Shown here: in pieces, positions 1-64,000 of the stretch
Position numbering within the stretch: position 1 is the stretch's first letter
Layout: each line of letters starts with the position of its first letter
Assembly (NCBI RefSeq): GCF_005405005.1
Contig: NZ_BJDH01000002.1
Coordinates: forward strand, 310,001-374,000
Direction: 5' to 3'
DNA from: Lactiplantibacillus daoliensis
GTDB taxonomy: Bacteria; Bacillota; Bacilli; Lactobacillales; Lactobacillaceae
Length of the DNA: 64,000 bases
Translations under genes and position numbers: made by a program
Notes under the pieces: generated by a model
Told to the model about the DNA's origin: nothing
Seen by the model: the letters and a program-made list of their open reading frames with translations, nothing else
Databases searched by the model: none

Positions 1-69
1 TAATATATTAGTAATGTTACCATACAAACCAACTATTCCCAGTTACAGTTTGATGTCAAAATAACTTGA

Positions 70-624
70 CTAAAGGTTGAAAGTTAAAAATTGCTTGGCT
101 ACACGATTACCTCAACAATCAGGTATCGTGCAGACTAGTCACTTACTACCGTTTCCGGTTGTTGCTGATAACATGCGGACGAGGGACCGGTCCAAGCCTG
201 AGAAACGTCTTGAACCTCGCCCGGAAGATTTGCTAAAAACGCAAATTTTCCGGGCCGTCCGTGGTGTAAGTCCGGCAAAAGGTACGCCGGTCAAACGCCA
301 CCTGCACGTCCGATGCTATCAGCAACAACTTCCGGCTAATCAGTGGTCTTTAAGAGATAAATCAGTTATTTATTGCTTAGCGGAGTCAGTCGAAAGCGGT
401 GTACAGTGTCGGTAAGATTAGTCGGCGTTCTTGGCTGACTAATCTCGCGGGGCAATTCAAAGACGTGTTTTGTCGGCTTGGAACTGAGGCGTCAGACCGT
501 ACCTCGGCTGGCACCGCCCCCCGGTTTTGGCTAACGGAGCGCTAAATTTAGGTGAGTCTACTTTAGACGTAGTAGTTACTGGTACTGGGACATTTGGGAT
601 GCTTTTGAGTTTTTCAAGCTTTAG
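70..624 (+). repeat. Structured intergenic repeat, family 1, copy A (~555 bp)
   Basis: This is the first of three near full-length copies of one element in the window; the others are at 13875-14418 and, inverted, at 63400-63946. It is bounded by short terminal inverted repeats, CTAAAGGTTGAAAG on the left and TTTCAAGCTTTAG on the right. Inside are a long inverted repeat (157-181 pairing with 307-335), a hairpin of CCCGGAA/TTCCGGG type near 219-257, and a second module after ~365 with a GATTAGTC/GACTAATC hairpin near 415-445. A 112-codon open frame at 77-415 crosses these stems, is not kept in the other copies and has no ribosome site, so I treat the element as non-coding. It looks like a MITE-like non-autonomous mobile element; no transposase is present. 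Confidence 0.8.
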
Positions 625-644
625 ATGGCTTGACATTTAAACAT

Positions 645-690
645 AAAAAAAGCAATCGAACTGGCATTATTTGCCAATTTGATTGCTTGA
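645..690 (-). terminator. Terminator after the HD hydrolase gene
   Basis: An imperfect hairpin of about 17 pairs (AAGCAATC.. against ..GATTGCTT) is followed on the minus strand by a run of seven T. It sits just downstream of the HD hydrolase stop codon. Confidence 0.85.
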
Positions 691-704
691 TTCGTTGTCC
701 AATT

Positions 705-1358
705 TTAATGATCATCCGCAGCCCATTCGGACTTGAATTGGGCCACAAAATCTCGCATAACTTGTGTGCGTTGATGTGCCAACTGCTGAGCTGTTGGGGT
801 ATTCATTAACCCTTCCAACTTAAATAGCTTTTCATAAAAATGATTAATGGCGGTGCCAGGTTCTTGCCGATACTGTGTCTTCGTCATATGCTCGCGTGGC
901 GCGATTGCGGGATCATAAATTTTTTCACCCACATGACCAGAATAATATAAGGCCCGGGCAATCCCAATCGCCCCAATGGCATCAAGTCGGTCCGCATCTT
1001 GAACGATTTGACCGGCTAACGTTAACGTCTGGCTGCCCGCTAACGACTTGCTAAATGACATGTGATCAATAATGTCAAAAATAGCGGCCTGATCTGCTGG
1101 TGTGAGATGCAGCCCAGTTAATTCGTCGGCCAGGGCTTGATGTGCCTGAATCGGATCAGCCATTAATTTATCATCAATCACATCGTGGAGCCAAGCAGCT
1201 GCGACCGTCAAAGGCAAATCAGCCTTTTCAGCCTGCGCCAGCCGCGTCGCTAGTTGGACGACCCGTTCTAAATGATCACTCCCATGTCCACTGTGATCCT
1301 GTGCCAATCGCTGTAACGCATAGGCTCGAATCGCCATTAGTTGTGTCTGAGTTATCAT
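705..1358 (-). CDS. HD-domain phosphohydrolase
   Basis: A 217-residue soluble protein of the small HD hydrolase family (YpgQ/YedJ-like). The metal-binding set is visible: an HGSDHLERV segment near residue 25, the HD pair in WLHDVIDD near residue 57, and a later DADRLDAIGAIG segment near residue 120. These families are metal-dependent phosphohydrolases acting on nucleotides; the substrate here cannot be told from sequence. It begins 9 bp after the stop of the LytTR response regulator, so the two are almost certainly cotranscribed, and a clear terminator follows. A role coupled to the regulator is possible but is only inferred from the operon. Confidence 0.88.
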   Translation of the reverse strand: MITQTQLMAIRAYALQRLAQDHSGHGSDHLERVVQLATRLAQAEKADLPLTVAAAWLHDVIDDKLMADPIQAHQALADELTGLHLTPADQAAIFDIIDHMSFSKSLAGSQTLTLAGQIVQDADRLDAIGAIGIARALYYSGHVGEKIYDPAIAPREHMTKTQYRQEPGTAINHFYEKLFKLEGLMNTPTAQQLAHQRTQVMRDFVAQFKSEWAADDH

Positions 1359-1367
1359 CTAATCATC

Positions 1368-2117
1368 CTATTCCTGAGTTTGATAATACGCTCGTAACTT
1401 CTTAATTGTGCCGCGACTAAAGTCCAGTCGATCACCGTTAGTCATGGTAACCCAGCCTTTGCTAAAATCGACCGTTACAATTTTATTGAGGTTAAGGGCG
1501 TAACTCTGGAAATCGTTGAAAAAGTGACTCACATGAAGTTGTTCTTTAATCGTACTCAGATTTTTATGCACTAAATACGCCTGATTTTCGGTCACAATTC
1601 GTGCGGTTCGCAAACCATGCACTTTTTCACAATACACGATATCCTTCAAATTCAATTTTAATAGTAATGCCCCACTGTGTAAATTCAAAGTTGGTTCCGG
1701 CGCATCATTCAAGACTAACAAGCGCTTCTTGATCACTTTTAAAACCGCCCGAACCCGCGGCGTAAACTTTTCTTTATTGAACAAGTTCATCTTCGAAATA
1801 AATCCGGTTGGCGTTGTCATTGCGTTTAACGTTTCAGCCATCATGTCGTCGCGAACTGAGACGTAAACAATAAAGCCATCCGGATCGTAATCTCGAATTT
1901 TAGTAGCCAGTTCAATGCCATTAGTGGCCGCTTTCAAAACAATATCCAAAAAATAGATGTTCGGTCCACTGGTCCGCTTCACCGCTTGTAGCACATCGTC
2001 AGGCTGCCAGACTGGCGCCAACTCATAATTAAAGTTCAAATCATCAAGCTGGGCGGTAATGATATCGGTTAACCAGAGACGCTGTTCCTGCTGATCGTCA
2101 CTGATAAACACCTTCAT
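1368..2117 (-). CDS. LytTR-family response regulator (AgrA/ComE-like)
   Basis: A 249-residue two-domain regulator. The N-terminal receiver has the acidic pair D7/D8 and a phospho-acceptor Asp about residue 58 in YFLDIVL. The C-terminal ~100 residues fit a LytTR DNA-binding domain, with the YCEKVHGLRTARIVTE strand and ..FQSYALNLNKIVTVD... Such regulators usually answer a peptide-sensing HPK10 histidine kinase and control bacteriocin, adhesion or competence genes. No kinase or peptide gene lies next to it, so it is an orphan here. I place the start at ATG 2117 (AAAGAG nine bases upstream) rather than at a TTG two codons earlier. The HD hydrolase follows in the same transcript. Confidence 0.88.
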   Translation of the reverse strand: MKVFISDDQQEQRLWLTDIITAQLDDLNFNYELAPVWQPDDVLQAVKRTSGPNIYFLDIVLKAATNGIELATKIRDYDPDGFIVYVSVRDDMMAETLNAMTTPTGFISKMNLFNKEKFTPRVRAVLKVIKKRLLVLNDAPEPTLNLHSGALLLKLNLKDIVYCEKVHGLRTARIVTENQAYLVHKNLSTIKEQLHVSHFFNDFQSYALNLNKIVTVDFSKGWVTMTNGDRLDFSRGTIKKLRAYYQTQE

Positions 2118-2225
2118 AATCAATCACTCTTTCTCATGGTAAACAAGCCTCACTAACATTCAGTGAGGTGAGATATTTACCTGCATTCTGATTCAATTGT
2201 TTGCAATCGACTGTAATACTCTTTA

Positions 2226-2254
2226 ATCATACTAAACCCAAATCGTTACGGCAA
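2226..2254 (-). promoter_or_regulatory. Promoter for the LytTR regulator operon
   Basis: The minus strand has TTGCCG and TATGAT separated by 17 bases, about 110 bp before the start codon. Between them and the gene lies a 7-bp hairpin (CCTCACT/AGTGAGG, 2140-2165) without a T tract, which could be a leader structure. Confidence 0.55.
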
Positions 2255-2256
2255 CT

Positions 2257-2302
2257 AAAAAAAGAGACCCGGCAAAATTTAGTACACTGCCCATGAGTCC
2301 CC
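2257..2302 (-). terminator. Possible terminator after the DUF1836 gene
   Basis: On the minus strand a loose hairpin (GGGCA..TGCC with GACTC/GGGTC flanks) is followed by seven T. The stem is imperfect, so this is tentative. Confidence 0.45.
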
Positions 2303-2311
2303 TATTTCATC

Positions 2312-2839
2312 TTATTTTTCAATTTGTGTCGGTTGGATTTGTGCCTGATTCAGTCGTAACAACTCATCCGTTCTTAACTTGTCCACAATTAACTGTGCGG
2401 CCGCAGTCGTTAGACTCCCACTTAAATCTTGATCCGAAACGCGGGTTGGTTCATCTAAGTGATGTAATCGATCAACTAACGCCTCGATAAAACTGTCATA
2501 AGCCCGTTTAGGATACCCAGTGGCCGTGACTTGATCAATGCCCTGCCGAATCATATCTAATGGATAGCTCGGTTTCAACAGACTAATCACAATGATATCC
2601 GCCAACTGCATAATCTGATACTTTTTCTTGACCGGCGATAAAATCACCTTATGCTTCACATAATTATTAATCATCGCTGCAGTCACTGGATCGGCACCTA
2701 ATGGTTGTAACGTCTCGTTAATGAGTAATAAAACTTGATCCATATACAAATCAAAATTAGGTAATTCCGTCCACTTTGGCAAGATGACTTTATTCATCCG
2801 ATGCCGCCAATCTTCATATGTTTCCGTTGTCATTGCCAT
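2312..2839 (-). CDS. DUF1836 family protein
   Basis: A 175-residue protein with the DUF1836 pattern: a helical N-terminal region with ..MINNYVKHKVILSPVKKKYQ.. near residues 75-97, the part of this family that resembles a MerR-like helix-turn-helix. It is probably cytoplasmic and possibly DNA-binding; no member's function is known to me. The ATG at 2839 has a strong site (GAGGAGGG, 7 bases away), and a TTTACA-17-TATAAT promoter lies just upstream at 2869-2897. It is transcribed alone, divergently from the small protein at 2986. Confidence 0.8.
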   Translation of the reverse strand: MAMTTETYEDWRHRMNKVILPKWTELPNFDLYMDQVLLLINETLQPLGADPVTAAMINNYVKHKVILSPVKKKYQIMQLADIIVISLLKPSYPLDMIRQGIDQVTATGYPKRAYDSFIEALVDRLHHLDEPTRVSDQDLSGSLTTAAAQLIVDKLRTDELLRLNQAQIQPTQIEK

Positions 2840-2868
2840 GGGTAATCCCTCCTCAACTCGTTACCATC

Positions 2869-2897
2869 ATTATATACAGATTAACTAGTCATGTAAA
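2869..2897 (-). promoter_or_regulatory. Promoter for the DUF1836 gene
   Basis: TTTACA and a perfect TATAAT with a 17-base spacer on the minus strand, about 30 bp upstream of the start codon. Confidence 0.7.
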
Positions 2898-2985
2898 CTA
2901 GATTTCCTTGTAAATAGCATTAATAACGGAATATGGTATCATTTAAAGGTCGATTTAAATTTAATAGAAAAAGTGGTGCCAACTA

Positions 2986-3333
2986 ATGTATGAAATGACC
3001 AAGAAACATCGTACTGGTGATGATGTCAAAGAACTGATCCCCCAACCCGTTATTGACGGCTTATGGGCTCGACTTAACGAGATGCGTAAGGAAAAATTAC
3101 TCATCGATGCAAACATGGCAATCATGTTTAGTGATGACTTTGAAGATCACAAAATCTTCTTCATGACTTTACAAAAAGAAGGCAGTTTTGCCAACGAATA
3201 CGAAATGGCCTATGACGGTCCAAAAGATTTTCTAGGCAAAGGAACCATTGTCATCTTCAAAGACCGGCCTAAAACAATTCAAATGAGTATTTCCGCCGCC
3301 AACAAAGCCACCACTGACGATTCCGAAAAATAG
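2986..3333 (+). CDS. Small soluble protein of unknown function, perhaps DUF960-like
   Basis: A 115-residue protein with no signal peptide or membrane segment. It has an N-terminal stretch ending in LWARLNEM, a central run rich in hydrophobic and acidic residues, and a disordered Ser/Asp/Lys-rich end. The pattern (IP..vi..LW.rL.., then an FF-x-TLQKEG segment) resembles the DUF960 family, but I am not sure. The ribosome site (GTGGTG, 7 bases upstream) is ordinary. It is a single gene ending in a strong bidirectional terminator shared with the convergent surface-protein gene. Coding status is supported by length, site and terminator. Confidence 0.7.
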   Translation: MYEMTKKHRTGDDVKELIPQPVIDGLWARLNEMRKEKLLIDANMAIMFSDDFEDHKIFFMTLQKEGSFANEYEMAYDGPKDFLGKGTIVIFKDRPKTIQMSISAANKATTDDSEK

Positions 3334-3346
3334 TGATTCGTCACCT

Positions 3347-3403
3347 CAAAAAACGACACAACATGACTTGGAATTATCCAAAATCATGTTGTGTCGTTTT
3401 TTT
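3347..3403. terminator. Bidirectional terminator
   Basis: A near-perfect stem (ACGACACAACATGA against TCATGTTGTGTCGT) is flanked by A and T runs on both sides. It ends the small gene on the plus strand and probably the LPXTG gene on the minus strand. Confidence 0.9.
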
Positions 3404-3427
3404 ACTTAGTCAACTTCGAAAAAGGAC

Positions 3428-5608
3428 TCAGTGTTGCCGACGACGAATGCCGAAGGCCCCAAGCGCACCTGCTAAACTCAACCCCAACCAAACTAAGCCT
3501 GAATTGGCTTGATCATTGGTTTGTGGTAAGCGCGTCGTTGATTTTGTTGCCACCATGGTTAACCCATCGTTAGCTGACAACTGGTCACTGCTAGTTAACT
3601 GAGTCGTCTTGGTTTGTTGACCAGCCACTGTTGCATTCGGTTGCCAAGCTAACTGTTTTTCCATGTTCCCAGCATTAAGTGTATCATCCTGAATCGTTGT
3701 TTCAGTTGTTGGGCGGACACGATAGATCCAGCTGATCGCCGTATCTTGACCAAATGTCCCGACAGTTGCACGTTGGCCCAAGACGTCATAGCCTCGAATC
3801 GACGGGGCGGTCGCAGCAAAGTTACTACCGTAATCCCCCGTCAAAATCGTGTCTGGCATGATTTTTTGACCATTTTCATCAACATGCTGAATCACGACTT
3901 TCGAAGTAGTGATTTGATAAATTACCGGTACAGTCCAATCGGTCATTCCACCAGTAACTGTAATCGCAGCAACCTGCTGCTGATTAGCCGTATAGCCAGC
4001 CAATGTTGGTGTGTTCACAGCCGTAAATTGCGACTGACCATCAGCGACGATGCGCCAATCGCCATAGGTCACTTCACCGGTAACTCGATCAACCGTCTTT
4101 GATCGTTCAAAAGTCACTGACTGCGTAACAGCCTGCCCCGCTTGACGGCCATCGGCAAATTGATAAGTAATGGTCCGTTTAACCGTTTTGGTATCAGTGC
4201 TGGTTACAATCGCGTGCTTTACCTTAATCGTGAATTGGCTAGCTAGTCCCAGCATTTCACCGTCACTATCATCTGAAACAATCTGGTAACCGGCGGCTTG
4301 TAAAGTTGCTTTTAACTGACTCGTATCGGCCGAACTGCCGTATTTTCCGTTCAAATCACTAGTCTGAATCACTTTACCAGTGATCTGATCAACGACCGTC
4401 ACTGTGGCTTGAACCTTCGCAGGGACGTACGCGACAGTCATATCCTCAATCTGACCAGCCGTAATCGTCACTGCCGGTACCGCGCTTGTGGCAACATGGC
4501 CAGGCACATCTGGCAGGTGATAACTTGGCATTTCGGTTGCCGTATATGTCACTGCCCCCGTCACCAGGTCCGTGTCAGTTGGAACTTGAACCGTTTGAAT
4601 GACCGGCGCTAAGTTGACACCCGTAAAATTAATTTTGCGTTGAACGGTTTGCGTCCCAGCAACGTGTTTGTGATGTAGAATCACCGTGTAAGTCCCACCG
4701 CTGGTCCCAAAAGTTGCTGGTAAATCACTACTACCAACCTCATAATTAGTGGGAACTGTCGGTGCAACTAATTGCCCGTCCGTCACGCCGGTTACTTGCT
4801 TACTCGTGACCAAACTATTTTGAGTATCCCCGTCTAAATAATTAATCGTGGCTGTCTGGGAATCAGCCGTGTAAGTCACGTTGCCGACAATATCATCGAG
4901 TGATGTCGCAGTCGTCAAAGTCCCGGCATTGGCATCCTGACTGACCGAATAACCAGCCACCTTCGGAATATCATAATCGTCAAAGGCCAACTGATAAGTA
5001 GTTACACCCGTCACAACATCTTGAGAGCCTTTCGCCATGATCGACTGTTTGACATCGGGAATCGCTTGTGGGGCACCATTAAAATGAATTATCCGTGCAA
5101 TCGGTTTGGCTGAAATCACCTTTTTTTCATGGTGTAATGTCCAAGTTATTTGCATTGGACCATCACCGGCAACAACCTTGCCTGGGCCGTCATAACCAAG
5201 AGTTGTATAGCCCTCTTGCATATGATTAACTTGCCACATTAAGGTTCCAATCACCGCACCAATCGCCATCTCTTCCGAAGTTACACTGATTACCTTATTG
5301 TTGTCATCACCATCCAGAACCGTCGTGGTCACCGTCCGTGTGCCGGTGGTAGCGTCCCGCAACACTGGTGTCACTGAATTGGTCTTGGTCTGGTTAGTTG
5401 TGGCTGGCGTGGCAGTAGCAATCGAACTAGTATCAGCCTGTGGTGTTGCTGAGTTATCGGCCTGTCCTTGAACGGCCTGACTGAATGTCACTACTGAAAA
5501 AGCTGCGCCCGTCATCACCAGCGCATTGACTAACTTTTTGCCATCCTTGTACAGTTTATAAGATTGTGTTGCTTGCCGTTTGCTTATCTTCCGGTTTTGG
5601 CGGTGCAT
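3428..5608 (-). CDS. LPXTG-anchored mucus-binding-type surface protein
   Basis: A 726-residue secreted wall protein. The N-terminus has a KxYKxGKxW-type signal (KLYKDGKKLV, with the usual W replaced) followed by a hydrophobic segment and a cleavage region ending QGQA. The middle has several Mub B2-like and MucBP-like modules, for example the segment starting VVIQHVDENGQKI about residue 580. The C-terminus is LPQTND, then a hydrophobic stretch and RRRQH, a sortase signal of the LPQT type common in the L. plantarum group. Members bind mucus or host glycans, but this one's ligand is unknown. I start at ATG 5608 (AAGGA upstream); an ATG 12 codons earlier lacks a site. It is a single-gene unit with its own promoter. 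Confidence 0.88.
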   Translation of the reverse strand: MHRQNRKISKRQATQSYKLYKDGKKLVNALVMTGAAFSVVTFSQAVQGQADNSATPQADTSSIATATPATTNQTKTNSVTPVLRDATTGTRTVTTTVLDGDDNNKVISVTSEEMAIGAVIGTLMWQVNHMQEGYTTLGYDGPGKVVAGDGPMQITWTLHHEKKVISAKPIARIIHFNGAPQAIPDVKQSIMAKGSQDVVTGVTTYQLAFDDYDIPKVAGYSVSQDANAGTLTTATSLDDIVGNVTYTADSQTATINYLDGDTQNSLVTSKQVTGVTDGQLVAPTVPTNYEVGSSDLPATFGTSGGTYTVILHHKHVAGTQTVQRKINFTGVNLAPVIQTVQVPTDTDLVTGAVTYTATEMPSYHLPDVPGHVATSAVPAVTITAGQIEDMTVAYVPAKVQATVTVVDQITGKVIQTSDLNGKYGSSADTSQLKATLQAAGYQIVSDDSDGEMLGLASQFTIKVKHAIVTSTDTKTVKRTITYQFADGRQAGQAVTQSVTFERSKTVDRVTGEVTYGDWRIVADGQSQFTAVNTPTLAGYTANQQQVAAITVTGGMTDWTVPVIYQITTSKVVIQHVDENGQKIMPDTILTGDYGSNFAATAPSIRGYDVLGQRATVGTFGQDTAISWIYRVRPTTETTIQDDTLNAGNMEKQLAWQPNATVAGQQTKTTQLTSSDQLSANDGLTMVATKSTTRLPQTNDQANSGLVWLGLSLAGALGAFGIRRRQH

Positions 5609-5671
5609 CTTTATCACGTTCCTTTTTATGAAATTATTCTGCAATTACTTTTATCAAAATCAATAAAAAGT

Positions 5672-5700
5672 ATCATACACCATCTCGTCTATTTTGATAA
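5672..5700 (-). promoter_or_regulatory. Promoter for the LPXTG protein gene
   Basis: TTATCA and TATGAT with a 17-base spacer on the minus strand, about 65 bp before the start codon. The rest of 5609-5869 is AT-rich and shows nothing else except the Hsp20 terminator. Confidence 0.55.
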
Positions 5701-5802
5701 ACATATTGAATCATTAAACATGTTTTTATGACATTTTTTATATTAATTTACTTATTTGAGGAGCCGAACTGCTTATCAGCCACCAGCAATCGCTAATTTG
5801 GG

Positions 5803-5846
5803 CAAAAAAAATACCACCAACGACAACTTGTCGTAAGCGGTATTTC
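5803..5846 (-). terminator. Terminator after hsp20
   Basis: Long stem (ATACCGCTTACGACA with TTGTCGTTGGTGGTAT) followed by eight T on the minus strand, close to the Hsp20 stop codon. Confidence 0.88.
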
Positions 5847-5869
5847 GGTTGGTCTATTAGAATTAATGA

Positions 5870-6289
5870 TTATTGAATCGTAATCTTGCCAGCATCATCC
5901 GCAACCTTTTTTGGTAAGGTCACGGTGAGTAAGCCATCATTATAGTGTGCCTGAATCTGATCTTTAAGCACGTTCTTAAAACAGAAACGACGCGTTAAAT
6001 CTTCAGCGGGACGCTCCCGATGTAACATCCGACCATCATCATCACGGTCTGGTGCATCTGTCGGTTGCGCGGCACGAATCGTCAGGCATTCGTCAGCATA
6101 GCGTACCGTAATCGCATTCTTATCATAACCGGGTAATTCAGCGGTCACGGTATAATCATCATCATGTTCTACCACATCAGTCTTCATGACCAAGTGGGCG
6201 TTCAAAACAGTCGTCACCTCGCGATGTGCCTGTTTGAGCAATGTTACTGGATTGAGGTCGGTAAGCCGACCGAATAAGTGCTGGCGCAT
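5870..6289 (-). CDS. Hsp20-family small heat shock protein
   Basis: A 139-residue alpha-crystallin-type chaperone that holds unfolding proteins in a refoldable state in the cytoplasm. The alpha-crystallin core is clear: VVEHDDDYTVTAELPGYDK about residues 40-58, the RRFCFKNVL segment, and the conserved YNDGLLTVTLPKK near the end, followed by an ITIQ tail similar to the I-x-I motif. ATG 6289 is chosen over a TTG two codons upstream. It lies only ~25 bp behind the small acidic protein gene and has no obvious promoter of its own in that gap. I see no CIRCE or CtsR box nearby, so its heat control is not explained. Confidence 0.9.
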   Translation of the reverse strand: MRQHLFGRLTDLNPVTLLKQAHREVTTVLNAHLVMKTDVVEHDDDYTVTAELPGYDKNAITVRYADECLTIRAAQPTDAPDRDDDGRMLHRERPAEDLTRRFCFKNVLKDQIQAHYNDGLLTVTLPKKVADDAGKITIQ

Positions 6290-6316
6290 GTTCAAGCCCC
6301 CTATAACAAATTAGTT

Positions 6317-6655
6317 TTAGTAAGCCTCTTGGTGGATCGCTGCTGCCAATAATTCCAACGCATGATCACGTGTGCCGACAACATCCATGTTGAAAATAAT
6401 GGAATCAATGTCGCCACCCTTAAAATCAAACTGTTCGAAATAAATGTATGGATCTTCACCCTCGACCTTTGAGAAAGCGGCTTCAATTTTTTTATCAAAC
6501 CCTTCGGCCCAATCTTCATCATCCATTTGATTGAAGTCTGTTCTCGTTACATAGCCATTGGCGCGGATTAAATCCATCGCTTTTTTGACATCGCTGTCCT
6601 GATAAACCAATTTCTTCGAATCCTCATGAATCTTAGTTTTCTTTTCAACTGGCAT
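6317..6655 (-). CDS. Small acidic protein of unknown function upstream of hsp20
   Basis: A 112-residue, strongly acidic, soluble protein (many Asp/Glu, including MDDEDWAEGFDKK) that I do not recognise. The C-terminal half, ..DPYIYFEQFDFKGGDIDSIIFNMDVVGTRDHALELLAAA.., looks like a compact alpha/beta fold. The start is ATG 6655 or the GTG just before it; AGGGAG is correctly placed for either. A likely promoter (TTTAAC, 18 bases, TAAACT) lies about 40 bp upstream. As the only gene before hsp20 in the transcript it may share stress-linked expression, but that is inference. Confidence 0.72.
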   Translation of the reverse strand: MPVEKKTKIHEDSKKLVYQDSDVKKAMDLIRANGYVTRTDFNQMDDEDWAEGFDKKIEAAFSKVEGEDPYIYFEQFDFKGGDIDSIIFNMDVVGTRDHALELLAAAIHQEAY

Positions 6656-6731
6656 CACAAAAGATCTCCCTTAACTTGAGTTACCCTTAGTTTAGCACCA
6701 TTTCATGAAAACGTTAAACATCTTTCTCTGA

Positions 6732-6760
6732 TTGCAAATTATGGTGACAATCCTTATAAT
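6732..6760 (+). promoter_or_regulatory. Promoter for the CNNM/CorC-type gene
   Basis: TTGCAA and a perfect TATAAT separated by 17 bases, about 60 bp upstream of the start codon. Confidence 0.65.
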
Positions 6761-6818
6761 AATAGCTACTCAGCGTTATACTTTAAGTAACTAATTATAT
6801 GAAATGAGGAATGTTTCT

Positions 6819-8192
6819 TTGGACAGTGGCCAGATAATATTAAATTTAGTCATTATTGTCATTACGTTCTGCGTCGCCGCTTTTTTCGTGGCCTGTGAAT
6901 TTGCCTTAGTTCAGACCCGACCAAGCGCCCTCGAAGAAGAACAAAAAAAGCGTGATAAGCCTTCCAAGCGGATTGCGACTTCACTGCACATGGTACAAAA
7001 TCTTAATGAATACCTCTCAACGACCCAAGTTGGGGTTTCATTAGCCGGAATTATCCTAGGCTGGATTGGTGAACAAACCACAGAACACTTTGTGCTGCAG
7101 TTGCTAGATGTTTTTCATCTGTCGATCAGCACATCGATTCTCCGTGGGATTAGTATCGTCCTTGGGGTCTTCATCTTGACATACCTAGAAGTTGTTTTAA
7201 CTGAAATCGTCCCTAAGAACATTGCGATTGATATGCCACTCAAGGTTATGGCAGTCATTACAACGCCATTACGTTGGTTCCACGTTATCTTCTACCCTTT
7301 CGTGTGGCTACTCAATACCTCTTCGACCGGTGTCGTCAAAATGCTCGGGATTCCAGTTGCGAATGAAGACAATGATGTCTACTCTCAAGCAGAAATTTTA
7401 AACTTGTCACGAAATGCCGTTTCGGGTGGTCAATTAGACCGCGACGATTATTTGTATATGGAACGTGCTTTTGAATTTAACGATAAGATTGCTAAAGATA
7501 TCATGATCGACCGGACCCAATTAGTCGTCATTGATATTAACGATACTGTTAAGCAAGCCATTCGTGTCTATCTTCAAAAACGTTTTAGTCGGCTTCCAGT
7601 TGTGGCAAATAATGATAAAGATAAGATTTTAGGTTACGTATACAACTACGATTTAATCCGTCAAGGTGAAGTTGACGATGAAATTCGTGTGAACAAAGTC
7701 TTACGTAATATCATTACTATCCCAGAAACGACCCCCATTCAAGCCATCCTACAAAAGATGATTGATAAACAAACGCCAATCGTCGTTGTCGTCGATGAAT
7801 ACGGTGGGACTAGCGGGATCGTAACTGATAAAGATATTTACGAAGAACTCTTTGGGACCGTCAATGATGAAATTGACAATGTTTCAACCGAATACATTGA
7901 AAAACAAGCCAATGGTAACTTCAGAATCAGCGGTAAAATGACCCTTTACGATTTCGAACGTTTCTTCAAGACCGATCTGCAAGAATTTGAAGATTCCGAT
8001 GTGGTTACCTTAACCGGCTACATTCTGGATAACTTTCCGAAGATTCAAGCCGGCGATACCGTTCAAATTGCGGACTTCGACTTTAAGGCCTTAGACTTCG
8101 AAAATGCGTACATCAACTGGTTTGAAGTCAGTCGTCGTGAGACGCCTATACTTGCTAAAACCGATGATGACCAAGATAACTCAGAAAAATAA
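6819..8192 (+). CDS. CNNM/HlyC-CorC family membrane protein
   Basis: A protein of about 457 residues with the standard order of this family: a DUF21/CNNM transmembrane domain (roughly residues 1-190, four hydrophobic segments), a CBS pair (about 200-335, with VVVVDEYGGTSGIVTDKD) and a C-terminal CorC/HlyC domain (..GNFRISGKMTLYDF.. to EVSRRE). Members are magnesium or related cation exporters or regulators of cation flux, often misnamed hemolysins. The TTG at 6819 fits the ribosome site GAGG eight bases upstream; an ATG at 6804 overlaps that same site and has none of its own. It is a single gene with a promoter and terminator. Confidence 0.9.
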   Translation: MDSGQIILNLVIIVITFCVAAFFVACEFALVQTRPSALEEEQKKRDKPSKRIATSLHMVQNLNEYLSTTQVGVSLAGIILGWIGEQTTEHFVLQLLDVFHLSISTSILRGISIVLGVFILTYLEVVLTEIVPKNIAIDMPLKVMAVITTPLRWFHVIFYPFVWLLNTSSTGVVKMLGIPVANEDNDVYSQAEILNLSRNAVSGGQLDRDDYLYMERAFEFNDKIAKDIMIDRTQLVVIDINDTVKQAIRVYLQKRFSRLPVVANNDKDKILGYVYNYDLIRQGEVDDEIRVNKVLRNIITIPETTPIQAILQKMIDKQTPIVVVVDEYGGTSGIVTDKDIYEELFGTVNDEIDNVSTEYIEKQANGNFRISGKMTLYDFERFFKTDLQEFEDSDVVTLTGYILDNFPKIQAGDTVQIADFDFKALDFENAYINWFEVSRRETPILAKTDDDQDNSEK

Positions 8193-8201
8193 CGGTTAGA
8201 T

Positions 8202-8237
8202 TGAGCCCTAGTCAATATTGACTAGGACTCATTTTTT
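8202..8237 (+). terminator. Terminator after the CNNM/CorC gene
   Basis: A stem of about 13 pairs (GAGCCCTAGTCAA/TTGACTAGGACTC) followed by six T. Confidence 0.92.
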
Positions 8238-8292
8238 AACTAAAACAATGATTACTTCGGTTATTAAGCACAAAAAATAATTCGTTATTTGT

Positions 8293-8321
8293 TTGCAAAA
8301 CACCTACTCACAGCGTAAACT
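8293..8321 (+). promoter_or_regulatory. Promoter for nrdI
   Basis: TTGCAA and TAAACT with a 17-base spacer, 36 bp upstream of the GTG start. I see no NrdR box. Confidence 0.6.
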
Positions 8322-8357
8322 TAACGTACAAATTGAGACAGAAATGAGGAACCAGTC

Positions 8358-8831
8358 GTGAGTGAACCCAACATCAATATTATCTACATTTCGATTGAAG
8401 GTAACACCCGCTCCTTTGTCACTGGCATGCAGGACTATGCCAAGACGCAGCACGCAGCGGATGAAACGAACCCTTTGATCACTTTAAAAGAAATTACGGA
8501 ACAATCTGACTTCGCAATTGAAACTAAGCCCTACTTTGCCTTCGTTCCCACTTACTTGAACGGCGGCAATGGTATCGATAACGGTGTGACCGAATTGATG
8601 ACTAATGTGCTTGGCGAGTACTTGAATTACGATCAAAATCCCAGCCTTTGTTTAGGCGTTGTAGGTAGTGGCAATCGGAACTTCAATGACCAATATTGCT
8701 TAACTGCTCGCCGTTACGCGGAACAATTAGACACCGACTTCATTGCCGATTATGAACTACGCGGGACTTCTGTTGATACAGAACGTATCTACAATGTCAT
8801 GAAAGAACGCTTGGCTGCATTAACCAACTAA
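8358..8831 (+). CDS. nrdI: NrdI flavodoxin-like protein
   Basis: A 157-residue flavodoxin-like protein. NrdI supplies the oxidant that assembles the manganese-tyrosyl radical cofactor of class Ib ribonucleotide reductase (NrdF). The FMN phosphate loop SIEGNTRSF (residues 12-20) and the GVVGSGNRNFNDQYC segment near 100 are diagnostic. The start is GTG with GAGG ten bases upstream. It stands alone with its own promoter and terminator; nrdE, nrdF and nrdH are not in the window, so it must act on an enzyme encoded elsewhere. Confidence 0.92.
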   Translation: MSEPNINIIYISIEGNTRSFVTGMQDYAKTQHAADETNPLITLKEITEQSDFAIETKPYFAFVPTYLNGGNGIDNGVTELMTNVLGEYLNYDQNPSLCLGVVGSGNRNFNDQYCLTARRYAEQLDTDFIADYELRGTSVDTERIYNVMKERLAALTN

Positions 8832-8836
8832 CTTTG

Positions 8837-8865
8837 AAAACGAGCGCTAGTCGCTCGTTTTTTTG
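8837..8865 (+). terminator. Terminator after nrdI
   Basis: A perfect short stem (AACGAGCG/CGCTCGTT) followed by seven T. Confidence 0.9.
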
Positions 8866-8877
8866 TGCTCAATTTGT

Positions 8878-8945
8878 CCGCCTACCGGTTGGGGACTAAA
8901 ACCGGAAGCGGCAATAATCGACTAATCTCCACCGCCTGACTAATG
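8878..8945. repeat. Chimeric fragment of repeat families 1 and 2
   Basis: The first 14 bases (CCGCCTACCGGTTG) are identical to the terminal repeat of the family 2 element at 56093-56421. A few bases on, ACCGGAAGCGGCAATAATCG resembles the right-hand part of family 1 copy C near 63860. No complete element remains; the rest of 8946-9027 shows nothing I can name. Confidence 0.55.
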
Positions 8946-9027
8946 TAACCAGTGACCAAATTCTAGAAACTAGGAATCATGGACTTAGCTGGCGATTGTC
9001 CCAAATACCATTCTTTACAGCCGACTA

Positions 9028-9071
9028 AAAAACGTTTTGAAACTGTCTCTACAGACAACTTCAAAACGTTT
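9028..9071 (-). terminator. Terminator after the MFS transporter gene
   Basis: A strong stem (AAACGTTTTGAA..GTC with its complement) followed by six T on the minus strand. Confidence 0.9.
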
Positions 9072-9073
9072 CA

Positions 9074-10246
9074 CTAACCATTTAATAATTTTTCATGCTG
9101 AGCACGAATCAAAACAATGCCAAGTGTGACGAGCATCATCGCCGTCACAACTATGAATAGCACCGAATATGAAGACTGTGCAACCATCATTCCACCAAAT
9201 AGTGGTCCGACCGCACGGCCCATCGAAAGCGCCATGTTGAACCGGCCTTGATATTTACCACGCTGTTCTGGCGCCGCCATATCATCGACCCAGGCCGGCA
9301 CAATTGGTAAGCCAATTACCTCACCGATCGTTAACACAACCATGATAATAATAAAATCAACATATTGACGGGCAAAAACTAAGCCCAAGAAGGACAAGGC
9401 AAATAACGTAATGCCAAAGGCGACCTGTGAACCAATTTTAAAGCGTTCATTGAACAAGGTGACCACTGGTTGACTCAAAATAATTAATAGCCCGTTAACT
9501 GTCCAAACTTCGCTGTACCGTCGAAACGGAATGCCTAAATTCGTCATGTGCACAGACAGCAGGCTTTCCCACAATGCGTAACTCAAGTAAATGGTAAAAA
9601 TCATTAGACAAATGAGCCAAATTAATTGGCGTTTACGTTTGGAAGTGTTGTCGACCGTGACTGATTTGGCTGTGGTCGCCGCCGATTTGCCGGCAGTCAC
9701 ACCCACGTTGAAAGTTGCGAGGACAATGACGAACAGTCCCACATAACAAACGGTCGTTACCATAAAGACCACACTAATGCCTAAATCAAGCAAATAACCC
9801 ACTAACAAGGTCCCAATGACGACCCCAACGTTCAATGCCAAATAGAGCATATTGAACACGTAGCGATTGGACTTAGTTGTAACCGCGGCAGCATAAGCAT
9901 TCACGACTGTCATGCTAATTCCGTCACCGAAACCGACAATAATCAACCCAGCGGCATACGGAATTAAACTGTGCCAAAAAATCAACGTCGCCAGCGTAAT
10001 TGTTGAGATTGTAACACCAAGAATCGCCGTCCAGTATGGCTTCCAATGGTCGAATAAACGACCACCGACATAATTGCCAAAAATCATTGCAAGTGACATG
10101 CAAAACAACACAGTCCCCGAAAACGTCAATGTTTGCTTCAAATAATTATGCATGTAGACCATCGTTAGCGGCCACATGAACGCGGCACCGGCATTATTGA
10201 GCAGGTTTGCTAACAATAACCACCGTAACCGAACTTCCTTTTGCAT
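9074..10246 (-). CDS. MFS transporter, drug-efflux type
   Basis: A 390-residue integral membrane protein with about twelve hydrophobic segments split by a charged loop (KSAATTAKSVTVDNTSKRKR) near residues 190-210, as in the major facilitator superfamily. The GNYVGGRLFDHWK segment after the second helix is the family's loop 2-3 motif, and the second-half equivalent is present near the end. The pattern resembles multidrug or sugar-efflux MFS proteins, but no substrate can be named. ATG 10246 has AGGTG six bases upstream; a GTG three codons earlier is less likely. It follows the fumarase stop codon by 19 bp, so the two are probably cotranscribed, making a dicarboxylate or related substrate conceivable. 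Confidence 0.85.
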   Translation of the reverse strand: MQKEVRLRWLLLANLLNNAGAAFMWPLTMVYMHNYLKQTLTFSGTVLFCMSLAMIFGNYVGGRLFDHWKPYWTAILGVTISTITLATLIFWHSLIPYAAGLIIVGFGDGISMTVVNAYAAAVTTKSNRYVFNMLYLALNVGVVIGTLLVGYLLDLGISVVFMVTTVCYVGLFVIVLATFNVGVTAGKSAATTAKSVTVDNTSKRKRQLIWLICLMIFTIYLSYALWESLLSVHMTNLGIPFRRYSEVWTVNGLLIILSQPVVTLFNERFKIGSQVAFGITLFALSFLGLVFARQYVDFIIIMVVLTIGEVIGLPIVPAWVDDMAAPEQRGKYQGRFNMALSMGRAVGPLFGGMMVAQSSYSVLFIVVTAMMLVTLGIVLIRAQHEKLLNG

Positions 10247-10265
10247 TAACTTCACCTAAATTTTT

Positions 10266-11654
10266 CTAGTCTTGCCGTTCAATATTCGTCATCTTTAACG
10301 GGTCGACCCAATTATCAAACTCGGTTCCACTGACGTAACCACTCTTAAGAGCAGCAGTCCGTAGCGTACTGCCATCTTTTTCAGCCAGTTGAGCAATTTC
10401 AGCCGCATGGTGATAGCCAATATGGGGCGACAACGCTGTGACCGTCATCAGTGACTGGTCCACTAACTCACGCATTCGATCCTTATTGACCGTCAAACCG
10501 GCAACCAACTTGGTTGTAAAGCCATCAATCGTCCCACTTAACAACGTGGTTGATTCCAAGAAAGCATCAACCATGACTGGTTTATAAACATTCATTTCAA
10601 AATTACCTTGGCTCGCCGCAAAGCCAATGGTTGTATCATTACCCATTACTCGAGCAGCCGCCATCGTTAAGGCTTCGACCTGTGTGGGATTAACTTTACC
10701 CGGCATGATTGATGAGCCCGGTTCATTGGCTGGAATCGTCAATTCACCATAACCAGCCCGCGGTCCGCTGGCTAAGAACCGAATATCATTGCCAATTTTC
10801 ACTAAATCCATCGCCAACGTCTTCAACGCACCATGGACAACCGTTAGCCCAGAATGGGCAGCTAACCCCGCAAAGTTATTCTCAGCTGGCACAAACGCAA
10901 GCTGATAAGCCGCAGCCAACTGCGCAATGGCCTTTTTGGCAAAGTCTGGCTGAGTATTTAAACCAGTTCCTACCGCCGTGCCGCCAAGTGGTAATTCCAA
11001 TAAAGTCGGTGCCAATTGTTCTAAGTACTCACGGTCATGACGCAACATGCTGATCCAGCCGCTCACTTCTTGACCAAACGTTAATGGCGTCGCATCTTGC
11101 AAATGGGTGCGACCAATCTTAACCGTACGCCAATAGGTCTTTTCCTTGGCGGTTAGCGCCTCGATCAACGCTTGTGTTTGAGCCATCACTGGTTTCAGTG
11201 CCAATGAGGCCGCAATGTTCATGGCCGTTGGGAAAGTGTCATTCGAACTCTGCGATTGATTTATATCATCATTGGGTGATACTGGCGTCTCCGCATCAAT
11301 CTTAGCGGCTACATGGGCCAAAACTTCATTAACATTCATATTTGTTTGCGTACCAGACCCGGTCTGATAGACATGCAGTGGAAAATCCGCCATCAACTGG
11401 TCATCATCTAAAGCCAACAATTGACGCACAGCCTGACTGATTACAACCGATTTAGCCGGCGATAGCGTTTCAAGCTCTTGATTAACCTCAGCCGCAGCCT
11501 GCTTAATTTGTAAAAGCGCACGAATTACAGCAACTGGCATCAACGGTCCATTTGGAAAATTGTGGCGGCTGCGTTCAGTTTGCGCCCCCCATAGTGCTGT
11601 TGCTGGAATCTTCACGGAACCAATCGTATCTGCTTCTTCACGAAAAGTTGTCAT
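10266..11654 (-). CDS. fumC: Class II fumarate hydratase
   Basis: A 462-residue fumarase of the aspartase/fumarase superfamily, interconverting fumarate and malate in the cytoplasm. The signature GSSIMPGKVNP is near residue 315, and TGSGTQTNMNVNE and GRTHLQDATPLTFGQE segments supply active-site residues. In lactobacilli with an incomplete citrate cycle it works in a reductive branch towards succinate or consumes fumarate made by purine synthesis. Two ATG codons in tandem follow AGGAGG; I take the second (11654), which gives the standard family N-terminus MTTFREEADTIG. The MFS transporter is downstream in the same transcript. Confidence 0.94.
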   Translation of the reverse strand: MTTFREEADTIGSVKIPATALWGAQTERSRHNFPNGPLMPVAVIRALLQIKQAAAEVNQELETLSPAKSVVISQAVRQLLALDDDQLMADFPLHVYQTGSGTQTNMNVNEVLAHVAAKIDAETPVSPNDDINQSQSSNDTFPTAMNIAASLALKPVMAQTQALIEALTAKEKTYWRTVKIGRTHLQDATPLTFGQEVSGWISMLRHDREYLEQLAPTLLELPLGGTAVGTGLNTQPDFAKKAIAQLAAAYQLAFVPAENNFAGLAAHSGLTVVHGALKTLAMDLVKIGNDIRFLASGPRAGYGELTIPANEPGSSIMPGKVNPTQVEALTMAAARVMGNDTTIGFAASQGNFEMNVYKPVMVDAFLESTTLLSGTIDGFTTKLVAGLTVNKDRMRELVDQSLMTVTALSPHIGYHHAAEIAQLAEKDGSTLRTAALKSGYVSGTEFDNWVDPLKMTNIERQD

Positions 11655-11780
11655 CATCAAATCCTCCTCGACTCTGATTACATTATTTCTTAGTATACTC
11701 CGACCAACCCAACCGGCCTAGCAAAGCGGCCAAAATAACCGGCACTGTCTTAAAAAATAATCATTTTCATAAACCAAATG

Positions 11781-11810
11781 TCGACATGCTCGCGTGATGA
11801 TTGCTATAAT
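11781..11810 (+). promoter_or_regulatory. Promoter for the SdpI-like gene
   Basis: TCGACA and a perfect TATAAT with an 18-base spacer. A 6-bp inverted repeat (AGCGCT..AGCGCT, 11818-11836) follows the -10 element and could be a small operator or a leader hairpin. Confidence 0.6.
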
Positions 11811-11861
11811 AAATTTAAGCGCTATCGAACAGCGCTAATTTAATGAATGGCGAGGTGCGCA

Positions 11862-12215
11862 ATGGCAGCAACGAGTTTTGGTTTAGCACCAGGCTTTTTG
11901 GTCATTTTGCTTATCTGGATCTATCAACGGGTGCGGATGCCCAAGATGCGCTCATTAGCCGGCTACATGTCACGTCGCGCCATCAAAAACGATGAAACCT
12001 GGCAATACGCCCAACATGTTTATACCCTATTTGGGATGGAATTGTTCACGATTTTATTGATTGGTGCCGTTTGGGGCGGTCTATTTAACGTTCGCTGGTT
12101 GCAAAGCATTAATTTGCAAGCGATGGGGCTGGCCGTTGCCTTAATTTTACAAAATGTCGCCACTGAACGTGAATTACGACATCAGTTTCCCACAGACAGG
12201 TCTGCCAAACACTAA
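11862..12215 (+). CDS. SdpI-family-like small membrane protein
   Basis: A 117-residue protein with three hydrophobic segments (about residues 8-20, 55-75 and 85-100). The segment GYMSRRAIKNDETWQYAQH after the first helix matches the pattern of SdpI/YfhL-type proteins (a basic turn, then K-N-x-E-T-W-x-x-A). Some relatives give immunity to the SdpC toxin; many others are orphans of unknown role, and no toxin gene is nearby. ATG 11862 follows GAGG by 6 bases; an ATG five codons upstream has no site. The family call is moderately secure, the function is not. Confidence 0.68.
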   Translation: MAATSFGLAPGFLVILLIWIYQRVRMPKMRSLAGYMSRRAIKNDETWQYAQHVYTLFGMELFTILLIGAVWGGLFNVRWLQSINLQAMGLAVALILQNVATERELRHQFPTDRSAKH

Positions 12216-12337
12216 ACAGTGCGTTATGATTGACCACTGCTGGGAAATGCTTAATATTAGTCATGGTAGCTTTTACAATTTTGACTTAAATTCTAACAAA
12301 ACACCGTATTCTATATTCTAGTAAAGAAGTGAATTTG

Positions 12338-13816
12338 ATGAGTAAAGAAAAAATCGCCTTGTTCACCATTTTTGGTGGCACCGGAGACTTAGCCCAACGT
12401 AAGCTCTACCCTTCATTGTTTAAACTTTATCAAAAAGGGTATTTGCAAGACCATTTTGCCGTTATTGGGACTGCTCGGCGGCCTTGGACCGACGAGCATT
12501 ATCACGAAATCATAACCGATTCATTGGCAAGCTTAGATGCCGATGCTGAAAAGGTTAAAGCATTCGCGAGCCATTTCTATTACCAATCCCATGATGTCAC
12601 AGATGCCCAACACTATGTCACCTTAAAACGGTTGTCAGAAACGTTGGATGCCCAATACGGCTTACAAGGTAATCGGATTTTCTACCTTGCCATGGCACCA
12701 AACTTTTTTGGCACGATTGCGCAACATTTAAAATCAGAAAATATCTTGACCAACAATGGCTTCAACCGTGTTATTATTGAAAAACCATTTGGTCACGATT
12801 TCGAAAGTGCCAAAGTTCTGAATGATGAGCTCACCGCTACTTTTGATGAAAATCAAGTTTATCGGATTGATCACTATTTGGGTAAAGAAATGATTCAAAA
12901 CATTTCTGCCATTCGTTTTGGCAATAACATTTGGGAATTCTTGTGGAACAACCGCTACATCTCAAATGTACAAATTACACTGAGTGAAAAACTCGGCGTT
13001 GAAGAACGCGCGGTTTACTATGACAATAGTGGTGCCTTGCGAGACATGGTTCAAAATCACATCTTGCAAATTCTCAGCCTATTGACCATGGATCAACCAG
13101 TTGAGTTCACCGAAAATGACATTAACATCGAAAAAGTAAAAGCTTTGCGGAGTCTCCGTCCCTATACGCCAGCCGAAGTTGCGGACAACTTTGTTCGTGG
13201 CCAATACGCGGCCGACGGTGATATTAAAGACTATCGTTCAGAGGATAAGATTTCCCCTGATTCAAATACAGATACCTTCGTTGCTGGTAAAGTAATGATT
13301 GATAATTTCCGCTGGTCAGGCGTACCTTTCTACGTGCGGACTGGGAAACGTTTAGCCGATAAATTTACGCGGATCGACGTCGTCTTTAAGCGACCAATCG
13401 TAAACATTTTCAATCATGATAATAATGCTTCCGATTCAACCAACGAATTGGCCCCCAACGTTTTAACAATTAACGTTGAACCAACGGAAGGCTTTGAACT
13501 CCGCATGAATGCTAAATGTGTTGGTCAAGGCTTTGCCACCACCCCAATTCAATTGGACTACGATCATGATTCCGAAGCAACGGCTAATAGCCCCGAAGCC
13601 TATGAACGGCTCTTGCATGATGCGCTAAATGGTGATGCCACCAACTTTACGCACTGGCAAGAAGTTGCTTATTCATGGAAGTTCGTAGATGTCATCCAGA
13701 AGTATTGGGATGAACACACCCCCGACTTTCCTAACTATCGCCCAGGAACGATGGGACCAGCCGCTTCAGACGAGTTATTGAAACGTGATGGTAATGAATG
13801 GGTTTATAAAGAATAA
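12338..13816 (+). CDS. zwf: Glucose-6-phosphate dehydrogenase
   Basis: A 492-residue enzyme that oxidises glucose 6-phosphate to 6-phosphogluconolactone with NADP(+), opening the oxidative pentose phosphate branch. The nucleotide-binding FGGTGDLAQRK (residues 11-21) and the catalytic RIDHYLGKE (about 180) are intact, and the length is typical. ATG 12338 fits the site AAAGAAGTG; a GTG three codons earlier overlaps that site. It is a single gene ending in a strong terminator, with repeat copy B directly after. Confidence 0.96.
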   Translation: MSKEKIALFTIFGGTGDLAQRKLYPSLFKLYQKGYLQDHFAVIGTARRPWTDEHYHEIITDSLASLDADAEKVKAFASHFYYQSHDVTDAQHYVTLKRLSETLDAQYGLQGNRIFYLAMAPNFFGTIAQHLKSENILTNNGFNRVIIEKPFGHDFESAKVLNDELTATFDENQVYRIDHYLGKEMIQNISAIRFGNNIWEFLWNNRYISNVQITLSEKLGVEERAVYYDNSGALRDMVQNHILQILSLLTMDQPVEFTENDINIEKVKALRSLRPYTPAEVADNFVRGQYAADGDIKDYRSEDKISPDSNTDTFVAGKVMIDNFRWSGVPFYVRTGKRLADKFTRIDVVFKRPIVNIFNHDNNASDSTNELAPNVLTINVEPTEGFELRMNAKCVGQGFATTPIQLDYDHDSEATANSPEAYERLLHDALNGDATNFTHWQEVAYSWKFVDVIQKYWDEHTPDFPNYRPGTMGPAASDELLKRDGNEWVYKE

Positions 13817-13832
13817 ATAATTAAGTTAATTA

Positions 13833-13872
13833 AAAGAGTCAACCAGCATTTTGGGCCGGTTGACTCTTTTTT
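13833..13872 (+). terminator. Terminator after zwf
   Basis: Stem GAGTCAACC/GGTTGACTC with a short GC-rich inner part, followed by six T. Confidence 0.92.
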
Positions 13873-13874
13873 AA

Positions 13875-14418
13875 CTAAAGGTTGCAAGTTAACAATTGCC
13901 AGTCTGCGACACTATGTCAATAATCAAGTGGTGAAAGCTAGTCGATGACTGCCGCTTCCGGTTGCTGCTGATAAACATGCGAACGAGGGACCGATTCAAG
14001 CCTGAGAAACGTCTTGCCCCTCTCCCGAAAGCTTTGCCAAGAGCGCAACTCTCCCGGACCGTCCGTGGGTAAAAAGCGCCCGTCAAACGTCACCTGCACG
14101 TCCGACGCTATCAGCAACAACCTCCAGCTAATCAGTGATTTTTAAGAGATAAATCAGTTATCTATGCTTAGCGGAGTCAGTCAAAATCGGTGTGCAGTGT
14201 CGGTAAGATTAGTCGGCGTGTTCTTAGCTGACTAATCTTACCGGGCAATTCAAAGACGTGTTTTATCGGCTTTGAATTGAGGTGCCAGACCGTACTGTGG
14301 CTGGCTCCGTCCCCCCACAGCATACCGATTTTGACTGACGGAGCGCTGAAATTGACAAGTCTACTTTAGATGCGACAGTTACTAATCCTGATATAGTTGT
14401 GAGACTCTCAGCCTTTAG
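13875..14418 (+). repeat. Structured intergenic repeat, family 1, copy B (~544 bp)
   Basis: Same orientation as copy A and alignable along its whole length, including both structured modules. The ends read CTAAAGGTTGCAAG and CTCAGCCTTTAG. The bases just outside, TTTTTAA on the left and TTTTTAA on the right, match each other and could be a 7-bp target duplication. The right end overlaps the last codons of the MocR gene. Short open frames inside (13889-14120) are not conserved in the other copies and are treated as non-coding. It fills the space between the convergent genes zwf and the MocR gene. Confidence 0.82.
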
Positions 14419-15814
14419 TTTTTAAGTGTCTTTCATCCGTTTGAGCAACGAGCTGTTCACAGGTCGTCACTAAGATTGGAATTGCGACCTTCAGCTCAGC
14501 CAAGCTTAAGGCCGTAAACCCGAGTAAATAATAATCTTGCGTCGGCATTCCTGCCCAATTAGATGCTAACGGATAAATTCGAATTGATTGTTTAGCCAAA
14601 GCCGCCATCAAATCAGCTTGCTTAACCTGAGGAACCCGAATGACCAAGTGTAACCCTGCCCCAGTCAAAATCGGCTGAATGGCGGTCGTTTTCGTCAATA
14701 GTTTTGAGAGTAATTGGTACTTTTGCCGATTCAACGACCGACTCCGACTCAGATGGCGGTAATACGCGCCACTTTCAAAATAGTTAACCATCGCCTGCTG
14801 CACTAGCCCCGCCACCATCGCCGAACGATACTGATACTGCTGATGGTAGGTCGCCAGTAACCAATCTGGTAAAACCACATACCCCATCCGAGAAGTCGGA
14901 TCGATTCCCTTCGCAAAAGTCACTAAATAAGCGACTTGATCCGCAGTCGCTAACGACTGTAACGCTGGCAGGGGGTGCGCATCGTAACGATATTCACTAT
15001 CATAATCATCTTCAACAATTAGACACTGCTTTTCAGCCGCCCATTGTAGTAATTCCAAGCGTTGTGCGATCGGCAAGCCATATCCGAGCGGAAACTGGTG
15101 GGCCGGCGTTGTATACACTACTTGGGGTTGCTCCTGCTTAAGCACCGTCAAGTCTAACCCCATCGATGTCACCGGAATCCGGACTGTTTGCTGGTCATAA
15201 CCAGCTGCCAGTGCCGTTAACCCCCGGTAGCCAGGATTTTCAATCCCGACTTTTCCAGCTGGCAATAAACTCAGTACTAATTCTAATCCCGATTTGGGAC
15301 CGTTCGTGATCACAATCTGATCCGCGCGACACTGAACACCGCGTGTCTGTCGCAAAAAGGTCACTAACTGTTGGCGCAACTTGATCAGTCCCTGCGCATT
15401 CGGATACAGTGCCGTCGGCTGTTCTTCTGTCTGACGTAACGCCGCACGCACAGCTTTTTTCCAGCCGTTCCAACTTGGTGTCAAAAGTTCAGTAACGCCA
15501 TAACGAAAATCATATGCCATCGGTTCAGCCGTAGTTACCGTCACAACTGGTACACTGACACGTTTATGTTGCTTTGGCCAATGTTGCAAATCATTAAAAT
15601 AATAACCGCTACCCGGAATCGTATAAACATAACCTTCCGCGATCAATTGGTCGTAAGCTTGCTCAACAGTCGTTTTTGAAACATGCAAATTTTGAGCTTG
15701 TTTTCGAATCGACCATAATTTCTGATTTGCGGATTTCTGCGGCTCATAACTCTCGCGCAAAAGCCGGTATAATTGTAAATAGAGCGGTGTGTCCGTCTGA
15801 CGATCCAAAGGCAT
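14408..15814 (-). CDS. MocR/GabR-type regulator (GntR HTH fused to aminotransferase fold)
   Basis: A 468-residue protein with an N-terminal winged helix of the GntR class (residues 1-75; SIRKQAQNLHVSKTTVEQAYDQL is the recognition region) and a C-terminal fold-type I aminotransferase-like domain that in this family binds pyridoxal phosphate as a sensor. The segment TFAKGIDPTSRMGY (about 295-308) holds the likely PLP lysine. It is divergent from the aminotransferase-dapA pair with a 98-bp gap, and two AAAACTGTC copies lie in that gap. The last codons and stop lie inside the terminal repeat of element B, so the C-terminus may have been altered by the insertion. Confidence 0.88.
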   Translation of the reverse strand: MPLDRQTDTPLYLQLYRLLRESYEPQKSANQKLWSIRKQAQNLHVSKTTVEQAYDQLIAEGYVYTIPGSGYYFNDLQHWPKQHKRVSVPVVTVTTAEPMAYDFRYGVTELLTPSWNGWKKAVRAALRQTEEQPTALYPNAQGLIKLRQQLVTFLRQTRGVQCRADQIVITNGPKSGLELVLSLLPAGKVGIENPGYRGLTALAAGYDQQTVRIPVTSMGLDLTVLKQEQPQVVYTTPAHQFPLGYGLPIAQRLELLQWAAEKQCLIVEDDYDSEYRYDAHPLPALQSLATADQVAYLVTFAKGIDPTSRMGYVVLPDWLLATYHQQYQYRSAMVAGLVQQAMVNYFESGAYYRHLSRSRSLNRQKYQLLSKLLTKTTAIQPILTGAGLHLVIRVPQVKQADLMAALAKQSIRIYPLASNWAGMPTQDYYLLGFTALSLAELKVAIPILVTTCEQLVAQTDERHLKTKG

Positions 15815-15818
15815 GTTA

Positions 15819-15849
15819 AAACTGTCCTTTCATTTTTGACAAAACTGTC
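15819..15849. promoter_or_regulatory. Candidate MocR operator: direct repeats of AAAACTGTC
   Basis: AAAACTGTC occurs at 15819 and again at 15841, 22 bp apart (two helical turns), in the intergenic region between the MocR gene and the aminotransferase. The second copy is part of an inverted repeat TGACAAAACTGTCA (15836-15849). MocR-type regulators are known to bind direct repeats between divergent genes. Confidence 0.5.
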
Positions 15850-15912
15850 ACTTTTAATCAAGTCAATTATTGCCTATTATAAACATTAATCATGATGAGA
15901 GGAAGTTTTAAG

Positions 15913-17079
15913 ATGACTGATACCAATCAAATTATCAAAAAAATTCAAGTTTCCGGAATCCGGCGCTTCGATGAGGCAATCGGTGATATTCCAAATATTA
16001 TCAAGTTAACGGTCGGCGAACCCGACTTACCAACACCGGAACATATCAAAAAAGCAGGTATTCAAGCGATTCAACATGATTACAGCCACTATTCCCCATT
16101 AATGGGCTTCCAAAAATTGCAAGCCGCCGCAAGTCATTATTTCAATCAAAAATACGGTTTGACCTATGCCCCTAGTGAAATTATTGCCACTGTCGGCGCA
16201 ACTGAAGCCGTGGCAACCGCGTTAATCACGCTCTTAAACCCGGGTGACAGTGTCTTATTACCAACACCCAGTTACACGAGCTATGCGCCAGTCATTGCAA
16301 TGGCTCACGCCAATGTGATTCCCATTGACACCACACAATCCGGCTACAAACTGACTCCTGAAAATCTACTAGCGGCAATCCAAGCCAATGCTGACAATTC
16401 GTTGAAAGCCATCATCTTAAACTATCCAACCAATCCAACCGGTGTCACTTACTCGCGAGCTGAACTCACAGCCCTAGTTGCTGTCATTCGACAAGCCGGT
16501 TTGATCGTGATAAGTGACGAGATTTACAGTGAGATCACTTATGATCAACCCCACACAGCACTAGGGACCCTATACCCTGAAAAAACCATTACAATCAATG
16601 GTCTATCAAAATCTCACGCCATGACGGGCTGGCGCCTCGGGCTAATCATGGCGCCACAAGCATTTATTAGTGAGATGAAGAAGACACACCAATACCTTGT
16701 GACTTCGACTAGTTCCATCAGCCAAGTAGCCGGTATTGAGGCACTTACCAATGGCCTCGATGACGGCCCCCAGATGCGCGCCATTTATCAAAAGCGCCGC
16801 GACTATTTGGTCGCCCGTTTGAGTGAAATTGGGATTAATTATGTCTATCCGAGCGGTGCCTTTTACTTATTTGCCCAGGTTCCAGCTAGCTTCCAAGGGA
16901 CAAGTTGGGACTTTGCCACTCAGTTGGCACAACAAGCCCAAGTCGCGGTCATCCCCGGCTCGGCCTTTGGTGCAACTGGTGAAGGCTGGTTTAGAATCAG
17001 CTACGCGGCCAGCCAAACCGCACTGCGAGAAAGTATGAACCGCTTGGCAACCTGGCTCACTAACTTTGAACAACACTAA
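15913..17079 (+). CDS. Class I/II aminotransferase (PatA-like)
   Basis: A 388-residue PLP enzyme of fold type I. NYPTNPTGVTYS (about residue 170), SDEIYSEITYD and the Schiff-base lysine in INGLSKSHAMTGWRLG (about 233) are all visible. In lactobacilli this subgroup is annotated as aromatic or N-acetyl-diaminopimelate aminotransferase (AraT/PatA). The dapA gene 16 bp downstream supports a role in the diaminopimelate-lysine route. ATG 15913 follows AGAGGAAG; two ATG codons seven codons upstream lack a site. It is divergent from the MocR regulator, its probable controller. Confidence 0.9.
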   Translation: MTDTNQIIKKIQVSGIRRFDEAIGDIPNIIKLTVGEPDLPTPEHIKKAGIQAIQHDYSHYSPLMGFQKLQAAASHYFNQKYGLTYAPSEIIATVGATEAVATALITLLNPGDSVLLPTPSYTSYAPVIAMAHANVIPIDTTQSGYKLTPENLLAAIQANADNSLKAIILNYPTNPTGVTYSRAELTALVAVIRQAGLIVISDEIYSEITYDQPHTALGTLYPEKTITINGLSKSHAMTGWRLGLIMAPQAFISEMKKTHQYLVTSTSSISQVAGIEALTNGLDDGPQMRAIYQKRRDYLVARLSEIGINYVYPSGAFYLFAQVPASFQGTSWDFATQLAQQAQVAVIPGSAFGATGEGWFRISYAASQTALRESMNRLATWLTNFEQH

Positions 17080-17095
17080 TTTGGAGGGATTTAAG

Positions 17096-17965
17096 ATGAA
17101 CTTTACACATGCGACAATTATGACTGCGATGGTCACCCCGTTTGATAACCAAGGAAAGGTCGATAATGACCGCCTAGCTCAGTTAATCGATTACCTGCTT
17201 GCCCACCACACTGAAGGCATTTTGGTTGGTGGTACGACCGGCGAAGGCCCAACCTTGACCGATGATGAAAAAATTGCGCTATTTCGAGAGACTGCCGCAC
17301 TCGTTCGTGGCCGCGTCCCGATCATGGCAAATACTGGTACGAACAATACTGCGGCGACAATTGCTTTCACTCGGCGTGTCAGTCAAATCGTTGGCATTGA
17401 CGCAGCCCTTGTCGTTGTCCCACCGTACAACAAACCAGACCAAGCTGGGATGATTGCACACTTCACGGCCATCGCTGAGCGTGGCGGCCTGCCAATTATG
17501 ATTTATAATATTCCTGGTCGCGTCGTCGTGAAGATGAGTGTTGAGACTGTTTTAACACTAGCAAAACAACCGAATATTATCGGCGTCAAGCAATGTACGT
17601 CCTTGGAAGAATTAGCCGCCATCGTTGAACACGCGCCGGCTAACTTCAACGTTTATACTGGTGAAGATTCACAAGCCTTGACCGCCAAAATTTTAGGGGC
17701 TCAAGGGGTTATTTCTGTTGCCAGCCATGTCTTTGGTAATGAACTAGCCGCGATGTACAACCAGCTTGATCAAGGAAACTGGCCAGCCGCCGGACGATTG
17801 CAACGCCAATTAATGCCCAAGATGGCCGCCTTATTTAGTGCTCCTTCACCGGCACCAGTAAAAGCCGCCTTGAACCAACGCCAAATTTCAGTTGGCTCAC
17901 CACGCTTACCAATCCTACCGTTAACATCAGCACAACAAAAACAGCTCATGGCCCAACTCGCTTAA
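17096..17965 (+). CDS. dapA: 4-hydroxy-tetrahydrodipicolinate synthase
   Basis: A 289-residue class I aldolase-type enzyme that condenses pyruvate with aspartate semialdehyde, the first committed step to diaminopimelate and lysine. GGTTGEGPTLT (about 43-53), the catalytic tyrosine in YNIPGR (about 133) and the Schiff-base lysine in GVKQCTS (about 162) are intact. ATG 17096 follows TTGGAGGG by seven bases. It sits in a two-gene operon with the aminotransferase and ends in a strong terminator. The partial duplicate-like context (dapA away from other lysine genes) suggests this could be a second DapA or a relative such as an NAL-type aldolase, but the motifs favour DapA. Confidence 0.88.
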   Translation: MNFTHATIMTAMVTPFDNQGKVDNDRLAQLIDYLLAHHTEGILVGGTTGEGPTLTDDEKIALFRETAALVRGRVPIMANTGTNNTAATIAFTRRVSQIVGIDAALVVVPPYNKPDQAGMIAHFTAIAERGGLPIMIYNIPGRVVVKMSVETVLTLAKQPNIIGVKQCTSLEELAAIVEHAPANFNVYTGEDSQALTAKILGAQGVISVASHVFGNELAAMYNQLDQGNWPAAGRLQRQLMPKMAALFSAPSPAPVKAALNQRQISVGSPRLPILPLTSAQQKQLMAQLA

Positions 17966-18000
17966 ATATGATACTTATCCCAATGTCACAAACTTCGCAA

Positions 18001-18035
18001 AAAAATTCCTAACCCGTCATAGGTTAGGAATTTTT
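18001..18035. terminator. Bidirectional terminator between dapA and the NAD(P)-binding gene
   Basis: Stem AAATTCCTAACC/GGTTAGGAATTT with A and T runs on each side, between two convergent genes. Confidence 0.92.
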
Positions 18036-18038
18036 GAG

Positions 18039-18677
18039 TTAGGCTTCAATAGCATCTTTGATCGCTGTCTCGCCATTAATCAACGCGATTGTTTTACCGA
18101 TTGTTCGGGGTGTACCTAAAGCTTTCACGGCAAAGGTCGCAACATCATCACGTGTAATCTCGCCGCCAACCTCAGGATTAACAGTGACTTTACCAGTCCC
18201 CGCATCATTCACCAGCGTCCCTGGTTGTAAAATCGTGTAATCCAATTGCGTCCGAGTCTTTAGCCATTCGTCCGCATAATACTTGGCAACGTAGTACGGT
18301 TTCAATGAATTGGGCCACTTAGCCCGATCCGCCGTAAATTCCGCACTAACAATCTCGTAGCGTTTAACTTGCGCTAACTCGGCTGCTTGCATGGTTTTAA
18401 CCGCCCCATCAAGGTCAATCATGAGGGTCATATCATAACCAGTTTGACCGCCGGAACCCGCAGCAAACACAATCGCATCCATCCCTTTAAAGGCTTCCGC
18501 TAATTCGGCTGGTTGTTCAAGCAAGTTAAAGCTAACTGGCTGTGCACCAGCATCTTCAAAGGCCTCCGCTTGTTCTGGATGACGAATTCCAGCATAGACT
18601 TGATCACCTTGTGCGACCAACTTTGACACAATTTTCTTACCAATTTGGCCATGCGCACCAATTACGAATACTTTCAT
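18039..18677 (-). CDS. NAD(P)-binding atypical SDR protein
   Basis: A 212-residue single-domain Rossmann protein of the atypical short-chain dehydrogenase group (NAD(P)H-binding, YwnB/YhfK-like). VFVIGAHGQIGKKIV at residues 3-17 is the dinucleotide loop and YYVAKYYADEW near 130 carries the Tyr-x-x-x-Lys-like pair. Such proteins act as flavin or quinone reductases or as redox sensors; the substrate is not predictable. ATG 18677 follows GGGAGTG; a GTG three codons earlier overlaps that site. It is a single gene. Confidence 0.85.
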   Translation of the reverse strand: MKVFVIGAHGQIGKKIVSKLVAQGDQVYAGIRHPEQAEAFEDAGAQPVSFNLLEQPAELAEAFKGMDAIVFAAGSGGQTGYDMTLMIDLDGAVKTMQAAELAQVKRYEIVSAEFTADRAKWPNSLKPYYVAKYYADEWLKTRTQLDYTILQPGTLVNDAGTGKVTVNPEVGGEITRDDVATFAVKALGTPRTIGKTIALINGETAIKDAIEA

Positions 18678-18825
18678 CTGCGTCACTCCCAGTGTTTAAT
18701 AAGTCTTATTATAAAGCTAAACCAAACAGAATTAATACTAATCTGCTTTCCAATTTGTCACACTTCAATAACAGTCCTATAATAATTAACATTAATTTGT
18801 TTATTTTAAGAGAGAAGGATTTCTA

Positions 18826-19347
18826 ATGACAAAATACGTCCGTCAAGCAGCCGCCGCTGACCTACCAGCAATGCTGGCAATTATCGAACAAGGTCGTGAA
18901 GCATTGGCTGCCGACCACATTCCTCAATGGCAAGGGACTTATCCACTAGCCAGCGACTTACAAGCAGATATTGACGCAAATCGGGCCTGGTTACTGCTGG
19001 TTGATGGTCAGATTGCTGGCACTGCCGCCCTGTTAACAACACCGGACCCTAATTATCACCAAATTTATCAGGGTAACTGGGCCGGCGAACCCGACGCCAG
19101 TTATACTTCAATTCATCGAATTGCAATTGCTAGTGGTTATCATGGACAACACCTAGCGGACACCTATTTCAGCAATTTGATGACGCTGAGCTATGACGCA
19201 GGCTTTCGCCAAATTAGAGTCGATACCCACGCGCTGAACCAACGCATGCAGCATATTATTACTAAGGCTGGCTTCGACTATCGCGGCATTGTCTACATGG
19301 CTAATGATGCCACCGATCAACGTAACGCCTACCAAATCATGTTATAA
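18826..19347 (+). CDS. GNAT-family N-acetyltransferase
   Basis: A 173-residue acetyltransferase of the GNAT fold. The acetyl-CoA loop region IHRIAIASGYHGQHLAD is at about residues 92-108, and the C-terminal ..MQHIITKAGFDYRGIVYM.. strand is typical. The acceptor (amino acid, peptide, or small molecule) cannot be told. AGAGAAGG lies upstream of the ATG. It is divergent from the SDR gene and ends in a short terminator facing addA. Confidence 0.85.
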   Translation: MTKYVRQAAAADLPAMLAIIEQGREALAADHIPQWQGTYPLASDLQADIDANRAWLLLVDGQIAGTAALLTTPDPNYHQIYQGNWAGEPDASYTSIHRIAIASGYHGQHLADTYFSNLMTLSYDAGFRQIRVDTHALNQRMQHIITKAGFDYRGIVYMANDATDQRNAYQIML

Positions 19348-19353
19348 AAGCAC

Positions 19354-19382
19354 CAAAAAAGCGCCAACTACGGCGCTTTTCG
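19354..19382 (+). terminator. Terminator between the GNAT gene and addA
   Basis: Stem AAAAAGCGCC/GGCGCTTTT between two convergent genes; the A and T runs allow action on both strands. Confidence 0.8.
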
Positions 19383-19383
19383 T

Positions 19384-22300
19384 TTACACATTTTTAGGAA
19401 CGGGAATCAATTTTTGTTGAGTCAATGAATATAAATATTGACCAGCGACTTTTTGAGGCGCGTACATTGACGCTAAGGCAGCCGCATATAGCTTAACCTG
19501 ACCCGTGTAGCGTTTCAACAACGCAGTGGGGTTGGTAACATGATCGGTCTTATAGTCAAATAAAATCAGCCCATCATCAGTTTCCAAATAACCATCAATA
19601 ATCCCATGAATCAGAATTTTATTGGGATCATCTTTAGAAAAGTCATCGAATAACCGCCAAGTTGGCATCAATAATGAAAATGGCACTTCACGGTGAACCT
19701 GATCAGGCGCTGCTAAAATCTGTTGGCCCAAGTCACTCGCATAAAATCCTACTACTGAGTCAACATTAATTAACTTGGCCACTGCCTCAGTCAAAATGTT
19801 TTTCGCCACCAGTGCCGCAACAGTCGTTGCCACCACATCAGTCGTAACCGGTGCACCTAATGGTAACTGTTCCAACACAAGATGGGTCGCACTGCCGACT
19901 TCCGCCCCCGTTGGCGCTTGGGCGGTTTGTAGAAATTGTGGCGTCGCCAACTCATCCGCCACGTAGCGACTACTTGGTCGTGCTTGTGCAACGCTAACGG
20001 TTGGATTAGCTTGCATCAACGGCGTATCTGGATCTTCGAAGACCCGTTTAACTTCGGAAACCGACTGATAAGCAGTCGTGGCTGTGGCAACCTGATCCGG
20101 GTACTGAAAGTTCAATAAGTGTTGAATTTGCTGCTGGGTCACTTGATCGACGTCAACCTCAAGATTGGCCTCAACTAATTCAACTGCACTTGGCGTCTCA
20201 GCATCCTTGGGTGTCGCCTGCGGAGCAGTTTTACCAACCGAAGTTGGATCGCCTAACTCAATTGAAAGCTTGGTTTGATCCTGAGCCAATGAATAGGCCG
20301 GCTGTTCGCCATCCCAATAAGCTTTCAAATCAGGATGCCGAATCAACGTCATCCCTAGCCAGTCAAGGTCGCTTTTAGCCATAATCCGCGCTTGGGCATT
20401 CAGGACGAGTCGGCCATCAGCCAGCACTTGGCGCCATTTTTTGGTTGCGACATCAATAGATTCAACCGTCCCAACCAAGTATAATTGTTGCTCCGCCCGG
20501 GTGATGGCAACATACAACTTCCGCATTTCTTCGGCTCGTAATTTTTGACTCACAACTTGTTGCGTCAATAAGCGTGGTAAGGTTGGATATTTCACTCGCG
20601 TTTTCGGTTCCAAGTAAGTAATCCCAATACCAGCTTCCCGGTCCAACAAGGCCGATTGGCGCGTATCACTCTGGTTGAATTGCTTGTCCAAATCCATAAT
20701 GAAGACAACCGGATATTCCAGCCCCTTACTCCCATGAATCGTCATCACACTGACTGCTTCCGTTTCAGTCTCTGAAACCGCAGCCGCCAAATCTTGATCT
20801 TTCTCCTGCATCCGTTTAATAAATCGAACGAATTGAAATAACCCTTTAAAGCTACCTTCTTCATAGGTGTGCGCCCGTTCATACAGGGCATTCAAATTTG
20901 CTTGACGTTGCTTACCAGCGGGCATGCCACCAACGTAATCCAAGAAACCGGTACGTTCGTAGATTCGCCAGATTAACGTCACAAGTTGATTCCGTCGTGC
21001 TAAGTCACGAAATTCCGTGAGTTGCGTCATAAAACGATCAACTTTAGCATAAATCTGATCACCATAGGTCTCATGTTCACGCGCCGGATACGCGTCATAG
21101 AAATCTTGCAAGGCTTGGAAATAATCACTGGTTTTATTTTGAATGCGTAAATAAACCAATTGATTTTCGTCCAGTTCCACCATCGGAGACCTTAAAACAG
21201 CCACTAACGGAATATCCTGATATGGATTATCAATCACACTCAGCAATGCCATCATGATTCGAATTTCAGTCGTTTGAAAATAGTTTTGCGCATCATTGAC
21301 CACGATTGGAATCTGTAGTCGTTTAAAAATATCAATAATCGTCAAATTGTGATTTCTGGTTGGAACTAATAAAGCCGCATCACTATAGCGAAATGGCCGA
21401 TAAGTTTTAGTTTGGCGATCATAAATAGGCCGATCCTGCGCCTTTAATGCCAGAATCTTTTGGGCTACCATGGTGATACTGCCCTCAGACGGATCATCAA
21501 TTGAAAAGTTATCTGAATCGACGTCATCATCAGGTTCAGCAGCCTTTTCACCAGATTGGTACAACAACAAACTGGTTGTTTGGGCTAAATCAGCCGGATA
21601 ATCCTTAGGACCGTACTTCAACTTTGCGGCGTCATCGTATTCAATTTGACCAACCGGCTCATCCATCAGCTGACTAAAAATCAAATTTGCCAAATTATCG
21701 ATATTTTCAACCGAGCGGAAGTTTTCAGCCAACACGATGCGATCGCCATGGTCGGGATTTTCACCATAATCTTGATATTTATGCAAGAATAATAAGGGAT
21801 CCGCCAACCGAAATTGATAGATCGACTGTTTGACATCGCCCACCATAAACATGTTACCAGGAGCTTTTCGCGCCAATAGTTGCAAGATTGTTTCTTGCAA
21901 ACTATTAATATCCTGATATTCATCGACCATAATTTCATCGAACTGCGCCCGTAATTGTGCTAAGGCACCCTGCCCACTATCATCAGTACTCGTTAAAATT
22001 TGTAACGTTAAATGTTCCAGATCACTGAAATCCAAAACATGTCGTTGGCGCTTTTCAGCGGCAAAAGCTTCCTTAAATGCCAAGGTTGCTTTAACGAGTT
22101 CAGTGACTAATTCCGCTGACCCGTGCATGATCGCCAGAATTTGGGATTCATCCGCGGCAAAATAACTTTCAGTGAGCTGTTTGATCTGATCCTTAACGGT
22201 TTGTACCAGTTGCCCGACATTAGCCGCGGCACTCGTTCGCAACGGTTCATCTTTGTACGTTTTCTTCATGCGACCAAATTTGAACGACGCCACCTGATCA

Positions 22301-23145
22301 CGCAACTCATTCCAACTGGCTGTCGTGAGTGCCGATTGTAGCTTTTCCACATCATGCTGGGCAGCCGTTAATGCTTTAATTGTTTTATCCTCTAGCTCAC
22401 CATCCTGAGCCACGGCAATTGCCTGTGTTAAATTCGCTTGCATCTGCTGACAAGCTTGACTCAACAATGGCAATAACTTCGTTTGATAAAAATTCGATGC
22501 CGTCACAGTTGGCGTTTCGATAGCATAGGTTGCTGGTAATTCTTTGAGCCACTTAATAGGGTCAGGCGTTGACTGTGCAAAATCAAATAGGCGCATGATG
22601 AGTGCACTCAGACCATCATCACTGCGATCATTTGAAAAGTTCGCTGTTAACTGAGCAAATAACTGGCCATCCTCGGCATACAGTTTTTCACGAACATCGC
22701 TCCACACTTGGTCGCGGATGAGCAATCCTTCAGTATTATCCGTCAACAAGCGAAAAACGGGATCTAAGTCGATGACGTAATAATAGCGTTGAATCAGCCG
22801 CAAACAAAATGCATCCAAGGTACTAATATTGGCTACACCTAATAGGCTGAGTTGTTGTCGTAACCGTTGAATTTCCGGTGACGTTGTCGTCTTTCCCGTG
22901 GCCTCATTTAGCAAGGTTGACAACTTTGCGTTAAGTTGATTCTCCAATTTCTGTTTCATGTGTTTGGCGGCCAAATTGGTAAAAGTCACAATTAAGAGCT
23001 GGTCCACGTTTGTGCCAGCTTCAATTTTACGCATGATGCGTTCAATCAACACCGTTGTTTTCCCCGAACCGGCGGAGGCGGAGACGAGTAAATTGTTATC
23101 TTTTTGTTCAATTGCCGCTTGTTGACTAACTGTAAACTTAGTCAT
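19384..23145 (-). CDS. addA: AddA (RexA) helicase-nuclease subunit
   Basis: A 1253-residue subunit of the AddAB/RexAB double-strand break resection enzyme, functional counterpart of RecBCD. The UvrD-type helicase has Walker A in SASAGSGKTTVL (about 25-36), motif II in VDEYQDIN (about 410) and motif V/VI in SVMTIHGSKGLEYPVVF and YVAITRAE. The C-terminal nuclease motif is ILFDYKTDHVT. ATG 23145 follows TGGAGG; its first codons overlap the end of addB by 8 bases, implying translational coupling. Both subunits together load RecA after Chi recognition; the Chi sequence for this species is not evident here. Confidence 0.95.
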   Translation of the reverse strand: MTKFTVSQQAAIEQKDNNLLVSASAGSGKTTVLIERIMRKIEAGTNVDQLLIVTFTNLAAKHMKQKLENQLNAKLSTLLNEATGKTTTSPEIQRLRQQLSLLGVANISTLDAFCLRLIQRYYYVIDLDPVFRLLTDNTEGLLIRDQVWSDVREKLYAEDGQLFAQLTANFSNDRSDDGLSALIMRLFDFAQSTPDPIKWLKELPATYAIETPTVTASNFYQTKLLPLLSQACQQMQANLTQAIAVAQDGELEDKTIKALTAAQHDVEKLQSALTTASWNELRDQVASFKFGRMKKTYKDEPLRTSAAANVGQLVQTVKDQIKQLTESYFAADESQILAIMHGSAELVTELVKATLAFKEAFAAEKRQRHVLDFSDLEHLTLQILTSTDDSGQGALAQLRAQFDEIMVDEYQDINSLQETILQLLARKAPGNMFMVGDVKQSIYQFRLADPLLFLHKYQDYGENPDHGDRIVLAENFRSVENIDNLANLIFSQLMDEPVGQIEYDDAAKLKYGPKDYPADLAQTTSLLLYQSGEKAAEPDDDVDSDNFSIDDPSEGSITMVAQKILALKAQDRPIYDRQTKTYRPFRYSDAALLVPTRNHNLTIIDIFKRLQIPIVVNDAQNYFQTTEIRIMMALLSVIDNPYQDIPLVAVLRSPMVELDENQLVYLRIQNKTSDYFQALQDFYDAYPAREHETYGDQIYAKVDRFMTQLTEFRDLARRNQLVTLIWRIYERTGFLDYVGGMPAGKQRQANLNALYERAHTYEEGSFKGLFQFVRFIKRMQEKDQDLAAAVSETETEAVSVMTIHGSKGLEYPVVFIMDLDKQFNQSDTRQSALLDREAGIGITYLEPKTRVKYPTLPRLLTQQVVSQKLRAEEMRKLYVAITRAEQQLYLVGTVESIDVATKKWRQVLADGRLVLNAQARIMAKSDLDWLGMTLIRHPDLKAYWDGEQPAYSLAQDQTKLSIELGDPTSVGKTAPQATPKDAETPSAVELVEANLEVDVDQVTQQQIQHLLNFQYPDQVATATTAYQSVSEVKRVFEDPDTPLMQANPTVSVAQARPSSRYVADELATPQFLQTAQAPTGAEVGSATHLVLEQLPLGAPVTTDVVATTVAALVAKNILTEAVAKLINVDSVVGFYASDLGQQILAAPDQVHREVPFSLLMPTWRLFDDFSKDDPNKILIHGIIDGYLETDDGLILFDYKTDHVTNPTALLKRYTGQVKLYAAALASMYAPQKVAGQYLYSLTQQKLIPVPKNV

Positions 23146-26100
23146 TTTGGACACCTCCAGTTGCGATTCGGTCTAAAACTTCGCTCGGCGTGAGCGGCTG
23201 TAGATCATGATAATTATTTTCAGGTAACATGGCATCAAACTGCATAATTGCCAAATATGGTGAATATTGCAAAGCGGTTCGCTTGTCGTTCAATCGCATC
23301 GGATTTAAATCCAATGAGCCCGCAAAAATCGCGGCGGCCGCTTCAATGATTAACTGTTGATTATGCCGAATCAATTGAGTTAACTGCTTTTCTGTCACCA
23401 AGGACGGCGTACGGGTATTCGCATGATTATAAGCACCAGAAGCTTTTCGACGGAATGGGTAGATTTTTGACACACCCGTCTGCTGTTGCAAATCAGTATC
23501 TAGCTTCTCCAACAACTCTGGATCGTCTAGCAAAATTCCCTTATACTTGTTGGCCTTCAACATTGCGGCTTCAAAGCCCGTTTTAACATCACTAGGTTTA
23601 AGCGTTGGATTTTGAATATGCATGTATAATGCGCCCGCTAATTTCACTTTAGCTTGTGGGTCAGCGACAATTTCGTGTTCATTACGCAAAACCGCATCCA
23701 AATAGGTCAACATTTGCATCGCAATGCCATAATAGGCTTCTTGGAAATCGAAGCGATGAACCGAGGATTTGTAATCAACAATTCCCAGATAACGTTGATC
23801 CGCAACTTGAATTTGGTCTAAGCGGTCAATCTTGCCACGCACATGGACACTATGTTGCGCATCCACTTGAAAATCTAATGCCTTGAGCCCCTGTTCTTTA
23901 CCAACATTTCCAAATAATAATTCAGTCTGTTCAGGCTGGGCAGCCGAACGCAACCCCTGATTGCGAATTGCGTAGGCAATTTGGCTCACCGTATTAATTA
24001 ATTGTTGGCGTAAATAAGCCATCCGGTTTGAACTCGATAAAATCATGAACTGTGGTTGTGCCAAAACTTCTGTCGTAATTTGGCCGAGGTAATGTTCCAA
24101 CTGTGGGTCTGTCAGGTTAGCTAATGTTAATTGATCCGCTCGAACCGCTTTGACTAAACCATCTAGGACGGCATGGAAAAATTCACCGGTACTAGCCGCT
24201 GACAGTTCAAAGACATCACGCTCTTGCAACTTGAGTCCGTACTTCAAGAAATAGGCGTAACGATTGCGATAAAATTCTTCTAGTTTTGAAATTGAGGTAT
24301 AAATTTGCGTGCCATAGAGTGCCTTAACAGACTCAGGTTTTAACGGCACTGGAATATTGCGATAGCTTAGCCCCGCCAACAGCTGTTGTGCTAATGGCCC
24401 AAATTCAAGGTCATTGGTCAATTGTTTGCGTAACCAAACCCAGATTGGTGCTGGCCGCAATGGCTCACCAACCCGATTACGATCCGTATTTGCCGTCAAA
24501 ACATCCCGGTAAACTTGGATCACATGCGTCATCGTCCGCCGTTTCGTCCCTACAAAGGCGCCAATCTTAGTCGCCGTTGGGTCTGGCGTCCCTAAATAAA
24601 TCGCTGTTGGTAGCTTAAAATGTTGTTGAATCTGTTTAATATAGTTAGATAATCCCAATTCAGTTTCCTGATCATCCTTCAATGGTGCGCTGAAAATCAG
24701 CCGTTCTGTCCCATTCATAAAAGCCAAGTAATTCAAACAACGCTCATCGCCTAATTGAATCACGGCCGAATCACTCAAATAATGGTCACCATCCAATTGA
24801 TCGATATCTGGTTGCAAGGCTGCTTTATCAACATCACTCAACAAATCATTGGTCATAATTCGGTCCGGCATCACCAGATCCGTGGCACCAATCATAAAGA
24901 CAATCTTGCGTTGCTGACTCTGGACCATGCCACTTTCAGAAATCAAGACCTGATCTAAGGTCGATGGAATTTGCGAATAACTGGCTCCTTCAAAACCGGC
25001 TTGCAATAAGGCTAGAAAATCAGTCAGTTCAAACGGCTCGTTTCCAAGTAACGTCACAAATTCATCTAACATATTACAGAAAGCTTGCCAAGTCTGTTCG
25101 GGTTCAGCCGCCGCAGCCACGTCTTGTTGGGCTAACGCTTGATCACGCCAAACCATCAACTGCCGATCAACCCCATTTTTGGTCAGAAAATCAACCAAAA
25201 TCGTGGCAGCTGCCCGGCCATCTTTGGCGGCAGCGATTTTTTTGAAGAATGGTGGAAAAATTGCCGCTACAAAATGATGGATTAGATTAATCTGCTTGGT
25301 AATCGCTGCATTTTCGTCGGTTTCCACACCGGCATCACCGGCTGTAAACTGGAAATATTGCCAATCGGCCTTCTCCAACCAGCGCTGCCCAGCATAACCA
25401 CTCTTTAAAATAAAGTTTTCCGTCAAATCAACGGCCTGACGATAAGCTTTGCGTGACATCGGTTGACCGTCAACCACTGGAATCAACAACTCTGTCTTCA
25501 ACACCCGCATGACATCTCGGTATTGATAGTGGTTCGCATCTAAGTCAAATAACGCCCCAATCAACTCCACTAACGGATGGTCGGCCATCGAACGCTGTAA
25601 GTCGACAAAATACGGCACTTGCTGCGTTTGAAAAATTGGCGCTAACATCGTTTGATAACTCGTTAAATGCCGTGTAATCACTAAGAAATCACGATAACGA
25701 TAGTGTCCTGACGCAACCAATTGGCGGATCTGACGGGCCACCTGAGCTAATTCCGTCTGCCGACTATCCGTCCGAAAAAGACTTAAGGCTGTATTTTTAG
25801 GTTCCTGTCCACTGGCATGTTGCGGCTGCCCACGCCAATAATCATCTAGCGCGGCTAATCCTGGACTGACACGCGTCTGAGTCGCTTTGATATCCATACC
25901 AACATGGATTTTACGGACCTGTGCATACTGAAATAATCGATAATACAAGCGGCCGGTTTGATAAAACAAACTGCCGTTTTCAGGTAATTGCTGTGTGACC
26001 GCCTTGTCCAACATCAAACTGATGGTCACTTGTGCCCCGCGTTCCAACATCGTGGTGATGAGCGCCTGTTGCTGTCCAGGCAATTGGGCAAATCCCGCTA

Positions 26101-26728
26101 ATTCCAAATAAACGTGCATCTTACTTAAATCCTGGTGTTGCAGATAAGTATTCAATTGAGCCAAAATATCCGCCGGCTTCAAATACTTTCCCGCCGTGGC
26201 CGTCACAAAATCACTGTATACAATCGCTAAATCATGTAATTTGGCTTGCAAATCCCCTGCTGGTGCTTGCACGGCCAGTTGGGTGACTTCTTCCGGCGTC
26301 AAATTAGCCGTCTGTAACTCATTAATTTCTTTAGCCAGTTGGGTAATAAAACCCGTCTGCGAGACCTCGCCGCCAAATAATCGGAGTTCCTCCGCGTGTG
26401 CCCGCAAGATTCGATAGAGTAACATATCAATCCCAGCTGCCGATAGCCGCGGCACTTGATAAGCGGCCTCATTTTTCATCAAATACCAAGCCAGTCGCGT
26501 AAAGGAAAAGACCTGTACCTGTGTCTGCGCGTATAATTGATGATTTTGACCGGTTGCCTGTGCCAATTGATTTAAGACATCCACTTCTGTATCGAACTTA
26601 ATATGGTTCGGCACCAAATAAAAAAATTGTTCATCAGTATGAGCCGTCTTTAACGCCACAACCAGTTGTTGTACCATTGTTTGGCGATGGTCATACTGTG
26701 CCGAACCCAGCACGAATTGTAAACTCAC
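23138..26728 (-). CDS. addB: AddB (RexB) nuclease subunit
   Basis: A 1196-residue second subunit of the AddAB/RexAB complex. The N-terminus, SLQFVLGSAQYDHR, aligns with the Walker A position of AddB proteins but lacks the GxGKT residues, as in the RexB type of Lactobacillales. The C-terminal nuclease has IVDYKSSVHRFD (about 1020). The iron-sulphur cysteines of Bacillus AddB appear absent: the EEFYRNRYAYFLKYGLKLQE segment has no cysteine at the usual place. The start is GTG 26728 with AAAGGAGG 8 bases upstream; the open frame extends 17 codons further but without a site. Confidence 0.93.
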   Translation of the reverse strand: MSLQFVLGSAQYDHRQTMVQQLVVALKTAHTDEQFFYLVPNHIKFDTEVDVLNQLAQATGQNHQLYAQTQVQVFSFTRLAWYLMKNEAAYQVPRLSAAGIDMLLYRILRAHAEELRLFGGEVSQTGFITQLAKEINELQTANLTPEEVTQLAVQAPAGDLQAKLHDLAIVYSDFVTATAGKYLKPADILAQLNTYLQHQDLSKMHVYLELAGFAQLPGQQQALITTMLERGAQVTISLMLDKAVTQQLPENGSLFYQTGRLYYRLFQYAQVRKIHVGMDIKATQTRVSPGLAALDDYWRGQPQHASGQEPKNTALSLFRTDSRQTELAQVARQIRQLVASGHYRYRDFLVITRHLTSYQTMLAPIFQTQQVPYFVDLQRSMADHPLVELIGALFDLDANHYQYRDVMRVLKTELLIPVVDGQPMSRKAYRQAVDLTENFILKSGYAGQRWLEKADWQYFQFTAGDAGVETDENAAITKQINLIHHFVAAIFPPFFKKIAAAKDGRAAATILVDFLTKNGVDRQLMVWRDQALAQQDVAAAAEPEQTWQAFCNMLDEFVTLLGNEPFELTDFLALLQAGFEGASYSQIPSTLDQVLISESGMVQSQQRKIVFMIGATDLVMPDRIMTNDLLSDVDKAALQPDIDQLDGDHYLSDSAVIQLGDERCLNYLAFMNGTERLIFSAPLKDDQETELGLSNYIKQIQQHFKLPTAIYLGTPDPTATKIGAFVGTKRRTMTHVIQVYRDVLTANTDRNRVGEPLRPAPIWVWLRKQLTNDLEFGPLAQQLLAGLSYRNIPVPLKPESVKALYGTQIYTSISKLEEFYRNRYAYFLKYGLKLQERDVFELSAASTGEFFHAVLDGLVKAVRADQLTLANLTDPQLEHYLGQITTEVLAQPQFMILSSSNRMAYLRQQLINTVSQIAYAIRNQGLRSAAQPEQTELLFGNVGKEQGLKALDFQVDAQHSVHVRGKIDRLDQIQVADQRYLGIVDYKSSVHRFDFQEAYYGIAMQMLTYLDAVLRNEHEIVADPQAKVKLAGALYMHIQNPTLKPSDVKTGFEAAMLKANKYKGILLDDPELLEKLDTDLQQQTGVSKIYPFRRKASGAYNHANTRTPSLVTEKQLTQLIRHNQQLIIEAAAAIFAGSLDLNPMRLNDKRTALQYSPYLAIMQFDAMLPENNYHDLQPLTPSEVLDRIATGGVQND

Positions 26729-26844
26729 GATTAGTTCCTCCTTTAATCTGAACAAACGTTCTATGTAATTATGTCTCATTATCGCATATTTAAGCGACCA
26801 AAAACAGCGACGTTATTTAGAATTTTTCCCGCCAATTAGCCACG

Positions 26845-26876
26845 AAAAAAGGACTCGACAATTGTCGAATCCTTTA
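26845..26876 (-). terminator. Terminator of the pyr operon
   Basis: Stem AAAGGATTCGACA/TGTCGAGTCCTTT with six T on the minus strand, immediately after pyrE. Confidence 0.9.
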
Positions 26877-26883
26877 AGGCAAT

Positions 26884-27522
26884 CTAGTGTTGCGCACCCC
26901 AACTGGCGGGATCTTGACGCCAAGCATGTAGCGAGGCTAAATCGTCAGCGGTAATTTCATCAGCCTGGCGAGCCACCTCAATCAAGCTGGTGTAATTCGT
27001 CAAACTAAACAGTGGCAGGTTAGCAGCTGCAAAGTTCTCCGTCGCTGCTGCTAATTGATAGCTAAAGATTGACCCAACAGCTTGAATATCGCCGCCAGCC
27101 GCTTGAACAGCTTTCGCTGCCTGCAGGACACTGCCCCCAGTTGAAATCAGATCATCTAACATAACGACTTTTTCGCCCGGCTTCAAGACACCTTCAATCT
27201 GACGTCCAGCACCATGATCCTTTGGCTTAGAACGAACATAAATCAACGGTAAATCCAGAATTTGTGCGACCCAGGCGGCATGTGGAATACCCGCAGTTGC
27301 GACGCCCGCAATCACCGCCGTCGCTGGATATTGTTCGCGAATAATCGCGGCAATTCCTTCAGCAATATGAGTCCGCACATCCGGATATGAAATCGTTAAC
27401 CGATTATCCGTATAAATCGGACTATGCATCCCACTCGCCCAAGTAAATGGCTCGTTTGGTCGTAACGTCACGGCCTGAATTCGTAATAGATCACTGGCGA
27501 TTGTTGCTGCAATTTTAGTCAT
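26884..27522 (-). CDS. pyrE: Orotate phosphoribosyltransferase
   Basis: A 212-residue enzyme joining orotate to PRPP to give orotidine 5'-phosphate. The PRPP motif VVMLDDLISTGGS is at about residues 115-127. ATG 27522 follows GGAG; the gene overlaps the end of pyrF by 8 bases. It is the last gene of the pyrimidine operon and is followed by its terminator. Confidence 0.96.
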   Translation of the reverse strand: MTKIAATIASDLLRIQAVTLRPNEPFTWASGMHSPIYTDNRLTISYPDVRTHIAEGIAAIIREQYPATAVIAGVATAGIPHAAWVAQILDLPLIYVRSKPKDHGAGRQIEGVLKPGEKVVMLDDLISTGGSVLQAAKAVQAAGGDIQAVGSIFSYQLAAATENFAAANLPLFSLTNYTSLIEVARQADEITADDLASLHAWRQDPASWGAQH

Positions 27523-28237
27523 TTGCTGCACTCCATTCTGTCAAAATCTGTTGATACGCTCGCACGGCATTTTCTGCTTGCGTGATTGGGCGACCGACAA
27601 CTAAACCATTGCTGCCGGCTTTAGCGGCGGCGGTCGGTGTCATCACGCGCTGTTGGTCGTCAGCTGCCGCAGTGGCCGGCCGAATCCCTGGGGTGATGGC
27701 AATAAAGTCGGTCCCTACCGCCGCATGAATCGCGCCAACTTCTTGTGCGGAGCAAATCACCCCATCACAATCGCTGGCCTGCGCTAACTCAGCATAGTGA
27801 ACCACACTGGCTTGCACCGTGCCGGGAATTTGTTGATCAGTGTTTAACATGGCTTGATTCGTCGAAGTTAATTGCGTTATCGCTAATAACTTTGGTGCAG
27901 GTAACCCTTGTTCCGCGGCACCGGCAACTAAACCACGCTTCGCCGCCGCCAACATCACATGGCCGCCAGCCGCATGGACCGTCGTATACCGAACTCCCAA
28001 GCGACCAATCACGCGCATCGCCGATTCAACCGTATTGGGAATATCATGCAATTTTAAATCAAGGAACACGGCATGACCACGCGCCTCGATGGCTTGGACA
28101 ATCTGTGGCCCAGCCGCATAAAATAATTCCATCCCGATTTTGACCGTTAATTTGGTAGTCGCTGGAAATTGGTCTAAAAAGACCAAGGCTTGCGCTGCTG
28201 TCGGAAAATCCAAGGCAATAATAACTGGTCGACTCAT
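27515..28237 (-). CDS. pyrF: Orotidine 5'-phosphate decarboxylase
   Basis: A 240-residue TIM-barrel enzyme making UMP. The catalytic DLKLHDIPNTV (about residues 59-69) is intact, as are the N-terminal IALDFPT and the phosphate-binding GLVVGRPI. Its ATG overlaps the pyrD stop codon by four bases, with GAGG upstream. The order pyrD-pyrF-pyrE is retained. Confidence 0.97.
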   Translation of the reverse strand: MSRPVIIALDFPTAAQALVFLDQFPATTKLTVKIGMELFYAAGPQIVQAIEARGHAVFLDLKLHDIPNTVESAMRVIGRLGVRYTTVHAAGGHVMLAAAKRGLVAGAAEQGLPAPKLLAITQLTSTNQAMLNTDQQIPGTVQASVVHYAELAQASDCDGVICSAQEVGAIHAAVGTDFIAITPGIRPATAAADDQQRVMTPTAAAKAGSNGLVVGRPITQAENAVRAYQQILTEWSAAND

Positions 28238-29151
28238 CCTTGTACCTCCGCAATCAACTCACTCAAACTCGACATGCCATACTTGTCCATCGCTGCTGGT
28301 AGACCGGCAATAATGTCGGTACAGGCGGTCGGGTGCCCATAAGTGGCTGCACCCACTTGGACGGCATTGGCACCAGCCAAGTAAAACTCCAAGACATCCG
28401 CTGGTGTGAAGACGCCGCCAACCCCAATAATTGGTAACTTCGTTTGTTGACGAACGTCATGAATCATCCGCACAGCCATTGGATGCAGTGCCTTACCTGA
28501 CAAACCACCCGTGCCGTGCGCTAAAATCGGCCGACGAGTCTTCAGGTCGATTCCCATGCCAGTTAACGTATTGATCATCGTTAATCCAGCAGCACCACCA
28601 GCTTCAGCAGCAGCAGCAATCGGCACAATATCCGTCACATTTGGGGTTAACTTCATAAACACAGGTTTATCGACCACAGCCACGATGGCTTGCGTCAAAT
28701 CTTTAACTAGCACTGGATCCGTTCCAAATGCTAATCCACCGTGATCCACGTTCGGACACGAAATATTGATTTCTAATAACTCCACATTTGGTGCCGTCGT
28801 CATTTTTTGAGCGACAGCGACATATTCATCAAAGGTACTGCCGGCAACACTCCCAACAATCGGCAATGCCGGATAATGTTCAGCTAACCAAGGCAACTTT
28901 TCAGCGAGCACGTTGTCAATGCCGGGGTTCTTCAACCCAATCGCATTCAACCAGCCAGCCGTGGTTGGGGCCGTCGTCGGCCGTTGATTACCCTCGCGCG
29001 GTTCGGCTGTCGTCGACTTGATGACTAAGCCACCCAAAGCGCCTAAGTCCAATTGTGTCGCCATTGTTTGACCATAAGCGGCGGTACCGCTTGCGGGCAT
29101 CACCGGATTTTTTAACGTGACGCCTGCTAAATTCACTGCTAATCGTTCCAT
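28234..29151 (-). CDS. pyrD: Dihydroorotate dehydrogenase, class 1B-like catalytic subunit
   Basis: A 305-residue FMN enzyme oxidising dihydroorotate to orotate. NISCPNVDHGG (about 130) carries the active-site cysteine; the following residues are of the class 1B (PyrDB) kind. That class normally works with PyrK, an FAD and 2Fe-2S subunit passing electrons to NAD(+), but no pyrK lies in this operon. I choose ATG 29151 (AAGGGG upstream); the open frame runs 13 codons further back into carB without a site. Confidence 0.93.
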   Translation of the reverse strand: MERLAVNLAGVTLKNPVMPASGTAAYGQTMATQLDLGALGGLVIKSTTAEPREGNQRPTTAPTTAGWLNAIGLKNPGIDNVLAEKLPWLAEHYPALPIVGSVAGSTFDEYVAVAQKMTTAPNVELLEINISCPNVDHGGLAFGTDPVLVKDLTQAIVAVVDKPVFMKLTPNVTDIVPIAAAAEAGGAAGLTMINTLTGMGIDLKTRRPILAHGTGGLSGKALHPMAVRMIHDVRQQTKLPIIGVGGVFTPADVLEFYLAGANAVQVGAATYGHPTACTDIIAGLPAAMDKYGMSSLSELIAEVQG

Positions 29152-29170
29152 GTCGATCCCCTTTTCGTGT

Positions 29171-32100
29171 TTATAAGGCTTGCGTGACAAATGATTGTGA
29201 TTCTAAAACTTGTAAAATAGCTGCAACCGTATCAAGCGCCGTAAATAATGGAATATTATGCGCAATCGAGCTGTTCCGAATTAACGCCCCATCATCGGCC
29301 GCGTGTCCTTCATCTGAGACGGTATTGACCACCAATTGCACCTGACCGGCTTCCATTTGATGTAACAAATCGTGCTCACCACTATCGATCTTATCCACTA
29401 CTTGTACCGGAATCGCTTGTTTTGTTAAATAACTCGCCGTGCCACTCGTCGCTAACAATTGATAACCTAGATTATGGAACCGTTGAGCCAATTTTAAGGC
29501 TTCCGGTTTGTCGTCATCCCGAACGGTAATTAAAACATTTCCGTGATTTGGCACATGCAATTTAGCCGCTTCAAAGGCTTTATACAGCGCCTTCGCCATC
29601 GTCGTATCGCTTCCCATGACTTCCCCAGTCGACTTCATTTCTGGTCCGAGCAAACTATCGACTTGGTTCAACTTCGAGAAGGAGAAGACTGGTGCTTTGA
29701 CGTGCACGAGTGCGCCAGTTGGTGCCAAACCAGTTTGATAGCCCTGGCTTTCTAATGATTGCCCTAAAATAACGCGCGTCGCCACCTGGGCCATCGGAAT
29801 ACCCGTTACCTTGCTCAAGAATGGCACTGTCCGACTAGCACGTGGATTAACTTCAATGACATAGACTTGTTCATCGTGAATAACAAATTGAATATTCATC
29901 ATGCCGACACAGTTCAAGCTAAGGGCTAATTGTTCGGTATATTTCACGATTTGATGTTGAACAGCCGCCGACAATGATTGGGGTGGATACACCGCCATCG
30001 AATCGCCGGAATGGACTCCAGCCCGTTCGATATGTTCCATAATGCCTGGGATTAAGACCGTCTGGCCGTCACAAATCGCATCCACTTCACACTCTTTACC
30101 AACCAAGTAGCTGTCAATTAAGACCGGATGATCGTGGGACACCTTGACCGCATTGTGCATGTAATAATCCAAGTCGGCTGGTTGCTTAACGATTTCCATC
30201 GCCCGCCCACCTAAGACATAACTTGGGCGTACTAATACGGGATAGCCAATCTTTTCAGCAATCTTTAGCGCGGTCGCTTCATCACTGGCGGTATCACCAG
30301 CAGGTTGTGGAATTTTGAGCGACTTGATTACTTTGTCGAATTCATCACGGTCTTCTGCTCGGTTCACATCCGTCACCGTCGTACCCAGAATCTTAACGCC
30401 GTGGGCTTCCAGCGGTGCCGCTAAATTAATCGCCGTTTGCCCACCAAATTGCACGATGACGCCAGTTGGTTGTTCGAGGTCAATCACGTTCATGACGTCC
30501 TCAATCGTCAGTGGTTCAAAATACAATTTGTCAGAAATTGAGAAATCGGTTGAAACCGTTTCAGGATTACTATTCATGATAATGGCTTCATAACCGGCTT
30601 TTTGAATCGCCTTAACAGAATGGACCGTGGCGTAGTCAAATTCAACGCCTTGACCGATACGAATTGGGCCAGAACCGAGGACTAAGACGGATGGTTTTTT
30701 AGTTACGAGGCTTTCATTCTCAGTCTCATAAGTCCCGTAATAATAAGGCGTTGTTGACGCAAATTCGCCAGCGCAAGTATCAACCATTTTATAGACGGGC
30801 ATTAAATGATTAGTTTTTCGGAACTGACGCACTTCATCAATGGTTTCATTCCAGAAACTAGCGACGGTTTCATCGGCAAAGCCATTCCGTTTAGCAGTTG
30901 TGAGTACTGCTAAATCATCTTGGTGAGTCTGTAACTCACGTTCGATTTCAATCAAATGTAGCAACTTATCTAAGAAGAAGACATTGATTTTGGTAATCTC
31001 AGCCAAATCTTCAATCGTGTAACCCCGTCGAATCGCTTCGGCTAGGTAAAATAGCCGATCATCCTGAGCATGAATTAATTTATCACTCAGGGTATCATCG
31101 TCTACCTGAGCCAACGCCGGTTCATCAATGTAAGTCAGGCCAATTTCAAGCGACCGCACTGCTTTTAGCGTCGCTTCTTCAATGTTACGACCGATTGCCA
31201 TGACTTCACCGGTGGCCTTCATTTGAGTCCCTAAGCGGCGATCCGCATGAGTAAACTTATCAAATGGCCAGCGTGGAATCTTGCAAACGACGTAATCCAA
31301 GGCGGGTTCAAATTCAGCGTAGGTCGTTCCCGTGACAGGATTTTTGATCTCATCCAAATGTAGCCCAACCGCAATTTTAGCCGCCATTTTGGCAATTGGA
31401 TAACCAGTTGCTTTGGAAGCTAAGGCTGAAGACCGGCTGACCCGTGGATTTACTTCAATAATGTAATAGTTGAAACTATTCGGATCTAAGGCTAGCTGGA
31501 CATTACAGCCCCCTTCGATCTTCAAGGCGCGAATAATCTTCAAGGACGCGTCCCGCAACATCTGTACTTCGCGATCGGCCAACGTTTGGACCGGCGCATA
31601 CACAATCGAATCTCCTGTATGAATCCCAACTGGGTCGAAGTTTTCCATGTTGCAGACGACCATGGCGTTGTCTGCAGCATCGCGCATCACTTCAAATTCA
31701 ATCTCCTTGTAGCCGGCAATGCTTTGTTCGATCAACACTTGCGTCACCGGTGAGAGCGACAAGCCATTTTCAGAAATAGTCCGTAATTCGGCTTCATCTT
31801 CAGCAATCCCACCACCGGTACCACCCATGGTGAAAGCTGGTCGCACAATCACTGGATAACCGGTCTTGGTGGCAAAGTCAACGGCCTCGTCCACCGTATA
31901 AGCAATCCCGGAGGCTGGCACTGGTTCCCCTAATTGCTTCATTAAAGCCTTAAATTGTTCCCGATCTTCGGCTTGATCGATGGCACTCAGTTTCGTACCC
32001 AACAACTCAATTTTGAGTTCGGTCAAAATGCCCGATTTCGACAATTCCATTGCCATGTTCAACCCTTGCTGTCCACCTAATGTTGGCAAAATGGCATCGG

Positions 32101-32347
32101 GATGTTCCTTACGTAAGATTTGTGAGACAAATTCTAACGTGATGGGCTCCAAGTAGACTTGGTCGGCAATTTCTTTGTCGGTCATAATGGTGGCTGGGTT
32201 GGAGTTTACTAAAACGACTTCATAACCCAGTTCTTTCAGAGCCAAACAGGCTTGCGTCCCAGAATAGTCAAATTCAGCGGCCTGACCAATGATAATTGGA
32301 CCAGAACCGATCACCATAATTTTATGGATGTCTGTGCGTTTAGGCAT
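29171..32347 (-). CDS. carB: Carbamoyl-phosphate synthase large subunit, pyrimidine operon
   Basis: A 1058-residue synthase with two homologous ATP-grasp halves (each with a [22 protein letters not shown] start and a GGTGGG- or GGRAMEI-type loop) and a C-terminal MGS-like allosteric domain beginning about residue 930. It makes carbamoyl phosphate from ammonia, bicarbonate and two ATP, with the ammonia tunnelled from CarA. The ATG overlaps the carA stop by 8 bases. In the L. plantarum group there are usually two carbamoyl-phosphate synthases, one pyrimidine- and one arginine-controlled; this would be the pyrimidine one (PyrAb1). Confidence 0.96.
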
Positions 32348-33434
32348 TGAAATTGCTTCCTTTCCGGGCCGCTTCGTGGGCCGCCATTAAATCAATAAAT
32401 TCATCAAAAATGTGATCCGCATCGTGTGGACCTGGCGCAGCATCTGGATGATACTGGACGGAGAATGCTGGATAGTTGCGGTGACGCACGCCTTCAACGG
32501 TGCCATCATTAATTTCCTCATGCGTGATCATTAAATCCGTTTTAGCGAGCGAGTCGCGATCGACCGCGTAGCCATGGTTTTGCGAGGTGAAGTCGATCCG
32601 GCCGGTGGCGATTTCGCGGACCGGATGATTAAAGCCGCGATGACCAAACTTCATTTTGAACGTATCCGCACCATTGGCTAAACAGAAGAGCTGATGGCCT
32701 AAACAAATCCCAAACAATGGGACTTTCTGTTCGACGGCTCGAATCATTTCCTGAGCACCCGGCACGTCTTTGGGGTCACCAGGGCCATTCGTTAACATCA
32801 CCCCGTCTGGATTAAGCTCCAGAATTTCACCAGCAGTGGCGTTATACGGCAACACCGTTAAGTTACAGTGCCGTTTGGCCAATTCACGCAAGATTGAGTG
32901 TTTCAAGCCAAAATCAACGACGACGACATTCGGTCCAGTTGCTGGATTTGGATACGCATTATTGGTAGAACTTTCGGCCACTACCGCCGGATTCAAAACG
33001 GTCGCCTTTAATTGGGGCACCGTTTCAGGGGTCAGGTCATCTACGATCGTTGCTTTCATCGCACCCTTTTCGCGAATATGTTTCGTCACGGCCCGAGTAT
33101 CAATATCGGCAATTCCTGGAATATTATTTTGTTTTAAGTAGTCATCTAAAGACATTTCACTCCGCCAATTACTAGCTCGGCGGGCTAATTCATGTACAAC
33201 GACCCCTTTGCAACTAGGTTTAATTGATTCGTGATCGTCGCGATTGATGCCGTAATTCCCAATCAAGGGATAAGTAAACATGAGAATTTCGCCGTTATAA
33301 GATTGATCAGTGATCGATTCTTGATAACCGCTCATGCCAGTATTAAAGACGAGTTCGCCGACAGTGCCGGTGGTGGCCCCAAAGCCAGTCCCCGGATAGA
33401 CGGTGCCGTCCGCTAAGACTAAATATCGTTTCAT
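32340..33434 (-). CDS. carA: Carbamoyl-phosphate synthase small subunit, pyrimidine operon
   Basis: A 364-residue glutaminase subunit. The class I amidotransferase nucleophile is in [10 protein letters not shown] (about 248), and the His/Glu pair is in [12 protein letters not shown]. It hydrolyses glutamine and feeds ammonia to CarB. Its start overlaps the pyrC stop by four bases, so it is tightly coupled in the operon (PyrAa1 in lactobacillus naming). Confidence 0.96.
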
Positions 33435-34723
33435 GCTTGCTGGTCCTTTCCATAAACCACTTGGCCGTCCACTAACGTCATCAAAACGTTGCCGTAAACG
33501 TGCCAGCCAATAAACGGTGAATTGTGGCCTTTCGAAACCATCTCGTCGGCCTTGATTTCATATTCATGTGCTAAATCGATAATCGCTAAATCCGCTGGTT
33601 GGCCTGGTGCCAAGCGCCCAGCACTTTTTAACCCAAACAGTTGCGCCGGTTTCGTACTCATCAAATCGACTAATTGGCCTAATGTGAACAGCTTTGTTTT
33701 AACCAAGGCCGTGTAAAGGGTAGCAAATGCGGTTTCCAGGCCAGTAATCCCAAACGCCGCCGTCTTCATGGAACCTTGCTTTTGGGCATCCGTATGCGGG
33801 GCGTGGTCGGTCGCAATCATATCGATCGTGCCATCAAGTAACCCGGCAATCAAGGCAGCGCGGTCTTTTGGTGACCGCAATGGCGGATTCATCTTCAACA
33901 TTGGATTATCCATCGTAATATCCGCATCCGTCAGTAACAAATGATGCGGAGATACCTCGCAAGTCACGTTGATACCAGCCCGCTTGGCATCCCGAATCAC
34001 GCGAACACTTTCTGCGGTTGAAACGTGACAAACGTGATAATGGACGCCACTGGCTTCCGCCAACAAGACATCGCGGGCAATTTGTGACGATTCGGAAATC
34101 CCCATGATACCGGGTAACCCGAGCTTGTCAGCGACGGGACCAGCGTTCATCACGCCACCCATCGTGAGGGAATCATCCTCAACATGGGCCGCTAAGGTAA
34201 GCCCAGCTTTAGCTGCGCCACACATCGCTTGATACATTGTGCCCGCCGTTTGAACGCCTGAGCCATCATTGCTGACAGCAAAAGCACCAGCTTTTTTCAC
34301 ACCATCGAAATCAACAAGTTCATCGCCCGTGCGGTTCGTTGTAATACTGGCATATTGGGCCACGTGGACGTGTGCCTTAGTTTGATTTTCAGCGACCATC
34401 AAGGCAATTTTTTCTGGCGTATCTGGGACCGGGTCAACATTTGGCATGGCGCCAATCGTGGTAAAGCCACCGTGAGCCGCTGCCATGGTGCCCGTTTCAA
34501 TCGTTTCCTTTTCCGTCAATCCAGGATCGCGTAAGTGGACGTGGACATCAACCAACCCTGGTGTCACAAAGCGATCTGCTGCGCAAATTACATGGTCAGC
34601 AGAGCCATACTGTTGGTTCAAGTCATGTCCGATGGCTTTGATTAAACCATCTTCAATTAAAATATCTTGGGTCGTCAGTTGTTCAGCTTCTAAAATTTTG
34701 GCATTTTTAATTAAAGTTGACAT
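33431..34723 (-). CDS. pyrC: Dihydroorotase
   Basis: A 430-residue zinc amidohydrolase closing carbamoyl aspartate to dihydroorotate. The metal-binding [16 protein letters not shown] (about 56-71) and later ATDHAPH (about 303) are conserved. ATG 34723 follows GGAGGATG and overlaps the end of pyrB. The open frame starts three codons earlier but without a better site. Confidence 0.96.
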
Positions 34724-35663
34724 TTGCCGCATCCTCCAATGTTTTAGCGTCTAGCAAACCTTGTTGAACTAAAATGTGTGAAACCATCGCCATACGCATA
34801 TACATCCCATTCGTCATTTGCTGGAAAATTCGTGATTGTGGGGATTCTACTAAATCGCTAGCAATCTCTACGCCCCGATTCACAGGCGCCGGATGCATAA
34901 TAATTGCTTGGGTCGGTAGCATGGCCGCCCGTGCCTCGGTTAAGCCATACCGCTGATGGTAAGTTGTCGCGTCAAACGTTTCATTATTAGTTTGCGTGAG
35001 GCGCTCATGCTGTACCCGTAATAACATCATGACATCGACCTGGCTGACTAACTCGTCAATTGGTAAATACGCGCCATATTTGGCAAAGTCAGCATTGAAC
35101 CAAGCCTTGGGACCGCTAAAGTAAACCTTGGCGCCCAACTGTGTGAGCAAGGTCATATTGGAACGAGCGACCCGTGAGTGTTGTAAGTCACCAACAATCG
35201 CAACTTTCAAGCCGTTGAAATGACCAAATTCTTCATAAATAGTCAACATATCTAGCAGTGACTGCGACGGATGTTGACCACTACCATCGCCGGCATTGAT
35301 CAGGCTCATCGGCAACTTCGCATCTAATAACGGTTGATAGTAAGCGTCTTGCGGATGACGAATAACCGCTAAATCCACGCCAATTGCTTGAATCGTTCGT
35401 AATGTATCCAGTAAACTCTCACCTTTGGTTACCGAACTCGTCTTTGGATCGAATGGAATGACTTGCATCCCTAGACGCCGCTCCGCCATTTCAAAACTGG
35501 TATGGGTCCGCGTACTATTTTCAAAAAACAAGTTCATGGCAAATGCTGGCCGGTTAAGCTTTACTGTTAAGCCATGCTTGAACGCTTGTGCCAAGTGAAT
35601 AAAATGCATTACGTCTTCATTTGAAAATTGGTCCACACTCACAATATTAGTCATTGCTTGCAT
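34707..35663 (-). CDS. pyrB: Aspartate carbamoyltransferase catalytic subunit
   Basis: A 318-residue transferase making carbamoyl aspartate. FFENSTRTHTSFE (about 48-60) is the carbamoyl-phosphate loop; the HPSQSLLDMLT segment is also typical. There is no regulatory subunit (PyrI), as in other Firmicutes. AAGGAG lies ten bases before the ATG. A second PyrR-type attenuator precedes it, so pyrB and the genes after it can be controlled separately from pyrR. Confidence 0.96.
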   Translation of the reverse strand: MQAMTNIVSVDQFSNEDVMHFIHLAQAFKHGLTVKLNRPAFAMNLFFENSTRTHTSFEMAERRLGMQVIPFDPKTSSVTKGESLLDTLRTIQAIGVDLAVIRHPQDAYYQPLLDAKLPMSLINAGDGSGQHPSQSLLDMLTIYEEFGHFNGLKVAIVGDLQHSRVARSNMTLLTQLGAKVYFSGPKAWFNADFAKYGAYLPIDELVSQVDVMMLLRVQHERLTQTNNETFDATTYHQRYGLTEARAAMLPTQAIIMHPAPVNRGVEIASDLVESPQSRIFQQMTNGMYMRMAMVSHILVQQGLLDAKTLEDAANVNFN

Positions 35664-35686
35664 CTTTTTGCGTCTCCTTAGGTTTT

Positions 35687-35735
35687 AAAAAAGTCTAACC
35701 ACCGTGCAAATAATGTTTTGCAAAGAGGTTAGACT
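35687..35735 (-). terminator. Attenuator terminator in the pyrR-pyrB leader
   Basis: Stem AGTCTAACC..GGTTAGACT with an inner GCAAA/TTTGC stem, followed by six T on the minus strand. It lies between a PyrR-binding loop and pyrB, the arrangement of a PyrR attenuator. Confidence 0.9.
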
Positions 35736-35763
35736 CCGATTAAGACTGCCACGCATGACCAAA

Positions 35764-35788
35764 CCGTTTCGTTCCTCTCTGGAAACAA
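35764..35788 (-). promoter_or_regulatory. PyrR-binding loop upstream of pyrB
   Basis: The minus strand carries CCAGAGAGG in the loop of a GTTTC/GAAAC stem. This is the conserved RNA anti-antiterminator loop bound by PyrR with UMP or UTP; binding favours the terminator 30-75 bp downstream. Confidence 0.88.
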
Positions 35789-35796
35789 TTAAATGG

Positions 35797-36427
<631 letters not shown>

Positions 36428-36443
36428 TAGTTACCGTTCCCCT

Positions 36444-36464
36444 TATTAGCCTCACAGGACTAAT
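36444..36464 (-). promoter_or_regulatory. PyrR-binding loop upstream of pyrR
   Basis: The minus strand carries TCCTGTGAGG in the loop of an ATTAG/CTAAT stem, the PyrR anti-antiterminator signature, between the operon promoter and the attenuator terminator. Confidence 0.88.
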
Positions 36465-36489
36465 TTAAAGGTGCTGTTTAATTGAAATA

Positions 36490-36518
36490 AGTGTAACCAA
36501 ATGCAGCGTGACTGTCAA
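36490..36518 (-). promoter_or_regulatory. Promoter of the pyr operon
   Basis: A perfect TTGACA and TACACT with a 17-base spacer on the minus strand, followed after ~30 bases by the PyrR leader. The decayed repeat D begins directly upstream. Confidence 0.85.
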
Positions 36519-36525
36519 GGAAAAA

Positions 36526-36712
36526 TCAGTGAAAGTCGCTGATTGTCACCCAGATGATTGCCGCTCGCGGTTATTGTCGGTAACGGGCGAACGAAAAACA
36601 AGTTCATGCCTGGAAACTTTGTCAAAACCGCAACTCTCCTGAAGTCCTCCCTCACAGCACACCGATTCTGACTGACGGCGCATCGCAGCCAAATCCATTT
36701 TAGTTAATAAGC
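36526..36712 (+). repeat. Decayed, internally deleted family 1 repeat (copy D)
   Basis: About 190 bp that follow the left part of copy B (TGATTGCCGCT..CGGT..GGTAACGGGCGAACGA) and then jump to the right part of module 2 (CACACCGATTCTGACTGACGG). The middle of the element and both terminal repeats are missing or unrecognisable. It lies between the pyr operon promoter and the promoter of the PucR-type gene. The 66-codon open frame inside is not considered real. Confidence 0.65.
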
Positions 36713-36761
36713 AATTGCATCGATCAATTAATACACCTTTAATCATTTTTTCATTTAATTA

Positions 36762-36790
36762 TAGTCAAACTGCCAAATTATCGGTATACT
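36762..36790 (+). promoter_or_regulatory. Promoter for the PucR-type regulator
   Basis: A weak -35 (TAGTCA), a 17-base spacer and TATACT, about 40 bp before the start codon. Confidence 0.5.
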
Positions 36791-36828
36791 ACTTGTGAAG
36801 GATAACTAATTTTAGGGGGGGAACGACC

Positions 36829-38418
36829 ATGCGTTTACAAACATTATTAAATACGCCGTCAATGCGTCAGATGCGGGTAATCGCGGGAATACGCGGTCTT
36901 GACCGAGAAATTAATAATATCGGTATGATCGAATCACCAGATATTGCTGATTATTTGAAAGCGCATCAGTTTTTGATTACCAATGGCTACCCTTTTATTA
37001 ACACCACAACCGATCCAACTGACTTAATTACTGCCATGCAAGACGCTGGTTGCGCCGGGCTTGGGTTCAAGGACCAACGTTACTTAGACCATATGCCTCA
37101 AGCAGTCTTAGAATTGGCAAATAAATTAGATTTCCCAATTATCGTGACGCCGGCTAAGGAACTCATTTCCGAAACCATGCGAAAAATGCTCACCATTATT
37201 TTAAAGTCACAAACGGATGAATTGAGTCGGATTGTTGCCGTTAACCAGACGCTGGCTGATTTCTTATTAAAAGATCCCACTCATGCGACGGTTCTTAATA
37301 AATGTAGTGAACTCATTGACCATCCGCTATTTCTCATGGATAGCCACTTTCGAGTTGTCAGTGCCTCACCGAGCCTGCCAATGACTCGTGATAGCCTCAC
37401 CGACTACTTGCGCAACCAGACTCACATCGACTATTTCAATCTACATACTCGTCTGAATTTGACGTACAATCAGCAGCTGGTGACGATTATTCCACTGTTC
37501 TCGGCTTATAAAGAAAATAAAGCCTTTGTGGGTGTGCTCAACCTTGACGCAGCTAATTCGACGGATCAGATGCTGACCCAAGTCGTCATCAATACCTTAA
37601 GCTTCGTCAATAGCCGTGTCGACATGCTGAACGAATCGGCCTTCCGTAATCAAAGTGGCTTCTATTTGAATGTCATGGACGGGGGGATTTCAAATGACCT
37701 GATCAACAAGACGCTTAAAAATCGTCAAATTGATCCCACAACTAAATTTCACTGTGCCACCATTTTAGTGACCACTAATCACCAGAGCATCCTCAGCAAT
37801 CATTTGCTGGAACAAGTCCAACAGCTAACGCTCTGGTTCATCAAGGAATTTCAAGCACCGGTCATTGCCTTTTCGCTCAAACAACAATTAGTCCTCCTCA
37901 TTAATGATGAACAAAGCGCACAACATTTCTTAACGGCTTTGGTAGACTTCATTCAGCCTAAATTAGACAAACAAACTCGTTTAATCGCCGGTTACAGTTA
38001 TTCAACCTTACCATTAACCGAACTTGCAACCATCTATAATGAAGCGGCTGAAGCTTTAGCACTGAGTCGAAATAGCCCCAACGCCGTCACGATCTATCGG
38101 CCAAAATATGTCAAAGAACTAATTTCATTGATTCCTGATAATGAAGCCACCTCTTTTGTGGAACGCGTCCTCGGTGGTCTAGTTGGTGGTGTCAGCGCCA
38201 ATGAACAATTAAATTTATTAGACACACTCTACGGTTATTTTTATTATCATCAAAATATTGCTGAAGTGGCCGGTCATTTATCAATTCACCGCAACACTGT
38301 CATTTATCGCTTGAAAAAGATTGAGAAGATGCTAACACTGAACCTCGACGACCCCGAACAGACCCAAACACTTGAGATGGCCGTGATCCTTTGGCACAAT
38401 CAAGCCCAGCAAAAGTGA
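36829..38418 (+). CDS. PucR-family transcriptional regulator
   Basis: A 529-residue regulator with an N-terminal purine-catabolism (PucR) domain (residues 1-125), a central GGDEF-like/CdaR region and a C-terminal PucR helix-turn-helix (VAGHLSIHRNTVIYRLKKIEKML, about 480-505). Relatives control purine breakdown or, in Lactobacillales, uptake genes. It is followed, in the same direction, by two nucleobase permeases, which are its obvious candidate targets; the gap to the first one has its own promoter and riboswitch. A strong run of G (GGGGGGG) precedes the ATG as ribosome site. Confidence 0.88.
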   Translation: MRLQTLLNTPSMRQMRVIAGIRGLDREINNIGMIESPDIADYLKAHQFLITNGYPFINTTTDPTDLITAMQDAGCAGLGFKDQRYLDHMPQAVLELANKLDFPIIVTPAKELISETMRKMLTIILKSQTDELSRIVAVNQTLADFLLKDPTHATVLNKCSELIDHPLFLMDSHFRVVSASPSLPMTRDSLTDYLRNQTHIDYFNLHTRLNLTYNQQLVTIIPLFSAYKENKAFVGVLNLDAANSTDQMLTQVVINTLSFVNSRVDMLNESAFRNQSGFYLNVMDGGISNDLINKTLKNRQIDPTTKFHCATILVTTNHQSILSNHLLEQVQQLTLWFIKEFQAPVIAFSLKQQLVLLINDEQSAQHFLTALVDFIQPKLDKQTRLIAGYSYSTLPLTELATIYNEAAEALALSRNSPNAVTIYRPKYVKELISLIPDNEATSFVERVLGGLVGGVSANEQLNLLDTLYGYFYYHQNIAEVAGHLSIHRNTVIYRLKKIEKMLTLNLDDPEQTQTLEMAVILWHNQAQQK

Positions 38419-38454
38419 ACGTTTACATTTTTAAATTATTACCGTTTCCGGATT

Positions 38455-38481
38455 TTCACGAACATTAATTTGTTCGATTCT
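38455..38481 (+). promoter_or_regulatory. PurBox-like inverted pair upstream of the xanthine permease
   Basis: CACGAACATTAATTTGTTCG contains the CGAAC core in both orientations separated by 8 bases, just upstream of the -35 element. Each half matches about 10 of 13 positions of the PurR box AWWWCCGAACWWT. The spacing is shorter than in known Bacillus PurBox pairs, so this is tentative. Confidence 0.4.
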
Positions 38482-38483
38482 GA

Positions 38484-38512
38484 TTGTCTTCGGTTTTTAT
38501 CTATGTTAAGAT
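38484..38512 (+). promoter_or_regulatory. Promoter for the riboswitch-controlled permease
   Basis: TTGTCT and TAAGAT with a 17-base spacer; transcription would start about 15-20 bases before the riboswitch. Confidence 0.6.
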
Positions 38513-38534
38513 TGTCCCATTCAAATACGAAAAA

Positions 38535-38604
38535 TTGCCTATATAATGTCATGATATGGATGACGAGTTTCTACCCAGCGCCGTAAACGCTGGACTATAA
38601 GCAG
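38535..38604 (+). ncRNA. Purine riboswitch, guanine/xanthine-type aptamer
   Basis: The conserved core is present in order: TATAAT..GATATGG, GTTTCTACC, CCGTAAA and GGACTAT, with two hairpins (the second CCAGCG/CGCTGG) forming the arms. The residue before the final TAT is C, the equivalent of C74, which specifies guanine or hypoxanthine rather than adenine. It is followed at once by a terminator, so ligand binding should turn the permease gene off. Confidence 0.95.
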
Positions 38605-38605
38605 A

Positions 38606-38641
38606 CGAGGACATCCCGTTTGCCGGGGTGTCCTCTTTTTT
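38606..38641 (+). terminator. Riboswitch expression-platform terminator
   Basis: Stem GAGGACATCCCG/CGGGGTGTCCTC followed by six T, directly after the purine aptamer. Confidence 0.93.
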
Positions 38642-38674
38642 AGGCAATTTCGCAGAGTTGAGGAGGAGAATTTT

Positions 38675-40012
38675 TTGAAAGAACCAGCTGCAACCCCTAA
38701 AATCTCCAACGTCAAAGCGGCGATTTTAGGTTTTCAACATTTGTTGGCAATGTATTCAGGTGACGTTTTGGTGCCGTTGCTTATCGGAGCCGCGTTACAC
38801 TTTACGACCGAACAAATGACTTACTTAGTTTCAATCGACATTTTCATGTGCGGCATTGCCACATTCTTACAATTAAAACGAACGCCGATGACCGGGATTG
38901 GCTTACCCGTTGTCTTGGGCTGTGCCGTTCAAGCAGTCAATCCACTCATTCAGATCGGACAAACCTATGGATTAGGCACGATGTACGGCTCAATTATTGG
39001 TGCTGGTATCTTCATTTTCTTAATCGCCGGCTTATTTTCAAAAATTAAAAGCTTGTTTCCACCCGTTGTCACTGGTTCCCTGATTACAATCATCGGCTTC
39101 ACTTTAATTCCAGTGGCCTTTGAAAACCTAGGCGGCGGTGATGCCACGGCTAAAAACTTCGGTAACTTACCAGCTTTAGGTATCGGCTTTCTGACGATTG
39201 CAATTATTTTATTAATTAGTGTTTTTGCTAAAGGCTTCATGAAATCCGTTGCCATTTTGGTCGGGATTCTAGTTGGGACACTGCTAGCCGGCATGTTTGG
39301 CATGGTATCGCTCAAGCCTGTGGCCGAAGCCAGCTGGTTTCATCTGCCAACCCTCTTCTACTTCGGCACGCCCAAATTTGAATGGTCTTCCATCTTGACC
39401 ATGATTCTCGTGTCTTTGACAACGATGGTTGAATCGACCGGTGTGTTCTTCGCACTCGGCGATATTACCGGCCGGAAAATTGAAAGTGAAGATTTAAAAC
39501 ATGGCTACCGTTCCGAAGGGATTGCTGTCATTCTAGGTGGTTTGTTCAATACTTTTCCTTACTCAACCTTCTCCGAAAACGTTGGGGTATTGCAACTGTC
39601 TGGCGTTAAAACCCGCAAACCAATTTATTTCTCAGCTGCTTTCTTGGTGATTTTAGGACTCTTACCTAAAATCGGAGCCTTGGCAACCGTCATCCCTGAC
39701 CCCGTCCTCGGCGGCGCAATGGTCGTCATGTTCGGAATCGTCGGGATTCAAGGCATTCGGATGCTGGCACAAGTAGACTTCCGGAATAACAACAACTTGC
39801 TGGTAGCCGCCGTTTCGATTGGTTTAGGTTTAGGCGTTACGGTTCGCACCAATATCTTCCAATTCTTACCAAGCTCCTTGCAGATTATGTTAGGCAACGG
39901 GGTCGTGGTTGGAAGTTTAGCCGCGGTTGGCCTAAATCTGTTATTTAATCGCCATGCCGTTGAAAAAACAGTTGATGAAGAATCAATTGGCTTAAATGAA
40001 GAAAACAATTAA
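38675..40012 (+). CDS. pbuX: Xanthine/uric acid permease, NCS2 family (PbuX-like)
   Basis: A 445-residue transporter with about 13 hydrophobic segments. The nucleobase-cation symporter-2 pattern is visible: QHLLAMYSGDVLVPLLIG near the start, ESTGVFFALGDITGRKI (about 250) and FNTFPYSTFSENVG (about 285), which carries the substrate-binding region. The guanine-type riboswitch favours xanthine as substrate (PbuX), but uracil or urate relatives look similar. The start is TTG with GGAGGAG six bases upstream. It is probably under both the riboswitch and the adjacent PucR-type regulator or PurR. Confidence 0.9.
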   Translation: MKEPAATPKISNVKAAILGFQHLLAMYSGDVLVPLLIGAALHFTTEQMTYLVSIDIFMCGIATFLQLKRTPMTGIGLPVVLGCAVQAVNPLIQIGQTYGLGTMYGSIIGAGIFIFLIAGLFSKIKSLFPPVVTGSLITIIGFTLIPVAFENLGGGDATAKNFGNLPALGIGFLTIAIILLISVFAKGFMKSVAILVGILVGTLLAGMFGMVSLKPVAEASWFHLPTLFYFGTPKFEWSSILTMILVSLTTMVESTGVFFALGDITGRKIESEDLKHGYRSEGIAVILGGLFNTFPYSTFSENVGVLQLSGVKTRKPIYFSAAFLVILGLLPKIGALATVIPDPVLGGAMVVMFGIVGIQGIRMLAQVDFRNNNNLLVAAVSIGLGLGVTVRTNIFQFLPSSLQIMLGNGVVVGSLAAVGLNLLFNRHAVEKTVDEESIGLNEENN

Positions 40013-40030
40013 CTTTATAAAAAAATATTG

Positions 40031-40073
40031 ACCGGTCCAGTCGCAACAATTGCGATTGGACCGGCCTTTTGTT
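40031..40073 (+). terminator. Terminator after pbuX
   Basis: Long stem (CCGGTCCAGTCGCA/TGCGATTGGACCGG) followed by a T-rich tract. Confidence 0.9.
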
Positions 40074-40105
40074 TACATTGATTTTTATGATTTAAGCCTT
40101 ACTAC

Positions 40106-40134
40106 CTGTCAGCATAAAACCGGTATGTTATACT
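40106..40134 (+). promoter_or_regulatory. Promoter for the PbuG-type permease
   Basis: CTGTCA, 17-base spacer and TATACT preceded by TG (extended -10). Confidence 0.55.
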
Positions 40135-40183
40135 GGATAATTGTTGAATTGTTAACCTTTTATAATGTAAGGAGCGGGACAAT

Positions 40184-41488
40184 ATCTTAGAGCAATTATT
40201 TCATTTAAGGCAACGACGCACTTCCGTCCGAGCTGAACTCATTGGTGGTTTGACCACCTTCTTAGCCATGTCATATATTTTGGCGGTAAACCCCGAACTA
40301 TTAGGCAGTACCGGGATGAACAAAACGGCGGTCTTCACGGCAACCGTGTTAGCCGCCATCGTTGGCTGTTTATTGATGGGACTGGTTGCTAATTTTCCAG
40401 TCGCCTTAGCACCCGGCATGGGCCTCAATGCCTTCTTCACGTACACCGTCGTGCAAGAATGGCATATTCCATGGCAAACTGCTTTGGCTGGTGTATTTGT
40501 CGCTGGGATGCTATTTATTTTATTAACACTCTCGAAGTTGCGTGATAAATTGATCAACTTGATTCCGAGTGCATTAAAATACGCCGTTTCAGCCGGTATT
40601 GGTCTCTTCATCGCCTTCTCCGGCTTGCAAACTTCTGGCATTATTGTTGCCAACAAGTCGAATGCCGTAGCGTTGGGCAATCTGCATAGTCCAACCGTCT
40701 TACTCGCAATCTTTGGGATTATCGTCGGGGTTATGCTGGTGACCGCGAATGTCACCGGTGGTATCTTCTGGGGCATGTTCATTACTGCCGTAGTCGGCAT
40801 GATTTTTAAAGTCATTCCGCTGCCAACTGGTATTATCAGTGGTGTTCCAAGTGTTCAACCGATCTTTGGGCAAGCCGTCTTACATCTAACAGACATTAAC
40901 TCATTTCAAATGATTATTGTGATCCTAACCTTCTTCATCATTGGCTTATTCGATACGTCAGGCACCTTAGTCGGGGTAGCAACTGAAGCCGGAATGGTCG
41001 ATCACAAGACTGGTGAAGTTGACGGCGTTGGTAAGGCCTTATTCAGTGGCGCCTTGGCAACCACGATTGGCGCAATCTTCGGGACCTCTCCAACGACCGC
41101 CTATGTGGAATCAACTTCCGGGGTCGCGGTGGGTGCTCGGACCGGTTTATCCTCCGTTGTCGTCGCATTTTTATTCGCCGTTGCAGCATTTTTCTCACCC
41201 CTTTTAACCGTAATTACGTCGGCTGTCACAGCTTCCGCATTGATTATTGTCGGGATTTTAATGTTGTCAAATGTGCAATATATTGATTGGACGAAATTTG
41301 AAATTGCCGTTCCTGCCTTCTTTACCATGATTATGATGCTGTTAACTTACAGTATTTCTGAAGGCTTGGCTGTTGGTTTTATCTTCTACCCAATCACCAT
41401 GACGGTCAAAGGTCGTTGGCGTGAAGTTAATGCGCTGATGTGGACAATGATGGTTGTCTTCATCGCTTACTTTGCTTTTGTGGCTTAA
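40184..41488 (+). CDS. pbuG: Hypoxanthine/guanine permease, AzgA type (PbuG-like), with a non-standard start
   Basis: A transporter of about 434 residues of the AzgA-like NCS2 branch. Key segments are GGLTTFLAMSYILAVNP, APGMGLNAFFTYT and FDTSGTLVGVATEAG. The conserved N-terminus runs upstream of the first in-frame TTG (40250), which would cut into the first membrane segment. Between the upstream stop (40163) and 40250 there is no ATG, GTG or TTG in frame. A good ribosome site (AAGGAG, 40169-40174) points to ATC at 40184. Either translation begins at ATC, or an ATG has mutated, or the base is a sequencing error. No purine riboswitch precedes this gene, unlike the permease before it. Confidence 0.85.
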   Translation: MLEQLFHLRQRRTSVRAELIGGLTTFLAMSYILAVNPELLGSTGMNKTAVFTATVLAAIVGCLLMGLVANFPVALAPGMGLNAFFTYTVVQEWHIPWQTALAGVFVAGMLFILLTLSKLRDKLINLIPSALKYAVSAGIGLFIAFSGLQTSGIIVANKSNAVALGNLHSPTVLLAIFGIIVGVMLVTANVTGGIFWGMFITAVVGMIFKVIPLPTGIISGVPSVQPIFGQAVLHLTDINSFQMIIVILTFFIIGLFDTSGTLVGVATEAGMVDHKTGEVDGVGKALFSGALATTIGAIFGTSPTTAYVESTSGVAVGARTGLSSVVVAFLFAVAAFFSPLLTVITSAVTASALIIVGILMLSNVQYIDWTKFEIAVPAFFTMIMMLLTYSISEGLAVGFIFYPITMTVKGRWREVNALMWTMMVVFIAYFAFVA

Positions 41489-41529
41489 AAAATAGTTTAC
41501 GATTTCATTACCTGTTTCAATCATATGAA

Positions 41530-41580
41530 CACTAAAAAGGATTCAGAAATTCATCAAAAATTTCTGAATCCTTTTTAGTT
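41530..41580. terminator. Bidirectional terminator
   Basis: A long, nearly perfect stem (ACTAAAAAGGATTCAGAAATT with its complement) between the permease and the convergent DUF3278 gene. Confidence 0.93.
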
Positions 41581-41601
41581 ATGCCTTGAACGATTGTTAA
41601 A

Positions 41602-42132
41602 TTAATTTTGTTTCTTTAACCGAAATAGTCGAATCAAGCCCATCCAGAGACCAAAGAATATGCCACTGAACACTGCATTCCGAATATTACCGGCTAGGCT
41701 TAAAACATCAAAAAAATTACTACCAGCTATCATCACATCAATCACGCCAGACAAAACATACGTGGCAACGCCAAAGTAGACGCCCAGCCCAAGTGCCTGC
41801 CAACCAATTTTTCGACGTGCTTGCCTAATTGATGGCTGTCCAACTTCTTGATCCGTCAAATGCGCCCGATGACTAGCAATCATCACATAAGGCGCAATGA
41901 TTCCCAACGAAAATAAGACATTCGCCAGTATCAAACCGACTAAAGCTTCATAGGGTGATTGCATTCCCCACACCCCGGCGATGGCGGTGGCAAAAATCAT
42001 GAAGATAAAACTAGCTAAGAAGGCATTCGTGCTGATTCGCCCCACCACTTGACGCTTATATTCATCGTAATTTCCCGTAATGCCAAAGAACCATTTGACC
42101 ACCAAATCATGTAAACTTCCCCTATTTTTCAT
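41602..42132 (-). CDS. DUF3278 membrane protein
   Basis: A 176-residue protein with four hydrophobic segments and short loops, of the DUF3278 family that pairs with a small XRE regulator in lactobacilli and streptococci. Function is unknown. ATG 42132 follows GGAGGG by nine bases and overlaps the last 11 bases of the XRE gene, so the pair is translationally coupled. The open frame extends 43 codons upstream in the other frame of the XRE gene but is not used. Confidence 0.82.
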   Translation of the reverse strand: MKNRGSLHDLVVKWFFGITGNYDEYKRQVVGRISTNAFLASFIFMIFATAIAGVWGMQSPYEALVGLILANVLFSLGIIAPYVMIASHRAHLTDQEVGQPSIRQARRKIGWQALGLGVYFGVATYVLSGVIDVMIAGSNFFDVLSLAGNIRNAVFSGIFFGLWMGLIRLFRLKKQN

Positions 42133-42325
42133 GCACTTGTCCCTCCCAAAATAGCTGATTAAGATCTGTGTGCAATACTTGCGCCAAACGAATACAAAGA
42201 TCGAGTGATGGATTATATTTGTCGTTTTCGACCAGATTGATGGTTTGACGTGCAACCCCAACCGCCTGTGCTAACTCAAATTGGGTTAATTTTGCTGCCT
42301 TACGATAATCTTTCACCCGATTCAA
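42122..42325 (-). CDS. Small XRE-family repressor
   Basis: A 67-residue single-domain Cro/CI-type regulator. The helix-turn-helix is LTQFELAQAVGVARQTINLVENDKYNPS (about residues 13-40), close to the YozG type. The start is TTG 42325, which has AAAAGGAG eight bases upstream; a longer frame to 42364 begins inside the operator. Two identical-pattern palindromes flank its promoter, so it very likely represses itself and the DUF3278 gene. Confidence 0.88.
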   Translation of the reverse strand: MNRVKDYRKAAKLTQFELAQAVGVARQTINLVENDKYNPSLDLCIRLAQVLHTDLNQLFWEGQVHEK

Positions 42326-42345
42326 CGCAATCACTCCTTTTAAAA

Positions 42346-42363
42346 TGTCATATATATCTGACA
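42346..42363. promoter_or_regulatory. Operator palindrome O1 of the XRE-DUF3278 operon
   Basis: TGTCATATATATCTGACA, an 18-bp palindrome with TGTCA/TGACA half sites, just downstream of the -10 element and before the ribosome site. Confidence 0.75.
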
Positions 42364-42368
42364 TCTAA

Positions 42369-42408
42369 AGTCTAACAGCTACGGTACAAATGTCAACTAT
42401 ATATGACA
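42369..42408 (-). promoter_or_regulatory. Promoter with overlapping operator O2 of the XRE-DUF3278 operon
   Basis: On the minus strand TTGACA and TAGACT are 16 bases apart. The second palindrome, TGTCAACTATATATGACA (42391-42408), covers the -35 element and shares the TGTCA-N8-TGACA pattern with O1, 45 bp away start to start. Confidence 0.8.
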
Positions 42409-42417
42409 TTTAATGGC

Positions 42418-42453
42418 AAAAAAAGAGTCTAGAATAAAATTCCAAACTCTTTT
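42418..42453 (-). terminator. Terminator after the MetE-like gene
   Basis: Stem AAAGAGTTTGGAAT/ATTCTAGACTCTTT with seven T on the minus strand, about 90 bp after the stop codon. Confidence 0.8.
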
Positions 42454-42539
42454 ATGACTTCAAATATTCATCGTTCCCGTTTTCCTAAGCTATACTCAGT
42501 GGCAACCGGTCTTTCATCCACTCTCTGATCATTGGTTAA

Positions 42540-43697
42540 TTAGTCGCCCCAAACTTCTTCCGCAATCGATTTGACTAAAGCAATCTTCGCCCACTGCTGT
42601 GCTTCAGTTAAAACATTACCTTCTTCAGTTGAAGCAAACCCACATTGCGTGCTTAAACATAGCCGATCCAATGGAATATATTGAGCCGCCTCATGAATGC
42701 GATCAATTACTGTTTGACGGTCTTCCAAGTCACCGGATTTAGAGGTCAATAAACCTAAGACCACGAGTTTGTTATCACTGACCAATTTCAATGGTTCAAA
42801 ACCACCCGCGCGGTCACTGTCATATTCAAGATAGTAGGCTTTGACATTTTCCCGATTGAACAAGGGATCAGCCACGGAATCATAACCACCGGCGGATGCC
42901 CAAGTTGAATGGTAATTACCACGACAAATGTGCGTATTAATAGTCAAATCAGCCGGTAAATCCTTGATAGCTTCATTATTCACTTCCAAATACAATTGTT
43001 TATTCTGATCCAGCACTGCATCGTTACGGGCTGAGACTTCCCCAGTTTCAGCGCCTTTAGCGTGGTTACCAGCTAACATGCCCCAAGTACAATCATCTAG
43101 TTGAATCGTCCGTGCGCCCACGGCGTATAAATCTTCAATGACTTGATGGTAGGCCGCCGCTAAATCTTTAACAACCGCCGCATCGGTCGCATAGACTTGC
43201 CGCAATGCCGCCACATTTTCTGGCCGTTGTAATTCTGCTAAACATTGGGCTGGCGCAGGAATGGTTTGCTTGATTTGCGTGCCAGCGCTGACATGGTCAC
43301 GGACAAACTTGAAATGTTCAACAAACGGATGGTCGGCGCCAGTAATTTTGCCACTAACATAAGCTGATTCCGCCCGGGTTTCTTCGTCATGGAAAACGTA
43401 GCCTTGTTCAAGTTGCTTCTTGGTGATTCCTTGCAAGCCCCAGAAAAAGTCTAAATGCCACCAGCTCCGACGAAATTCACCATCGGAAACAGCTTTTAGC
43501 CCCGCCGCTTCTTCTTTTTGAATCAAATCAATAATGGCCGCGTCTTCAACCTTTTTGAGTCCCGCGGCATCAAGGTCACCCTTTGCAAATTGCGCGCGAG
43601 CAGTCTTTAATGCGGCTGGTCGTAGAAAACTCCCCACGAAATCATAGCGAAATGGTGAAGTGGTCCGATTAGAAAATATTTGTGTTGTTGTCGTCAT
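42540..43697 (-). CDS. MetE-like methionine synthase (YxjG/YxjH type)
   Basis: A 385-residue protein of the cobalamin-independent methionine synthase family, but only the C-terminal catalytic barrel is present, as in YxjG/YxjH. DGEFRRSWWHLDF (about 60-72), the THICRGN segment (about 240) and STQCGFAS (about 345) hold likely zinc and substrate residues. The methyl donor for this short form is not settled; it need not be methyl-tetrahydropteroyl glutamate. It is controlled by a methionine T-box, which supports a role in making methionine. ATG 43697 is used; the open frame begins at a TTG six codons earlier, on the ribosome site. Confidence 0.88.
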   Translation of the reverse strand: MTTTTQIFSNRTTSPFRYDFVGSFLRPAALKTARAQFAKGDLDAAGLKKVEDAAIIDLIQKEEAAGLKAVSDGEFRRSWWHLDFFWGLQGITKKQLEQGYVFHDEETRAESAYVSGKITGADHPFVEHFKFVRDHVSAGTQIKQTIPAPAQCLAELQRPENVAALRQVYATDAAVVKDLAAAYHQVIEDLYAVGARTIQLDDCTWGMLAGNHAKGAETGEVSARNDAVLDQNKQLYLEVNNEAIKDLPADLTINTHICRGNYHSTWASAGGYDSVADPLFNRENVKAYYLEYDSDRAGGFEPLKLVSDNKLVVLGLLTSKSGDLEDRQTVIDRIHEAAQYIPLDRLCLSTQCGFASTEEGNVLTEAQQWAKIALVKSIAEEVWGD

Positions 43698-43737
43698 AAT
43701 AAAAGCCCCCGTCAAATTTTGTTTTAATCATAATCAA

Positions 43738-44010
43738 AAAAATCGCCCCTTCTAACCACCAATGTGATTAAAAGGGACGATTTGACTGCGCGTTACCACC
43801 CTAACTTCGCTAATTGCTAACACAATTAGCCTCAACGGTACCGATTGATACCTGGCAAGCTAACGGTTGCAACCGGTCAGTCAGCGTGAACCGCCTGACA
43901 TGCTCAGAGCTCATCTTCACCCTCAGCTTAAGACCCGTTTCCACTCCTCGGGCTCACTGTACTTAAGCATAAGACCTACTCTTCTCTTCAACGCAAATAT
44001 GAGATTACGA
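43738..44010 (-). ncRNA. T-box leader, methionine type
   Basis: The minus strand carries a T-box sequence AGGGTGGTAACGCG (43789-43802), whose TGGT bulge matches the ACCA end of tRNA-Met. It is followed by an antiterminator and a strong terminator (43738-43784: AAATCGTCCC pairing with GGGGCGATTT, then seven T). The 5' part has a long Stem I with a CTTAAG/CTTAAG helix and an AGGAGTGG-type distal loop. An ATG at 43912-43914 in the 3' side of Stem I is the likely specifier codon. Uncharged tRNA-Met should let transcription proceed into the MetE-like gene. Confidence 0.9.
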
Positions 44011-44025
44011 TTAAATGATGATTAA

Positions 44026-44054
44026 ACTATAAGTCGATTTTTCATAATTGTCAA
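44026..44054 (-). promoter_or_regulatory. Promoter for the T-box-controlled gene
   Basis: TTGACA and TATAGT with a 17-base spacer on the minus strand, starting only 11 bases after the purD stop codon. Confidence 0.8.
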
Positions 44055-44065
44055 GAGACTTTCTA

Positions 44066-45301
44066 TTACTTTTGTACTAGTCCTTTAGCACCAATATCAT
44101 GACGATAGACCAACTCACCCGTTCGTAACTGGGCTAGCTGCGTATAAACCGCCTGCTGAGCTGCTGCCAAATTATGGCCGTGTGCCGTCAACATCATCAA
44201 ACGACCACCGGCGCTCACCAAGGCCTCTGGCTTTCCAGCAACACTGGCATAGTAGGCACCAACAACTGTCGGCACTGGTACGTCAGCTTTAGTTGGACCC
44301 GGATACCCAGGCGCAGCCAAAACTACTCCCAGATAAGTGTCGCTTGTTTGCCAGCGGACACTTGGTTGCCGATGTTTCAACAAGTCACAGATCAACTGAT
44401 AAAAATCGCTCCGCAGTTGCGGCAATAAGATTTGTGCTTCGGGATCACCTAACCGCAAATTGTATTCAATCACTTGCGGCCCTTGTGGCGTTAAAATGCC
44501 GCCAACATAAATGACACCCTCAAAGCTCAGACCATCCGCTTTAAGACCTGCAATGGTTGGTTCAATGATGGTCTTCACGGTCTGCGCTAATATCGCGGGC
44601 GTCACTTGTGGTACCGGCGAATAGGCACCCATCCCACCGGTATTAGGACCACGATCATCGTCCAACAATCGCTTATGATCCTGCGCTGTTGGCAATAACA
44701 CATACTTATCACCACCGACCAAGACCATTTGCGAAAATTCAAATCCCGCCACATAATCCTCGATCAAAACCGTATCAGTGGTGTTGAACGCCTTGACCAG
44801 GGCCGTTTCTGCTTCGTCACGAGTCATCGCAACCGTCACGCCTTTACCAGCGGCTAAACCATCAACCTTAATCACTTGTGGAACCACATGTTCACGACTA
44901 TAAGTAATCGCACTCGTCAATTCACGAAACAGACGATAACCAGCTGTCGGAATTTGATGACGCGCCATGAATTGCTTCGCAAAAACCTTTGAACTTTCAA
45001 GTCTTGCCGCCGCTTCGTTTGGTCCAAAAACAGCTAAGCCAGCTGCTTGAAAGGCATCAACAATTCCCGCTGCCAGTGGAGCTTCTGGACCAATTACCGT
45101 CAGTTCAATCGCATTTCGACGGACAAACGTTATGAGCGCTGAAAAAGCCATTTCATCAATCGCAACGGTCTGGATACCATCCAATGACATGCCTGGATTG
45201 CCTGGGGCACAGTAGACTGTCTCGACTTGAAGACTCGCTAACAATGCTTTGGCGATGGCGTGTTCACGCCCGCCATTCCCCACAACTAAAACTTTAGCCA
45301 T
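44066..45301 (-). CDS. purD: Phosphoribosylamine-glycine ligase
   Basis: A 411-residue ATP-grasp enzyme making glycinamide ribonucleotide (step 2 of purine synthesis). The N-terminal [14 protein letters not shown], the ATP-grasp segment [16 protein letters not shown] and [12 protein letters not shown] are conserved. It is the last gene of the operon, 18 bp after purH; no terminator separates it from the following T-box unit. Confidence 0.97.
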
Positions 45302-45319
45302 GTCTTGCCACCCTTTCGC

Positions 45320-46852
45320 TTAATGTCTGAAGTGTCGAACGCCAGTCGTGACCATCGCAATGCCATACCGGTTGGCCATATCGATAGAATCCTGATCTTT
45401 GATACTGCCACCAGGTTGAACGATGGCCCGAATGTCATGTTGCGCGGCAAATTCCACACAGTCATCCATTGGGAAGAAAGCATCGGAAGCAAGAATCGCG
45501 TTCTCGTAACCTGGCTTACTCATGGCTTTTTCAATCGCAATCTTGGTCGAATCGATTCGGTTCATTTGACCTGAGCCAACGCCTAATGTTCGGTCAGCAG
45601 TCGTGACCACAATCGCGTTACTTTTGACATGTTTAACCACTTGTTGGCCAAACGCTAAGGCTTTTAACTGGGCATCAGTGGGTTGGGTCGTCGTCACAAC
45701 TGTAAAGTCTGCCGGTGTTTCAAAGGCTTGATCGACTTCTTGACGCAATAACCCACCGCCAACGGAAATGGTTTCAAATTTATCCGCTGTATGGGCCTGA
45801 TCAAAGTTGACTGTCAATAAACGGACATTCTTCTTCTTGGCTAAGACCTCAAAGGCATCCTGATCAAAGCTAGGGGCAATAATAATTTCCAAAAAGATCT
45901 TGTGCATCTTTTCTGCGGTTGCTAAATCAACTGGGCGATTCAAGGCGATAATACCGCCAAAAATAGAAATCGAATCAGCCGCATACGCTTTATCCCAGGC
46001 CGCTTCAATCGTGTCTCCCAGTCCCACGCCACATGGATTCATGTGTTTCATCGCCACAACTGCGGGTGCGTCATATTCACTAACCATGTGTAGAGCAGCG
46101 TCTGCGTCTTTTATGTTGTTATACGACAATTCTTTCCCGTGTAATTGGGTCGCACCGGTGATTGAAAATGGCGTTGGTAACGCATTTTCATAGAATGACG
46201 CCTGTTGGTGACTATTTTCACCATAACGGAGCGCTTGCTTCTTGTCATAAGTGAGCGTTAATTTGTCAGGAAATTCATCCGTCGTCAAATATTGCGCAAT
46301 CAACGCGTCATAGCTAGCCGTATGTTGGAAAACTTTGGCAGCCAGACGTTGACGCAGTTCTGGTGTCACCGAATGCGCCTGCAAATCGGCTAAAATTTGG
46401 TCATAATCGGCGGGATCAACAATTGGTAACACTGCCGCAAAATTCTTGGCTGCTGAACGTAACATTGATGGACCGCCGATATCAATTTGTTCAATGGCTT
46501 CTGCTTGCGTTACATCTGGTTGTAAAATAGTTGCCTTGAATGGATATAAGTTCACCACGACCATATCAATTGGCGTAATCCCAGCTGCTTTTAGTTGGGC
46601 CATATGATCAGGTAGGTCGCGCCGTGCCAATAGCCCAGCATGAACTTTAGGATGTAACGTTTTAACCCGACCATCTAACATTTCTGGGAAACCAGTCACT
46701 TCTTCAATCCCAATCACTGGCACACCAGCTGCTTCTAAAGCTTTTTTCGTTCCACCAGTTGAAATCAATTCATAATCGAGTGCCACTAACCCTTTTGCAA
46801 AATCAGTCAATCCTTGTTTATCAGAAACACTTAATAAAGCTCGCTTTGTCAT
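45320..46852 (-). CDS. purH: Bifunctional AICAR transformylase/IMP cyclohydrolase
   Basis: A 510-residue enzyme for the last two steps to IMP. The N-terminal cyclohydrolase (MGS-like, with [15 protein letters not shown] about 62-76) and the C-terminal AICAR transformylase (with [10 protein letters not shown] about 265 and QPGGSIKDQ near 475) are both full length. It needs 10-formyl-tetrahydrofolate. Its ATG touches the purN stop codon. Confidence 0.97.
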
Positions 46853-47430
46853 TAGATAGCTCCTTCATTGATGAGTGATTGTAAAACGTCTGGATAAAAT
46901 TGATGTTCTGTTTGATGTATACGCGCCGCCAACGTTTCAATGGTATCTTCCGGCTTTACCGGAACCTGCCGTTGCCCGATAATTTGTCCCGTATCGATCC
47001 CGGCATCAATAAAATGAATCGTGACGCCAGTTTCCGATACACCGGCAGCAAAAGCATCTTCGATCCCGTGCCGACCTGGGAATTTAGGCAACAACGCTGG
47101 ATGAATATTAATAATTTTATGCGGATAAGCCGTTAATAATGTTTGACCGATAATCCGCATATATCCTGCCAGTAAGATGGCATCAATCTGATGCCGTTGT
47201 AACGCTGATAAGATAATGGCTTCAGCCGCCGCTTTATTCGCATAATCGTGAAAATTGACCACTAGGACTGGAATCTGATCGGCTTGCGCCTTTTTGATCA
47301 CCGGTGCCGCGGCTTCATCACAAACTAACAACGCAATCTCGGCGGCAATCGGCCGGGTTTGAATCGCTTGTTGTAGTGCGACAAAATTAGTCCCATTTCC
47401 AGAAGCAAAAATCGCAATCTTTTTAAGCAT
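46852..47430 (-). CDS. purN: Phosphoribosylglycinamide formyltransferase
   Basis: A 192-residue folate-dependent enzyme (step 3). The AGYMRIIG segment and [13 protein letters not shown] (about 107-119) hold the catalytic Asn/His region. It overlaps the purM stop by 8 bases. Confidence 0.96.
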
Positions 47431-48448
47431 GGGACGCCTCCTGAAAAGTCACCGGCTCGCCATGATCCGTCACTTGACCAACTTGATAAAATACTTGCTG
47501 TTGTTGCGTCAAGCTAGCGGTCACAGTCGCCAATTGGTCGGGATGCACAATCAAAACCATCCCTAAACCTAAGTTAAAAGTCGATCTCAAATCGGTCGTT
47601 GATAAGTTTCCAAGTTCACCTAAGAGCGACATGATCGGCGGGATCGGCCAAGTACCGACCGTAAATTGTGCCGATAATCCAGTCGGCAAAGCTCGCGCCA
47701 CGTTCTCAATTAAACCGCCCCCCGTAATATGGGCAATACTAGCAACACACTTTTGTTGCAGTAACGGTAAGATTGCATCGACATAAATCTGAGTTGGCCG
47801 TAACAATTCTGTCTTCAAATCATGACCTAATTCTGGAAAAACATGGCTCAACTCAAACTGATGTTGCTTGAACAAAATATCTCGTACTAAACTAAAGCCA
47901 TTAGAATGCAGCCCATTCGATGGTAATCCGATCAGAATATCACCGGCTTGGACGTTCTCTGGACTGAGTAAGTCAGCCTTATTAGCGATACCAACTGCAA
48001 AACCGGCGAGATCATAATGGTCCTGACCATACATATCTGGCATCTCGGCCGTTTCACCACCAATTAAGGCAGTTCCGGCTTGCTGACAGCCAGCGACAAC
48101 GCCTTGCAAAATTGCCTTCACCCGGTCGGTATCGGTATGACCAAGCCCTAAATAATCCAAGAAGAATTGTGGCTTAGCACCCTGTGCCAAAATATCATTC
48201 ACACACATTGCCACTAGATCAATCCCAATTGTGGTGTGCTGATTGGCCGCAATCGCAACCAGTAACTTGGTACCGACCCCGTCCGTACCTGCCACTAAAA
48301 CTGGCTCGTTGCCAACTGCCTCGGCAGCTAACGGAAACAGGCCTCCGAAAGCACCTAGTTGGGCGTTACCACTCAGCTTCTTGACTTCTTTTAAGACTTC
48401 ATAACCGGCATTTAGGTCGACGCCGGCTTTTTTATATGCGTCGCTCAC
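47423..48448 (-). CDS. purM: Phosphoribosylformylglycinamidine cyclo-ligase
   Basis: A 341-residue AIR synthetase (step 5) of the PurM/PurL fold. GTDGVGTKL (about 54-62) and GGETAEMPDMY (about 135) are family motifs. The start is GTG and lies directly behind the purF stop codon. Confidence 0.96.
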   Translation of the reverse strand: MSDAYKKAGVDLNAGYEVLKEVKKLSGNAQLGAFGGLFPLAAEAVGNEPVLVAGTDGVGTKLLVAIAANQHTTIGIDLVAMCVNDILAQGAKPQFFLDYLGLGHTDTDRVKAILQGVVAGCQQAGTALIGGETAEMPDMYGQDHYDLAGFAVGIANKADLLSPENVQAGDILIGLPSNGLHSNGFSLVRDILFKQHQFELSHVFPELGHDLKTELLRPTQIYVDAILPLLQQKCVASIAHITGGGLIENVARALPTGLSAQFTVGTWPIPPIMSLLGELGNLSTTDLRSTFNLGLGMVLIVHPDQLATVTASLTQQQQVFYQVGQVTDHGEPVTFQEASHA

Positions 48449-49900
48449 CTAATCACCCCTCGACTGTTTGGCCTGTAACTGACGTTGTTCTTCATCATAT
48501 TCTGCTTGGTAATCATACAGTGGTGTTGGGTAATCACCGTTAAAGTAGGCCATACATAAGCCACCATACGGCGCATCAACTTTTAACCCAACCGCATCAA
48601 TGACGCCCTGTTCACTCAAAAATCCTAGGGAATCAGCCCCAAAGGTGTGACACATTTCAGGAATCGTCTGTTGCGCCGCAATCAACTCTTTGGTCGTTTG
48701 AATATCGATCCCATAAAAACATGGGAAACGTAATGGTGGCGATGCGATCCGTAAATGAACTTCTTTCGCACCGGCATCCTTAAGCAGCTTCACAATTCGG
48801 CGGCTAGTTGTACCCCGTACAATTGAATCATCAATTAAGACGACCCGTTTGCCAGCGACAACGCCCTTAACTGCCGACAACTTCATCCGCACACCTTGTT
48901 CACGCAATGCCTGGGTGGGTTGAATGAAGGTCCGTGACGAATATTGATTCTTAATCAGACCCATTTCATACGGTAAGCCACTGGCCTCCGCGTATCCAGT
49001 CGCCGCCGACAAGGATGAGTTTGGCACCCCAACCACAATATCAGCGTCAACCGGTTGTTCTTTTGCCAACGCAGCTCCCATTCGTTTACGAGCAGAATGC
49101 ACATTAACGCCATGAATATCGGAATCAGGGCGAGCAAAGTAAATATATTCCATTGAACAAATCGCTAACTGCGTATCCGTGGTGTAGTGGTCAATTTTCA
49201 AGCCTTGATCATCAATCGTCAGTAATTCACCAGGATGAACATCTTGAATGAAGGTTGCCCCAACCGTATCTAAGGCGCAAGTCTCGCTACAAACGACGTA
49301 CCCACCGGTGGGTAATTTACCCACTACCAATGGCCGAAAACCATTCGGGTCTAAAGCTGCGAACAGTCGATCATTGGTTAACAACAAGTAGGCGAAACCA
49401 CCATGTACTTGGCGCAATGCATCTTTCAACTGATCAGTTAAACTGCCAGCTGGACTGCGCCGAATCAAATGCATCAAAATTTCACTATCGGAACTCGCAT
49501 GGAAAATGGCGCCATTTTGTTCCAGATTCCGTCGCAATGAAACGGCGTTCGTTAAATTGCCGTTATGAGCCAAGGCAAACTGGGAATCACTGAAATTAAA
49601 TTCTAATGGTTGAATATTTTCAACCCCATGATTGCCAGCCGTTGCGTAACGGACATGACCCACAGCCGCTTCACCAGTTAGTCGAGCTAATCGGGCCGGG
49701 TCTCGGAACACATCCGCTAATAAACCCAAGCCGCGTTCCGATTGCAACTCACCATGATCATTAGCGGTAATACCGGCACCTTCTTGACCGCGATGTTGTA
49801 AAGCATGCAAGCCAAAGTAGGTCAGTTGGGCCGCATCCGGGTTCCCCCAAACACCAAAGAGCCCACACTCTTCATTTAACCCTTTTACTTCAGTAGGCAT
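48449..49900 (-). CDS. purF: Amidophosphoribosyltransferase
   Basis: A 483-residue enzyme for the first step, PRPP plus glutamine to phosphoribosylamine. A short propeptide ([11 protein letters not shown]) precedes the catalytic cysteine in CGLFGVWG, as in Bacillus-type PurF. The PRPP motif is [16 protein letters not shown] (about 350). Cysteines that could bind an iron-sulphur cluster are present in the C-terminal half (for example [13 protein letters not shown]). ATG 49900 follows AAGGAG by seven bases; the longer frame starts inside purL. Confidence 0.96.
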
Positions 49901-52104
49901 GGTAAGGCTCCTTCCCATAACCGTTTTGCAAAATCGACCTTGATATCAAAATTTTGATCAGCGGTTTCAATAAATAATCGATTATCTGCGGTCGTAGTTC
50001 CGAGATAGGTCGCATAGGGTTCCATCAAGTTTTCAAAGGCTGCACGCTTGGCGGCTGTCACGGAAATCACGAATCGTGATTGTGTTTCTGAGAAGAAATT
50101 GGCGGCTGGCAAGTCACTCTTCAGGTTAACGCCAAAACCATTGCCAAAACAGGATTCTGCGATGGTCGTAATCAGCCCACCTTCTGAAACGTCATGGGCA
50201 CTGGCAACGAGTCCTTTTTGAATCGCTCGTAATAATAAACGTTGGTTTTGATTTTCAGTAACGAGGTCAAACTCAAAGAGTTCTCCTGAAATCGTCCCCG
50301 TTAACATTTTTTGTAATTCGCTGCCGTTAAAGTCCGCGCCAGTTTCACCCAGCACATAAACCGCGTCGCCAGCTTGTTTGAAGTCTTGGGTCGTAATGTC
50401 TCGTTGATGTTTGATCAACCCAACCATCCCGATCATTGGCGTTGGATAAATTGGATCGCCATTTGATTCGTTGTTTAACGAGACGTTGCCAGAAATTACC
50501 GGCGTATTGAACAGTTGGCAAGCCCGTGCAATTCCCATTGCGGACTCATCTAAATCATAAAATTGATCAGGTTTTTCCGGATTACCATAGTTTAAGCAAT
50601 CCGTAATACCAAGTGGTTGTCCACCAGATGCCACAATATTTCGGGCGGCTTCGGCAACGGCAATTTCACCACCGACACGTGGGTTCAAATACAGATAACG
50701 ACCATTAACGTCTGTCGTCATCGCTAAAGCTTTATCTGTGTAACGAATCCGAATGACCCCAGCATCAGAACCAGGCTTAACCACAGTGTTAGTTTGAACC
50801 TGCGAATCATACGTGTCATAGAGACACTTTTTCGAGGCAATCGTCGGTTGTTGCAATAATTTTTTCAACGCACCGGTCGCATCCACAATTCGTGGCATAA
50901 ATTGATGATGACTTTGCTTGTTCAAACGACTCGGCCGTTTCTTTTCCCGTTGGTAAACCGGTGCTTTCGTCGCTAACGCATCGACTGGAACATCTGCAAC
51001 CAAATTGCCATGATGGAATAACTGATATTGATGTCCATCCGTGACTTTCCCGATGGTAACCGCGTCAAGACCATACTTGTCGAAAACTTTAGTAATTTCG
51101 TCCTCTGACCCAGCTTTGACACAAAGCAGCATCCGTTCTTGTGATTCTGACAACATTAATTCAAAGGCCGTCATATCACTTTCACGTTGGGGCACTAAGT
51201 CCAGGTTTAATTCCAGGCCACTTCCGGCCTTGGAGGCCATTTCAGCGGACGATGAAACTAACCCAGCCGCACCCATATCTTGAATGCCAATCAAGACATC
51301 GCGATGCTCATGAATTACTTCCAGGCAGGCTTCCATCAATAATTTTTCCATAAATGGATCACCAACCTGAACTGCGGAACGTTGTGAGGCTTTCGCATCG
51401 TTGAATTCGGCTGAGGCGAAGGAAGCCCCATTAATTCCGTCACGACCAGTTTTGGCCCCAACATAAATAACGGCGTTACCGATCCCCGTTGCCTGCCCTT
51501 TTTGAATATCCGCTTGATTCAAAATACCGACACACATTGCGTTCACAAGCGGATTTTTTTGGTAACTTTCATCAAAAACAGTATCGCCACCAACGGTTGG
51601 AATCCCAATACAGTTCCCATAGCCACCGATTCCAGCGACAACCTGTTCAATTAAGTATTTGGTATGAGCGTCATTCGGTTCACCAAACCGCAAACTGTCC
51701 AATAAGGCGATTGGCCGGGCACCCATTGAAAAGATGTCTCGAATAATTCCCCCAACACCTGTCGCCGCGCCTTCATAAGGTTCAACGGCTGATGGGTGAT
51801 TATGACTCTCGGCCTTAAAGACCACGGCTTGACCGTCGCCAATATCAATAATCCCGGCACCTTCACCAGGACCTTCCAGGACTTGCTCACCTTGCGTCCA
51901 GAACTTTTTCAGCACTGGTTTGGAATTCTTATAAGAACAATGTTCGCTCCACATCCCAGAAAATAGCCCAGTTTCCGTATAATTTGGCAACCGACCTAGG
52001 ACTTTTTCAGCAATCAGCTGATACTCCGCATCTGTCAGCCCCCATTCTCGATAAGCTTGACTGTCGCGCAACGCTTCTGGTGTTAACTCATTATTTTTAA
52101 GCAT
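49885..52104 (-). CDS. purL: Formylglycinamidine ribonucleotide synthetase, large subunit
   Basis: A 739-residue small-type PurL, acting with PurS and PurQ (step 4). The ATP-binding [15 protein letters not shown] (about 93-107) and duplicated PurM-like folds are seen. Its length matches the form that needs separate PurQ and PurS. It overlaps both purQ (8 bases) and purF (16 bases). Confidence 0.97.
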
Positions 52105-52774
52105 GGGTAACCTCCTCGCGATGCGCTAACAGTGACTTAAAGATGCCAAGACCATCCGTTGATCCCAGAATGGCTTCCACAGCACGTTCTGGATGGGGCA
52201 TCATACCCAAGACATTTCCTTGGCGATTGATGATCCCAGCAATATTAGCGACACTCCCATTCGGATTCGTCACGTATTCAAAGACGATCTGATTGTTGGC
52301 TTGCAATTCCGCTAAAGTCGCTTCATCACAATAGTAATTGCCTTCGCCATGCGCAATTGGTAACTGCAAATGTGCTTCAGTGGCGTAGTCACTCGTGAAT
52401 TGCGTCTCAACATTGCGAACAATTAACTCACTCGTCTCACAAATAAATTGTGCTGAACGATTGGCTTGTAAAGCCCCAGGTAACAGGCCAGCTTCGGTTA
52501 AAATTTGGAAACCATTACAGATTCCCATAACTGGTTTACCACTGGCAGCAAAAGCTTTTACCGCCGTCATAACTGGTGCAAAGCGCGCAATCGCACCACT
52601 ACGTAAATAATCACCGTACGAAAACCCACCCGGCAAGATCACGGCATCATAAGACGTTAAGTCCGTCGTGGTTGCGGGCACTAAATCTGCGTCAGCCTGC
52701 AAAATATCGCGTAACGCATTGACCATATCGTGGTCACAATTGGACCCTGGAAAAACAGGTACGGCAAATTTCAT
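52097..52774 (-). CDS. purQ: Formylglycinamidine ribonucleotide synthetase, glutaminase subunit
   Basis: A 225-residue class I glutaminase. [11 protein letters not shown] (about 85) has the nucleophilic cysteine and [10 protein letters not shown] the His/Glu pair. It supplies ammonia to PurL. Confidence 0.97.
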
Positions 52775-52780
52775 GGTCGC

Positions 52781-53032
52781 TTACGCCTCCATCTCAGTAA
52801 TTTCGTAACGATAACTTTCCATATTCACATTGGCTAACAAACGATCACACATTTCATCGACTTCTGCCTCAACCGTCTTTTTACCGGCGGTCAGTTTGAT
52901 TTCAAAATATTTACCTAATTCAACGGAATCGACATTAGTGTAGCCGAGACGATGTAGCGCATCATGCACCGCTTCACCCTTTGGATCTAAAATTGATTCT
53001 TTATAGGTCACATAGACTTTTGCCAAATACAT
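52781..53032 (-). CDS. purS: Formylglycinamidine ribonucleotide synthetase, PurS subunit
   Basis: An 83-residue dimeric bridging subunit that joins PurL and PurQ. The DPKGEAVHDALHRLGYTNVDSVELGKYFE segment (residues 16-44) is diagnostic for PurS. Its start shares a base with the purC stop codon. Confidence 0.95.
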   Translation of the reverse strand: MYLAKVYVTYKESILDPKGEAVHDALHRLGYTNVDSVELGKYFEIKLTAGKKTVEAEVDEMCDRLLANVNMESYRYEITEMEA

Positions 53033-53766
53033 TATTGTTGGCTCCCTTCGACAGTGGCTAAACGTGCCAGCACTTCTTGATAAACCGTTGTTAAATCGCC
53101 AAGATTTTTCCGGAAAACATCTTTATCAAGAGACTTTTGCGTTTTTTCATCGACTAAACGACAGCTATCGGGTGAAATTTCATCGGCAAGTAAGACTTGA
53201 CCGGTAGTCGTCAGCCCAAACTCAATCTTAAAGTCGACGAGTTGCACACCCATTTCGGCAAAAATGGCTTGTAATCGTGTATTAACGAGTAATGCTTGAC
53301 GCTTCATCTCCGCCACCACTTCGTCGCTAGCAACTTTGAGAGCTGCGACCTGCGAGTCATTGATAAAGGGATCATCAAGCGCATCACTTTTATAGAAGAA
53401 TTCCAAAACAGGTGTTTCAAATTTAGTCAAATGAGCGACGGCAAATTTTCGTTCAAAGCTGCCGGAAGCGGCATTGCGCACGACCGTTTCCAACGGAATC
53501 ATCTTGACGCGCCGGACTAATTGGACATACGCAGAGGGTTGATCAATAAAATGGTTGGGAATGCCGTGTTGGGCGAGATCTTTAAAAATCAAGCTAGAAA
53601 TTCGATTATTCAGTAAACCTTTTTGATCAATAGCGACTTTTCGTTTGCCATTCAATGCCGTTGCTTGATCCAAATACTGAACCCATAAGACCTCAGGATC
53701 GTTGGTCGCATACATTTCTTTTGCTTTACCGGTATAAAGTAACTCGCCTTTTTCAACTGCCGTCAT
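53032..53766 (-). CDS. purC: SAICAR synthetase
   Basis: A 244-residue enzyme adding aspartate to CAIR. LLYTGKAKEMYAT (about 9-21), VRNAASGSFE and LADEISPDSCRL are family motifs. It is placed between purK and purS, with two bases between it and purK. Confidence 0.97.
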   Translation of the reverse strand: MTAVEKGELLYTGKAKEMYATNDPEVLWVQYLDQATALNGKRKVAIDQKGLLNNRISSLIFKDLAQHGIPNHFIDQPSAYVQLVRRVKMIPLETVVRNAASGSFERKFAVAHLTKFETPVLEFFYKSDALDDPFINDSQVAALKVASDEVVAEMKRQALLVNTRLQAIFAEMGVQLVDFKIEFGLTTTGQVLLADEISPDSCRLVDEKTQKSLDKDVFRKNLGDLTTVYQEVLARLATVEGSQQ

Positions 53767-53768
53767 AA

Positions 53769-54899
53769 TTATTGTTCTCCCTTCAACTGTTGTAATGCCT
53801 GTAATGCTTGGTCAACGTTCGGATCTAAGACCGTAACGTGGCCCATTTTCCGTTGTGGTTTAATCTCAGCCTTACCATAATCATGAAAATGCCATTCCGG
53901 ATGATTAATTAAGTTTTCCCGAGCAACAGTTAAATCTGCCCCCAATAAATTGCGCATGACTGCTGGTTCAAACTGTGTCACTGCTGGGATCGGTAAACCG
54001 CAAATACTACGAATATGTGCTTCAAATTGAGAAATATTGCAAGCTTCAATGGTGTAATGACCAGAATTATGTGGCCGAGGTGCTAGTTCATTCACTAGCA
54101 AAGTGTCATCTGGTAAAACGAAGAATTCAATTCCCAAAACACCGCGCAAGTTCAAGGCTTCTGCAACGGAAACGGCAATTTTTCGAGCGGCCGCATGAAC
54201 AACTGGCCGCACATTTGCTGGTGCAATGGTCGTGTGTAAAATGTGATGTTGATGTCGATTCTCGACAAGTGGAAAGGTGGTCACCACCCCAGCCGCACTT
54301 CGTGTAACCATGATTGAAACTTCAACCCGAAACTCTTGGCGCGCTTCTAAAATACAAGGGGTTTCAATCAATTTGAGTGCCGCTAGTGTAACTTTTGATT
54401 CGGATAAGTCGGTTTGACCATGGCCGTCGTAGCCACCCGCAATCGTTTTTAAGATGGCCGGCGTGCCGACACGCTTCAAAGCATAATTAAGACTCTGCTC
54501 ATCGTTCACTGGCGCAAACGGCGTGACCGGAATACCATGATCGTGTAAAAATTGTTTTTCATTGAGGCGATTGCCGGTGATGTGTAAAAGCTCGGTGCCC
54601 TGTGGTAACTGTGCATACTTTTGCGCTGCAATTAAAGCCGCTTCATCCACATTTTCAAATTCATACGTTAACACGTCGCTTTGTTGGGCTAACATAATCA
54701 GGGCTGATTTATCTTGGTAATCTGCCGTAATTTGAAAATCTGCGACCTGGGCCGCTGGCGCGTGGGGTGTGGGATCAAGCACCCCAACATGATAGCCCAT
54801 TGCCTTAGCACTGAGCGCCATCATTTGCCCTAACTGCCCCCCACCGACAATTCCGATGGTTGCTGGCGGTAAAATTGGCTGATTAGAATTGCTGTTCAC
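53769..54899 (-). CDS. purK: N5-carboxyaminoimidazole ribonucleotide synthase
   Basis: A 376-residue ATP-grasp enzyme making N5-CAIR from AIR and bicarbonate. [18 protein letters not shown] (about 15) starts the fold; [17 protein letters not shown] is a family motif. The start is GTG 54899 with AGGAGG nine bases upstream, giving a 17-base overlap with purE; the open frame reaches 54962 but without support. Confidence 0.95.
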
Positions 54900-55365
54900 T
54901 TTGTTCAGCCTCCTGCCGTTGTTGTTGCCGAAAGTTAAGTACCGCGTGCTGAATTTTCTCATCTTGTAGTCCTAATATTTGTGCAGCCATTAAGGCGGCA
55001 TTTTTCGCACCAGCTTCACCAATCGCCATCGTTGCGACTGGCACACCGGCAGGCATCTGAACAATCGATAGTAAGGAATCAACGCCGTTAAGTACGCGCG
55101 TTTTAATTGGCACACCAATGACTGGTAACAACGTATTGGCAGCTAACATGCCTGGCAAGTGGGCAGCACCACCCGCGCCTGCAATAATTAATTGCAACCC
55201 GCGTTGGGCAGCTTCTTCACCGTATATTTGTAAGGTTGCCGGCATTCGATGTGCTGAAATCACTCGGCGCTCATAATCAATGCCAAGCATTGTGAGTTGC
55301 TGAGCAGCTAATTGCATCGTCGGCCAATCTGAAATTGACCCCATCACTAAACCAACTTTCGCCAT
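54883..55365 (-). CDS. purE: N5-carboxyaminoimidazole ribonucleotide mutase
   Basis: A 160-residue class I PurE, converting N5-CAIR to [14 protein letters not shown] (8-17) and [12 protein letters not shown] (about 68-79) are the substrate-binding motifs. It is the first gene of the eleven-gene purine operon. PurB, PurA and GuaAB are not in the window. Confidence 0.97.
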
Positions 55366-55395
55366 CTCAATCCTTCTTTCTTTGTTTTCATCATA

Positions 55396-55424
55396 AGTTT
55401 AACAACCTCGTTAGTTACTGTCAA
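55396..55424 (-). promoter_or_regulatory. Promoter of the pur operon
   Basis: A perfect TTGACA and TAAACT with a 17-base spacer on the minus strand, about 30 bp upstream of the purE start. A PurBox-like site lies 36 bp farther upstream. Confidence 0.8.
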
Positions 55425-55459
55425 CGAATTTCTTAACTTTATCTATTAATTAACGTTTT

Positions 55460-55472
55460 AATGTTCGTGTTA
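55460..55472 (-). promoter_or_regulatory. PurBox-like site upstream of the pur promoter
   Basis: AATGTTCGTGTTA on the plus strand; its complement has the CGAACATT core of the PurR box and matches about 10 of 13 consensus positions. Confidence 0.5.
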
Positions 55473-55536
55473 TTTAAAAACAGTCTTAATCATCTCTAGC
55501 TTAACATTATTAAATTAATATCTGTTTTGTCAGCAT

Positions 55537-55549
55537 TTTGTTCGGTTAC
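55537..55549 (-). promoter_or_regulatory. PurBox-like site
   Basis: TTTGTTCGGTTAC; the complement GTAACCGAACAAA matches about 11 of 13 positions of AWWWCCGAACWWT. Confidence 0.5.
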
Positions 55550-55603
55550 CGGCCAAATGAACAGTTAGAGAACGTTTATCGGGTATAAATAGATTTATCA
55601 TTA

Positions 55604-55616
55604 AATTCCGAACTTT
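55604..55616 (+). promoter_or_regulatory. PurBox, full consensus match
   Basis: AATTCCGAACTTT fits every position of the PurR box consensus AWWWCCGAACWWT. It lies roughly midway between purE and the small divergent membrane protein gene. Confidence 0.6.
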
Positions 55617-55748
55617 GTAAATTTCAGCACCAATTGGTATTTTTAATACTGAATTCGCCAACCACTGAGTTTAAGTTAACTAACATCATTTGAACGGAAA
55701 GCCCACACAAATCAGCCAAAAACCGATATTTTCGATTTACAGCGGCTT

Positions 55749-55761
55749 AAAACCGAACTAA
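55749..55761 (+). promoter_or_regulatory. PurBox-like site before the small membrane protein gene
   Basis: AAAACCGAACTAA matches 12 of 13 PurR box positions, 58 bp upstream of the small gene's start codon. Confidence 0.5.
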
Positions 55762-55818
55762 ACTGCGGATGTTTCATTAAATCATACACACCAGCCTTAC
55801 GCTAAAGGGGGCACAATC

Positions 55819-56013
55819 ATGCAATTTAAGCATCCAGTAACCTTTTATCGCTCCATCGCCTTTTGGTTCGGTCTCATTTTTGTTTGGGTCGCCATCTTCG
55901 GTTTTCCAAAAACAATGGTAACCGTTGGGGATATCTTCACGTATCCAATTATTTTCATCATTGCTATCGCTAGCATTCTCTCCGCCATCTTCCAAAAGAA
56001 AAAGAAGTATTAA
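55819..56013 (+). CDS. Small two-helix membrane protein of unknown function
   Basis: A 64-residue protein with two hydrophobic segments (about residues 10-28 and 36-55) and a basic end (QKKKKY). I do not recognise it. AAGGGGG seven bases before the ATG and a hairpin after the stop support real expression. It is divergent from the purine operon, and three PurBox-like sites lie in the shared upstream region, so it may be purine-controlled. It is too short for a transporter by itself; a regulator of a membrane complex is possible but is only a guess. Confidence 0.65.
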   Translation: MQFKHPVTFYRSIAFWFGLIFVWVAIFGFPKTMVTVGDIFTYPIIFIIAIASILSAIFQKKKKY

Positions 56014-56027
56014 CCGATTAGACACCA

Positions 56028-56066
56028 AAACAGGCAGGCAACCCTCATCGGTTACCTGCCTGCTTT
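56028..56066 (+). terminator. Terminator-like hairpin after the small membrane protein gene
   Basis: Stem of AGGCAGG-ACC with GGT-CCTGCCT, with a weak T tract. Confidence 0.6.
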
Positions 56067-56092
56067 ATAAACATAATTCTTACTCATCAATG

Positions 56093-56421
56093 CCGCCTAC
56101 CGGTTGGCCTGAAATCGGCTGGAACGTGATGGCCACATTTGGAAGCCAAGGTACGGTCTTCCAAGCCGGGCTTTATCTAAGACGGAAAATCACCGTCCAA
56201 GATAAACAACACCACTGAGCCAATTTCAGACCGCCCGACGCTAAACTTGCCTTCTAATCTGTGTTTAGCCGAGAGGTTGGAAACTAAAATGCTCAGCCAT
56301 GAAATTGGTCTTAGCGCGGGTGCTTTTCCCGCACTTAGACCAAGGTCGGCTTTGGAGACCGCCCTTTGGCTCCAAAACGGCCCATGGCGTTCCAGTATTT
56401 TAGTTTTCAACCGGTAGGCGG
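56093..56421. repeat. Structured intergenic repeat, family 2 (~329 bp)
   Basis: The ends are a perfect 14-bp inverted repeat, CCGCCTACCGGTTG and CAACCGGTAGGCGG. Inside are several strong hairpins, including TTATCT-GACGG/CCGTC-AGATAA (near 56170-56205) and TGGTCTTAG-CGGG/CCCG-CTTAGACCA (near 56305-56345), and an inner inverted pair GGTTGGAAACTAAAAT/ATTTTAGTTTTCAACC. No open frame is credible. It lies between convergent genes. The same terminal sequence is at 8878. It is MITE-like in build. Confidence 0.75.
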
Positions 56422-56440
56422 AAAATTAAACAAGTTCAAC

Positions 56441-57748
56441 TCAGTTATCGTTGCCAGAAGCACCTGAAATACTGTCTACTTCCGGTTCGACTGGTTCGGG
56501 ATCCGCTGACGCACCGGATACTTCATCCGGTTGTTCAGGCACAGCATCTGCCGAGGCACCCGACACACTGTCTGGCTTGGTATCAGCACTTTTAGCAGAC
56601 GCACCTGAAATGGCATCCGCTTTCGCATTCGGATCTTTGGCCAACACTTGACCGGTATGTGCTAAATAGTATTTAACGATTGGCAAAATATCGAGGACAA
56701 ATTCATTAATCCCTTTATAATCCCCTTTGGCATCATGCATGGCTTGATAATAATGCATAATGTACTTTTCGGGTCCATTTCCTGGTACAGGTAACTTGAA
56801 CAAATCCGTCTTACCCGTGCGCAACATATGAATCACTTGTTGTACATGTGGAATAGCCCGCTTTGGATGACAATCAGCCATTGGATTGCCAGCTTGAGCT
56901 GGGGTCCGAGCAGCCATCATATCTTTAGCTTCCGCATTGTGATTATAGTAAATAAATTGATTATTCGCATCGGCATACGTTAATTCCATCGGCATCGAAT
57001 TCAAGAAATAATTCAATTGATTAACGGTCAAAACACCCCGATCCAGCTTGACGTAGTCGTCACCGGTCGCTGCATTCGTTTTAGCCGCAGCTTGTTCGAC
57101 CCAATCAGCCGCGTGCATATTCACGCCTTCAATCGTCGTTTCAACTTTGCCATGTGCTTCCAAATCTTCTGACTTCCAGCTATCGTCTTCGGCTGGGCCA
57201 TTCATCGTATTGATCACTTTGACAAATTTAACGAACTTTTCAAGCGTTTCCTTTAAAAAGCTAACTGTACGTGCATCTTTTAAATTATGCTGATCATCAA
57301 ACGCCTCTTTAACTTCACCTAATAAGAATTCGTTTCCCGGCATGACAATCGCATCGACACCTGGTGATTCCAAAATCTGGCGTAAGTTCAACTGTGCACG
57401 TGAAGAGCCTTGGTCGTAGTATGAAGCACCAACAATCATCACTGGCTTGCCAGACAGTGGATGAATCTTAAAAGATAGCCATTCAATGACACTCTTTAAC
57501 GCTGCGGTAATCGTATGATTGTGCTCTGGTGTGGCAATGATCACACCGTCTGCTTGTTTGATTTTATGACTGAGATACTGGACCGCGTCACTATCCGTCT
57601 GGTCATCACTTTGATTAAACATCGGCACATCTTGAATATCCAAAATTTCAACATCCACCGTGTCACTAAAATGTGTCGCAATGAATTTTAATAACAGCCG
57701 GTTGTATGATTTATCAGCAACAGAACCGGCAATTCCAACTAATTTCAT
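56441..57748 (-). CDS. NAD(P)H-dependent FMN reductase-PAS fusion with four flavinylation motifs
   Basis: A 435-residue cytosolic protein with three parts. Residues 1-180 are an NADPH-dependent FMN reductase domain ([34 protein letters not shown] and [13 protein letters not shown] are the flavin-binding motifs). Residues ~235-365 look like the PAS-type domain of DUF438 proteins ([18 protein letters not shown], ..[15 protein letters not shown]..). The acidic, Pro/Ala-rich tail carries DAISGAS, DSVSGAS, DEVSGAS and DSISGAS at residues 378, 393, 408 and 425. D-x-x-S/T-G-A-S/T is the site where ApbE attaches FMN to the last Ser/Thr. No signal peptide is present. It follows the shorter paralogue by 15 bp. 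No apbE is in the window. Confidence 0.88.
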
Positions 57749-57763
57749 GTCAAAAACTCCTCT

Positions 57764-58372
57764 CTAAAGCTTGTCCCAATTCACATTCTGAACTTCTTTT
57801 CGGTTAGCTTCATTGGCGTGATTCAATTCAGCCGTAATATCAACGAACGTTTGAAAATCTGTGAATAGCCCAGTCAATTTCGCCAATTTTTGCTCATCCA
57901 CCAAATTACCATCGGCATCAAAAGCTTGTAACGAGTGCCCTAATAAGAATTCTGAACTAGGCATGATTCGTGCTCGCAATTCTGGTGAGTCCAAAATCTG
58001 ACGTAAATGTGCCTGAGCACGCGACGTGCCTAATGAGCCGTATGACGCCCCAATAATCATGACCGGCTTATCCACAAAGGGATGAATATGAAATGACAAC
58101 CACTCCAGCGCATTCATTAAAACCGCTGGTGCCGAATGATCATACTCGGGAGTGCTAATAATCACGCCATCCGCTTGGTCAATTTTTTCAGCAATCGCGG
58201 TGGCTGCCGCTGGAACTTGTTTATTTTCTGGCTTATTAAACATCGGTAAATCTTTAATTTCAACCAGTTCAATCGTTGCTTGCGCCGCAAAATGTTTTTG
58301 CATGAATTGTAATAACGTTCGATTCGTCGATTCATCTGAATTGGTCCCGACGATGGCAATAAACTTGTGCAT
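57764..58372 (-). CDS. NAD(P)H-dependent FMN reductase
   Basis: A 202-residue flavodoxin-fold reductase, clearly a paralogue of the first domain of the next gene (GTNSDESTNRTLLQF, STPEYDHSAPAVLMNALEWLSFHIHPF and GASYGSLGTSRAQAHLR align with it). It uses NAD(P)H to reduce FMN or quinone-like acceptors. ATG 58372 follows GGAG by nine bases; the TTG two codons before is on the edge of that site. It is the first gene of a two-gene operon whose promoter overlaps a cre site, so expression should drop on preferred sugars. Confidence 0.88.
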   Translation of the reverse strand: MHKFIAIVGTNSDESTNRTLLQFMQKHFAAQATIELVEIKDLPMFNKPENKQVPAAATAIAEKIDQADGVIISTPEYDHSAPAVLMNALEWLSFHIHPFVDKPVMIIGASYGSLGTSRAQAHLRQILDSPELRARIMPSSEFLLGHSLQAFDADGNLVDEQKLAKLTGLFTDFQTFVDITAELNHANEANRKEVQNVNWDKL

Positions 58373-58435
58373 TTTCAAGAACTCCTTTTTAACGGCCTAA
58401 TTGCTGCTTGATATAAAATAGTTATCGTTAATGAT

Positions 58436-58464
58436 ATTGTAAACGATTTCACGAATTAAATCAA
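58436..58464 (-). promoter_or_regulatory. Promoter of the FMN reductase operon
   Basis: TTGATT and TACAAT with a 17-base spacer on the minus strand, about 60 bp upstream of the start codon. Confidence 0.8.
58438..58451. promoter_or_regulatory. cre site (CcpA operator) over the FMN reductase promoter
   Basis: TGTAAACGATTTCA fits the catabolite-responsive element consensus TGWAANCGNTNWCA at every defined position. It covers the -10 element and part of the spacer, where CcpA binding represses. Confidence 0.8.
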
Positions 58465-58496
58465 AGTAAGTTTAACTTCATTATCAACGCTTTTTC

Positions 58497-58530
58497 AAAA
58501 AAAGATTGCCAACAACGACAATCTTTTTTT
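58497..58530 (-). terminator. Terminator after lplA
   Basis: Stem AAAAAAAGATTG/CAATCTTTTTTT around a short loop, just after the lplA stop codon. Confidence 0.9.
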
Positions 58531-58536
58531 AGGTCA

Positions 58537-59562
58537 CTATTTAGTTGTTTCACCTTGTTCAACTAACAAGCTAATCAACTCATTACGATCAATTTGTCCA
58601 AAATACAACTGTAAGTCCAGATCCGCCAGAGCTGCGGTCACAGCCGTGCGAGTATATTTAACCCCTTTTAGCCGATCTAGGACCGTTTGAACAGGTTGTG
58701 AACCGAAGAAGTCACCGTAAACTGTCAAATCCGCAATTCGACCGTTGGCGATATTGAGTCTAAAATCAACCGTACCAGCCGTAAAATGCCGCCGATGCTG
58801 GATTTCAAAGGCTGGCGATTGACCATAAATCCAATCCCAATTTTTGAAGTAACGCTGATTTAAGTCAGCCACTCCGGCTCGAATCGTATCATCTAACGGA
58901 TAGGTCTTCGCGTCGGCTAAATCGGACACACCTAAAATTTCACGAGCTAACCGATCTCTGAATTCCTCAATCGTTAAGTTCTGATAGGCCGGTGCCAAGT
59001 ACGGCCGCAAGTTAGTCACCCGACTACGCACCGATTTGATACCTTTAGAGGCCATTTTATCTGCCGGCACAGTTAAGGCCTTAGCAATCTGAGACTGATC
59101 CACATCATACATCAACGTGCCATGTGAAAACATCCGACCATTTTCCACATGCATCGCATTGCCAGAAAACTTTTTACCATCGATCAGCAAATCGTTGCGA
59201 CCGCTCATCTCGGCCCCAGTCGCGCCCATCGCATGCAATGCCTTGAGTACTGGTGCCGTGAAACGCTTGAAATTGCCAAAGCCGTCACCATCATCTTTAG
59301 TGATGAAGCTAAAACTGACATTCCCAAGATCATCAAAGACCGCACCACCACCAGAGGTTCGGCGCGTCAAAATAATCTTTTGCTGCTCAACATACGCCTG
59401 ATTAATTTCGGCCAACACATTTTGGTAGCGGCCGACAATAATACAAGGTGAATTGATATAGAAGTATAAAATTGGTTCGGATAAATCGGCATGAGCCATT
59501 AGATAAGTTTCAATGGCTAAGTTCGTCCGAATATCGTGACTAGGACTAGTTAAATAACGCAT
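58537..59562 (-). CDS. lplA: Lipoate-protein ligase A
   Basis: A 341-residue ligase attaching lipoate to the E2 and H subunits of 2-oxoacid complexes through lipoyl-AMP. RRTSGGGAVFDDLGN (about 68-82) and SGRNDLLIDGKKFSGNA (about 118) are the lipoate/ATP motifs; a C-terminal accessory domain is present. It follows the phosphatase gene by 15 bp. Its substrate genes are not in the window. Confidence 0.94.
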   Translation of the reverse strand: MRYLTSPSHDIRTNLAIETYLMAHADLSEPILYFYINSPCIIVGRYQNVLAEINQAYVEQQKIILTRRTSGGGAVFDDLGNVSFSFITKDDGDGFGNFKRFTAPVLKALHAMGATGAEMSGRNDLLIDGKKFSGNAMHVENGRMFSHGTLMYDVDQSQIAKALTVPADKMASKGIKSVRSRVTNLRPYLAPAYQNLTIEEFRDRLAREILGVSDLADAKTYPLDDTIRAGVADLNQRYFKNWDWIYGQSPAFEIQHRRHFTAGTVDFRLNIANGRIADLTVYGDFFGSQPVQTVLDRLKGVKYTRTAVTAALADLDLQLYFGQIDRNELISLLVEQGETTK

Positions 59563-59577
59563 GCTGTCACTTCCTGA

Positions 59578-60369
59578 TTAATCTAAATATAACTCGCGTA
59601 ATCGTAAAATTTCTGTTTTAGTTAACTTTAATTCAGTCCGCAAATAATGTTCAATATTACCGGATTGATGTTTGATTTCTGAGAGAGCCGTGTCTAAATA
59701 GTCATTATCAACTGACCAGAGTGCGCGAATACTTTCTACCGTCTCAGCACTGACACCTTGTTTTTTGGCATCCGCCACCACGCTGTCAATTCGTTCGGCA
59801 GAAGCTGAGTTAGTTAATAAATAATCGGCCCGAATCGTTTCAAGGTCAACACCCAGTGCCGTTAACAAATATACTGCCCCCATCCCTGTCCGGTCTTTAC
59901 CGGCAGTACAATGGAACAAGAGCGATTCACCTGGTTGGTCATTGGCTAATAAAGCGTCAAAGAACCGGCGATATTCGCGCTTGGCATGATTTTCAGTCAC
60001 GACCATTCGATAAACCTTGAGCATGTGACGATAACCACTATCTGGATGATTTTCAAGATCCGCCGCCATTTTGTCAGTGCCGTCAGAGTTCTTGGTTTCA
60101 TCTACGTTAAAAACGGGTGCATATAAGTATTTGGCCCGACCAGGAACTCGGTCAGGTGTATCTAAAACTTCTTGTGGTGACCGGAAATCCACATCGTAAC
60201 GAACACCGTACTCGTCCAAAAATTTCAAATCTGCTTGTGTTAAACGATCTAAGCCGCCACTCCGAAGCAATTTATGCCATTTGATATGATGACCATCTTT
60301 CGTTGCATAGCCACCTAGTTCGCGAAAATTAAAGCCTTGTTGAATTGGTAATAATCGTTCATTTGCCAT
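59578..60369 (-). CDS. Protein-tyrosine/serine phosphatase family protein
   Basis: A 263-residue dual-specificity-like phosphatase of the bacterial family with an N-terminal GFNFRELGGYAT motif (about 13-24) and the active loop HCTAGKDRTGMG (about 155-166). Cys, Arg and the loop aspartates are in place. Members act on phosphoproteins or phosphoinositides; the physiological substrate is unknown. ATG 60369 is chosen over a GTG four codons earlier. It is cotranscribed with lplA, without an obvious functional link. Confidence 0.88.
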   Translation of the reverse strand: MANERLLPIQQGFNFRELGGYATKDGHHIKWHKLLRSGGLDRLTQADLKFLDEYGVRYDVDFRSPQEVLDTPDRVPGRAKYLYAPVFNVDETKNSDGTDKMAADLENHPDSGYRHMLKVYRMVVTENHAKREYRRFFDALLANDQPGESLLFHCTAGKDRTGMGAVYLLTALGVDLETIRADYLLTNSASAERIDSVVADAKKQGVSAETVESIRALWSVDNDYLDTALSEIKHQSGNIEHYLRTELKLTKTEILRLRELYLD

Positions 60370-60557
60370 GAGTCCTGCCACCTATTCTATGAATTTAACG
60401 ACGAACTGACGTGTTTGATTGCTTGTTAGTCCGTCTAAGCTACTTTCTATTCTAACATTGTGACGCACGTGATTTGATAAAAAGATTCATCATTAATTGA
60501 CAAAGTCGGCCACCGTGAGAAAATAGAGAGTAAGACATCATTTACGGAGGTTTTTTC

Positions 60558-61196
60558 ATGACGACATTAGACTATTCAACCCAAGCTGACTGGCAATCCG
60601 TCGGCGGCAATCAGCAATCCCCAATTAATATTGAAACCGCCAACACCACTGCTTCACAATTATCTGCCATCAGTTGGCGTGGCTTGTACCAAGCAAAAAC
60701 GATTATCGGTACCGACACAACGCTAGAAGCAACTGGTACTGGCATGGCCTATTTAAATGACCGTGATTTCAACTTTGATCAAATTCATTTTCATACCCCG
60801 GCCGAACATTTAATTGACGGGCAGGCCGCGCCAATTGAATGGCATCTCGTCCATCGCAGTGCAACCGGACAGCTTGCAGTCGTCGCTATTTTTGGTCGCA
60901 TCGGCAAGCCCAATGCTAGTTTCCAAGGATTATTGGATCAATTTACGCCAGCCACTAGCCATGCGTTAACTGAACCAATTAACCTAACCGAACTATTGCC
61001 CGACACCGGTACCGTTTACCACTACCTTGGCTCATTAACCACGCCACCATTGACCGAGACCGTTGAATGGTATATCTGCGCGGATTCGGTCATGATTGGT
61101 GAAAAACAATTAGCCGCTTACCAAAACTTATTTGGTCCTAATAACCGCCAAGTTCAGCCTTTAAACGACCGCCCAATTATCGCTGAACGGCTCTAA
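60558..61196 (+). CDS. cah: Alpha-class carbonic anhydrase
   Basis: A 212-residue alpha carbonic anhydrase, hydrating CO2 to bicarbonate. QQSPINIE (about 19-26), the zinc ligands in QIHFHTPAEH (two His) and EWHLVHR (third His), and LTTPPLTETVEW are all present. Most bacterial alpha types are exported, but this protein begins directly with the domain and has no signal peptide. Bicarbonate supply fits the neighbourhood: carbamoyl-phosphate synthase and PurK use it. The DUF915 gene follows by 18 bp. Confidence 0.94.
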   Translation: MTTLDYSTQADWQSVGGNQQSPINIETANTTASQLSAISWRGLYQAKTIIGTDTTLEATGTGMAYLNDRDFNFDQIHFHTPAEHLIDGQAAPIEWHLVHRSATGQLAVVAIFGRIGKPNASFQGLLDQFTPATSHALTEPINLTELLPDTGTVYHYLGSLTTPPLTETVEWYICADSVMIGEKQLAAYQNLFGPNNRQVQPLNDRPIIAERL

Positions 61197-61214
61197 TCAA
61201 ACGAGGTGTAGCCC

Positions 61215-62024
61215 ATGCCCAAAAAGCTTAAATGGGGATTAATTGTCTGCATTGCTTTTCTCCTATCAATTATCGGTTTAGGGTTGGTCACTCAATTGCA
61301 TACTGACCAAGCCAGTCATGTCATTACTGGTCAAAAACGGCCACTAATGTTGATTGCTGGTAGTGATAGTCAGCGTGATGACTTCGACCAGATGATCAAA
61401 TCTTTGAACGGATCACAACCACACCCAGTCATTAATGTGACCGTCGACAAGGACTTAAACGTCACTGCCACAGAAACCCGCGTCAAGCACTCCCAATTTA
61501 ATGACAGCTTTATTGTGATTTTTTTCGAGAACAGCGCGGATACCAACGACACCATTATTGAACAAACTAAAGGGTTAGCAAATGCGGTCACCTATTTGCA
61601 GAAGCATTACAAACTCACAACCGCCAACGCTCTAGGCTATTCAAATGGTGGCCTGATTTTCACCCGTTATCTTGCAGGGATGGCGACTTCGAAGCCATTA
61701 GCAATCCGTGATTTAATGCTAGTCGGGACACCATTCTTAGGCACTAGCGAATCACAACCGGATGAGACACTTTTTAAGCCACTGTTGGCTAAAAAGTCCC
61801 ACTTTAAGTCGCTACACACCGTTCTCAATATTGCGGGCGACGCGGGCGATGGTGACGATCACGTGGTACCACTGACCAGCGTCACTGCTGGGAGCAAGCT
61901 ATTTATGAACGAGAGTCATCGCTATAACGCCATGACCATTAATCAAAAGAACATCAACCACGGCGACCTCTTAAAAGAACACTATCTAGCACGATTGGTA
62001 CGTCAAAATCTATTAAATCAATAA
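61215..62024 (+). CDS. DUF915 alpha/beta hydrolase, membrane-anchored
   Basis: A 269-residue protein with one N-terminal membrane segment (about residues 7-26) and an alpha/beta-hydrolase domain facing outside. The nucleophile is in GYSNGG (about 142-147), and the acid/His residues are probably in GDAGDGDDHVVPL (about 214) and the C-terminal NHGDLL. DUF915 proteins include cell-surface hydrolases of unknown substrate. It follows the carbonic anhydrase in the same direction and is probably cotranscribed. Confidence 0.86.
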   Translation: MPKKLKWGLIVCIAFLLSIIGLGLVTQLHTDQASHVITGQKRPLMLIAGSDSQRDDFDQMIKSLNGSQPHPVINVTVDKDLNVTATETRVKHSQFNDSFIVIFFENSADTNDTIIEQTKGLANAVTYLQKHYKLTTANALGYSNGGLIFTRYLAGMATSKPLAIRDLMLVGTPFLGTSESQPDETLFKPLLAKKSHFKSLHTVLNIAGDAGDGDDHVVPLTSVTAGSKLFMNESHRYNAMTINQKNINHGDLLKEHYLARLVRQNLLNQ

Positions 62025-62042
62025 CACGACTAAAAATCGAGA

Positions 62043-62152
62043 GTGGGACAAAAGGCGGTCTGCTACCGAGCATAGCCCAGAAAGTCGAATGATTGGCATT
62101 TTCAATCGTTCGACTTTCGTAGCTAAGCGGAGGTCGCAGCCTTTTGTTCCAC
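62043..62152. repeat. 110-bp palindromic hairpin repeat
   Basis: The ends GTGGGACAAAAGGC and GCCTTTTGTTCCAC are complementary, and inside GAAAGTCGAA-GATTG pairs with CAATC-TTCGACTTTC. The whole unit can fold into one long hairpin. Elements with GTGGGACAAAA ends are common between genes in lactobacilli; I cannot count copies here since only one is in the window. It may serve as an extra transcription stop or RNA stabiliser. Confidence 0.75.
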
Positions 62153-62182
62153 GTTTCGGCTATAAATATTAGGAACAACAAA

Positions 62183-62218
62183 AAGAGCCTGGGGTTTTGT
62201 CCCAGACTCGATTTTTTT
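62183..62218. terminator. Bidirectional terminator between the DUF915 gene and ansA
   Basis: Stem GAGCCTGGG/CCCAGACTC with seven T on the plus side and an A run on the other side. Confidence 0.88.
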
Positions 62219-62245
62219 ACTATTATGTTAATAGACTGACTTGAA

Positions 62246-62284
62246 CCAGTCCCTCGTCGGCATGTTACCGGTAGCAACCGGAAA
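62246..62284 (-). repeat. Fragment of family 1 repeat (arm only)
   Basis: About 39 bp (CAGTCCCTCGTCGGCATGTT..) resemble the right arm of copy C at 63830-63868, directly downstream of ansA. Nothing else of the element is left. Confidence 0.5.
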
Positions 62285-62290
62285 TGTTTC

Positions 62291-63265
62291 TTATGAGTTA
62301 GCCGTGGCAACAAACCGCGCTAATTCATCTGACGACATGCCGGCACTTACGCCGACCAATAGCTTGATGCGCGCCTTTTGACCATTCAAGCCTTGGCAGA
62401 AAATCACGCCCATTTGCTTCAATTGAACCCCGCCGCCTTCGTAGTCATACACATCCTGTGCAATTCCGTTAAAACAACGTGATACTAAGACAACTGGAAT
62501 CCCCATGTCTAACAGTTTTTGTACAGCTGGTAAGGTTGCTGGTGGTAAGTTGCCGGCCCCTAAGGCTTCAATGACTACCCCGTTGGTCGTTGGTTGGGCG
62601 ATAGCGTCAAACAATTCTGGTCCCATGCCCGCATAGGCTTTGATCAAAAAGACATTGTCTGCGACCGTCCGAATCGGACAAACCGTTGACCGCAATAAGG
62701 ATTCAAAGAACACCACGCCATGTTTTGCGACCAAACCAATCGGGCCAAAAGTTGGTGTCCGGAAGGTTGCAACATTGGTTGTATGCGTTTTGGTGACGTA
62801 GCGTGCCGAATGAATTTCGTCATTCATAACAACCAAGACCCCTTTGTCGGCGGCATCTGGTGTGCTAGCGGTTTGAATTGCCGTTTCCAAATTATGCAAT
62901 CCATCCGAGCCAATTTCATTGGCAGAACGCATCGCTCCCGTGACAACAACCGGTAATTCATTCGGTAATGTTAAATCTAAAAAGTACGCCGTTTCTTCTA
63001 ACGTATCCGTCCCGTGGGTCACGACAACACCATCGACGCCTTCACTTGCGGCTTTCGCAATTCGCTGCTTCAATTCCAACATCCGTGCTGGCGTGATGTG
63101 TGGTGACGGTAAATTAAACACGTCTTCTGTTTCTAATTGAACTTCCCCACTAAATGGATTTTCATAGCTATCCAAAGGGTTTTGAGCGCCCGGCGCCATA
63201 TTACCAGCCGCATCTGCGGACATCGCAATCGTCCCACCCGTATGCAACACTAAAATCTTTTTCAA
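62291..63265 (-). CDS. ansA: L-asparaginase
   Basis: A 324-residue asparaginase hydrolysing asparagine to aspartate and ammonia. LHTGGTIAMS (about 7-16) has the catalytic threonine, and VVTHGTDTLEETAYFL (about 83-98) the second conserved Thr-Asp-Lys type loop. No signal peptide is present, so it is the cytoplasmic type. The start is TTG with TAGGAGG eight bases upstream. It has a promoter at 63309-63337 and is flanked on both sides by family 1 repeat sequence. Confidence 0.94.
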   Translation of the reverse strand: MKKILVLHTGGTIAMSADAAGNMAPGAQNPLDSYENPFSGEVQLETEDVFNLPSPHITPARMLELKQRIAKAASEGVDGVVVTHGTDTLEETAYFLDLTLPNELPVVVTGAMRSANEIGSDGLHNLETAIQTASTPDAADKGVLVVMNDEIHSARYVTKTHTTNVATFRTPTFGPIGLVAKHGVVFFESLLRSTVCPIRTVADNVFLIKAYAGMGPELFDAIAQPTTNGVVIEALGAGNLPPATLPAVQKLLDMGIPVVLVSRCFNGIAQDVYDYEGGGVQLKQMGVIFCQGLNGQKARIKLLVGVSAGMSSDELARFVATANS

Positions 63266-63308
63266 ATCGGTTTCCTCCTATATACCCTGCCTAAACTCAG
63301 TAAATGTA

Positions 63309-63337
63309 ATTTTAGGCTAGCTGGCGATTGATTGCAA
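63309..63337 (-). promoter_or_regulatory. Promoter of ansA
   Basis: TTGCAA and TAAAAT with a 17-base spacer on the minus strand, 44 bp upstream of the TTG start. Confidence 0.6.
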
Positions 63338-63399
63338 TCAAAAGTCGATCAGCATAGATTCACCTTCGTTACGTGGAGTTTTACCACACCCATGATTAA

Positions 63400-63946
63400 C
63401 TAAAGATTGAAAGACTCAAAAGTATCACTACTGTAACAGTATCAGTAACTGTTATGTCTAAAATCAACTCACCCAAATTTAGCGCTTCGTCAGTCAAAAC
63501 CGATGTGCGGTGGGGGACGGTGCCAGCCAAGGTGCGGTCTGACGCCTCAATTCCAAGCCGACAAAACACGTCTTTGAATTGCCCTGCAAGACTAGCCAGC
63601 CAAGAACGCCGACTAGTCTTGCCGACACTGCACACCGATTTTGACTGACTCCGCTAAGCGTAATTAACTGATTTCCAGAATCAGCTGGAGGTTGTTGCCG
63701 ATAACATCGGACGTGCAGGTGGCGTTAGGTCGGCATGTTTTTGCCGGTCTTACACCACGGACGGTCCGGGAGATTTGCGGTTTTAGCAAAGCTTCCGGGC
63801 GAGGGTCAAGACGTTCCCAAGGCTTGGGCCGGTCCCTCGTCCGCATGTTATCGGCAACAATCGGAAGCGGTAATATTCGACAAGTTTTCATTACCTGATT
63901 GTTGACGTAGTGGTGCAGACCGGTAATTTTTAACTTTCAGCCTTTA
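63400..63946 (-). repeat. Structured intergenic repeat, family 1, copy C (~547 bp, inverted)
   Basis: The same element as copies A and B on the opposite strand. The ends read CTAAAGATTGAAAG on the left and CTTTCAGCCTTTAG on the right, a clear terminal inverted repeat. Outside them TGATTAA and TAATTAA could be a diverged target duplication. The large inverted repeat lies at 63689-63713 and 63838-63862; module 2 spans about 63476-63660, again bounded by inverted AGTCAGTC..-type sequence. Open frames at 63396-63898 are not conserved in the other copies. Confidence 0.82.
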
Positions 63947-64000
63947 GTAATTAACCTAATTACACTCACTAACTAGCCTATTTACCTCCACGTTCACTTT

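Follow-up and report, generated by a model that had tools for sequence, protein, structure and literature searches.

To date, flavinylation by ApbE has mostly been discussed for extracytosolic electron transfer. The described proteins closest to the one analyzed here are two Lactococcus FMN_red proteins (WP_021723379.1 and WP_205872264.1), whose C-terminal extensions are flavinylated and lose the flavin when Ser/Thr is changed to Ala (PMC11334425, Huang et al. 2024). According to the available text of that paper, flavinylated FMN_red proteins occur mostly in Firmicutes, possess one to two ApbE motifs on an unstructured C-terminal extension, are associated with apbE and are presented under extracytosolic electron transfer; a PAS domain is not mentioned in its main text. 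Several covalent FMN groups per chain are also found in SaFMN3 and CbFMN4, which carry them in folded FMN_bind domains outside the cytosol (PMC8238504, PMC10339131; available portions), and the Klebsiella fumarate reductase represents a cytosolic substrate whose ApbE lacks a signal peptide (PMC12052999, available portion). With regard to the motif itself, the available part of a review states that a seven-residue motif placed at a terminus suffices for ApbE and that a Gly-to-Ala change roughly halves flavinylation.

A second related system is FRedA/FRedB of L. johnsonii N6.2, a heterodimeric NADH-specific FMN reductase that generates H2O2 (PMC4500961, Valladares et al. 2015; available text, here and below). 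This enzyme has two FMN sites with a KD of ~2 μM, contained 0.58 FMN per dimer as purified, shows a Km for FMN of 20 μM and forms H2O2 with free FMN in the absence of LjPAS, a separate 28-kDa PAS protein that other lactic-acid bacteria have as a fusion with FMN reductase (L. plantarum Lp2732, EF1227). LjPAS, whose expression is repressed at low oxygen, was treated as a regulator, and the purified protein slowed assembly of the active FRedA/B complex and did not speed its turnover (PMC4500961). The words "covalent" and "ApbE" are absent from the main text of that study, and the LjPAS used in its assays, having been made in E. coli, may have been unflavinylated. ApbE chemistry, the flavinylated FMN_red class and the reductase-PAS fusion with its peroxide-forming kin are already published (PMC11334425, PMC4500961), whereas a link between flavinylated FMN_red proteins and the LjPAS peroxide system, a four-site tail and a portable PAS-tail module were not found in the literature searched. 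What is new here is that LjPAS ends in the motif, that apbE lies near fredB-fredA, that the PAS-tail is portable and that it bears two to seven motif copies.

Architecture of the fusion protein and its tail

The window analyzed is a stretch of 64,000 nucleotides from Lactiplantibacillus daoliensis, in which an open reading frame on the minus strand (56441..57748, stop codon included) encodes a protein of 435 residues. Based on Pfam, fold comparison and an AlphaFold2 model built with 43 sequences, it consists of an FMN_red domain (residues 1-183, 57200..57748; Pfam match to residues 1-145 with 131 bits), a PAS_10 domain (residues 245-354, 56687..57016; 101 bits) and a disordered acidic tail rich in Ala, Ser and Pro (residues 366-435, 56444..56653), all on the minus strand. 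Both domains are modeled confidently, with a pLDDT of at least 90 for 277 of the 435 residues, and values fall below 50 at residues 378-421 and 423-435. The nearest solved folds are 1rtt and YieF/ChrR 3svl for FMN_red and 2qkp, the C-terminal domain of SMU_1151c, for PAS_10. Across the 43 sequences, the predicted FMN-pocket positions S14, F44, E75 and S109 are invariant and S9 is kept in at least 90%. Neither an FMN_bind nor a FAD_binding_2 domain was detected by Pfam (E 0.1), and the literature searched on DUF438/PAS/heme yielded only unrelated work with regard to heme or another PAS_10 ligand. A crude hydrophobicity screen, in which the best 19-residue Kyte-Doolittle mean was 1.06, revealed no export signal, in agreement with the preliminary description of this locus.

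A stand-alone FMN_red gene (204 residues, 57764..58378, minus strand) is located 15 bases upstream, giving two consecutive FMN_red genes, and its product is expected to be the FRedA-like partner of the fused FMN_red domain. No Rfam match at the gathering score was obtained across 55300-60600, where an FMN riboswitch or other known RNA was sought.

The tail contains four motifs on the minus strand: DAISGAS (residues 378-384, 56597..56617), DSVSGAS (residues 393-399, 56552..56572), DEVSGAS (residues 408-414, 56507..56527) and DSISGAS (residues 425-431, 56456..56476), with Ser384, Ser399, Ser414 and Ser431 as the respective predicted FMN acceptors, the last of which sits four residues before the C-terminus. 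The fourfold D-x-[IV]-S-G-A-S pattern with start-to-start spacing of 15, 15 and 17 residues and the four differing codon sets for SGAS had been reported correctly in the preliminary description. Its view that the motif is maintained at the protein level also held, because the 73 strict copies from 21 Lactiplantibacillus genomes vary in their codons, with four in use for each of Gly, Ala and the last Ser. When the tail (73 residues) was shuffled 200,000 times, 199,127 shuffles had no motif, 871 had one, 2 had two and none had more. Single copies do decay, as can be seen in the L. pingfangensis homologue (95% identity over the protein; the closest named relative among the best 80 of 415 loci), in which motif 3 reads DEVSAAS. 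In addition, a genome-wide DNA scan for the motif, which is only weakly specific by itself (20 matches versus 12 for the reversed pattern), recovered the four window motifs, two in a secreted FMN_bind protein and two in FMN_red fusions, and three further matches among the 11 of 20 examined were unconvincing.

Compared with the Lactococcus proteins as described in the available text of PMC11334425, the window protein likewise joins FMN_red to an unstructured extension (pLDDT below 50) with D-x-x-[ST]-G-A-[ST] motifs, but it has four of them, a PAS_10 domain and no export signal seen, and apbE lies elsewhere in its genome. It resembles SaFMN3 and CbFMN4 in having several FMN sites per chain, which here are predicted, and differs from them in that its motifs are bare and placed on a disordered cytosolic tail; of the FMN_bind domain and export signal that mark this extracytosolic multi-flavin class, Pfam and the hydrophobicity screen revealed neither. 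Klebsiella-type substrates (PMC12052999, available portion) also differ from the window protein, which lacks FMN_bind and FAD_binding_2, although two such fusions are encoded elsewhere in the same genome.

ApbE and the gene cluster among relatives

The preliminary description had proposed searching the genome for apbE, especially for a form without a signal peptide, and such a form was found. Two ApbE matches are present in the L. daoliensis genome (2.63 Mb, 19 contigs): a lipoprotein-like protein of 369 residues that adjoins a secreted protein with two FMN_bind-type motifs, and a protein of 334 residues with a full ApbE Pfam match and no evident signal. The distinction was made by the hydrophobicity screen, in which the N-terminal maximum was 0.5 for the signal-less protein versus 2.5 for the lipoprotein. 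The signal-less apbE is located on another contig, and none was found in the window neighborhood of the fusion gene. The genome has further cytosolic ApbE targets as well, since two paralogues combine FMN_red, FMN_bind with a DAISGAS motif and FAD_binding_2 in one chain. These fusions are likely NADH-driven fumarate-reductase-like enzymes of the cytosol with covalent FMN, and their layout suggests electron flow from NADH via covalent FMN to FAD. The two (L009:3188-5659 and L010:6053-8410) differ in domain order.

The same architecture, which the preliminary description suggested looking for in other genomes, was found there, mostly in Lactobacillaceae. Searching 397 Lactobacillaceae genomes with residues 1-249 gave matches at 1e-30 in 205, a figure that takes in paralogues; a search with FMN_red matched 221 of 395, a number that also includes FMN_red paralogues and is therefore not a count of the architecture. 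A long match covering FMN_red and the linker was found in 102 Lactobacillaceae genomes, all of which are among the 226 with an ApbE match. A profile built from the linker and the PAS domain matched 142 of the 397 genomes at 1e-35, and ApbE (cytosolic and secreted forms pooled) was matched in 141 of these 142 versus 85 of the 255 genomes without the PAS module; the sole exception (G261) is a genome that is 76% complete. A scan of the genomes of 84,980 species yielded 415 loci, and the best 80 of them, which were named, belong mostly to Lactobacillaceae but also to Enterococcus, Vagococcus, Carnobacteriaceae-type genera, Oceanobacillus and the actinobacterium Scardovia wiggsiae. The PAS module is not phylum-wide, since a phylum-wide draw of 299 genomes gave matches at 1e-30 in two, namely L. 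daoliensis itself and one genome of the same order.

A PAS open reading frame is present in 201 of 205 loci examined (joined to FMN_red in 192 and on its own in 9); the 201 loci are not independent, as L033-L138 and L219-L298 share species. A stand-alone FMN_red gene lies upstream in 187 of them, as it does in the window. In 87 of the 201 loci, apbE is found upstream on the same strand (76 distinct ApbE sequences), 84 times in the order apbE, small FMN_red, FMN_red-PAS-tail, the other three being separate PAS proteins of Loigolactobacillus that adjoin apbE; one of the 87 adjacent ApbE proteins exceeds the hydrophobicity threshold (L205). Plasmids of L. lactis (PLSDB) carry a Crp/Fnr regulator, apbE, FMN_red and an FMN_red-PAS protein with two DATSGAS motifs, and for this reason the published Lactococcus protein probably belongs to the family of the window protein. 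Of 112 plasmid records in which the PAS module occurs, 95 are from Enterococcus, and on one E. faecium plasmid (L346) the apbE, FMN_red and FMN_red-PAS genes are flanked by two IS1216 copies. In the three Loigolactobacillus loci (L237, L239 and L260), a protein of 583-586 residues, which by eye looks like the pyruvate-oxidase type, precedes apbE and the separate PAS-tail protein. In Leuconostoc citreum (L261), apbE, two FMN_red genes and PAS-tail are separate open reading frames, split at the point where the others are fused.

For an analysis of the motif, 165 distinct tails were obtained from 219 proteins of 385-560 residues, the start of each tail being set by a sequence pattern that marks the domain end; proteins that are shorter or truncated, stand alone or have several PAS domains lie outside this set. 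The tails contain 346 strict motifs versus 0.9 expected from shuffles. At least one strict motif is present in 134 tails, and 31 have relaxed forms only, such as DxxASAS and DxxSSAS; all 165 have two to seven copies of D-x-x-[STAG]-[GS]-A-[ST], and in 164 the last motif is followed by one to five residues. Of the 511 motif copies, 137 have Ser in place of Gly. The acceptor position is occupied by Ser in 486 copies and by Thr in 25, and the Ala before it is fixed by the search pattern. Loss of the last Ser/Thr in homologues, which the preliminary description would have counted against flavinylation, was not what we saw: this residue is conserved. The likely ApbE motif is widened by these tails to D-x-x-[STA]-[GS]-A-[ST], which bears on the prediction of ApbE substrates. 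Tails in which every motif lacks Gly at position 5 lie beside 0 of 22 "ALGT"-type and 18 of 54 other ApbE proteins, a comparison among related sequences that is uncorrected for kinship, and this restriction to non-ALGT enzymes may reflect either enzyme-substrate co-evolution or shared ancestry.

The motif is also found on stand-alone PAS proteins, of which 28 of 30 have at least one copy in the tail and most have three, under a looser definition than that used for the 165 fused tails; the two misses have GPS in place of GAS (L305) and a tail that is apparently out of frame (L312). In two proteins of 713 and 882 residues (L199 and L200), which have apbE and a small FMN_red gene upstream, FMN_red is combined with two or three PAS domains and a motif cluster follows each of them. 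Because the tail is kept on stand-alone PAS proteins and repeated after each PAS domain in multi-PAS proteins, it belongs, to judge from these sequences, to the PAS domain and not to FMN_red, and PAS-tail appears to be a portable module.

Kinship with the peroxide-forming system of L. johnsonii

Both the window and the FRedA/FRedB-LjPAS set (PMC4500961, available text) comprise a pair of adjacent FMN_red genes together with a PAS_10 protein; the last two members of the set are fused in the window, whereas the PAS protein is separate in L. johnsonii. The reverse primer published for LjPAS encodes SGASEY followed by a stop, so LjPAS itself ends in the motif, which is the motif of the window tail. 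Among the stand-alone PAS homologues found with the family profile, the LjPAS primers match each locus in part: the forward primer in L313, L314 and L315, the reverse primer in L316 and both qPCR primers in L315. One genome (G037) matches the FRedA forward primer, one of two FRedA reverse primers (the longer one has no match) and both FRedB primers, and is a putative L. johnsonii or near relative. Its fredB, fredA, a gene for a 345-residue protein, a Y_phosphatase3 gene and a gene for a signal-less ApbE of 308 residues follow one another on one strand, with fredB, fredA and apbE within 4 kb.

Possible roles of the tail

The proposal that the repeats are ApbE motifs is strongly supported by the signal-less ApbE in the genome, the apbE gene in the cluster of relatives and the kept acceptor, and on these genomic grounds it is very likely that the tail is flavinylated by a cytosolic ApbE. 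As for what the tail does, the preliminary description had electrons pass from NAD(P)H to as many as four tail flavins, and we likewise infer a relay. The window protein would make up half of a cytosolic NADH:flavin oxidoreductase, its fused FMN_red domain pairing with the stand-alone FMN_red encoded upstream in the manner of FRedA and FRedB. ApbE would esterify FMN to Ser384, Ser399, Ser414 and Ser431, giving up to four FMN groups. As the flexible tail swings, these would enter the FMN_red active site, be reduced there by NADH and, once outside, pass electrons to oxygen (yielding H2O2) or to another acceptor. The PAS domain, to which the tail belongs, would act as hinge, docking site or sensor. 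Being tethered, tail FMN would be offered as substrate at a local concentration in the millimolar range; a crude chain model gives 6-33 mM, versus the Km for FMN of 20 μM of FRedA/B (PMC4500961). Taken as a whole, we consider this explanation reasonably probable. It is favored by the signal-less ApbE, the clustered apbE genes, the co-occurrence of ApbE with the PAS module (141/142 versus 85/255), the motif excess (346 versus 0.9), the motif on stand-alone PAS proteins, the LjPAS primer, the gene cluster of the L. johnsonii-like genome, the layout of the FMN_red/FMN_bind/FAD_binding_2 fusions and the Km comparison. Against it count the position of the window genome's apbE on another contig and the 31 of 165 tails without a strict motif and, against a relay in particular, the findings that LjPAS slowed FRedA/B assembly and that FRedA/B works with free FMN alone (PMC4500961).

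The tail might instead serve to hold FMN in the two FMN_red pockets of the heterodimer and prevent its loss, with extra copies raising occupancy and no electrons passed on by the tail, which is how the available text of PMC11334425 reads its own flavinylated FMN_red proteins. The two FMN sites of FRedA/B, their KD of ~2 μM and the 0.58 FMN per purified dimer (PMC4500961) agree with such anchoring, as does the minimum of two relaxed motifs among the 165 tails; however, up to seven copies exceed the need of two pockets, and the tail follows PAS rather than FMN_red, persists where PAS stands alone and recurs after each domain of the two- or three-PAS proteins. We regard anchoring as rather unlikely. 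PAS domains commonly act as sensors, and tethered FMN and the PAS domain could jointly respond to oxygen or redox state and control the reductase, which would add a flavin to the regulatory role proposed for LjPAS. The repression of LjPAS at low oxygen and its slowing of FRedA/B assembly (PMC4500961) speak for sensing, but a sensor would hardly require a disordered tail with as many as two to seven flavin sites, and the window protein has no output domain in Pfam; this makes for an improbable account. That the tail is not flavinylated at all, its SGAS repeats being a linker or a site of some other modification, would fit the relaxed forms of 31 tails, which depart from the published motif, but it conflicts with the clustering and co-occurrence of apbE, with the sufficiency of a seven-residue motif at a terminus and with the Lactococcus FMN_red proteins, whose flavinylation is lost on Ser/Thr-to-Ala change (PMC11334425), and we give it very little credence.

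If the tail is flavinylated, there would be a large soluble cytosolic family in lactic-acid bacteria and enterococci with disordered multi-site flavin arms. A broader and tentative extension of the relay is that both the FRedA/B-LjPAS system and the fused forms are covalently flavinylated, PAS-tail being a swappable cytosolic arm that bears two to seven FMN sites and would carry electrons from an NADH reductase to oxygen or another acceptor, and that ApbE, rather than free FMN, sets the activity. The H2O2-forming reductase of probiotic lactobacilli would then be recast: LjPAS would carry electrons besides acting as a regulator, and studies of LjPAS and FRedA/B produced in E. coli would have overlooked the flavin attached to it.

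Two minor observations concern the surroundings of these genes. The window (59578-60381) and the L. johnsonii-like cluster (L338:2350-3153) each have a Y_phosphatase3 gene close to FMN_red, and such genes are found in 14 of 99 other loci. Directly downstream of the fusion gene, there is an element of ~325 bases with inverted-repeat ends (56093-56421), and 56085-56425 matches 31 places in the genome, whole and partial, which identifies it as a dispersed repeat.
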